This document shows positions 1 to 35,207 of a stretch of DNA of 35,207 nucleotides, in pieces (the stretch's first letter is position 1; the number at the start of each line of letters is the position of its first letter). The notes under the pieces are model-generated. The model did not search any database. It saw only the letters and a list, made by a program, of their open reading frames with translations, and was not told the origin of the DNA. This stretch comes from Acholeplasmataceae bacterium (lineage in GTDB: Bacteria; Bacillota_I; Bacilli_A; Acholeplasmatales; Acholeplasmataceae), in the NCBI GenBank assembly GCA_007692425.1, contig RECG01000027.1:1-35207 (forward strand). The letters are read 5' to 3'. A program made the translations under genes and the position numbers.

Positions 1-773
1 AACCTGATGTCTTCAATGACATCTTCGATATAACCCTTGCCATAAAGGATTTTTTCTTGATCTAAAAGCACGAATGATGTTTTCTTATGATGGATGTTTT
101 GCAGGATGGTTTTGACATTGGGATGTTTTTTGATGAGCGCTTGTCCGATTTTTTTCGCGTTTGGAAACAAATCTCCCTGGGTGACAAAGACCACCAAGAA
201 ATCGTTGGCCGCATAGGATTTACGCAACAAAATGTGTTTGATGATGCCTTGATGGGTGCAATCATCATGGGCTTTGATCTTATACTGGTTTAAAAGCATT
301 TCAATCGTGTTTAAAATGGCGTTGCCTTCTTGATCCTGGATGAAACAACGGGTAAAGGGAATGATGGTTTTCGTGTGTTCCCGGTAAAGTCCAAGCCGGC
401 ATTGTTGTTTTCTATTGGTTGCGCTGGCCACCATCTTATGACGATAATGAAAAGGTTCCACACTTTCGATCATGGGCAGCACTTGTGGCTTCGATGACAA
501 GGAATTGACTCGATTGACCACAAATTCATGTTTCATCCGGCATTGTTCTTGAACATCGATATGCAAAAAATCACACCCGCCACAATCATAAAAAATGGGG
601 CATGGGACGGATACGCGATGCGGTGACGGGTTCATGATTTGTGATGCGCTCACACCTTGTTTCGACACCGCATCGATGATCGCTTCTTCACCCGGCAACA
701 TATATTTGGTGATGATACCGTTTGTGCAGTGGGATTGTGTCAACCGGACCAATTTCAAACACGTGATTTTCAT
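1..773 (-). CDS. rlmD: 23S rRNA (uracil-5-)-methyltransferase, RlmD/RumA family (3' end outside window)
   Basis: This is the N-terminal 257 codons of a gene that continues past position 1. By family it transfers a methyl group from SAM to C5 of a uridine in 23S rRNA. What is visible is the 4Fe-4S cluster pattern: Cys58, Cys64 and Cys67 in CPIFYDCGGC, with the fourth ligand Cys143 in FTRCFIQ. The family block YRHKM lies at residues 110-114, followed by GLYREHT. A short TRAM-like segment precedes the cluster. The SAM-binding domain and catalytic Cys lie outside the window. The start is the ATG at 773, with a strong GGGAGGGAGG ribosome site just upstream (about 782-791). The tandem-flavodoxin gene ends 80 bases upstream on the same strand with no terminator between, so co-transcription is possible. 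The family is secure. Which uridine is modified (RlmD, RlmCD or TrmA-like) cannot be settled from this part. Confidence 0.85.
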   Translation of the reverse strand, partial: MKITCLKLVRLTQSHCTNGIITKYMLPGEEAIIDAVSKQGVSASQIMNPSPHRVSVPCPIFYDCGGCDFLHIDVQEQCRMKHEFVVNRVNSLSSKPQVLPMIESVEPFHYRHKMVASATNRKQQCRLGLYREHTKTIIPFTRCFIQDQEGNAILNTIEMLLNQYKIKAHDDCTHQGIIKHILLRKSYAANDFLVVFVTQGDLFPNAKKIGQALIKKHPNVKTILQNIHHKKTSFVLLDQEKILYGKGYIEDVIEDIR

Positions 774-853
774 GTGGATGGCCTCCCTCCCTATCCTGTC
801 ACTTGCGTAAAAAGCATGATATTGATCATGTCTTTCCTTCCATGGATGGATGT

Positions 854-2137
854 TTATGTCGCAATCTCTTCTTCATATGGACGGTCTAATGCATGTTCAT
901 AAGCTTGATTCGCTTTTAATTGACTGTTCCAAAAACCATCGACGAATTTTTTAAAGAACAGCCGAAACAACAGACGAACAATCATGTTAAAACGGACAGG
1001 TATGGCCAGTCTGCGACATTGCTTGTTGTCAAACATCTTGTGGGTGGCTAAATGGTCAATCGCAAGCACGAGTGGTTGGACCATCTTTGCTTGGGCATCC
1101 AAAGGCCGCATTTGAAGTCCTTCCATGCCACCTTTGATGGCCGTACCGCCATACGACCGACCCAAGCGCTGCGTCAATTGTTCAAAGTATGCCTCAAGGT
1201 AATACGATTGACTGCTTTCAGGAAAGCCGGATTGGATGAAAAAACCAAGGCTTCCGTTAGATGGGCCCAACCGTTCGATGAACGCCATGACATGCGATGG
1301 CATGGCATGAACGTAAAGTGGCATGAAAAACAAGACATGTGCTTCATTTTGGAAGGCCTGCGCCCAATGTGTCCATTGTGCCTGATCTTTTAGATCCCTG
1401 ATGTCGACACGGTCACCAAGTTGTGCCTTGACAGCCTTCAAAATCGTTCCTGAATTACTTTTCGTTTTCCGAGGTGACCCGTTGTAGATGACCAACCTGG
1501 CGTCACTTTGGTAAAGGCTTTGCGGCAACTGCTTGTTTTTGGCTTTTCGATGTTTCAGTTTCTTGACTTGAAGTGCATCATGGCCCATCAACCGGTAGCC
1601 TTTCGCCTTGTGTTGGTACGCTGTGCGGTATAAATAATCTTCAATGACTTGCTCTTCTGATGAAGTGAGTCCTTCTGTGTCAAAGTGAAAAACAAGATCG
1701 GCGTATTTGCGATAGCGTTTGGCATGTTGGCATTCTTTGCCATAGATGATGATGTAAGGTAAATAATGGGGGATGGAACGATCAATAAACGCTTTGGCAC
1801 GATGATTGATGAAGCCTTGCGCAGAATCGATCAAAAGAATGATTGTGTCACTGTTCACATATCTTTGATAGGCTTTTTCCATATCATCTTTCATGACGCA
1901 GCGTCCAGGTGTTTTTAACCAGCAGTCCCAACAACCGATACATGGATGAATCGCTGTTTCATCCATATGAATCACGTCGATCGGTTCATCGTATAAGTGT
2001 TGAATCTTCGCAATCAACGCTGTCGTGGGATGGGTTCTTAAATCAAAACATGTGATCATGACTTTGTTTGCATACTTAATGGTGATCACAAAACAAGTAT
2101 GCTTTCCTTTTCTTAGATTGGTGTCGCAGCATGACAT
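854..2137 (-). CDS. Tandem flavodoxin-like / NAD(P)H-dependent FMN reductase-type protein
   Basis: This 427-residue protein appears to contain two flavodoxin-fold halves. The first (about residues 27-180) has the pattern CIGCWDCWLKTPGRC (Cys66, 69, 72, 80) followed by DDM, typical of NAD(P)H-dependent oxidoreductases and iron-sulfur flavoproteins. The second (about 213-400) starts a new beta strand, LVIYNGSPRKTKSNS, with the GSPR...SNS phosphate-loop signature of FMN reductases, and has PLYVHAMPSHVMAFIERL later. A basic, Lys/Arg-rich linker joins them (about 185-205). The tail is basic and partly hydrophobic (RLLFRLFFKKF). Family members are usually about half this length, so this is probably a fusion or internal duplication. 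The start is uncertain: ATG at 2137, GTG at 2089 and ATG at 2059 are in frame, none has a strong ribosome site, and 2059 gives the neatest first strand. The 257 bases upstream hold only the ackA terminator and a weak -10 (TACAAT, 2143-2148). Redox substrate unknown. Confidence 0.75.
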   Translation of the reverse strand: MSCCDTNLRKGKHTCFVITIKYANKVMITCFDLRTHPTTALIAKIQHLYDEPIDVIHMDETAIHPCIGCWDCWLKTPGRCVMKDDMEKAYQRYVNSDTIILLIDSAQGFINHRAKAFIDRSIPHYLPYIIIYGKECQHAKRYRKYADLVFHFDTEGLTSSEEQVIEDYLYRTAYQHKAKGYRLMGHDALQVKKLKHRKAKNKQLPQSLYQSDARLVIYNGSPRKTKSNSGTILKAVKAQLGDRVDIRDLKDQAQWTHWAQAFQNEAHVLFFMPLYVHAMPSHVMAFIERLGPSNGSLGFFIQSGFPESSQSYYLEAYFEQLTQRLGRSYGGTAIKGGMEGLQMRPLDAQAKMVQPLVLAIDHLATHKMFDNKQCRRLAIPVRFNMIVRLLFRLFFKKFVDGFWNSQLKANQAYEHALDRPYEEEIAT

Positions 2138-2361
2138 TGATTATTGTATTCGATATTGACCAGTAAACATATTTTACCATTCAATTGAAAGACTCCTCAT
2201 GAAAAAAAGGATGTCAGACATCTTTGGTGATTTGCTAAACGCTTTCTTTTGTGTCTTCTGTCCATCGTTTCAATCATGGCATGTGACGGCTGACGGATGC
2301 AGATTGGATGTTTGTTGCTTTTGGATAAGTGAATCACAATGACTCAACTGTCATACTGATT

Positions 2362-2389
2362 AAAAAAAGCATTGTCACCAATGCTTTTT
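2362..2389 (-). terminator. Rho-independent terminator of ackA
   Basis: Arms AAAAAGCATTG (2364-2374) and CAATGCTTTTT (2379-2389) enclose a four-base loop. Read on the minus strand the stem ends in a run of seven T. It lies just beyond the ackA stop codon. Confidence 0.88.
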
Positions 2390-2394
2390 GATTG

Positions 2395-3573
2395 TCAGGA
2401 TTGACGTAGTCTGACCACTTCACGGGCAATCATCACTTCTTCATTGGTCGGAATGATGAAAGCCTTGACCTTGGAGTCCGGTGTCGAGATCATCCGTTCG
2501 CCCTTCAGTTCGTTCTGGGCCTCATCAAGTTCGATGCCGAGCACCCTGATCGCTTTGACGATGTCTCGTCTGACGACCGGTGCGTTCTCACCGATACCGG
2601 CGGTGAAGCAGATGGCGTCAAGTCCGCCCATGTAGACAAAGTAGCTGCCGATGTAGTCGGCAATCCGTTTGATCAGGATGCGGTGGGCAGTCGTCGCCCT
2701 TGGTTCGCCCCTGAGCATCGCATTGACGACATCACGTGAGTCATGTGAGAAGCCGGAGACGCCAAGATAACCCGAACGCTTGCTTAAGTCCTCCAAGACC
2801 TTATGCATGGGCCGGTTTTCCATTTTCGAGACCATTTGTAAAATCGAAGGATCGACATTGCCGCTGCGCGTGCCCATCGGCACGCCTTCCAAAGGTGTCA
2901 GCCCCATCGAGGTATCGACTGATTTGCCACCGTCGACCGCACAAAGCGAGATGCCGTTGCCCATGTGGCAGACGATGACCTTGCCTTGCGGATTGTTTAA
3001 CAGTTCAAGCGCCCGTTCCGAGACAAACTGATGCGAGGTGCCATGGAAACCGTACTTGCGGATGCCATATTTCTGATACCACTCATAAGGGGTGGCATAC
3101 AAATACGCGTCTTCCGTCATGGTTTGATGAAAGGTCGTGTCAAACACGGCGACGTGGATGACATCCGGCAAAATATGCCTAAACGCCTTGATACCGGTGA
3201 CATTGGCCGGATTATGAAGCGGTGCAAGATCGCTAAGTTCACTGACCTTTTCGACCACGTCATCGGTGATGACGGCCGAAGTCTTGAACAGTTCGCCGCC
3301 TTGGACAACACGGTGTCCGACACCATTGATTTCCTTGAGTGACGCGATGATCTTGTGTTTGATCAAGGCTTCGATGACGAGCTCGACTGCTCTTTCATGG
3401 TCATGGACCGGTTCACTCACACTGATTTTCTCACCGTTGAAACGGATCGTGAAGACCGCATTGTCATGACCGATCCGCTCGACCAGTCCCTGGGCGAGCA
3501 CTTCTTCTTCAGGCATGACCAGCAACTGGAACTTGAGTGACGAGCTGCCGGCGTTGACTGCAATGATTTTCAT
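2395..3573 (-). CDS. ackA: Acetate kinase
   Basis: Acetate kinase interconverts acetyl phosphate plus ADP with acetate plus ATP in the cytosol, the ATP-yielding last step of acetate fermentation. The 392-residue length is normal. Family blocks are intact: NAGSSSLKF near the N-terminus, GHRVV, VFDTTFHQTM with the catalytic Asp, KYGFHGTSH, HMGNGISLCAVDGGKS, FTAGIGENAP, and TNEEVMIARE with the metal-binding Glu near the C-terminus. The block usually read as HRVVHGGE has Gln here (HRVVQGGE). The ATG at 3573 has an AGAGAGG ribosome site. It is transcribed alone, with its own promoter (3600-3628) and terminator (2362-2389). Its usual partner, phosphotransacetylase, is not in the window. The assignment is secure. 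Confidence 0.97.
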   Translation of the reverse strand: MKIIAVNAGSSSLKFQLLVMPEEEVLAQGLVERIGHDNAVFTIRFNGEKISVSEPVHDHERAVELVIEALIKHKIIASLKEINGVGHRVVQGGELFKTSAVITDDVVEKVSELSDLAPLHNPANVTGIKAFRHILPDVIHVAVFDTTFHQTMTEDAYLYATPYEWYQKYGIRKYGFHGTSHQFVSERALELLNNPQGKVIVCHMGNGISLCAVDGGKSVDTSMGLTPLEGVPMGTRSGNVDPSILQMVSKMENRPMHKVLEDLSKRSGYLGVSGFSHDSRDVVNAMLRGEPRATTAHRILIKRIADYIGSYFVYMGGLDAICFTAGIGENAPVVRRDIVKAIRVLGIELDEAQNELKGERMISTPDSKVKAFIIPTNEEVMIAREVVRLRQS

Positions 3574-3599
3574 ACAATCGCATCCTCTCTCTACTATCT

Positions 3600-3628
3600 A
3601 TGATAACCGATTCAAAGCCGGATTTCAA
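3600..3628 (-). promoter_or_regulatory. SigA-like promoter of ackA
   Basis: On the minus strand TTGAAA (3623-3628) is followed after 17 bases by TATCAT (3600-3605), about 30 bases before the ackA ATG. The same TTGAAA-N17-TATCAT arrangement recurs before the tRNA-Leu gene. Confidence 0.75.
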
Positions 3629-3633
3629 TACAT

Positions 3634-3653
3634 ATATGAATAATCATTCATAT
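3634..3653. promoter_or_regulatory. Perfect inverted repeat, operator candidate upstream of ackA
   Basis: ATATGAAT and ATTCATAT are perfect 8-base arms around AATC. The site lies five bases upstream of the ackA -35 element and overlaps the stop codon of the hemolysin III-like gene. No T-run follows on either strand, so it does not look like a terminator. A regulator-binding site is an inference from position and symmetry. Confidence 0.4.
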
Positions 3654-4312
3654 TAAAACAAATAAACATAAATCGCGACAAACTGGAGAATGGTGCCGAT
3701 ACCGGTGAAGATGTGCCAGACAAAATGGAAAAACTTGACTTTGTCAATCGCATAAAAGATGACGCCGACGCTATAGGCGATGCCACCCAGAAGCACCAGC
3801 ACGAAGGCGCGCGGATCATAATTCAAGAGTGCCTGGATGAAAACAAGTGCGCTCCAGCCCATGGCCAGATACAAAAAGACATGGAGTCTGGCAAACTTCT
3901 TGATCCAGATCGATTTGAAGACGACGCCGAGCGTGATCAAAATCCACTGGATGATGAACAGCACGGGTCCGGTGCCGATCATGCCCTCGATGCCAAAAAG
4001 CGGCGTCTGCAGGTCCGGCAGCAACAACAACGCCGGCGCGAACGTCCCGCCGATCAAAATGTAGATTGACAAATGATCAAAACGCTTGAAGACGCCTTTG
4101 GCGGTCTGGTGAAAGAGGGCATGGTAAAGCGTACTCATCGTATAAAGCATGATGATGCCATAACCGAAAATGATGGCTGAAATGACTTCCAAAGTCGTGT
4201 TGCTTTTGACAAGCAACAAGATTAAGGCGACGATGCCGAAGATCGCCATCACGCCGTGCGAGACGGCGTTGGCGATTTCTTCACCGATGGTTTGCTGTCT
4301 AGGTTGGTTCAT
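3653..4312 (-). CDS. Hemolysin III / PAQR-family membrane protein
   Basis: This 219-residue polytopic membrane protein is of the YqfA/hemolysin III (PAQR-like) family. About seven hydrophobic helices are visible. The conserved polar positions are NAVSHGVMAIFG near the N-terminus, TLYHALF, FDHLSIYILIGGTFAP, and HFVWHIFTG close to the C-terminus. In the family these His and Asp residues form a metal site facing the membrane. The role in bacteria is poorly defined, and the hemolysin name is historical. ATG 4312 is preferred over ATG 4330 because GGAAGGA lies about seven bases before it. The gene overlaps the end of trmL by 14 bases, which places it last in the pncB-MATE-trmL run. There is no clear terminator after its stop. 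Confidence 0.9.
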   Translation of the reverse strand: MNQPRQQTIGEEIANAVSHGVMAIFGIVALILLLVKSNTTLEVISAIIFGYGIIMLYTMSTLYHALFHQTAKGVFKRFDHLSIYILIGGTFAPALLLLPDLQTPLFGIEGMIGTGPVLFIIQWILITLGVVFKSIWIKKFARLHVFLYLAMGWSALVFIQALLNYDPRAFVLVLLGGIAYSVGVIFYAIDKVKFFHFVWHIFTGIGTILQFVAIYVYLF

Positions 4313-4850
4313 GGTTGTTTCCTTCCTCATCTGTAATGAACTGGTCTAAAAAGCGGCTCCCTTTCAATGAATCGGGCTCATGCGGGTCGAGTCCTGGAAA
4401 GCCTTGTTGACGCAAAATCTCGAAACTGACAATCGCCACCGCGTTTGACAGGTTCAAAGACCGGATCTTGTCATTGGTGGGAATGCGGTAGGTATCCTTG
4501 ATGTGCCTTGCCAGAATCTGCTTGTCAATGCCGGTCGATTCCTTGCCGAAGACAAGATACAACGGTTCTTTGATGACGGTGAAATCAATGTCGGTATACG
4601 TCTTTTGGCCATAACGGCTTAAAAAGAGATAACGGCCGGGATGTTTTGCCGCAAAGCTTTCCCAATCAGGATGCACCACATAATCAAGATGCTCATAATA
4701 ATCAAGCGCGCTCCGGCGCAGTTTCGCCTCATCGATTTTGAATCCCATCGGTTCGATCAGATGGAGTTTGGCGCCGATGCCGACGCACGTACGCATGATG
4801 TTGCCGGTATTCTGAGGAATTTCCGGTTCAAACAAGACAATGTCAAACAT
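4299..4850 (-). CDS. trmL: tRNA (cytidine/uridine-34-2'-O)-methyltransferase TrmL
   Basis: This 183-residue SPOUT-class methyltransferase has the normal length for TrmL (CspR in Bacillus). It 2'-O-methylates the wobble base of tRNA-Leu using SAM. Visible motifs are FEPEIPQNTGNIMRTC at the N-terminus, LVFGKESTGI, and the knot-forming block RIPTNDKIRSLNLSNAVAI near the C-terminus. The trailing 25 or so residues are polar and acidic. The start ATG overlaps the stop of the MATE gene as TGATG, so translation is probably coupled. It is interesting next to the tRNA-Leu(CAA) gene at 10908-10995 because the family substrates are tRNA-Leu isoacceptors with CAA or UAA anticodons. That link is family knowledge, not shown by this sequence. 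Confidence 0.95.
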   Translation of the reverse strand: MFDIVLFEPEIPQNTGNIMRTCVGIGAKLHLIEPMGFKIDEAKLRRSALDYYEHLDYVVHPDWESFAAKHPGRYLFLSRYGQKTYTDIDFTVIKEPLYLVFGKESTGIDKQILARHIKDTYRIPTNDKIRSLNLSNAVAIVSFEILRQQGFPGLDPHEPDSLKGSRFLDQFITDEEGNNHEPT

Positions 4851-6259
4851 CAGATGGTCACCCGCACTTCATAATTGATTTGTTTTTTCAGATGATAGGC
4901 ATAAAACAGGATCAGGATGTTGCTGATGACCATCGCGTACCAGACACCGCTGTAATCATCGGGTGGAAAGAGATACATGAACGCCACCACCAGCGGGATG
5001 CGGATGGCCCACAAGCGGACCAGCCCCATCTTCATCGTCAGTTTCGGATGACCACTGCCATTGAAAAGGCCGACCATGATCTGGTAAAGACCGAAGAAAG
5101 GCTGTGTCAACAAGATCCAGACGCTGTATTCATAGGCAATCCGGTAACTGCTCGACACCTGTGTGTTCAAGATCAGGGCGATGATCGGACCCCGCAAGGG
5201 AATGAAGATGGCAATGCCGACCGTCATCAACACCACCGCCATCCAGGCCGCCACCCGAAAGGAGTCCTTGGCCCGGACCGGCTGGTTGTGTCCGATATTG
5301 AGTCCGACATAGGCAGCCAGCACGGCGCTGATCGCGACCACCGGATTGAGTAAAAGCATGGCGATGCGGTTGCCGACTGAAAAGCCGGCCGAGACATCAT
5401 TGCCGTAAAAGAGGATGATGCTCTGGATGACGATGAAACCAATTGAGTTCAAGGCCTGGCCGGTCGCGGCCGGCATGGCGAAACGCGACATGTCCTTGAT
5501 GACCGGCAGACTCAGTTTCATGTCCGTGAACGACAGCCTCAGATGACGCTTGCTGGTCAAGAGGTCGATCATGATGAGCGGCGTCACGCTCGCGTGGGCG
5601 ACCAGCGTCGCGTAGGCGGCGCCATCAATGCCCATGTTCATTCTGGAGACAAAGAGCCAGGTCAGACCCATGTTCAACACAATCGAGCCCATGTTCAAGA
5701 TGACCGGATAAAGCGTTTCACCAGTGGCTTGACGGATGGCCTGGTAAACCATGAACATAAAGACGAAAAAGAGATCGAAACTTCTGATTCTGAAATACGA
5801 ACCGGCAAAATCCAACGCTTCACCCCGTGCGCCCATCAAATAGGCGAAGACATTGTAACCGACGACAATGTCGGAGGTAAAAAAGAAAATGGCGATGGCA
5901 ACCAAAGACAAGATCATCGCCATCATGAAGAGCTTGCTGGCATAGGCGGTCGCCAGCTCTCTCTTGCCGGCCCCGACGTACTGGCTCACCATCGCGACGG
6001 TCGCGATACCAAGGCCCGTACCGAAGGCCATGAAAAGGAAATAGACCGGCCAGTGGATGTTGAGCGCGGTCAGCGCCGCATCCAGCGTCGCCTGGCTGTC
6101 AACCGGCATACGTGCGACAAAAATCGCATCCACCATGTCGTGAAGCGATTTTAAAAGGTTATTCAGGAAGACCGGGATCGCCATGATGACGATGCCCTTC
6201 AGGATCGAGGGATGATGCAGGATCCTGTCAATGTTATGTTGTTTGATGGCACGCGCCAA
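4850..6259 (-). CDS. MATE-family multidrug/organic-cation efflux transporter
   Basis: This 469-residue protein has about 12 hydrophobic helices in two similar halves, typical of MATE antiporters that export cationic compounds using a Na+ or H+ gradient. Each half opens with the family-type segment: GIVIMAIPVFLNNLLKSLHDMVDAIFVARM at about residues 22-51 (written here in two parts for the motif: MAIPVFLNN and DMVDAIFVA) and MSRFAMPAATGQALNS in the middle. The start appears to be TTG at 6259, since no in-frame ATG precedes the first helix. AGAGGA, overlapping the pncB stop, serves as ribosome site about ten bases away. It lies 13 bases after pncB and overlaps trmL at TGATG, so it is inside an operon. 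The substrate cannot be predicted. Confidence 0.93.
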   Translation of the reverse strand: MARAIKQHNIDRILHHPSILKGIVIMAIPVFLNNLLKSLHDMVDAIFVARMPVDSQATLDAALTALNIHWPVYFLFMAFGTGLGIATVAMVSQYVGAGKRELATAYASKLFMMAMILSLVAIAIFFFTSDIVVGYNVFAYLMGARGEALDFAGSYFRIRSFDLFFVFMFMVYQAIRQATGETLYPVILNMGSIVLNMGLTWLFVSRMNMGIDGAAYATLVAHASVTPLIMIDLLTSKRHLRLSFTDMKLSLPVIKDMSRFAMPAATGQALNSIGFIVIQSIILFYGNDVSAGFSVGNRIAMLLLNPVVAISAVLAAYVGLNIGHNQPVRAKDSFRVAAWMAVVLMTVGIAIFIPLRGPIIALILNTQVSSSYRIAYEYSVWILLTQPFFGLYQIMVGLFNGSGHPKLTMKMGLVRLWAIRIPLVVAFMYLFPPDDYSGVWYAMVISNILILFYAYHLKKQINYEVRVTI

Positions 6260-6272
6260 AGCCTTTGTTCCT

Positions 6273-7709
6273 CTACTTCCGGTATTGGTTGATCAACGTC
6301 TGTTTCAAGTCCCACAAGGGTTTTGACAAATCGACGTAGTATTGATGGGGCCGTTCCAGACGCAGGACCTCGTCCCACAGTTGCGCCATCTGTTTTTTGG
6401 CATAATCCCGGATCGTGTTCAGATCGGGTTTTTGATAAACCAGTCTGCCCGCCTTGAAAATCGGTTCTAAAAGCGGTCTGGCTTGATAATCCTCGATCAC
6501 CTTGCTTTTCCAAGGAAAATCGGGGTCGAACAAGCGGTAAGGTTTCGTCTCGTCGATGACCTCGTCATGCAAGGTGATCACGTCCGCGATCGCCATACAG
6601 TTGTTGTCATACATCCGGTACACTTGCTTGAAACCCGGAATGGTCGTCTTCTGAACGTTTTCAGAAATCTTGATCTTGGGCGTGATCGCGCCCTTCTCTT
6701 CGGCGGCAACCAGTTTGAAGACACCCCCGAACACCGCTTCGCTCCGGGCGGTGACCAACCGTTCTCCGACACCGAATGAATCGATCATCGCCCCTTGGTG
6801 GAGCAATTCCTTGATCAAGAACTCATCAAGTGAGTTCGAGACGGTGATCTTCGTCTTTGTCAAACCGGCGTCATCAAGCATCTTTCGGGCGGCTTTGCTC
6901 AAATAGGTCAGATCGCCACTGTCAAGACGGATGCCGCGTAACGTGCAACCAAGCGGATCCAACACTTCTTTCTGGATTCGAATGGCATTCGGAATGCCTT
7001 CTTTCAGCGTATTGTAAGTATCAACCAATAAAACCGTGTTGTCTGGATAGGCCAGGGCATACGATTTGAAGGCGTCATATTCGGTTTCATAGCTTTGGAC
7101 ATAACTGTGGGCCATCGTCCCGAGGGCCGGGATGCCGTAAAGATAGTCGGCATAGGTGTTCGATGAACCGATGACACCACCGATATAGGCAGCTCTCGCG
7201 CCGAAAATCGAGGCGTCATAGCCATGGGCACGACGTGCACCAAACTCGAGAATCGCCCGTCCCTGGGCGGCATGGACGATGCGGGCCGCCTTGGTGGCAA
7301 TCAAGCTTTGGTGATTGATGGTCAAGAGGATCATCGTCTCAACCAATTGGCATTCGATGATCGGCCCTTTGACGATCAAGATCGGTTCCATCGGAAAAAT
7401 CGGCGTGCCTTCGGTCATGGCGTAGACATCACAAGAAAAGGCGAATGTTTTCAAGTACTTCAAGAATCCATCCGTGAAGATGCCCTTCTTCTTTAAGAAG
7501 GCGATTTCATCATCACTGAAAGACAAGTTTGACAAGTAATCGATGACTTGTTCCAAACCGGCAAAGATGGCATAACCACCCTGGTCGGGGATGGAACGGA
7601 AAAAGACATCAAAGACCGCGATCTGCCGGTGCTTGTCATCTTTGAAATAGCCATTGGCCATGGTCAGTTCATAGAAATCCATTAAAAGATTGAGCTTTCG
7701 TTCTCCCAT
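6273..7709 (-). CDS. pncB: Nicotinate phosphoribosyltransferase
   Basis: This enzyme joins nicotinate to PRPP, with ATP hydrolysis, to give nicotinate mononucleotide, the entry step of NAD salvage (Preiss-Handler route). The 478-residue length fits the longer bacterial form. Visible blocks are LLMDFYELTMANGYF at the N-terminus, EFGARRAHG, ARAAYIGGVIGSSNT, GTMAHSYVQSYETE with the His expected to be phosphorylated in the catalytic cycle, and IRLDSGDLTYLS. ATG 7709 is chosen over ATG 7736 because GAGGTGG lies directly before it and a TGTTAAAAT -10 element overlaps the upstream ATG. It heads the operon continuing into the MATE, trmL and hemolysin III-like genes. Confidence 0.96.
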   Translation of the reverse strand: MGERKLNLLMDFYELTMANGYFKDDKHRQIAVFDVFFRSIPDQGGYAIFAGLEQVIDYLSNLSFSDDEIAFLKKKGIFTDGFLKYLKTFAFSCDVYAMTEGTPIFPMEPILIVKGPIIECQLVETMILLTINHQSLIATKAARIVHAAQGRAILEFGARRAHGYDASIFGARAAYIGGVIGSSNTYADYLYGIPALGTMAHSYVQSYETEYDAFKSYALAYPDNTVLLVDTYNTLKEGIPNAIRIQKEVLDPLGCTLRGIRLDSGDLTYLSKAARKMLDDAGLTKTKITVSNSLDEFLIKELLHQGAMIDSFGVGERLVTARSEAVFGGVFKLVAAEEKGAITPKIKISENVQKTTIPGFKQVYRMYDNNCMAIADVITLHDEVIDETKPYRLFDPDFPWKSKVIEDYQARPLLEPIFKAGRLVYQKPDLNTIRDYAKKQMAQLWDEVLRLERPHQYYVDLSKPLWDLKQTLINQYRK

Positions 7710-7737
7710 GTGTCCACCTCGCTTGTCCACATCCATT

Positions 7738-7743
7738 ATTTTA
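7738..7743 (-). promoter_or_regulatory. Extended -10 promoter candidate for the pncB operon
   Basis: TAAAAT on the minus strand is preceded by TGT, giving an extended -10. There is no good -35. Transcription would begin near 7731, leaving a leader of about 20 bases before the ATG at 7709. Confidence 0.5.
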
Positions 7744-7798
7744 ACATCATTTGCCTGATAATGGTATCCTAATCCACCGACAAGATGATTGCGCCGTC

Positions 7799-7827
7799 AA
7801 AAAAACCGCTGAACGTTTCAGCGGTTT
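7799..7827 (-). terminator. Rho-independent terminator of the 7842-8549 membrane protein gene
   Basis: AAACCGCTGAA and TTCAGCGGTTT pair across CGT. On the minus strand the stem runs into seven T. It lies 14 bases past the stop codon of the upstream gene. Confidence 0.9.
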
Positions 7828-7841
7828 CAGTCAGAATGGTT

Positions 7842-8549
7842 TTATTTACGCATGAAGCCGATGACACCGAAGATGCCACCGATGGCAAACATCAGATAGG
7901 TCAACAAATAATTAGAGACCATGATCGTCACATAGATGTCCATATCCAACAGGTCGGTCATCAGCGTGTTGGCCACAAAATACATCAAGACCGCCAACAC
8001 CAGGATACCGGTGCCTATTTTCAGAAACAAAAGATAGAGTCGTCTCGGTCGCTTGCTGGAAAACAGGGCAGAAAGGAAGAACGCAGTCAGAAGGGCAATG
8101 CCTGGAATGAGATAATCATTCAAGGCGAGCGCTTCATCGATCAAGGTATCCAGGCTTTGCAAGAGTGTCAACAGCCAGGCTGGTGAGATGACCACGATCG
8201 GTGCCAGCAAGGTTGCTTCGACCGCGGCGGCAATCAGAAAACCAGCGACCAGCAATCCAGTCAGCAACACCCGCAGGATGATGCCGCGGCGGATCGCCCA
8301 GGTCAACATGATCAAGCCGATGGTGAGAAAGAGAAAGACATAGGCGGTCTCATTCAAAAAAGTGATGCCGACCAGGATGTCATCGACCATCTGGGCATAA
8401 CCGGAAATATTGCCGATGAACGGCAGGTCCGCATGCGCGGGATTCAAGGCCAGACGGGTGGCGAGATAAATGGAACTCACCAGGATCAAGAACAATCCCA
8501 ATGTCCGAAAGACTTTACCGACGGCCGTGTTATAGACCCTTTTTTTCAT
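7842..8549 (-). CDS. Polytopic membrane protein of unknown function (235 aa)
   Basis: I do not recognise this protein. About six hydrophobic segments are visible: roughly residues 14-32, 68-86, 90-118, 146-165, 176-195 and 210-232. Basic loops (RRGI, SSKRPRRLY) suggest inside-facing turns. The first loop (about 33-65) is polar and likely outside. No catalytic or transport motif stands out, and charged residues inside the helices are rare. The N-terminus (MKKRVYNTAVGK) is basic. The gene has its own promoter (8585-8614) and a strong terminator (7799-7827), so it is a single-gene unit lying between pncB and the PfoR-like transporter. The ribosome site is a modest GGTGAAA. Its isolation gives no functional hint. 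Confidence 0.8.
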   Translation of the reverse strand: MKKRVYNTAVGKVFRTLGLFLILVSSIYLATRLALNPAHADLPFIGNISGYAQMVDDILVGITFLNETAYVFLFLTIGLIMLTWAIRRGIILRVLLTGLLVAGFLIAAAVEATLLAPIVVISPAWLLTLLQSLDTLIDEALALNDYLIPGIALLTAFFLSALFSSKRPRRLYLLFLKIGTGILVLAVLMYFVANTLMTDLLDMDIYVTIMVSNYLLTYLMFAIGGIFGVIGFMRK

Positions 8550-8584
8550 TTGCGTTTCACCACTTTCATGAACATGCTAATTCT

Positions 8585-8614
8585 ATTGTATCATAAAGAC
8601 TTTGTCATTGTGAA
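8585..8614 (-). promoter_or_regulatory. Promoter of the 235-aa membrane protein gene
   Basis: On the minus strand TTCACA (8609-8614), an 18-base spacer, then TACAAT (8585-8590) preceded by TGA (extended -10). It lies about 36 bases before the start codon at 8549. Confidence 0.65.
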
Positions 8615-8629
8615 GCAAACAAGCGGATT

Positions 8630-9664
8630 TTACGTGATATCGCCACCGACGGCCAAATCCCCCTTGAGAATCCATCGTTTCATCCGAAACAATAGATCAA
8701 TGCCAAAGACAACAATCACCGGTAAGATCAACATCAACGCCACGGACAACCAGGCCCCGGCCACATAGTTCATCGCAAACAATGTCTGGAGCTGTCCGAC
8801 CAGGCCGGAACTGCCCATGCCGGCACCTTCGCGGGTGGTCTGGACACCGAGCACCAAGACAAAGAACGGTGCCAGGATGGCGGACGTGATGATGGTCGGC
8901 AGCCAGATGATTGGTTTCTTGACAATGTTTTTGAACTGCAGCATCGAGGTGCCGAAGGCGATTGACAGCACCACACCAATGTTGTTGTCTTTACGTGACT
9001 GGACGGCAAAACCGATCATTTGCGCTGTTGTACCGATCACGGCCGCACCGCCGGCGACACCGCCGAGGTTGATGGTGATCGCGATCGCCGCGCTCGACAA
9101 GGGTGACGTGAGCAGCATGCCCATGACCACCGCGATGATGATGCTCATCACGAACGGTGCGTAGGCGGTCGCGCTATGCACGAACAAGGCGATGTTATCA
9201 ACCACGAAACGCATCGGTGCGCTGATGAGCAGTGTCAGGATGACAGCCAATGCGACGCCGAGCAAAGGAATCAACAAGATATCGACCGGTGTTTTTTTCA
9301 CCAATATCAAATTCATCAACAAAATCCCGAAAATCACAACCAGGTAAACGGTCAAAGGCTCATTGTTCAAGACGAACTCCAGGCCGTTGTTGAAGGTCAA
9401 ACGGAAACTGGTCGACAGTCCGCCGATCATGGCGGCGACCACCAGTTTCAAACCTTCAAGTTTCAAACTGAGCGCGATGCCAAGGCCAATGCCGACGCCC
9501 ATCAGCTGGGACAACCGGCCGGCAATCGTCACATACAGAATCTCGAGACCGAGCAGATGACCGATCTGGCTGACGATGACACCGATGATCAGAGTCGCGA
9601 ACAAACCATATGTCATGCCGTTCAAAGTTTTCATCACAAACGTTTTGATTGGATATTTTTCCAT
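8630..9664 (-). CDS. PfoR / PTS EIIC-like (PTS_EIIC_2) membrane transporter
   Basis: This 344-residue membrane protein has about nine or ten hydrophobic segments and matches the PfoR/PTS_EIIC_2 family. The conserved central block is clear: TSPLSSAAIAITI, GVAGGAAVIGTTAQMIGFA, SRKDNNIG, GTSMLQFKNIVKKP and TREGAGMGSSGLVGQ. It resembles the membrane domain (EIIC) of sugar phosphotransferase systems, but no EIIA or EIIB domain and no HPr/EI gene is nearby. Transport specificity, and whether phosphotransfer is involved at all, are unknown. PfoR was first named as a regulator of a Clostridium toxin, which is not evidence for such a role here. The ATG at 9664 has AGGA seven bases upstream. The gene is transcribed from its own promoter (9691-9717). 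It is not followed by a clear terminator before the next promoter. Confidence 0.85.
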   Translation of the reverse strand: MEKYPIKTFVMKTLNGMTYGLFATLIIGVIVSQIGHLLGLEILYVTIAGRLSQLMGVGIGLGIALSLKLEGLKLVVAAMIGGLSTSFRLTFNNGLEFVLNNEPLTVYLVVIFGILLMNLILVKKTPVDILLIPLLGVALAVILTLLISAPMRFVVDNIALFVHSATAYAPFVMSIIIAVVMGMLLTSPLSSAAIAITINLGGVAGGAAVIGTTAQMIGFAVQSRKDNNIGVVLSIAFGTSMLQFKNIVKKPIIWLPTIITSAILAPFFVLVLGVQTTREGAGMGSSGLVGQLQTLFAMNYVAGAWLSVALMLILPVIVVFGIDLLFRMKRWILKGDLAVGGDIT

Positions 9665-9690
9665 CGTTGTTCCTCGCTTTCACAAGACCT

Positions 9691-9717
9691 ATTTTAACAC
9701 ATTTTGACTGTTTTCAA
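9691..9717 (-). promoter_or_regulatory. Promoter of the PfoR/EIIC-like gene
   Basis: On the minus strand TTGAAA (9712-9717), a short 15-base spacer, then TAAAAT (9691-9696) preceded by TGT, an extended -10. It lies about 30 bases before the ATG. Confidence 0.6.
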
Positions 9718-9720
9718 TCC

Positions 9721-9751
9721 AAGAAAAAAACCTTGCCGGGCAAGGTTTTGG
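9721..9751 (-). terminator. Terminator after the CPBP-like gene and small ORF
   Basis: CCTTGCC and GGCAAGG form the core of a stem extended by A and T pairs. On the minus strand it ends in a seven-T run. It lies 24 bases past the stop of the 39-codon ORF, but about 140 bases past the CPBP-like stop. Confidence 0.88.
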
Positions 9752-9774
9752 TTTCTTGATCATATGAAAACAAA

Positions 9775-9894
9775 TCAGTCTTTCTGTTTTTTTGTAAGTT
9801 GCGTCATACCCGTGGCATGAAACAACGGGTTCTTGTGTTTGCTTTGGAAACTGACAAGAGCGGCTTCTTCCTTTACATTCAGGCGCACCATCAT
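9775..9894 (-). CDS. Possible 39-aa protein translationally coupled to the CPBP-like gene
   Basis: An ORF of 39 codons starts with ATG ATG, overlaps the CPBP-like stop codon by four bases (ATGA) and stops 24 bases before the terminator. The product is MMVRLNVKEEAALVSFQSK then a polar tail ending TKKQKD. It is hydrophilic and has no recognised domain. Support is positional only: the ATGA overlap, and the way it fills the otherwise unexplained gap between the CPBP-like stop and the terminator. No independent ribosome site is seen, so translation would rely on coupling. It could also be an untranslated 3' region. Confidence 0.4.
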   Translation of the reverse strand: MMVRLNVKEEAALVSFQSKHKNPLFHATGMTQLTKKQKD

Positions 9895-10688
9895 GACATC
9901 AATTGCATCATCATGAATGATAAATTCATCAGGATATGCATGACCATGAAATAGGGCATCAAGTTTGGTTTTCTTTCTATCAGGATGCCGATCAATATGG
10001 CAAAACCGAGAAACATCAGACCCCTGTATAACACGTAACTCACATCCAGATATAAAGGCATGACGATATGTTGTAATGATAAGATCAAGATCGGAATACC
10101 CAAGTAAAAGAGCGGTTTTCGTGTATGGCTTTTCAACATAGGTTTCAATACCAAAAAATAAAACGGTATTTCGGTAAGTCCTTGCAGAATCGGGAACAGT
10201 GAAAAATTAAGTGCCGTGATCAACAGACCATGATCAAATAACAACAGTTTGGCGCCGATTTCCAAATCGCCATATATCACATAGGACAGCAATAAATTAG
10301 GCCCCATTGCCGATAGAAGTAACAAAGGGATCCATTTTAGAAAAGCAATTGCTTGTTTCTTTTCAAACTTGAATATTTGCGTATATCCGGTCTTGCTGTC
10401 AAACGTTAACATGAGGGCCAACAAAACCATGTTCGTAAGTGTCACATAGACTGTCCAATACGTTGTGCTCACATAAAAAGCATCGCTTTTTCCACTCAGC
10501 AACAGCCATGCCGCGCCTTGAAACACCAACAACAAGATCATTCTCGAAAAAACGATGAAACATAATGCGATTTTCGGGTGTCTCAATGTCATCCTGATTG
10601 CCCTCTTCTCATGAAAGAAAATACGTTTTGGAACAAATGCAGGTGACTCATAAGACCGTGCTTTTGATGATTGATGTTCATCTGACAA
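9891..10688 (-). CDS. CPBP-family-like membrane protein with degenerate protease motif
   Basis: This membrane protein of 265 residues has about seven hydrophobic helices and resembles CPBP (CaaX protease/bacteriocin-processing) proteins in layout. The first CPBP motif, normally EExxxR, reads TEIPFYF (around residue 168) and lacks the paired Glu and the Arg. The later His-containing helices are present as LQHIVMPL and MVMHILMN. An intact protease is therefore doubtful, and it may be a non-catalytic relative. The start is uncertain. TTG 10688 is the first in-frame start, directly after an in-frame stop, and has almost no leader from the nearby promoter. ATG 10592 has AGAGGG before it but would remove the segment FVPKRIFFHEKRAIR, which looks like a genuine family N-terminus. 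A possible 39-aa ORF overlaps its stop. Confidence 0.7.
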   Translation of the reverse strand: MSDEHQSSKARSYESPAFVPKRIFFHEKRAIRMTLRHPKIALCFIVFSRMILLLVFQGAAWLLLSGKSDAFYVSTTYWTVYVTLTNMVLLALMLTFDSKTGYTQIFKFEKKQAIAFLKWIPLLLLSAMGPNLLLSYVIYGDLEIGAKLLLFDHGLLITALNFSLFPILQGLTEIPFYFLVLKPMLKSHTRKPLFYLGIPILILSLQHIVMPLYLDVSYVLYRGLMFLGFAILIGILIERKPNLMPYFMVMHILMNLSFMMMQLMS

Positions 10689-10701
10689 TCACATGCACTA
10701 T

Positions 10702-10707
10702 ATTGTA
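10702..10707 (-). promoter_or_regulatory. Extended -10 element upstream of the CPBP-like gene
   Basis: TACAAT on the minus strand is preceded by TGG (extended -10). The best -35 is GATACA at 18 bases. Transcription would start near 10695, very close to the TTG start at 10688. Confidence 0.45.
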
Positions 10708-10861
10708 CCACATTGTTTGCATATGTGTATCGTGCTTGATGCGTTGTCTTTAGTGATGCCACTTATAAAGATCTGATCAATATGATGTCAATCATGACTG
10801 ATGAGAAACCATGGACAAATACATGTGAAAATAAGAAACCATCAAATCGTGTGAAGCTTAA

Positions 10862-10898
10862 AAAAAGAAAAAGCCTTGACACATGGTATCAAGGCTTT
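10862..10898 (-). terminator. Rho-independent terminator of tRNA-Leu
   Basis: AAAGCCTTGA (10870-10879) and TCAAGGCTTT (10889-10898) form a 10-base-pair stem. On the minus strand it continues into TTCTTTTTT. It follows the tRNA CCA end by ten bases. Confidence 0.9.
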
Positions 10899-10907
10899 GT
10901 ACGCTCA

Positions 10908-10995
10908 TGGTCCCCGCGGCCGGACTCGAACCAGCACGGATTATTCATCCACCAGATTTTGAGTCTGGCACGTCTACCAATTTCATCACGCGGGG
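10908..10995 (-). tRNA. tRNA-Leu (CAA anticodon)
   Basis: The minus strand folds into a class II tRNA of 88 bases with encoded CCA. The acceptor arms are CCCCGCG and CGCGGGG. The anticodon stem CCAGA/TCTGG encloses CTCAAAA, giving anticodon CAA (reads UUG). A long variable arm follows, as expected for leucine. The T arm has GGTTCGAGTCC. It has its own promoter (11027-11055) and terminator (10862-10898), so it is an independent unit behind argS. A stem-loop at 11000-11020 lies directly before the mature 5' end. Confidence 0.96.
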
Positions 10996-10999
10996 ATGG

Positions 11000-11020
11000 G
11001 CTGCCGGCATGTCCGGCAGC
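11000..11020 (-). other. Stem-loop in the pre-tRNA-Leu leader
   Basis: GCTGCCGG and CCGGCAGC pair over 8 bases with a five-base loop. It lies between the predicted transcription start and the mature tRNA 5' end. No T-run follows, so it is not a terminator. It may shape the RNase P leader. Confidence 0.55.
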
Positions 11021-11026
11021 ATAATC

Positions 11027-11055
11027 ATGATATCATTGTTTCATCACATTTTCAA
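11027..11055 (-). promoter_or_regulatory. SigA-like promoter of tRNA-Leu
   Basis: On the minus strand TTGAAA (11050-11055), a 17-base spacer, then TATCAT (11027-11032) preceded by TGA (extended -10). The -35 ends eight bases from the argS stop codon. Confidence 0.78.
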
Positions 11056-11062
11056 GTCTTTT

Positions 11063-12721
11063 TCACATTTCATCAAGCGGTGTCATACCGAGCAGACGCA
11101 ACCCTTCGAAAAGGACGATCTGGATCGCTTTGATGAAGAGCAGGTTGGCCTGCAGACGCCCTTCTTCTTCGACCAGGATTTTTTCCTTGCCATAGAACGT
11201 GTTGAAACTTTGGGCAAGGTTGATGAGATAACGGGCGAGGATGTTCGGTGCGTGTTGCAGGCGGGCTTTTTCGATGATCTCCGGAAACTGTGCGAGCAGT
11301 TTGACGACCTCGAAATAGTGATTTTCCTCATAGGCCGACATGTCCGCCTTGACGAGATCGAGTGTCGAATCCTTCAGGATCGATGCGATCCGCACACCGC
11401 TGTATTGCAGGTAGGGACCGGTATGACCTTCGAATGTCAACATGTGTTCAAGGTTGAGGTCGATGTCGAGATGACGTTCGTTCTTGAGGTCGTTGAAAAT
11501 CAGGGCGCCGATGCCGACGGCCCTGGCGACGTCATCCTTGTCTTGTAAATTGGGATTTTTGGCCATGATGGCCGTCTTGGCGTCAGCGATGGCTTGATTC
11601 ACGACATCTTCAAGTCTGGTGTAACGGCCGCTTCTGGTCGACATCTTCTTGCCATCGACCAACACGAGGCCGAAGTTGACATGGACCAGGTCGAAATCAT
11701 GACCCATCTTGTCGCTTAAGGCCTTAAGTTGCCGGAAATGCAGTTTTTGCTCATTGCCGACCACGTATATGATCTTGTCAAAATGATAGGTCTCATGACG
11801 GTAGAGCAACGCGGTCAGGTCACGCGTCATGTATAGTGTGGCACCGTCGCTGCGCTTGATCAATGCCGGCGGCATATCCTCAAGGTCGACGATTGTCGCC
11901 CCTTCATCAATCCGAAGCAATCCGAGTTTGTCCAGCTGTTCGACGACCGGTTCCATCTTGTCATTATAAAAGGATTCACCGGCATGGGCGTCAAACGAGA
12001 CGCCGAGCAGGTCATACATGTCCATGAACTCACGCAGTGATTCATCCTTGAACCATTGCCAGAGCATGACCGTCTCCGAGTCGCCCTGTTCAAGTTTCAA
12101 GAGCGCGTCACGCGCTTGTTGTTCAAGTGCGTCGTCGTCTTCAGCGGCCTTGTGGAAACGGACATAAAGTTTTTGCAGTTCATCAATCGGATTGGCCTTG
12201 ATCAATGTGTCATCGCCCCAGAGGCGATAAGCCACGATCATCTTGCCGAACTGGGTGCCCCAGTCGCCCAGATGATTGATCGAGACGACCTTGTAGCCAC
12301 CTTTTTCATAGAGGTGACGCAAGGCGTTGCCAATCATGGTCGACCTGAGGTGACCGACCGAGAAACGCTTGGCGATGTTTGGTGACGAATAGTCCATGAC
12401 CACCGTCTTATCCTTGCCTTCATCACTGGTGCCATAAGTATGGTCACGCGACAAAATGTCTTTCAAAATAACTTCGCCCACGACGCTACGCACCAGGAAG
12501 ATGTTCAAGAAACCGTTGCTGAACTCGGTCCGGACGATTTCCGGAATGTCTTGCACGACTTCGGCGACCTTGTCATACACGACCTTTGGCGATACGCCTT
12601 GTTTCCGGGCATGCGCGAAAAGCGGGACAGCCAGGTCGGCCATGCCTTTTTTCGGTGTCTCGATGATGACATCGTCATGATCGAGCACGGTCTTGATGCG
12701 TTGTTTGATCAGATCAATCAT
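11063..12721 (-). CDS. argS: Arginyl-tRNA synthetase
   Basis: This class I aminoacyl-tRNA synthetase charges tRNA-Arg in the cytosol. Its 552 residues match the family. The N-terminal additional domain (about 1-95) is followed by the catalytic core with SPNIAKRFSVGHLRS at 113-127 (the HIGH-equivalent is VGHL), NHLGDWGTQFGKM, and KKMSTRSGR as the KMSKS-equivalent loop. The C-terminal DALR anticodon-binding domain ends in the typical LRLLGM. The ATG at 12721 has AGGG seven bases upstream. The thioredoxin-like gene ends only 43 bases upstream, and a terminator-like hairpin lies between them. There is no room for a promoter after that hairpin, so argS is most likely transcribed by read-through from the promoter at 13423-13451. 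Confidence 0.97.
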   Translation of the reverse strand: MIDLIKQRIKTVLDHDDVIIETPKKGMADLAVPLFAHARKQGVSPKVVYDKVAEVVQDIPEIVRTEFSNGFLNIFLVRSVVGEVILKDILSRDHTYGTSDEGKDKTVVMDYSSPNIAKRFSVGHLRSTMIGNALRHLYEKGGYKVVSINHLGDWGTQFGKMIVAYRLWGDDTLIKANPIDELQKLYVRFHKAAEDDDALEQQARDALLKLEQGDSETVMLWQWFKDESLREFMDMYDLLGVSFDAHAGESFYNDKMEPVVEQLDKLGLLRIDEGATIVDLEDMPPALIKRSDGATLYMTRDLTALLYRHETYHFDKIIYVVGNEQKLHFRQLKALSDKMGHDFDLVHVNFGLVLVDGKKMSTRSGRYTRLEDVVNQAIADAKTAIMAKNPNLQDKDDVARAVGIGALIFNDLKNERHLDIDLNLEHMLTFEGHTGPYLQYSGVRIASILKDSTLDLVKADMSAYEENHYFEVVKLLAQFPEIIEKARLQHAPNILARYLINLAQSFNTFYGKEKILVEEEGRLQANLLFIKAIQIVLFEGLRLLGMTPLDEM

Positions 12722-12741
12722 GGCATTCCCTGCCTTTGACT

Positions 12742-12763
12742 AAAAAAAGCACCATGTGCTTTT
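12742..12763 (-). terminator. Terminator-like hairpin between thioredoxin-like gene and argS
   Basis: AAAAGCAC and GTGCTTTT pair over a short loop. On the minus strand seven T follow. It begins one base past the stop of the thioredoxin-like gene and ends 20 bases before the argS ATG. It may be a partial terminator or attenuator. Confidence 0.75.
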
Positions 12764-12764
12764 C

Positions 12765-13388
12765 TTAGGATTCATCCTCATTGATGATGGCGAGCACATC
12801 ACGGTAGAAATCACGGACACTGCGACGAATGCCCTGTTCGTCATTTCTGGTCGGTGTGAAGACTTTCAGCACCTCTCCGTTTTGAAAGACGACAAGCTGC
12901 GGGGTCGTGCCCAGGATGCTGGCATGATCATTCCTGAATGTGTCAAAATGATCCATTTCCTCGACGGGATTGAAGTAATAGATGTGTTTGACAAGGTCAT
13001 CGATGCCTTCTTCAAAGAAATAGCGTTGGAAAGGGCCGATGTGGGTCTGGCAAGCCGGACATTCCGGCATGCCGATGTAGACAAAGACGAGCTCGTCACG
13101 GTTGATGATCCGCTCCAGACCGGGTCTCATACCCAGGAACCCGCTTTTGTATGCAACCTTGTGAAAAGGATGGTCTTCTGTGAAATCACTGGTGGCGATC
13201 AGATTGTACGACGTGTAGACACGTTCCTGGTTGCTGGGTTGGAATGCGACCAGCAAGACCGTGATCAGCACCACGAATGAGGCGATGAAGACCAAGGTGC
13301 TGACTGGCACTTTCGGTTCAATCTTGCTATATTTGTCGATTCTGATCTTTTTTCGTTTTTTTCTTTGGCTTTGACGTTGATTTTGCAT
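12765..13388 (-). CDS. Membrane-anchored thioredoxin-like protein
   Basis: This 207-residue protein has a very basic N-terminus (residues 1-26), one transmembrane helix (about 30-49) and a C-terminal thioredoxin-like domain. The redox motif CPAC is at 110-113 after the strand LVFVYIGMPE, and the cis-Pro position appears in GTTPQLVVF. Topology by the positive-inside rule places the domain outside the membrane. A thiol-disulfide exchange or bacteriocin-transport-accessory-like role is plausible, but the partner is unknown. The strong GGAGGT site (13400-13405) is only two bases from ATG 13397 and 11 from ATG 13388. I prefer 13388, but the difference is three residues. A good promoter lies at 13423-13451, and argS follows. 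Confidence 0.88.
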   Translation of the reverse strand: MQNQRQSQRKKRKKIRIDKYSKIEPKVPVSTLVFIASFVVLITVLLVAFQPSNQERVYTSYNLIATSDFTEDHPFHKVAYKSGFLGMRPGLERIINRDELVFVYIGMPECPACQTHIGPFQRYFFEEGIDDLVKHIYYFNPVEEMDHFDTFRNDHASILGTTPQLVVFQNGEVLKVFTPTRNDEQGIRRSVRDFYRDVLAIINEDES

Positions 13389-13422
13389 GTTAAGCATCTA
13401 CCTCCGGGTTTGACTAATGATG

Positions 13423-13451
13423 ATTATAGCACAAAAGCAGTTGATAAGCAA
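13423..13451 (-). promoter_or_regulatory. SigA-like promoter of the thioredoxin-like/argS unit
   Basis: On the minus strand TTGCTT (13446-13451), a 17-base spacer, then TATAAT (13423-13428) preceded by TGC, an extended -10. The predicted start is near 13416, about 28 bases before the ATG. Confidence 0.85.
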
Positions 13452-13527
13452 TGAAATCAGCCGACTTTTTCTGCCTTTCGCCTATCTTTTGTCATGACTT
13501 TTCGCCATCTTGTCAAATGGTGGACGG

Positions 13528-14421
13528 TCATGGCTTTTCTTGGCCGATCTTGTCCTTCATGTCAGGATCGAAACGACCGTCCTTGATCATCTTGATTTCC
13601 GCGGCATAAGGGGGCTGGCCTTCGACATAAGGTGTTTCCAAAATCTTGGGGACATGCGTGAAAGCAGGATGCAAGATGACCTTCATGAGACTGTCAAACC
13701 CAAGAAAACCGAAACCAAGATTTTCATGCCGGTCCTTGGCGGCACCGCGGACATTTTTAGAGTCGTTGACATGAAAGACGCTGATCCGGTCCTTGCCGAC
13801 AATCCGGTCGAAAGCAGCGATCACACCATCGAAGTCATCCTTGATATCGTAACCGGCATCATGCGTATGGCAGGTGTCGAAACACACGCTCACGCGGCGT
13901 TGATCATCCACGAGGGCGATGATGGCGGCCAGCTCCTCGAAGGTCTTGCCGATCTCATTGCCTTTGCCGGCCATCGTCTCAAGCGCGATGCGGACCGTTT
14001 GGTCCGGCGTGCGCCTGATGACTTCATTGAGCCCCTCGGCGATCCATGTGACGGCTTGCAACCGGTCTCCACCCACGGCACTGCCGGGATGAAGGACGAT
14101 CTGGGTCACGTGCATGGCAGCGGTCCTGATGACCTCGTCTGTCAGAAAACGGATAGCGAAATCACGTTTTTCAGGATCGGGATTGGCCAGGTTCATGATA
14201 TAGGGGGCGTGCACGACCAGGTCGGCAGGGACGATGCCCGCCTCCTGCATGCGGTTCAACGCTGCGTCGATGTTGAGTCTTTCAATTGGTTTGCGAAACG
14301 TGTTCTGGGGTGCACCGGTATACACCATGAAGGTGTTGGCGTCATAACGGACGGCCTCTTCGACCGAGGCCAGGAACATGTCGTTCCCACCCATCGAGAC
14401 ATGGCTGCCGAGTTTAAGCAT
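13528..14421 (-). CDS. nfo: Endonuclease IV (AP endonuclease)
   Basis: This 297-residue zinc-dependent endonuclease cleaves DNA 5' to abasic sites in base-excision repair. The family zinc-ligand blocks are complete: GSHVSMGG at the N-terminus, [52 protein letters not shown], and ILETPY near the C-terminus. The ATG at 14421 has a perfect AGGAGG-type ribosome site. The gene overlaps the end of the helicase gene by eight bases, so the two form a helicase-nfo operon from the promoter at 15663. No hairpin terminator was seen after nfo. The next promoter lies in the 130 bases that follow. Confidence 0.97.
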
Positions 14422-15646
14422 GGGGTTTCCTCCTCGTCTTCCTGATCGCTTTGGCGACCTTCTTTTTGTTTTTCTTCTTGTAGTTCGGTTTGATGTCGAC
14501 CGGTTTCTTGATGGCCTTCATGGCATGGCGTTCATCTTCGGTCAATGACCGGACTCGCTTCTTGATTTCAACCAGGCCGTCAGCGGTGATGCCATAGGGG
14601 ACGAACTCAATGCCCCGTTGCTTGAGTTTTTCAATGCGACGGTGGTCATTGACGGTCATGAAGGTGATGACGATGCCATCATCATGCATCCGGCCGGTCC
14701 GACCGCTGCGATGAAAGAAAAAGGCAAGCTGGTGCGGTAAATCAAAATGGATCACATGCGAGACCTTGAGATCAAGTCCTCTTGATGCCAGATCGCTTGT
14801 GACCACGTATGGGTATTTCAAGGCAATGATCTCATCCAGCAGTTGCCGACGTCGCTTGACACCCAGGTCGGCATGCAGGTTACAGACGGCGATACCTTTT
14901 TCATGAAGTGCTTCATAAACGAGTTGCTGCGTATCCTTGCGGCTGACAAAAATCAACGCGAGATAAGGCTGAAGATGCGGCAAAAGACCCATGAGTGCTT
15001 CAAGACGATCCTGGCCTTTGATGTTGATCAGCCGGTATTCGATTGGCAGGTCATGCGCCTTCGTGACATCAATCATGTGGTGCGCCCCGAAATAGGATTT
15101 GATGAAAGGTCGCATGGCCGGTGTCAACGTGGCCGAAAAAAGCATGATTCTGGCTTTTGTCATGACCTCAAGCAAAGGATCGATCAATGACATGAAGGCC
15201 TCATCAAACATCATGTCGGCCTCATCAAAGATGAGATGACGTGTCATGTTGAGCTTGAGCGCACCTTCGCGGATGACAAACTGATGCAAACGTTCCGGGG
15301 TGGCGATGACAATCTGGGGTTGACGCTTGCCCAGCCAGATCAGTTCACGTTGTCGGTCTGAACCACCGACATAAGCTTTGACGACAAACCGGTCCTCAAA
15401 CGCCAATAACATCCGTTCGACCTGCCTGACCAGTTCGTTGGTCGGCACGATGACAACAGCCTGGACAGCTTGCAGTCCGGGATCGAGCGCCGCCATGACC
15501 GGCAACAGGTAGGCATGGGTCTTGCCGGTCCCTGTCGGGGCGAGCCCGACGATGTGTCCGCCTTTGTGAAACGCGTTGAAAACACCGTCTTGGATCGGTG
15601 TCGTGTTTTTGAAACCCAGCTTGTCGAGTTGTTTTTGAAAGGTCAT
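14414..15646 (-). CDS. DEAD-box ATP-dependent RNA helicase
   Basis: This 410-residue DEAD-box helicase has a short basic tail. The motifs in order are the Q-motif region [18 protein letters not shown] (motif I), DEAD in [11 protein letters not shown] (motif II), SAT (motif III), then [17 protein letters not shown] (motif V) and HRSGRTGR (motif VI). The last 40 or so residues are rich in Lys and Arg (KKKNKKK, RKTRRK), suitable for RNA binding. It likely remodels rRNA or mRNA, like the CshA/CshB group. The start is ATG 15646. The more upstream ATG 15709 would place a strong -10 box (15663-15668) inside the coding region, and GGTGA precedes 15646. The nfo gene overlaps its end. Confidence 0.93.
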
Positions 15647-15662
15647 GGAAATCACCAATCTC

Positions 15663-15668
15663 ATTATA
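15663..15668 (-). promoter_or_regulatory. Extended -10 promoter of the helicase-nfo operon
   Basis: TATAAT on the minus strand is preceded by TGC (extended -10). The -35 region (TTATGC at 17 bases) is weak. Transcription would start about 10 bases before the ATG at 15646, leaving a very short leader. Confidence 0.7.
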
Positions 15669-15717
15669 GCATGATTTCTTCTTTTGCATAAAAGACCACA
15701 CCACCTCATTTTTCCAG

Positions 15718-15723
15718 TATAAT
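15718..15723 (+). promoter_or_regulatory. -10 element of ispH
   Basis: TATAAT lies 15 bases before the ispH ATG and is divergent from the helicase promoter 50 bases away. No recognisable -35 was found. Confidence 0.5.
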
Positions 15724-15738
15724 GAAAGGGGTGATATC

Positions 15739-16671
15739 ATGCATGTCATAGACTTGACACCCCGTGGATATTGCCATGGGGTCAAAAACGCGCTCGCCAT
15801 CGTCAAGAAGGTCTTACGCGATGAATCCTATCCCAGGCCGGTCCATGTGCTCGGCCAGATCGTCCACAACCAGAAAATCACCAGGGCCTTCGCCAATCTC
15901 GGCGTCATCAGCCTTGACAGACCTGGCAAGACCCGCCTCGAACTGATTGAGGAGGTCGACCACGGCACGGTCATTTTTACCGCGCACGGCATCGCTGATG
16001 TGGTCATCGAACGGGCGAAAGCCAAAGGGCTTACAACGCTCAACGCCACCTGCCGTGACGTGCTCAAGGTCCACAAGGCCATCAAGCAGAAACTGGCGGA
16101 AGGCGACGATGTCATCTACATCGGCCACCGCGGTCATCCCGAACCGGAAGCGGTGCTGATGATTGATCCTGCCCGCATCCACTTCGTCGAGGACGAAAAG
16201 GATGTGCTCATGTTGCCAGCTTCGCTTGCCACGCAAAAACTGTTCGTCACCAACCAGACAACCCTGTCCCTTTACGACATCGATGCCGTCATGCAGGTGC
16301 TTGACTCACGGTTTCCAGACCACGTCTTCGACAACGAAATTTGTGATGCCACGACCGTCCGGCAGGACGCTGTCATGAAGCAGGACAAGGTCGATCTCAT
16401 GCTCGTGGTCGGCGACCCCAAAAGCAGCAATGCCAACAAGCTGGCCTTCGTCGGACAACAGCACCAGGGCATCAAGAGCCGTCTTATCAGCGGCATCGAA
16501 GACATCGACCTCGCCTGGTTTGAAGACGTCGAAACCGTCAGCGTCACAAGCGGTGCCTCAACCCCGACAGCGGTCACCGAAGAGGTCATCAATTTCCTCA
16601 GACAATATGACAAAAACGATCCCGATACTTGGGACCGCACGTCGTCACTCACTGATCTGGACATCCTATGA
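15739..16671 (+). CDS. ispH: 4-hydroxy-3-methylbut-2-enyl diphosphate reductase
   Basis: IspH is an iron-sulfur enzyme that reduces HMBPP to isopentenyl and dimethylallyl diphosphate, the last step of the MEP pathway. The three cluster Cys are present: C12 in RGYCHGV, C105 in NATCRDV and C202 in NEICDAT. Active-site His43, His83, His133 and Glu135 (GHPEPEAV) and the TNQTT block also match the family. The 310-residue length is normal. The ATG at 15739 has GGGGTGA upstream. With dxs at 20517-22346 it shows that the organism uses the MEP route. It overlaps the end of dinB by six bases, tail to tail. Confidence 0.97.
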   Translation: MHVIDLTPRGYCHGVKNALAIVKKVLRDESYPRPVHVLGQIVHNQKITRAFANLGVISLDRPGKTRLELIEEVDHGTVIFTAHGIADVVIERAKAKGLTTLNATCRDVLKVHKAIKQKLAEGDDVIYIGHRGHPEPEAVLMIDPARIHFVEDEKDVLMLPASLATQKLFVTNQTTLSLYDIDAVMQVLDSRFPDHVFDNEICDATTVRQDAVMKQDKVDLMLVVGDPKSSNANKLAFVGQQHQGIKSRLISGIEDIDLAWFEDVETVSVTSGASTPTAVTEEVINFLRQYDKNDPDTWDRTSSLTDLDIL

Positions 16672-16683
16672 TGTCCTTTTTTT
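16659..16683 (+). terminator. Terminator of ispH, overlapping its stop codon
   Basis: GGACATC (16659-16665) and GATGTCC (16670-16676) pair around a four-base loop and are followed by seven T. The stem contains the ispH stop codon and the dinB stop codon on the opposite strand. Confidence 0.85.
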
Positions 16684-17823
16684 ACCGTTGTCTTTTGACT
16701 GTTGATACATCGCCTGCTCACGCTTGCTCCAGGCTTGCCAATTGAAAAGATTGTAATCCTCCTTGAGGTCCTTCTTTTGCAGGACCTGGCTGAAGAAGAC
16801 ACCGACAAGGCGAACAGGTTCACCCTGGTAATTCGCTTCAAAAAGCGATTCCACGTGATCGAGCAACACATCATGATCATCACTGTGTTCATTCATGGTG
16901 ACACTGCGGTTGATCGATTCAAAGCGGGTGTTGCGCAAGCGGATACCGACCGTCCGGGTCACGAGTTCCTCGTTGATGAGTCGTTCATGGGTCTGTTCGA
17001 ACTGGTCTTTGATGACATCAAAAATCGCTTCTGGTTCATCCATCGGATAATTGAGCGTGGTCTCATTCGAAATCGATTTGGGAATGGCATAACGTTTGGG
17101 ATCGATGACATCGCTCGAGCGACCGAGAATGTGATCGAGATAAGACTGGTAACTGGTCTCGCTCATGATACCGAGGATGTTGTCCCGGTGTTCCTGCTTT
17201 GTAAAATCACCGATCGTCATGACACCCATGTCGATCAGTTTCGGATAGGTCTTCTTGCCGATGCCATACATGTCTTTGATTGACAAGGGAAACAACTTTT
17301 CGACAATGTCCTTCTTTCGAAGCACTGTGATACCCAAAGGTTTCTGCATGTCCGATGCCATCTTGGCCAGAAACAAGGTCGGTGCGATACCGATTGAACA
17401 AGGCAATTGATGCTCGTTCAAGAGCCCTTCCTGGATTTCCTTGGCGATGGCCAAAGGGTGTCTGGTTTTCGACCATTCGGTCATGTCGAGATAAGCCTCG
17501 TCGATCGAGCCCTCCAAGATGGTCTTGGTATACCGCTTCAAGTGCTGGAAAAACAATCGTGAGTATTTGCCATAAGCGGCAAAGTCACTTGGTACGGTGA
17601 TAAGCTTCGGATAGAGTCGAAGTGCATCGTTGATGTTCATCGCACTATGGATGCCGAGTCTTCTGGCCGGATACGAAGCGGCGGTCACCACGCCCCGTTT
17701 CGCGACCGAACTGCCACCAACGACAAACACCTTATCTTTGAGATAAGGTTCCTTGATGATCGCACAGCTGCAGAAGAACGCGTTGAGATCGATATGAAAG
17801 ATGATTTTAATGTCCTTTTTCAT
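16666..17823 (-). CDS. dinB: DNA polymerase IV (Y-family translesion polymerase)
   Basis: This 385-residue Y-family polymerase performs error-prone bypass of damaged DNA. The catalytic acidic residues are D12 in FHIDLNAFF and D108/E109 in SIDEAYLD. Palm, finger and thumb blocks (VFVVGGSS, YPARRLGIHSAM, GIGKKTYPKL) and the little-finger region (about 240-350) are present. The start is ATG 17823, with AAAGGA five bases upstream. The reading frame extends 49 codons further up but with unrelated hydrophobic and Cys-rich sequence antisense to the next gene. The C-terminus (KKDLKEDYNLFNWQAWSKRE onward) is polar and lacks an obvious beta-clamp motif that I can point to. It converges on ispH and overlaps it by six bases. 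Confidence 0.95.
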   Translation of the reverse strand: MKKDIKIIFHIDLNAFFCSCAIIKEPYLKDKVFVVGGSSVAKRGVVTAASYPARRLGIHSAMNINDALRLYPKLITVPSDFAAYGKYSRLFFQHLKRYTKTILEGSIDEAYLDMTEWSKTRHPLAIAKEIQEGLLNEHQLPCSIGIAPTLFLAKMASDMQKPLGITVLRKKDIVEKLFPLSIKDMYGIGKKTYPKLIDMGVMTIGDFTKQEHRDNILGIMSETSYQSYLDHILGRSSDVIDPKRYAIPKSISNETTLNYPMDEPEAIFDVIKDQFEQTHERLINEELVTRTVGIRLRNTRFESINRSVTMNEHSDDHDVLLDHVESLFEANYQGEPVRLVGVFFSQVLQKKDLKEDYNLFNWQAWSKREQAMYQQSKDNGKKRTS

Positions 17824-17832
17824 GAAAATCCT

Positions 17833-17861
17833 TTGCTTATCGGTCCATCCTATTGTATAAT
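17833..17861 (+). promoter_or_regulatory. SigA-like promoter of the 79-aa protein gene
   Basis: TTGCTT (17833-17838), a 17-base spacer, then TATAAT (17856-17861), 27 bases before the ATG. The overlapping minus-strand TACAAT (17852-17857) could serve dinB, which would make this a compact divergent promoter. Confidence 0.8.
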
Positions 17862-17888
17862 GGAAACGATATCGATTGAGGTGAGAAC

Positions 17889-18128
17889 ATGGCAACTGAA
17901 AAAGACAAGACAGAAACCAAAAGCAGCAGCACCAAACCCAAGGCGAAACCGGCCAAGACAACAAAAGCAAAATATGATCCGGTCAAAAAATTTGAACCCA
18001 TCAAAAAGCCTTACAAGAATCCAACCGAGACCTGGTGGGGTAAACTGATCGTCTGGATCATCATCTTCGGCATGGTCGGACTGGTCATCCTGTCCTTCGT
18101 CCTGGCCTTGTTGACAGGCAACGCCTGA
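17889..18128 (+). CDS. Small Lys-rich tail-anchored membrane protein (79 aa)
   Basis: I do not recognise this protein. Residues 1-47 are hydrophilic and rich in Lys, Thr, Ser and Pro (STKPKAKPAKTTKAK) and probably disordered. A single hydrophobic segment, WWGKLIVWIIIFGMVGLVIL then SFVLALL, fills about residues 49-75. The layout is that of a tail-anchored protein with its basic N-terminus in the cytosol. The gene is well supported: a near-consensus promoter, GAGGTGA before the ATG, and a terminator straight after the stop. It is transcribed alone, divergent from dinB and convergent with recN. Confidence 0.85.
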   Translation: MATEKDKTETKSSSTKPKAKPAKTTKAKYDPVKKFEPIKKPYKNPTETWWGKLIVWIIIFGMVGLVILSFVLALLTGNA

Positions 18129-18131
18129 TAA

Positions 18132-18156
18132 GAAAAGCGCAAGCTTTTTTTATTTT
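18132..18156. terminator. Terminator shared by the 79-aa gene and recN
   Basis: AAAAGC and GCTTTT pair around GCAA and are followed by T-rich sequence on the plus strand. The A-run on the other side allows the hairpin to act for recN on the minus strand, whose stop is at 18150. The stem is short, so strength is uncertain. Confidence 0.65.
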
Positions 18157-19793
18157 CCAAGGAGCATCTTCGCCTGCTCGATGGCGTGATGCGACAACTT
18201 CTCATCGGAAAGCATCAAAGCGATCTTTTCGATTCTGGCATCATCGGTCAAGTGCTCGATCCGCGTCACCATGCGGCCATCGGCCTTGACTTTTTCAATG
18301 CCATAATGATGGTCAGCCCGGGCGGCGACCTGGGGCAGATGTGTGATCACCAACAGCTGCATGGTCTTGGCCAGCACCTGCATCTTGGCGGCGACCTTGG
18401 CAGCAGTCTTGCCGCTGACACCGATATCAATTTCATCCAAGATCAGCATGGAAAGACCCTGGGCCTTCGCATAAAGGCTTTTCAGGGCGAACATGAAACG
18501 GGCCCGTTCTCCGCCGCTGGCCACTTTGGCAAGCGGTTTGAGCGGTTCGCCTTCGTTGAGAGAAATCATGAACTCAACCGTATCAAGACCGCTTTCCGAC
18601 AAGATGACTTCCTGCTGGTCTTCAAAGACGATGTCAAAAGACGCCTTCTCAAGATCGAGATCGGCCAGTTCCTGCAGCAGTTGTGTCTCAAGATGTTTGG
18701 CCATTTCTTTGCGCAAGACCGTCAAGGCCTGTCCGGCCACGACCGCCTTGGCATAAGATGCATCCACGTCTTTCTGGCATGTTTCGAGATAACCGTCATA
18801 ATCGGACATCAGCGCCAATTCTTCCTTGATGGCCGCAAGATACGCCATCAACGCCGTGATGCTTTTACCGTACTTCTGCTCGATTTTGACAAGTTCATGG
18901 CTCCTGGCCTGCATGGCGTCGAAGCCTGCTTCATCAAAATCAAGTGACTCGAGCCAGGCCGCGACCTGGGTGCGTGCATCTTCAATATCATAATAACTGT
19001 CCATGAGACGAGTGCCAAGCATCTGGTAGGCCTCATCAAGGAAGGCAATCTTCTCAAGTGCCTTGCCGCTTTCATGCAAGGCTTCAAGATGAAAGCCCTC
19101 TTCAGACAACCCTTGGTAGGCGAGACGAAGCTGCTGGGTGATGGTATCATAATGTCTGAGTTTTTCAATGGTCTCTTCGAGCTGTTCTTTTTCGCCTTCG
19201 ACCAGATTGAAACTTTCCAGTTCCTGGACCTGGTAGGTGAGAAAGTCCTTTTTTTCGAGACTTTGTGTCTTCTTGTCTTTCAAAGATTCGAGATGACGCT
19301 TTTTGGCCAAGTGGTCGCTGCGGGCCATCAAATACTTGTTTAAACGTTCATTCACGGCCCTGGCATCGACCTGGTCGATGAAAACCAGGTAGGAAAGTTT
19401 GTCATCAAGCATCATCGTCTCATGCTGATTGTGGATGCTGCCAATCGCCTGCGTGACCTCTTTCAGTCTTTGCAGGGTCGTCACCTGGTCATTGATCCTG
19501 AGCTGGTGACGGCCGCTTTGGTCAATCGTGCGGCTGATTGTGACGGCTTGCGGCAAATCAAGCATGGCCGCTTTCGAGCTATTGAGGTGAAAACTGCCCG
19601 TCACCTCCGCCTTGTTGGCACCATGTCTGATCATCTGCGCATCCGAACGCTTGCCAAACAAGAGCTGGAGTGATTCCAAAATGATGGTCTTGCCGGTGCC
19701 AGTCTCGCCGGTGAGCGCGGTCAAGCCTGTCTCAAAGGTCATGTCCAGATCATCGATCAGGGCGAAGTTTTTCACATTCAATCTTGTCAGCAT
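18150..19793 (-). CDS. recN: DNA repair protein RecN
   Basis: RecN is an SMC-like ATPase that acts early in double-strand break repair. This 547-residue protein has the N-terminal ATPase half with GETGTGKT (about 28-35), a long central coiled coil (about 140-360), and the C-terminal half with the ABC signature region ASGGERARFMFALK and Walker B MLILDEIDIGVSG. ATG 19793 is preferred: it overlaps the tlyA stop as TGATG and has AGGAG seven bases upstream, while the upstream in-frame start (19811) lies inside tlyA. It is the last gene of the nusB operon. The argR gene often found before recN in Bacillota is absent. Confidence 0.96.
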   Translation of the reverse strand: MLTRLNVKNFALIDDLDMTFETGLTALTGETGTGKTIILESLQLLFGKRSDAQMIRHGANKAEVTGSFHLNSSKAAMLDLPQAVTISRTIDQSGRHQLRINDQVTTLQRLKEVTQAIGSIHNQHETMMLDDKLSYLVFIDQVDARAVNERLNKYLMARSDHLAKKRHLESLKDKKTQSLEKKDFLTYQVQELESFNLVEGEKEQLEETIEKLRHYDTITQQLRLAYQGLSEEGFHLEALHESGKALEKIAFLDEAYQMLGTRLMDSYYDIEDARTQVAAWLESLDFDEAGFDAMQARSHELVKIEQKYGKSITALMAYLAAIKEELALMSDYDGYLETCQKDVDASYAKAVVAGQALTVLRKEMAKHLETQLLQELADLDLEKASFDIVFEDQQEVILSESGLDTVEFMISLNEGEPLKPLAKVASGGERARFMFALKSLYAKAQGLSMLILDEIDIGVSGKTAAKVAAKMQVLAKTMQLLVITHLPQVAARADHHYGIEKVKADGRMVTRIEHLTDDARIEKIALMLSDEKLSHHAIEQAKMLLGK

Positions 19794-20527
19794 CACATAT
19801 CTCCTAACCACGACTCCAACGGTTTTTCGTTGGTTTGTTTGCTTAAATACACCATATACTCCTGGTTTCCGCCGCTACCTTTCGGTGTCGCCTTGGCAAG
19901 TCCCTGGATGCCATAGCCTAGTACCTGTGCCTCACGCAAGACTTTCATCAAGATGGCCTTGTGTTGTCTGACGTCTTTGACAATGCCTTCCTTGCGACGT
20001 CCCGGGCCGGCCTCAAACTGCGGTTTAATGAGCGCGATGACCTCGCCTGGATGGTCCTTGACATGACGAAGCACCTTGATGACCGAGACAAATGAGACAT
20101 CAATCAAGATGACATCCGCATCCGGCAGATCGACATCAAGGATGTTGGTCGATTCATGCAGATCAATGCGGACGTCCCCTCGCAGGCTTTCGGCCATCTG
20201 GTCCTTGCCGACATCATAGGCATGGACCCGCACCGCACCTGACTGAAGCGCACAATCAGTAAAGCCACCGGTCGAACTGCCGATGTCGATGACGATTTTA
20301 CCATCAAGGCTGAGACTGAAATCAAGCAAAGCATGCATTAATTTTTCGCCGCCACGGCCAACGAATCGTCGTTCGTGGCGAATCTCGATCTTCTGACAAG
20401 TGATCATGAGACCTGCTTTGGCCGCCTGGTCACCATCCACAAAAACAAGGCCACGCCTGATCAGGTCCGTGGCCTGGCTCCTTGTCTCGACCATGCCTTT
20501 TTCAACCAAATAACGATCAAGACGCAT
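19793..20527 (-). CDS. tlyA: TlyA-family rRNA 2'-O-methyltransferase / hemolysin A
   Basis: This 244-residue protein has an N-terminal S4 RNA-binding domain (about 1-60, MRLDRYLVEKGMVETRSQAT) followed by an FtsJ-like SAM methyltransferase domain with VIDIGSSTGGFTDCALQSGA. In other bacteria TlyA methylates 2'-OH of cytidines in 16S and 23S rRNA. The start is ATG 20527, one codon inside the longer frame that begins TTG. It overlaps the end of dxs by 11 bases. It is followed by recN with a stop-start overlap. Its place between dxs and recN is the standard order in Bacillota. Confidence 0.94.
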   Translation of the reverse strand: MRLDRYLVEKGMVETRSQATDLIRRGLVFVDGDQAAKAGLMITCQKIEIRHERRFVGRGGEKLMHALLDFSLSLDGKIVIDIGSSTGGFTDCALQSGAVRVHAYDVGKDQMAESLRGDVRIDLHESTNILDVDLPDADVILIDVSFVSVIKVLRHVKDHPGEVIALIKPQFEAGPGRRKEGIVKDVRQHKAILMKVLREAQVLGYGIQGLAKATPKGSGGNQEYMVYLSKQTNEKPLESWLGDM

Positions 20528-22346
20528 CAAGTAACGCCTCGATCCGTTCCTGGACGCCCTTGACGTCCATCTTGAGTTTTTTCAAAAGATCACGATATCG
20601 GCCATGCGGCACGATCTGGTCGGTGATCGAGGCTTGTGCCGTCTTGTTGTGATAACCGTGTCTGGCCATGAACTGGAGGATTTGCGGATAAAGGCCGCCA
20701 TGATTGGCCGCCTCTTCATAGACGAAGAGTGGCGCGCCCGTCCGGCACACCTGGTGAAGCATGTCCTCATCGACCGGTTTGATGAACCGGGCATTGATGA
20801 TGCCGGCATCGATGTTCATCTTCTTCTTGACCTGCATGAGCAGATCAAGACTGGGCCCATAACTAATCATGGATAACGCCTTGCCTTCGGACATGACCGT
20901 CCAGACCGGTTCGATCTCATTGAATTGAACAGGAATGTTTTCGTCATAAGCCACCAGGCCGCGCGGATAACGGATGACAAACGGATGCGTCTGACGCATG
21001 AAGCCATAATGAAGCAGATCAGCAGCCTCCTTGGCATCATACGGCATCGTGATGACCATGTTCGGCATGAGATAAAACATCGAGACATCATAGAGTCCCT
21101 GGTGTGTCGAGCCGTCCTCGCCGACAATGCCGGCCCGGTCGATGCCGAACACGACATGGTGGTCGCTTCGACAAATGTCATTCAAGATCTGGTCAAAAGC
21201 ACGTTGTGAAAAAGTCGAATAAAGCGGCAGGAACACCGGGACGCCCTGATGGGCCATCGATGCCGCCATCGCGGCGGCATGCTCCTCGGCGATGCCGACA
21301 TCGACATAGCGGTCCTTGAAAGTCTGGGCGAAATGTAAAAACTCACCGCCGACCGTCATGGCCGGCATGATGACAAACGTTTTGCGATGGGCCTGCAAGG
21401 CCTCAAGCGCATGTGAGACCATCCGGCTCCAGGTCATGCCTTCCTTGGCCACTTTCGAGGCCCTGGAGACACCATGATAGGTGCCCACCTTGTCATTGGC
21501 GGCTTCCGGATGTCCTTTGCCTTTCTCGGTGATAATGTGCAAAACGACCGATTTCTTGATTGACCTGGCACGCTGTAAATTATAAATCAAACCTTTGATG
21601 TTATGACCGTCGATGGGTCCGATATACATGTAACCGAGGTCCTCAAAAATATTCTGGCGTTGTAAAAAGCCCCGCACACCACGCTTGATCCTGCTTAAAA
21701 GCCCAAGCAGGAAACGAGGCAGGATCGACTCCCACATCCGGTTGATCCTGAGCACGATTTTCATGCTGCGGATCTTGGTCAGCATCTTGGCGAACGCACC
21801 GACGCTTCTAGAGATGCTCATCTCGTTGTCGTTGATGATGATGATGCCCCGCTTGTCTTTCTCGCCACCAAGCAGGTTCAAGGCTTCAAAAGCGGTGCCG
21901 TTCGTGATCGAGGCATCGCCGATGACAGCGATGGCCTCGCCGGTTTCGTTCTTCATTTGATTGGCATAAAGGATGCCCAGCAGGGCCGACAACGAGGTAC
22001 CGGCATGTCCGGACTCCCAGACATCATGCACCGATTCGGCGTAACTGATATAACCGGAAAGACCGTCGGTCTGACGGAGGGTGTCGAAAGCATTAATCCG
22101 TCCGGTCAAAATCTTGTGCGTATAAGCCTGGTGACCGACATCGAAAATGAAGGCATCTTTCGGACTATTAAATACATAGTGAAGGGCGATGATCAGCTCA
22201 ACCGTACCCAGGTTGGAACTCAGGTGACCGCCTGTTTTCGGAATGCTCTCGGCCAAAAAAGACCGGATTGCACCGGCCAGGGCATAGAGTTCCCTGGTCT
22301 TCATGGACTTGAGAAAAGCGGGGTCTTTGATGTCAAACAGGTTCAT
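20517..22346 (-). CDS. dxs: 1-deoxy-D-xylulose-5-phosphate synthase
   Basis: This thiamine-diphosphate enzyme condenses pyruvate and glyceraldehyde 3-phosphate to DXP, the first step of the MEP isoprenoid pathway and also a source for thiamine and pyridoxal. Its 609 residues show the family blocks: GGHLSSNLGTVELIIALHYV, FDVGHQAYTHKILTGR, the ThDP-binding GDASITNGTAFEALN, and the transketolase central domain with VGIAEEHAAAMAASMA and HQGLYDVSM. The C-terminal transketolase domain is also present. The ATG overlaps the xseB stop by four bases (ATGA). The farnesyl-diphosphate synthase gene that often sits between xseB and dxs is missing here. Confidence 0.97.
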   Translation of the reverse strand: MNLFDIKDPAFLKSMKTRELYALAGAIRSFLAESIPKTGGHLSSNLGTVELIIALHYVFNSPKDAFIFDVGHQAYTHKILTGRINAFDTLRQTDGLSGYISYAESVHDVWESGHAGTSLSALLGILYANQMKNETGEAIAVIGDASITNGTAFEALNLLGGEKDKRGIIIINDNEMSISRSVGAFAKMLTKIRSMKIVLRINRMWESILPRFLLGLLSRIKRGVRGFLQRQNIFEDLGYMYIGPIDGHNIKGLIYNLQRARSIKKSVVLHIITEKGKGHPEAANDKVGTYHGVSRASKVAKEGMTWSRMVSHALEALQAHRKTFVIMPAMTVGGEFLHFAQTFKDRYVDVGIAEEHAAAMAASMAHQGVPVFLPLYSTFSQRAFDQILNDICRSDHHVVFGIDRAGIVGEDGSTHQGLYDVSMFYLMPNMVITMPYDAKEAADLLHYGFMRQTHPFVIRYPRGLVAYDENIPVQFNEIEPVWTVMSEGKALSMISYGPSLDLLMQVKKKMNIDAGIINARFIKPVDEDMLHQVCRTGAPLFVYEEAANHGGLYPQILQFMARHGYHNKTAQASITDQIVPHGRYRDLLKKLKMDVKGVQERIEALLDAS

Positions 22347-22537
22347 TCGTCCTTGATGTCCTTCACCACGAGTTTCTCGGCTTCCTCAAGCATTTGATAA
22401 CATGCTTTCGAAAGCTCGAGTCCGAGCTGGTATTTCTTGACCGCCTCGTCCAAGGGAATGTCCTTGTTTTCGAGGTCTTTCACGACCTGCTCAAGATCCT
22501 TGAGTAAGGTCTCGAATGATTTCTTTTCCATGTTCAT
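22343..22537 (-). CDS. xseB: Exodeoxyribonuclease VII small subunit
   Basis: This 64-residue protein has the XseB hallmarks: KSFETLLKDLEQVVKDLENK, the block PLDEAVKKYQLGLEL, then a second helix ending in an acidic and basic tail. It is mostly helical and packs on XseA. The ATG at 22537 overlaps the xseA stop by four bases (ATGA) and has GGAAAG upstream. ATG 22531 is a possible alternative. The dxs start overlaps its stop in turn. Confidence 0.95.
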   Translation of the reverse strand: MNMEKKSFETLLKDLEQVVKDLENKDIPLDEAVKKYQLGLELSKACYQMLEEAEKLVVKDIKDE

Positions 22538-23859
22538 GCCTTCTTTCCTGTGATGTTGGCGTCTGCCCTGCCGTCCTTGAAGCGGATCGTGACGGCATCA
22601 CCCGTTTCGACCTCTTGGATGGAGCTGACCACCTTGTCTGCTTTTTCAACCACCGCAAACCCCCGTTCCATCAAGGCCAGCGGATTAAGTGTCGAAAGGC
22701 CGGTCCGGCAAAGGGCGAAACGATGGGTTTTATCTTTGAGCATATGTTCATATCCCGTGGCGAGTCTTGACGCCAGGATGATATGAACGTTTTTCAAGCG
22801 CTCGATCTTGTCCTTGGGTGTGACCAGTTTCGTGGCCAGTCTTTCGATCTGGTTCGATTTCCATTCGAGTTGCCGCTGCAACCCTTTGGCCAGTTCCGCA
22901 CCCAACCGGTCAAGATCACGTTTCTGTGCTTCAAAACGTTCCTTCGGGCTGAGCCGGTCCAAACGTTGGTCGAGATGGACCAACTGCGTCTTGCGTTGTT
23001 CGAACAGGGCCTGGATGCGATACTGCCCCTGTTCGACCAGGTCGGCAAGACGTTCAAGCAAATCCTTCTTGTCCGGTGTCGCCAGTTCGGCCGCGGCCGT
23101 CGGTGTCGGTGCCCGCAGGTCGGAGACAAAATCAGCAATCGTATAATCGGTCTCATGGCCGATCGCGGTGATGACCGGGATCTTCGAATGGAAAATCGCC
23201 TCGATCACCGGCAGTTCATTAAAACACCATAAATCCTCAATCGAACCGCCGCCCCGGCCGACAATCAAGACATCGACCTCGTTTCTGGCGTTGGCGTGTC
23301 TGATCTGGCTGACGATGCTGGCCGTCCCGTCAGGTCCTTGGACCTGGGCCGGATAGAGATGGATTTCTGTCAACAGCCAGCGTCTTTCAACCGTGTGCCT
23401 GATATCTTGGATGACCGCGCCGGTCGGCGAGGTCACGACGCCGATTCTTTTGGGAAAACGGGGAATCGGCTGTTTGTGTTCATCCTTGAACCAACCACGG
23501 GATTCGATCTCTTTTTTCAATGCTTCATACTTGAGATAGAGCTCACCGATGCCATCGGGCTGCATCTCACCGATCCGGATGCTATAGGATCCGGAAGGCT
23601 CATAAAGATTGATGCGTCCCTGGACGAGCACATGGTCGCCGTCTTTTGGGGCGAACTGGAGCTTCAGGGTATCACCGGCAAACATGATGGCGCCGATCTG
23701 CGCGCCTTCGTCTTTCAAGGTGAAATAGAGATGACCCCGGCTATGCCGTTTGAAGTTCGAAATCTCGCCTTTGAGATAAATTGAAACAAGGTTCTTGTCA
23801 CCTTCGAGTTTCGCTTTGATGTATTTGGTCAACGCCGAAACGGTCAAATACGTTTCCAA
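22534..23859 (-). CDS. xseA: Exodeoxyribonuclease VII large subunit
   Basis: Catalytic subunit of exonuclease VII, which degrades single-stranded DNA from either end. The 441 residues comprise an N-terminal OB-fold (about 1-105, with GEISNFKRHSRGHLYFTLKD), the catalytic domain with TSPTGAVIQDIRHT, the glycine-rich VGRGGGSIEDLW and AIGHETDYTI followed by DLRAPTPTAAAE, and a long coiled coil before the C-terminus. The start is TTG 23859: the frame has no nearer ATG before the OB fold, and GGAGG at the nusB stop is nine bases upstream. It lies four bases after nusB. The folD gene often found between nusB and xseA is absent. Confidence 0.96.
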   Translation of the reverse strand: METYLTVSALTKYIKAKLEGDKNLVSIYLKGEISNFKRHSRGHLYFTLKDEGAQIGAIMFAGDTLKLQFAPKDGDHVLVQGRINLYEPSGSYSIRIGEMQPDGIGELYLKYEALKKEIESRGWFKDEHKQPIPRFPKRIGVVTSPTGAVIQDIRHTVERRWLLTEIHLYPAQVQGPDGTASIVSQIRHANARNEVDVLIVGRGGGSIEDLWCFNELPVIEAIFHSKIPVITAIGHETDYTIADFVSDLRAPTPTAAAELATPDKKDLLERLADLVEQGQYRIQALFEQRKTQLVHLDQRLDRLSPKERFEAQKRDLDRLGAELAKGLQRQLEWKSNQIERLATKLVTPKDKIERLKNVHIILASRLATGYEHMLKDKTHRFALCRTGLSTLNPLALMERGFAVVEKADKVVSSIQEVETGDAVTIRFKDGRADANITGKKA

Positions 23860-23863
23860 ACCC

Positions 23864-24256
23864 TCATTCCTCCAGACTTTTGGCGATATTATCCAAAAGA
23901 CGGTTGGTGAAACGGTGTTGCTTCTGGTCGTCTAGGTTTGAATAGGTCTTGGTCAGTTCGACCACGACATTGATGACAATCGCCTTGGCGACATCCGTAA
24001 ATTGCATTTGATAGGTCGCCAAGCGGATGAGTGCCCGGTCAAGATAGGCAAGACGGGACAGACGGTAATCAAAGAGATTCGCCTCGATCGTCTGATCAAC
24101 CGCTTGAAGGTTGTCAAGCACGGCCTGATACAGATCATGGGCCTCCTGAAGTTCAAAAAAAGGGATGAAATGAAGATCGCCGTCTTGATACAAGTCGTAT
24201 TGATATAGATTGGTCATCACTTCGATGTAGACATCGTCCTTAATTCGTTTTTCCAT
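23864..24256 (-). CDS. nusB: Transcription antitermination factor NusB
   Basis: NusB binds boxA RNA with NusE (S10) to support rRNA antitermination. The 130-residue product from ATG 24256 is all-helical and shows the family segments: DYRLSRLAYLDRALIRLATYQM in the middle (key part LDRALIRLATYQM) and AIVINVVVELTKTYSNLDDQ then FTNRLLDNIA at the end. ATG 24256 is chosen because AGAGAGG precedes it and a promoter (24274-24301) lies upstream inside the longer reading frame. It heads a compact operon nusB-xseA-xseB-dxs-tlyA-recN in which each adjoining pair overlaps or nearly so. Confidence 0.95.
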   Translation of the reverse strand: MEKRIKDDVYIEVMTNLYQYDLYQDGDLHFIPFFELQEAHDLYQAVLDNLQAVDQTIEANLFDYRLSRLAYLDRALIRLATYQMQFTDVAKAIVINVVVELTKTYSNLDDQKQHRFTNRLLDNIAKSLEE

Positions 24257-24273
24257 TTGCTTACCTCTCTCAT

Positions 24274-24301
24274 ATTGTATCACAGTTATCGTGGTTGTCA
24301 C
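24274..24301 (-). promoter_or_regulatory. Promoter of the nusB-recN operon
   Basis: On the minus strand GTGACA (24296-24301), a 16-base spacer, then TACAAT (24274-24279) preceded by TGA, an extended -10. It lies between the terminator of the giant lipoprotein gene and nusB. Confidence 0.72.
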
Positions 24302-24343
24302 CACCTCGCACATCATGTTTTCAGCAATTCACGTCATGACCAT

Positions 24344-24371
24344 AAAAAAAGGGTTCCTTTGAAAGGAACCC
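24344..24371 (-). terminator. Terminator of the giant repeat lipoprotein gene
   Basis: GGGTTCCTT (24351-24359) and AAGGAACCC (24363-24371) form a perfect nine-base-pair stem with loop TGA. On the minus strand seven T follow. Confidence 0.93.
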
Positions 24372-24403
24372 CGTCAACATGTTTAGATGAATGAAAAGGT
24401 GGA

Positions 24404-27400
24404 TCAACTAATCGGCACCAACCGGTCGATGACACTTGCCCAGGCTTCTTGATAAAGTGACAAGCTGTCAGCCGGCACCCAGATGTCAAGATCGGGATGG
24501 TTGCTCAAGAAGGCGTTGGGCCCCAAGATGGGTGGTGTGGTGGCCAGCACAGTGACCGAAAGGAGCTGTTGACACCCCACAAACGCCCATTGACCGATGC
24601 TTTCCAATGTCGATGGCAAAATGAGAACGGAAAGATGGGGAATATATCCGAACGCTCCCCGGCCGATGGTTGTCAATCCTTCCGGCAGGATGACGCCCCA
24701 AAGATTGATTTGGTTGCTAAAAGCATGATCGGCGATGCCAATCGTATCAGCCCGCAAGGTCAACGTCGTCTGGGTTGGCATGACGCCCTTGTAGGTGTAG
24801 GCGACCTTGCCGGCATAGACCACGCCATCTGGTTGAGCGCTTAACCAGGCTGTATTTAAAAATGCATGTTCGCCGATACTATGAACGCTGTCCGGGATTG
24901 TGATATCCACCAGTCCGGTTGCATCCCAGAAGGCATAATTACCAATATGAAGCAGACCTTCCGGTAACGTGATGCCGACCATGTTGGGCAGACCATAAAG
25001 TTCATCATAGAATGCACGTCCAGCGATGCCCTTGGTCCCAGCGACAATCTCGATATGGGTGTCTGCCGGCATCGCACCCTTGTAGGCATAAGCGACCTTG
25101 CCGGCATAGACCACGCCATCTGGTTGATTGGCAAACCAGGCCGTATCCGCCAGCGCCCTGCTACCAATCCGATACAAGCTGTCCGGGAAAGTGATGGATG
25201 TCAGATTTTCACTAAAAAGGAAAACCGCTGTCCCGAGCGTATGCAGTCCCTCAGGCAAGACAATGTCAAGGAGAGCGTGATTGCTGACAAACGCCGCATT
25301 CTCGATGATTTCAAGTTGTGAACCACTTTCAAATACAACATTTGCCAGACGATCAGCATAGGCAAACGCCCGTTGTTCGATAATCCTGACCTGAGCTGGA
25401 ATGGTGATGGTAGTCAGTCCGGAATAAGCGAAAGCTTCGTAACCGATGCGTTCAAGCTGATTGCCCAAGGCGAAAGTGATTGTGTCAAGATCATCGGTGT
25501 GACTGAAGGCGGAGAACTGAATCTCTTCGACCGATGCCGGGATGTGAATGGTGGTCAGGCCGGTAAGTTCGAAAGCATGTCCAGAAATCCGTTTGATGCC
25601 ATCTGGCAACGTGATGCCGGTCAACGCTGTGGCACCTGAGACGAATCCTCCCGGAATCTCATCGATGCCAATGCCTGCCTCGAAGGTCACGGATGTCAAT
25701 GAATAAGCCCCGGCAAACGTATATCCCCCGATCTCTTCAAGGGATGCCGGCAGGGTCACGGATGTCAATGAATAGGCATCCTCAAAGACACGGATGCCCA
25801 TGACACGCAGTTTGGCGTTTGGTGCAAAGCTAATAGTCTGAAGGCTATAAGCCTGTTCAAAGGCATAACTTTGAATCTCATCAAGGTAACGTGGAAAGAC
25901 CACTGCTTCAAGACTAGAAGCCCGTCTAAAGGCTTCGTAACCGATGGTTAAAAGCTGACTATGTTCAGCGAACGTCAGACTGACAAGCGATGATGCATCT
26001 ATGAATGCACTTTGATGAATCGTGATGATGTTTTCCGGTATGTGAAGCGTGGTCAACGCACTCATGCCCGCAAAAGCATAACGTTTGATTTCGCTTAAAC
26101 CAGCGGGTAATGTAAGCGACTGCAGGGCTGATGCACCTCTGAAGGCATATTCACCGATGTCTGTCACACCGTCAGGGAGATTGATGGTGGTGAGCATCGT
26201 CGTATATTCAAAGGCATAGTCACCAATCACGGTCAGCATGCTGCCCTCACCAATCACAAACGTCTGCAAGTTCGTGGCATTGCGAAATGCGCCTTCTTCG
26301 ATCACTTCAACTTGGTCAGGCAATGTAAAGTAAACCAAACTGGTACAACCCTCGAAAAGATAACGTGGGATCATGGTCAATACCGCATCCACATGAATGT
26401 CGACCATCAGCAAATTGACATTGTTTCGAAACGCATGATCACCCAGATGTGTCAAGGTCGAAGGCAGGGAGATACTGGTCAATCCGGAATCAGCGAAAGC
26501 AGACGATCCGATTGATGTCAGGCCTTCAATAAAGTCGAAACTTTCCAACAGAGGTGTCTGACTGAACGCGCTCGACTGGATGGTGTGCAACTTGCTTCCA
26601 GCCGCCAGTGTCACTGTCGTCAAATGATTGTTGCGCATGAACGCACCAGACTGGATCCACGTCACCGAAGCCGGAATATTAATCGTCACCAGTTTTGAAT
26701 CGTCAAATGCATTGGCGTGGATGGTCGTGAGTACCGATGTCGACTCAATATGGACATGGGCGATACTGCTGTTCGACAGGATTCTTTGACCGAGTTGATG
26801 GACTGTCCTCGGGATGTATAGCGATTCCACATGATAGGCATGTTCGAAAGCCTGGGTCAGGATTGATGTCGAACCATCCGCGATGATGACTTCCGTCAAG
26901 GTTTCCGGCACCAACGTGAAGTTATTGTTGAAAAAGGCTAAAAAACGCATATGACCGGGCATGGTCAGCATCTCAAGTGATGGACATCCGACTGCCACAT
27001 TGGTGCCCACTGTGGTCAACGTGTAAGGGAGTCTGAGTTCTACCAAGGCAGTCATGTTCCTGAAGGCGTTGTTACCGATGATGCGAATGCCATCAGCGAC
27101 TTCTAGGATGACAATCTGGTCTAGTCCTTCGAACGCACCAGCTGCGATGGTGGTCACATCATAGATGCCAATACGACCAGGGATGAACAAGGTGGTATTG
27201 CTGCCATCATAACCGGTGATGATGATATCATCATCCTCGATGATGATCAACAGCCCGTCAGGTACCGCCACCCAGGAGGCATGCAGTGTCAAGCTTTCTT
27301 CCAGTACTGTATGCTCATCGAACAACCATTCATAGTCTTCATCCAAATACCAGCCGGCAAAGATATGACCTTCTTTGAGAGGCATGGGCAGGATCCATTC

Positions 27401-29764
27401 ATCCCATCCAAAAAACTCAAGCGGCTCGAGCGGATCACCCCCGTATGTCTCAAAGGTGATGGTGATCATCGTGCTTTCAAACCGGGCATAGACGGTGATA
27501 TCCTCAGCAGGAAAGGCATCCAGTCCGAATGGCTCCGTGTAGGCGTCATCAAGATACCATCCCATGAATTCAGCCCGTTCGTCACCGGTCTCATAGTCGT
27601 GATACGGGCCGTACGGGATGTCTGTGCCAGGTCGTCCGATCAAGGGTTCCACAGGCCACCATTCGCCCGTATCAAAGGTGATGGTCACACCTGCATACAT
27701 CCATTTGGCATAAAGCATGACCACGCCAGCCGCATCATCGATGTCATCTACCGGTGCGGTCAGGTCAATATCAACATACCAACCGGCGAAATCATGAAGC
27801 GCACGGGCTTCAAGTAAGGGGTGTGTGACAGCTTCTCCAGGTGACAGGATCAGTGTGGCGACACGCTGCCAGACAACAGGTGTGATATCGGTAGGTAACA
27901 AGGCATCAGCCACATCACCAGTCCCGAGCTGGCCATGGGCGTTTCCACCCCAGGCATGTAGTTTGTTCAGATGGTCAAGCAAGAAGACACGATCATGACC
28001 GGCCCAAAGTTGTTGCGCGGTGCCGATCGATGATGGTAAGGTGCTACCCAAGAATGAACGCAAATAAATCGGTAAATGGATCGCATCAAAAGGTTCACCC
28101 GTCCCGAGCGCGCCATTGTGATTTTGGCCATAGCCAAACAGCATGCCACCACTATAGATGAAAATAGAATGATGGCTGCCTAAGACAGCATCAATGGCCG
28201 CCATGCCCCATCCCATAGGATCTTGCAGGACGGTGAAGTTGACCGGTGTCAGCAAATCTTCCAGATGGACATGCGCCAACTGGCCTTTGTCGTTGGCACC
28301 AAACCCGTATTGGATACCAGTCGTGCTGATGACGACCGTATGATGGGCACCGGTTCTGATTTTTTCAGGATGATGGGCTGCATCAAACGCATCTCTGATA
28401 TTAGTCGGCACGGCCCGGTCTAATCGGTCACCAGTGCCAAGCTGGCCCTGGTCGTTTCTACCGAAGACGTAAAAGGCAACATCCGTGATGACATAACTAT
28501 GGTCTGCACCGGCCGCCACCAAAAACGGTGTACCACTTAGTGATGCCGTGATGTCAATGGGCACAACCCGGTCGATGACCGAACCGTCACCAAGCTGACC
28601 ATGATCATTTGCGCCAAACGCATACACCTTGCCAGAAACGGTCAGCACGAGGCTGTGCGCACGTCCGGCAGCCATCATGACCACAGGATCGTCATGCCAG
28701 CCATGATGATTGATCTCGAAAGGTTCGTCACGGCTGTCCTCACCGGGCATGCCACACTGGCCATGGTCGTTGTTGCCAAAACCGAACAGGCGGCCGCTTT
28801 CTGTCAAGACGAGCGTATGGGCCTCACCGGCGGCGATGCCCACGACCTTGTCATCAAGCCATTCAGGCCAGTCAAGGGGAACGGGTTCATGGCGGTCGTC
28901 GCGGTCACGCAAACCGAGCTGTCCATGCAGGTTTTCGCCCATCACAAATACCAGTCCGGTATGTGTCAAGATGATGGTATGTGCACCACCGATGGCAATA
29001 TCCGCAATCATCAATGCATCGTAATCATAATACATGACCCGGGTTTGTTCAATGTCCATCCAGCGTGCGTATAGGATTAGATCGTTAGCCGGCATCCGGT
29101 CAAAGACGAAAGGCATCGTCAAATCCGCATCCTCATACCAACCGCCAAACGCATAACCATCACGATCCGGATCAGCCGGTGCATTGATGACATCGTCATA
29201 ATATGCGGACATGTCAGGGATGTCAGAGCCGTGATTGGTCATCAGCGTGATGGTATAGAGAATCGGTACGAACTTGGCATAAACCGTCATATCGACATCA
29301 GGCATGACATCGAAGACAAACGCTTCGGTCAGGTCTTCATCACGATACCAATCGGCGAACATATAACCGGTTAACTCCGGATCCTCGGGTGCGTTGACAG
29401 GACTGCCTGCAACCTGGCTGAGCGGTGCGACAAGGGTGCCACCTGAAGTCTCAAAGGTGATGGTCACCATCTGAGCCTCTGCTTCCCACTGGGCATAAAG
29501 CACCAGTGCGGTGTCTGTGGCAAGATGAATGATCGAAAACGGCGTCAAGCCTTCTTCATCGAGCGTCCAGCCGGTGAATACATATCCGTCACGGACGGGT
29601 TCAGGCAGATCAATCGAGATGGCATCGACGCCGATCGTCACCGCGTCAATCACTTCATCTGTACCAGTCACAAAGGTGATGGTCACCTGTTTTGTCATCC
29701 CGTTACACGCTGCTAAAAGCGTCAATAACAACAGCACCAACCCTAAAAAGCGCCATGGTCGCAT
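24404..29764 (-). CDS. Giant surface lipoprotein: InlB repeats, RCC1 propeller, InlB repeats, BspA-type LRRs
   Basis: This 1786-residue predicted surface protein starts with a lipoprotein signal: hydrophobic LVLLLLTLLAAC ending in lipobox LAAC (Cys20). Three InlB/Flg_new-type repeats follow (about 26-93, 99-166, 169-236, each with GY.F.GWY and ending LYA.W or similar). Next are seven RCC1 repeats (about 253-630, e.g. GEAHTLVLTESGRLFGFG and NDHGQLG). A partial and two full InlB-type repeats lie at about 640-832. From about 865 to the end there are about 34 BspA-type LRRs of 22-25 residues (IG..AF......L..I.LP..L). Two LRR units carry the insert QPDGVVYAGKVAY.YKG. The C-terminus has the BspA-like TTPPILGPNAF closing unit. 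There is no LPXTG or dockerin, so anchoring is by lipid. The ATG at 29764 has AAAGGAGG eight bases upstream. Adhesion or protein binding is inferred; no ligand is known. Confidence 0.93.
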   Translation of the reverse strand: MRPWRFLGLVLLLLTLLAACNGMTKQVTITFVTGTDEVIDAVTIGVDAISIDLPEPVRDGYVFTGWTLDEEGLTPFSIIHLATDTALVLYAQWEAEAQMVTITFETSGGTLVAPLSQVAGSPVNAPEDPELTGYMFADWYRDEDLTEAFVFDVMPDVDMTVYAKFVPILYTITLMTNHGSDIPDMSAYYDDVINAPADPDRDGYAFGGWYEDADLTMPFVFDRMPANDLILYARWMDIEQTRVMYYDYDALMIADIAIGGAHTIILTHTGLVFVMGENLHGQLGLRDRDDRHEPVPLDWPEWLDDKVVGIAAGEAHTLVLTESGRLFGFGNNDHGQCGMPGEDSRDEPFEINHHGWHDDPVVMMAAGRAHSLVLTVSGKVYAFGANDHGQLGDGSVIDRVVPIDITASLSGTPFLVAAGADHSYVITDVAFYVFGRNDQGQLGTGDRLDRAVPTNIRDAFDAAHHPEKIRTGAHHTVVISTTGIQYGFGANDKGQLAHVHLEDLLTPVNFTVLQDPMGWGMAAIDAVLGSHHSIFIYSGGMLFGYGQNHNGALGTGEPFDAIHLPIYLRSFLGSTLPSSIGTAQQLWAGHDRVFLLDHLNKLHAWGGNAHGQLGTGDVADALLPTDITPVVWQRVATLILSPGEAVTHPLLEARALHDFAGWYVDIDLTAPVDDIDDAAGVVMLYAKWMYAGVTITFDTGEWWPVEPLIGRPGTDIPYGPYHDYETGDERAEFMGWYLDDAYTEPFGLDAFPAEDITVYARFESTMITITFETYGGDPLEPLEFFGWDEWILPMPLKEGHIFAGWYLDEDYEWLFDEHTVLEESLTLHASWVAVPDGLLIIIEDDDIIITGYDGSNTTLFIPGRIGIYDVTTIAAGAFEGLDQIVILEVADGIRIIGNNAFRNMTALVELRLPYTLTTVGTNVAVGCPSLEMLTMPGHMRFLAFFNNNFTLVPETLTEVIIADGSTSILTQAFEHAYHVESLYIPRTVHQLGQRILSNSSIAHVHIESTSVLTTIHANAFDDSKLVTINIPASVTWIQSGAFMRNNHLTTVTLAAGSKLHTIQSSAFSQTPLLESFDFIEGLTSIGSSAFADSGLTSISLPSTLTHLGDHAFRNNVNLLMVDIHVDAVLTMIPRYLFEGCTSLVYFTLPDQVEVIEEGAFRNATNLQTFVIGEGSMLTVIGDYAFEYTTMLTTINLPDGVTDIGEYAFRGASALQSLTLPAGLSEIKRYAFAGMSALTTLHIPENIITIHQSAFIDASSLVSLTFAEHSQLLTIGYEAFRRASSLEAVVFPRYLDEIQSYAFEQAYSLQTISFAPNAKLRVMGIRVFEDAYSLTSVTLPASLEEIGGYTFAGAYSLTSVTFEAGIGIDEIPGGFVSGATALTGITLPDGIKRISGHAFELTGLTTIHIPASVEEIQFSAFSHTDDLDTITFALGNQLERIGYEAFAYSGLTTITIPAQVRIIEQRAFAYADRLANVVFESGSQLEIIENAAFVSNHALLDIVLPEGLHTLGTAVFLFSENLTSITFPDSLYRIGSRALADTAWFANQPDGVVYAGKVAYAYKGAMPADTHIEIVAGTKGIAGRAFYDELYGLPNMVGITLPEGLLHIGNYAFWDATGLVDITIPDSVHSIGEHAFLNTAWLSAQPDGVVYAGKVAYTYKGVMPTQTTLTLRADTIGIADHAFSNQINLWGVILPEGLTTIGRGAFGYIPHLSVLILPSTLESIGQWAFVGCQQLLSVTVLATTPPILGPNAFLSNHPDLDIWVPADSLSLYQEAWASVIDRLVPIS
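24801..25127. repeat. Identical 36-bp direct repeats inside the LRR region
   Basis: Positions 24801-24836 and 25092-25127 are identical over 36 bases, beginning GCGACCTTGCCGG and ending CTGGTTGA. They encode the QPDGVVYAGKVA insert in two LRR units and lie 291 bases (97 codons) apart. A second exact pair of 21 bases lies at 25685-25705 and 25754-25774, 23 codons apart. Confidence 0.9.
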
Positions 29765-29788
29765 CTTTCATTCCTCCTTTAAACGAAA

Positions 29789-29820
29789 AGCGACGGAATC
29801 CCCTGGGGAAGGCCGTCGCT
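29789..29820 (-). promoter_or_regulatory. Leader stem-loop of the giant lipoprotein mRNA
   Basis: On the minus strand AGCGACGG and CCGTCGCT pair over eight bases with a smaller internal CCC/GGG stem. TTTTCGTTT and then the AAAGGAGG ribosome site follow directly. It could be an attenuator or an mRNA-stabilising structure. Confidence 0.6.
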
Positions 29821-29831
29821 GTCTTGCTTTC

Positions 29832-29837
29832 ATCTTA
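29832..29837 (-). promoter_or_regulatory. Extended -10 candidate for the giant lipoprotein gene
   Basis: TAAGAT on the minus strand is preceded by TGT (extended -10), with only a poor -35 (TTACTT at 17 bases). It is the best promoter candidate between the potD terminator and the gene. Confidence 0.4.
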
Positions 29838-29882
29838 ACACGAAACCAGGCAACAAGTAAATATGTAAACGCATCTTCGATG

Positions 29883-29912
29883 AAAAAGGACACCGATGCA
29901 AGGTGTCCTTTT
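29883..29912 (-). terminator. Terminator of the potABCD operon
   Basis: AAAGGACACC (29885-29894) and GGTGTCCTTT (29902-29911) pair over ten bases with a seven-base loop, followed on the minus strand by T residues. It lies 18 bases past the potD stop. Confidence 0.92.
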
Positions 29913-29929
29913 GCTCATTCATGAAAGTC

Positions 29930-30994
29930 CTAAGCGGCGCGGACGCGTGCCCAAGCCTGTTCAATCTGTTGTTTCAAGGCGGTGTTGTATCTAAACAGCT
30001 GGTCGTTTTCCCTAATGATGATGACATAGGATTCGATGTCATATTCGCCATCAGCAATCACTTCAGCGATGACATCGGCCCGTGGTGAAGTATAGGCGAT
30101 TTCAAAGGTGTTGTCAAGCATTGCATCAAAGCTGACCATGAAGTTGATGAACGCATAAGCGAGTTCACGCTGGCTGCTATTCAACGGCACCACAAAGGCA
30201 TCCACCCAGACATTGGTACCGGAATCCGGCACGTAATAGCCGAGCTGGTCGTTTTCATACATGAGATAGACCGCATCGCCGGAATAGACGACCGCCATGT
30301 CATGACGGGCTGGATGAAGCATGTCATCAAGCACCTCGTCAGTCAAAAATTGGGTGTTTGGTCCCTTGGCGGCAATCAACCACGCTTCAGCGGCGTTAAG
30401 TTGGGCCTGCGTGGGGTTGTTGATGTCGACATCACCGCCATAAAGATCCATCAGGGCGATCATGAAACTGTCCCTGGATGAGTCATAAAACATCACATCA
30501 TATTCGTGATGACGAAGCGCGTTCCATCCTTGTTCTTCCAAAAATGACAAGGCGACGGTCTCTGTGTTGTATAAAATGCCGACATTGCCCCAAAAATAGG
30601 GCACGCCATATTTGAGCAAGTCAAAGCCGCCTGCCTGTTCTTTCAGTCCGGTCAAAATGGACAACAAGGCCGGATCAAGATCTTCCGCCACATTGAGATT
30701 GGTGATCAGTTCCCAATCGATTTCTTCTAATAGCCCTTCGGATACCAGTTCCTCGATGGCATAATCACTAGGCACGATGACATCATAGACATTGGCCTTG
30801 ATCTGCGGGATGGCACTCTCATTCGAGTCAAAGGTGATGATGTCCACCCGGACACCATATTCTTTTTCAAACGCACGCACGAGCGTACTGTCGATATACT
30901 CGCCCGGCATATAAACCTTCAGGCGAGTCCGGTTACAGGCGGCCAGTCCGAAGACCAGGCTGGCCAAGACAAACAACAATAACACTTTCTTCAT
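29930..30994 (-). CDS. potD: Spermidine/putrescine ABC transporter substrate-binding lipoprotein
   Basis: This 354-residue extracellular solute-binding lipoprotein has the signal VLASLVFGLAAC with lipobox LAAC (Cys20). It belongs to the PotD/PotF group: LKVYMPGEYIDSTLVRAFEK, FDSNESAIPQI, YDVIVPSDYAIEELV, YGVPYFWGNVGILYN and ENDQLGYYVPDSGTNVWVDA all match the family pattern, including acidic and aromatic residues expected to bind the polyamine. The ATG at 30994 is two bases after potC, and its AGGAGG ribosome site is formed by the Glu codons that end potC. It is the last gene of potABCD. The exact preference (spermidine or putrescine) is not resolved. Confidence 0.94.
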   Translation of the reverse strand: MKKVLLLFVLASLVFGLAACNRTRLKVYMPGEYIDSTLVRAFEKEYGVRVDIITFDSNESAIPQIKANVYDVIVPSDYAIEELVSEGLLEEIDWELITNLNVAEDLDPALLSILTGLKEQAGGFDLLKYGVPYFWGNVGILYNTETVALSFLEEQGWNALRHHEYDVMFYDSSRDSFMIALMDLYGGDVDINNPTQAQLNAAEAWLIAAKGPNTQFLTDEVLDDMLHPARHDMAVVYSGDAVYLMYENDQLGYYVPDSGTNVWVDAFVVPLNSSQRELAYAFINFMVSFDAMLDNTFEIAYTSPRADVIAEVIADGEYDIESYVIIIRENDQLFRYNTALKQQIEQAWARVRAA

Positions 30995-30996
30995 GT

Positions 30997-31779
30997 TTAT
31001 TCCTCCTCTTTCTTTTTACCACTCTTGATATAGTCATGCGTGATCTTGATGCCGATCACGAGGATGATGAGCGTGGACAAGGCATTGATGGTCGGTTCGA
31101 CACCTCGCTTGAGGGTGTAGAGATAAATCGAGATGTTTTTGATTGCCGAACCACTGGCAGCAAAGTAACTGATGACAAAGTCATCAAACGACATCGTGAA
31201 GGCAATCGCCGCCCCAGCGATGACCGCCACCTTGATTTGCGGCAGGATCACCCTGATCAAGGCCTGCAAGGGTGTCGCACCAAGGTCATAAGCCGCATCA
31301 GCCAGATTCGGATCAAGACTTCTGACTTTGGGATAGACGGTAATGATGACATACGGCGTGCTGAAGGCAATATGTGCCAGCAGCATCGTCGTGAACCCAC
31401 GTTGGATCGCGAAGGTGCCGAACAGGACGAAGAAGGCGATGGCGGTGACGATTTCAGGATTGACAATCGGAATATTGTTGGCTGACATCGTCAGTTCACG
31501 CAAGACTCTTCTTGATTTGGTCAGGCTGATCGCCGCCAGCGTGCCGATGAAGGTTGAAATCAAGGTTGAGATGACCGCGACGATGATGGTTGTGCCAACC
31601 GCCCGCATGATGTCCTGGCTTTCAAACAGTTTGACATACCATTGCAGCGAGAAACCGGTCCAACGGGTCAGGGATCGTCCTTCATTAAACGAGAAGACAA
31701 CCAATGACATGATCGGGATATAGGTGGCCAGAAGCACCAATCCCACAAAACTGTTTTTGAGGGTTTCAGCTTTCTTCAA
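30997..31779 (-). CDS. potC: Spermidine/putrescine ABC transporter permease PotC
   Basis: This 260-residue inner-membrane permease has six hydrophobic helices. The EAA loop that docks on PotA is visible as DAAYDLGATPLQALIRVILP. N-terminal FSFNEG and the sequence SFDDFVISYF near the end are typical of PotC. The start is TTG 31779, 14 bases inside the end of potB, with GGGGGTG seven bases upstream. No ATG exists in frame before the first helix. The C-terminus ends KSGKKKEEE, and its codons double as the potD ribosome site. Confidence 0.94.
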   Translation of the reverse strand: MKKAETLKNSFVGLVLLATYIPIMSLVVFSFNEGRSLTRWTGFSLQWYVKLFESQDIMRAVGTTIIVAVISTLISTFIGTLAAISLTKSRRVLRELTMSANNIPIVNPEIVTAIAFFVLFGTFAIQRGFTTMLLAHIAFSTPYVIITVYPKVRSLDPNLADAAYDLGATPLQALIRVILPQIKVAVIAGAAIAFTMSFDDFVISYFAASGSAIKNISIYLYTLKRGVEPTINALSTLIILVIGIKITHDYIKSGKKKEEE

Positions 31780-32620
31780 GCGTGTTCACCCCCTGGTACT
31801 TGTCTGTCCGCTTGATCATGTAGAGCAGCCCCATGATCAATAACGACAAGACGATGGCGATGGCCGAACCGTAGCCGAAACGGCCCTGTTGAATCATCGC
31901 ATTTTCGATCAGGTTGCCGATCAGGAACCGGCCCTGGCCGAGATAGCGCGGCACGACGAGCGTCGTCGCCGCCGGCAGGAAGACCATCATGATGCCGGAC
32001 AGGATGCCTGATAACGACAACGGAATGATGACCCGCACGATTGTCTGGAAGCGGGTCGCGCCTAAATCCGCGGCCGATTCATACAAGTTAGGATCAATCT
32101 TGTTTAAAACCGTATAGATGGGCAGTACCATGAAGGGCAGAAAAATGTAGGTCATGCCGAAGATGATGGCGAAATCGCTACCCAGAAGATGCGGGAAAGT
32201 CATTTCAAAGACTTGTTGTAGCGCCCTCGTCCGAAGCAACATATTGATCCACATCGGCGCGCTGATCAACAAAATCAATAAGATTTGCGTGCGCGGGCGG
32301 CTGCGCGCGATGATGTAGGCAAGCGGATAACCGATGATGAGCGTCAACACGGTCGACAAGGCGGCCAGGTAGATCGACTGGATCATAACCCTGACAAACA
32401 GTGGTTCCGAGAAGAAACTCCAATAGTGCTCAAACGTGAATTTGATGGTAAAGACACCTGCTGGTCTTTCGGTCTGGATGGAATAGAGCACCATCATCAG
32501 GATGGGAATGACAATCAAGGTGATGAGCAAGACGTAATAAGGGATACCAAGGACATGTTCAAGGGTCCGTTTCGGCCTGTCCTTGCGTTTTTGAGGCTTG
32601 ATCAGTTGATAACGTTCCAT
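31766..32620 (-). CDS. potB: Spermidine/putrescine ABC transporter permease PotB
   Basis: This 284-residue inner-membrane permease has six helices, a basic cytosolic N-terminus (KPQKRKDRPKR) and the EAA loop ESAADLGATRFQTIVRVIIP. PAATTLVVPRYLGQG and the pattern around it fit PotB/PotH proteins. ATG 32620 overlaps the potA stop as TGATG and has GGAG eight bases upstream. The in-frame ATG at 32626 is only two bases from that site and is less likely. The partner permease potC overlaps its end. Confidence 0.94.
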   Translation of the reverse strand: MERYQLIKPQKRKDRPKRTLEHVLGIPYYVLLITLIVIPILMMVLYSIQTERPAGVFTIKFTFEHYWSFFSEPLFVRVMIQSIYLAALSTVLTLIIGYPLAYIIARSRPRTQILLILLISAPMWINMLLRTRALQQVFEMTFPHLLGSDFAIIFGMTYIFLPFMVLPIYTVLNKIDPNLYESAADLGATRFQTIVRVIIPLSLSGILSGIMMVFLPAATTLVVPRYLGQGRFLIGNLIENAMIQQGRFGYGSAIAIVLSLLIMGLLYMIKRTDKYQGVNTLEES

Positions 32621-33900
32621 CACCATTGCTCCATGACATGGATGTCTTCCGGACCGAAGGCGATGTCCACTTCCGTGCCTTCACCGGCATAATCGGTGGT
32701 ATGAATGGTGTAGATCCGACCGTTGGTCTTGACATCGATTTCGTAATGGACCCCTTTAAAGGCGACCGAATCGACTTTGCCGGTCAACATCCCTTTGCCT
32801 TTTTCCACGATATCGATATCTTCCGGCCGGATGACGATGTCAACCGGTTCATTTCTGGCAAAGCCCTTGTCGACACACGTGTAGTCATGACCGTCAAACG
32901 AGACCAGAAAATCATCTTTCATGATGCCACTGATGATGTTCGACTCACCAATGAAGGTGGCGACAAACTTATTGATGGGCTCGTTATAAATATCTTCAGG
33001 AGTGCCGATCTGCTGGATCTCGCCATGGTTCATGACGACGATCTTGTCTGACATCGTCAAGGCTTCTTCCTGGTCATGGGTGACGTAGAGGAAGGTGATG
33101 CCAGCGTTGCGCTGGATTTCCTTGAGCTCGTATTGCATTTCCTGACGAAGCTTGAGATCAAGGGCCGCAAGCGGTTCATCGAGCAAAAGAATCTTCGGTT
33201 CATTGATGAGCGCGCGGGCGATCGCCACACGTTGTTGTTGACCACCGGAAAGTTTGTGGACCATGCGGTCTTCGTAATCATTCAAACCAACCATTTTCAA
33301 GTATCTGACGACCTTGTCGCCGATCTCTTTTTCGATGGTCTGCTTCGATTTGAACGTCACCTTGACCGCTTCAATCGCGGCTTTCTGTTCATTAGGATCC
33401 TTGATGGTCTTGCGGATGTGCCGGATCTGTTGTTTCTTGTCGCCGTTAGGGTCGCGCAACAAAGCGGTTTTTTCCTTCAATTCACGCCGTAAATGTCTGG
33501 CTTCGGCACGGTCGGTGGTCGCTTTGATCTGCACCTGATAATCAGCCTGAAGTTGTCTGATCTGTTCAAGTTGTCCCAATGATTCGCTTTTGACCCTCAG
33601 TCCGAACGCGACGTTTTCAAAAACATTCAGATGCGGAAAAAGGGCATAACGTTGAAAGACGGTGTTGGTCGGCCGTTTGTGGGCCGGCGTGTCTAAGATG
33701 TCCTGCCCGTCAAAAAGGACCGCGCCGGCACTCGGTTCGACAAAGCCGCCGATGATTCTCAGCGTCGTGGTCTTGCCGCAGCCGGATGGTCCCAGCAGCG
33801 TCACAAATTCATTACGTTCAATCTCAAGGTCGATGCCACGCAGCACGACTTGGCCGTTAAATTCTTTGGTGACTTCCTTGAGTTCGATCAAAGCGGGCAT
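32620..33900 (-). CDS. potA: Spermidine/putrescine ABC transporter ATP-binding protein with large insertion
   Basis: This 426-residue ATPase powers the PotBCD importer. Walker A is GPSGCGKTT (37-45), the Q-loop is [10 protein letters not shown] (Q83), the signature is LSGGQ (217-221), Walker B is ILLLDEP (237-243) and the H-loop is VTHDQEEA (H275). A TOBE-type regulatory domain follows (about 315-426, with [11 protein letters not shown]). Between AFGLR (98-102) and the signature there are about 115 residues where family members have about 35. The extra part (about 104-192) is highly charged, helical and rich in Lys, Glu and Gln. The ATG at 33900 has AGGAG seven bases upstream. The gene is the first of the operon and starts from a perfect TTGACA/TATAAT promoter. 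Confidence 0.95.
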
Positions 33901-34008
33901 GGCAGGCTCCTTTGCTGTTTACTCGGTGTAAACGAATCCTCTGTTTTTGCCTGTTTGGTTTAGCAATTATAAACAAAAGGTTCAACAATAATAAACCATA
34001 ACATGTAT

Positions 34009-34036
34009 ATTATATAGGATTATGAATAGATGTCAA
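34009..34036 (-). promoter_or_regulatory. Consensus SigA promoter of potABCD
   Basis: On the minus strand TTGACA (34031-34036), a 16-base spacer, then TATAAT (34009-34014): both hexamers are perfect. The start would be near 34002, leaving a leader of about 100 bases that contains GTTTAC/GTAAAC (a six-base-pair hairpin) shortly before the ribosome site. Confidence 0.88.
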
Positions 34037-34092
34037 CCGTTTCATTCAAAAAAAGGACAGGCATCAAAATGGCATTCGGTGACCCGCCATGT

Positions 34093-34098
34093 TATACT
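34093..34098 (+). promoter_or_regulatory. Extended -10 promoter of the 160-aa membrane protein gene
   Basis: TATACT is preceded by TGT (extended -10), with no good -35. It lies 33 bases before the ATG at 34132 and is divergent from the pot promoter. Confidence 0.55.
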
Positions 34099-34131
34099 AT
34101 TCATGAGATTTCAAACCGGAGGCATCCCTGT

Positions 34132-34614
34132 ATGGTCCGTCAAGCGTTGCAACTTCAAAAGACGCGTAAATACCTCATTCAAGGAAGTGTGTTCTTTGCT
34201 TTGTTCATGCTCATCTATACGATTGTCGATGGACTCAACATGTCTTATCCCGCCATGGCGGAAACGTATGGCACCTGGCTGGTGGCCATCAACATCACCA
34301 CCAACGTGCTGATGGCTCTGTCAAGCGCTTTTCTCTTGAATTTGTCGACCGCCATGGTCTCGCTCAAGGGACGCGAGGGCAAGGCGGCCAACTTTGGCTT
34401 CTTCTCCGTGCTCTTCGGGATTTTGACCTATGGCTGCACGACCTGTGTGATCGCCTTCTTCGCAGCTGTCGGCATCACCTTTTCTGTGTTGGTCTTGCCT
34501 TTGGCCGGATTTCCTTACAAAATCATCGCCTTGGTGCTGATTGCAATCGGACTCGTCTGGATGTTTCATGAACTCAGGCATGGTCGCTGCAAAGTCGATT
34601 TAAAACAAGAGTGA
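34132..34614 (+). CDS. Four-helix membrane protein of unknown function (160 aa)
   Basis: I do not recognise this protein. From ATG 34132 it is 160 residues with four likely transmembrane helices (about 16-36, 48-70, 87-121 as a long or split segment, and 126-145). The N-terminus is basic and polar (VRQALQLQKTRKYL). The third segment contains the pair CTTC in YGCTTCVIAF, and the C-terminus ends in a soluble His/Arg/Lys tail (ELRHGRCKVDLKQE). ATG 34132 is preferred to the upstream in-frame ATG 34030 because GGAGG lies nine bases before it and the likely promoter -10 sits between the two. It is a single-gene unit bounded by its own terminator. Confidence 0.8.
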   Translation: MVRQALQLQKTRKYLIQGSVFFALFMLIYTIVDGLNMSYPAMAETYGTWLVAINITTNVLMALSSAFLLNLSTAMVSLKGREGKAANFGFFSVLFGILTYGCTTCVIAFFAAVGITFSVLVLPLAGFPYKIIALVLIAIGLVWMFHELRHGRCKVDLKQE

Positions 34615-34626
34615 CCTCATTGAAGC

Positions 34627-34661
34627 AAAAACCCGCAATCACATTGCGGGTTCTTTTTTTT
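34627..34661. terminator. Bidirectional terminator after the 160-aa gene
   Basis: CCCGCAAT (34632-34639) and ATTGCGGG (34643-34650) pair around CAC. TTCTTTTTTTT follows on the plus strand, and TTTTTG on the minus strand, so the hairpin can end both converging genes. It overlaps the stop codon of the minus-strand gene. Confidence 0.92.
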
Positions 34662-35207
34662 AGTCTTCAATCAGGAGCCAAGCTTGACCCGGTCCGTTGT
34701 TTTGATCGGGATCAAGCCCCTTGTTGGTCAACTGGGCCTCATAAATGAAACCGTCATGGGTGACGATGTCACCCGCCAGATAGGTGCTTGACGCACCCCA
34801 AACACCAGACGTATCCATGATGCCATTGACATCCGGATGACCGGGCGGCAAGAGCGGATCATAAGTGTAGGTATAACCAGGTTGGACGATCCAGGCGATG
34901 CTGGCATAGGCGAACATCTCACCGGCCTGATAGGTCTTCAAAGGATCAAGTGTAGGTGTTTCTGGCACATATTCATCGGTGGTATTGTACCCCCAGTCGG
35001 ACTCATGTCCAACCTCTTTGATCGTGACTGTGACGAAGTAACGACGCGGAATGATCGAATCTTCTAGGAAGAAGGCCTTACCGTCAATCAAAATGGTCTG
35101 GACCTTGACTTCGATCTCATAACCGAGCGGCAGGTCGACAAAGATTTGGTAAGTACCATACATCGAGGTCACGAACTGGTTGTTTGTAAACGTACCGGTG
35201 GCTTGGT
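34660..35207 (-). CDS. C-terminal part of a surface/secreted protein with a CBM5/12-like module (5' end outside window)
   Basis: The reading frame is open from the window edge to a TAA at 34660, about 182 codons, so the start lies beyond 35207. The upstream part (QIFVDLPLGYEIEVKVQTI and onward) is beta-rich and of no recognised family. The last 48 or so residues look like a carbohydrate-binding module of the CBM5/12 type: GVWGASSTYLAGDIVTHDG, IYEAQLTNKGLDPDQNNG and W near the end, with the W, Y, G-D and W pattern expected. A second degenerate copy may precede it (TYQAGEMFAYASIAWIVQPG). Chitin or other polysaccharide binding is inferred from the family. The protein is probably secreted or surface-bound, but its signal peptide is outside the window. 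Confidence 0.7.
   Translation of the reverse strand, partial: QATGTFTNNQFVTSMYGTYQIFVDLPLGYEIEVKVQTILIDGKAFFLEDSIIPRRYFVTVTIKEVGHESDWGYNTTDEYVPETPTLDPLKTYQAGEMFAYASIAWIVQPGYTYTYDPLLPPGHPDVNGIMDTSGVWGASSTYLAGDIVTHDGFIYEAQLTNKGLDPDQNNGPGQAWLLIED

Follow-up and report, generated by a model that had tools for sequence, protein, structure and literature searches.

The minus-strand gene analysed here probably encodes a lipid-anchored, modular surface protein of the adhesin type, in which a seven-bladed RCC1 propeller is nested in the fourth of six InlB repeats and a leucine-rich repeat (LRR) rod extends distally. The gene lies in the window, i.e. the whole 35,207-nucleotide stretch of DNA under study (contig RECG01000027.1 of an Acholeplasmataceae bacterium). 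It appears to reflect a modular design rather than a one-off chimera, as the propeller-in-repeat cassette is shared by many related bacteria. No description of the nested arrangement was found in the literature searched.

The gene forms a single open frame read from 29764 to 24404. The strand had not been stated in the first-pass annotation; stops occur throughout the plus strand of this interval. Pfam analysis returned matches to LRR_5 (1.2e-160, 526.7 bits), the RCC1-like domain WD40_RLD (7.4e-72), Flg_new (3.8e-57, six stretches) and RCC1 (1.4e-56, seven stretches), all far above cut-off, and the domain search proposed beforehand thus recovered all three expected families (RCC1, Flg_new and LRR_5). 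From the N- to the C-terminus the order is lipobox, three Flg_new, seven RCC1, one partial Flg_new, two complete Flg_new and the LRR array (Table 1). The claim that InlB-type repeats occur on both sides of the RCC1 units therefore holds, with three Flg_new matches before and three after. The profile of the InlB B-repeat (Flg_new, PF09479) is matched by five complete repeats of 65 positions and by one interrupted repeat. The lipobox noted earlier is present in the translation as LLLLTLLAAC, with LAAC at residues 17–20 and the cysteine at Cys20, and, read by eye, this N-terminus is that of a bacterial lipoprotein. The acidic composition was likewise borne out (12.3% acidic versus 4.2% basic residues over the whole protein). 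The C-terminus (...SVIDRLVPIS) carries neither an LPXTG motif nor a hydrophobic tail. The nearest named proteins in NCBIfam, all below cut-off, include an adhesin and internalins.

Table 1. Position of the gene, its expression signals and the modules of its product in the window.
Feature	Residues	Position	Strand	Basis
Whole gene, lipoprotein	1786 aa	24404..29764	minus	Single open frame
Signal peptide and lipobox (MRPWRFLGLVLLLLTLLAAC), Cys20	1–20	29705..29764	minus	Read from translation
Ribosome-binding site AAAGGAGG, 8 bases ahead of ATG		29773..29780	minus	Read from sequence
Terminator-like hairpin after potD, between gene and upstream pot operon		29883..29911	minus	By eye; absent from terminator scan list
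Intrinsic terminator 3' of gene		24350..24372	minus	10-pair stem and T tract
InlB/Flg_new repeat 1	28–93	29486..29683	minus	HMM profile 1–65; Pfam PF09479
InlB repeat 2	101–165	29270..29464	minus	HMM match
InlB repeat 3	171–235	29060..29254	minus	HMM match
Strand TRVMYYD, read as beta-1 of interrupted InlB repeat 4	241–247	29024..29044	minus	AlphaFold2 strand and family pattern; own sequence poor against beta-1 motif
Seven-bladed RCC1 propeller	251–630	27875..29014	minus	Pfam RCC1 (seven) and RCC1-like domain; model; Foldseek UVR8 TM 0.90
Rest of InlB repeat 4 (strands 2–4)	635–688	27701..27862	minus	HMM profile 12–65 only; model strands 633–640, 657–663, 680–690
InlB repeat 5	694–762	27479..27685	minus	HMM match
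InlB repeat 6	768–831	27272..27463	minus	HMM match
BspA-type LRR solenoid, about 35 units	861–1758	24491..27184	minus	Pfam LRR_5 526.7 bits; tiling

The RCC1 units start at about residues 270, 323, 377, 429, 484, 540 and 600, and the seventh blade is completed by an N-terminal half-blade (251–269). An AlphaFold2 model of residues 101–836, calculated with 28 relatives, reached a mean pLDDT of 84.8 and a pTM of 0.61. In this model the propeller comprises 28 strands, arranged as 2 + 6 × 4 + 2 to give seven blades closed by both ends. Comparison with the PDB by Foldseek placed UVR8 on top (E 9.7e-37, TM 0.90 over the target, rmsd 2.5). The model of L073, a relative encoded in the same genome, shows the same closed propeller (pLDDT 88.5, TM to UVR8 up to 0.93). 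The count of exactly seven units is thereby confirmed, as seven Pfam stretches, the modelled strands and the UVR8 superposition all describe one seven-unit ring. Failure of the ring to close had been named beforehand as the outcome that would overturn the assignment; in the model it closes. The likeness to UVR8 and RCC1 propellers, which extends to the number of blades and closure by N- and C-terminal strands, is structural and does not imply nucleotide exchange or light sensing. The window protein differs from them in its sequence (about 29% identity), its location on a lipoprotein and its apparent nesting in a repeat. Because of the lipoprotein signal, Ran exchange or chromatin binding of the eukaryotic RCC1 type appears improbable for it.

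Tiling of the LRR region from residue 861 gave 38 steps of 21–27 residues, 35 of which score as LRR and three of which represent insert or linker segments. The mean score was 27.6, versus −5 for the best 34 windows of shuffled sequences, and the earlier estimate of about 34 BspA-type LRRs was thus right. The long array and its unit of about 23 residues resemble those of BspA-type LRR proteins (LRR_5, PF13306; HupY/LrrG adhesin, PcpA), from which the window protein differs in that the array follows an InlB-RCC1 core. Two 79-base copies within the array (24777–24855 and 25068–25146) are 85% identical and code for 'AW..QPDGVVYAGKVAY.YKG' insert segments.

The propeller had been placed between two sets of InlB repeats, an arrangement better read as insertion within one repeat, given that the post-propeller repeat is without strand 1 and that a strand stands before the propeller. 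Based on the family pattern and predicted secondary structure, the most likely site of the propeller is the fourth of six repeats, between strands 1 and 2 of that repeat. Among the reading frames of the family, Flg_new matches following a propeller begin at profile position 5–35 (median 12–13, n = 31), versus almost always position 1–2 for other Flg_new matches (n = 145); the part missing from the post-propeller repeat is strand 1. Between the preceding 'YAKW' and the propeller lies a segment that corresponds in phase and sequence to the usual repeat linker with its strand 1 (AKW-xxNxY-xIxYY). A strand-1-like motif scored above the 99th percentile of random segments in 32 of 38 pre-propeller segments but in only one of the 15 tails that follow a terminal repeat (P 2e-6), and the median pre-propeller score was 9.2 versus −10.6 for shuffles. 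The distance between the repeat halves is bimodal, with 383–413 aa in 30 cases and 777–796 aa in four, and these inserts therefore correspond to one or two whole propellers. The models of the window protein and of L073 both have a strand just before the propeller, and the strands behind the propeller are spaced as in intact repeats. L139 provides a counter-case that meets expectation: its propeller has no InlB repeat ahead of it, and the repeats behind it are complete (profile start 1–2). On the strength of truncation, strand pattern, insert lengths, models and the counter-case, the window protein is read as six InlB repeats with the fourth interrupted, and the strand ahead of the propeller would pair into the split repeat. 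The Listeria internalin B repeat is not known to hold an inserted propeller.

The InlB-RCC1-InlB core occurs in five proteins of the 1.45 Mb genome, i.e. the window protein and four more on contigs C10 (785 aa), C20 (722 aa), C25 (868 aa) and C23 (950 aa). With 13 RCC1 matches, the C23 protein is read as carrying two propellers. The C25 paralogue, L075, ends in a carbohydrate-binding domain (CBM_4_9) where the window protein has its LRR rod, and the other copies in the genome stop after the split repeat. Of the 88 family genomes, 27 contain RCC1, as do 48 of 395 genomes sampled in the class, where the split repeat is found too. Among about 50 RCC1 frames annotated, a clear LRR array is confined to the frame in the window; the only other RCC1 frame with an LRR_5 match, L082, scored 25.6 bits, below the whole-protein cut-off of 27.7. 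A whole-protein search of the genome collection returned only one LRR relative. Plasmid matches in Oscillibacter and Persicobacter span both ends of the query at 45% coverage and are taken as InlB-repeat matches. The first-pass annotation had called InlB repeats around a propeller unusual, which the four further proteins, the frequency in the family and a published Bifidobacterium family (see below) contradict. The search for the same domain order gave a divided answer: the core recurs and is a known kind that is not rare, whereas its combination with an LRR array in one protein is rare.

Several related frames were observed alongside. L144 encodes an RCC1 propeller protein (9355–12999, minus strand) with a long N-terminal run of '.IQW' repeats ahead of the split repeat. 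In the same genus as the window, L198 (10305–13214, minus strand) is a 970-residue LRR frame with 22 LRR matches, on a contig that also holds several shorter LRR frames. RCC1-type propeller matches in the plasmid and phage collections came from Clostridioides and Brevibacillus phages and phage-sized plasmids, and from Synechococcus phages.

Honeybee-gut Bifidobacterium encodes RCC1 surface proteins in which Flg_new lies upstream of every RCC1 domain, each with about seven repeats (PMC4449606). The window protein resembles them in having Flg_new before the propeller, about seven RCC1 repeats, several copies per genome and a surface anchor. The Bifidobacterium proteins have an LPXTG wall anchor and two to four propellers each, whereas the window protein has a lipobox and one propeller and is without the LPXTG motif and C-terminal hydrophobic tail of such wall proteins. 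Neither an LRR rod nor nesting of the propeller is mentioned for them in the excerpts of that paper (PMC4449606). Hepatoplasmataceae, which are mollicute symbionts, encode several RCC1-like proteins with seven blades, for which a possible role in host contact has been proposed; unlike in the window protein, the propeller of the one modelled is N-terminal and followed by Ig-like folds (PMC10928387). A literature search found no paper joining RCC1 with 'InlB B-repeat', nor RCC1 with BspA and leucine-rich repeats.

A potABCD-type operon lies upstream of the gene, which directly follows potD on the same strand, and nusB, xseA and dxs lie downstream. In the same-genus genome G076, as well as in G009, G022 and G011, nusB comes next after potD and the gene is absent; in G077, also of the same genus, another gene stands between the two. 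The gene, which has a ribosome-binding site and a terminator of its own, is accessory and specific to its lineage. Its 5' leader (29765–29850, minus strand) shows a strong hairpin followed by a T-rich stretch and the ribosome-binding site, and folding of the whole leader gave −30.7 kcal/mol (z −3.0). Inspection by eye of the 5' leaders of five further RCC1 frames of the genome showed no such hairpin. The PotA-type ATPase (32620–33900, minus strand, 426 aa) matched its profile in two stretches, the second of which (residues 177–424, model positions 93–340) points to an insertion several tens of residues long. A PADLOC search for a defence function gave no match.

Three other explanations were weighed. 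The propeller may stand in plain tandem between InlB repeats, with the next repeat N-terminally shortened and the preceding strand serving as a linker, which would leave the adhesin function unchanged. This is consistent with a splice test, performed twice, in which joining the strand to the later half raised the Flg_new score no more than shuffled or RCC1 control segments did. It also agrees with the atypical strand of the window protein itself, whose motif score of −11.0 falls within the range of terminal tails; the copies L074 and L075 of the same genome are poor in this motif as well. A contingency test with a regular expression was spoiled by matches to signal peptides, and its Fisher value (P = 1) carries no weight here; a motif scan upstream of propellers lacking a preceding InlB repeat was suggestive only. 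A plain tandem sits poorly with the fact that nearly all copies lack precisely strand 1, with a strand-1-like segment at repeat-linker phase before the propeller in most of them and a strand there in both models, and with the complete repeats of L139, which has no such strand ahead of them. We regard it as unlikely.

A one-off chimera, or an assembly join of unrelated surface genes, would fit the complete InlB-RCC1-InlB-LRR order, found only once, and the flanks that occur in relatives without the gene. Against such an origin stand the unbroken frame of 1786 codons with its own expression signals, the recurrence of the core module in four further proteins of this genome and a GC content (0.516) close to that of the window (0.501), which leave it very improbable. 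Slightly less probable again is a role as accessory receptor for the neighbouring polyamine transporter potABCD, suggested by the gene's co-oriented position immediately after potD: a terminator-like hairpin separates the two, the pot operon lies beside nusB without the gene in relatives, and the other copies are on other contigs.

The preferred reading, a modular adhesin with a nested propeller, is based on the lipid anchor, the stalk repeats, the two kinds of binding scaffold, the variation in copy number and the exchange of distal domains. The lipid anchor would sit at the membrane, with three InlB B-repeats forming a stalk outward. The fourth repeat would act as a collar that holds both ends of the propeller inserted between its strands 1 and 2, followed by two further repeats, and the long LRR rod of BspA type would make up the distal end. 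The propeller may thus serve as a side-mounted head and the LRR rod as a distal one, both being likely binding surfaces; candidate ligands are host, microbial or polymer. Surface display and adhesion are put forward as the presumable role. For the lineage as a whole, there is a good chance that RCC1 propellers are passed on as cassettes set within a split InlB beta-grasp repeat, with one or two whole propellers between strands 1 and 2. Such a cassette would be a general means of mounting a disc-shaped binding head laterally on the repeat stalk, while the distal domains (an LRR rod or a carbohydrate-binding domain) are freely exchanged.

The family includes a genus of many 0.3–0.9 Mb genomes, and the pot proteins resemble mollicute ones; the host is presumably wall-less, in which case the lipoprotein would be directly exposed. 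If the nesting is right, automatic annotation has broken up a single domain into three parts, labelled as 'linker', propeller and 'shortened' repeat, and the presence of InlB repeats on the flanks of such propellers would be explained. It would also guide structural biologists in the choice of construct boundaries, and provide a natural example of a large propeller set into a small stalk repeat, which would help the understanding of surface proteins in poorly studied bacteria.
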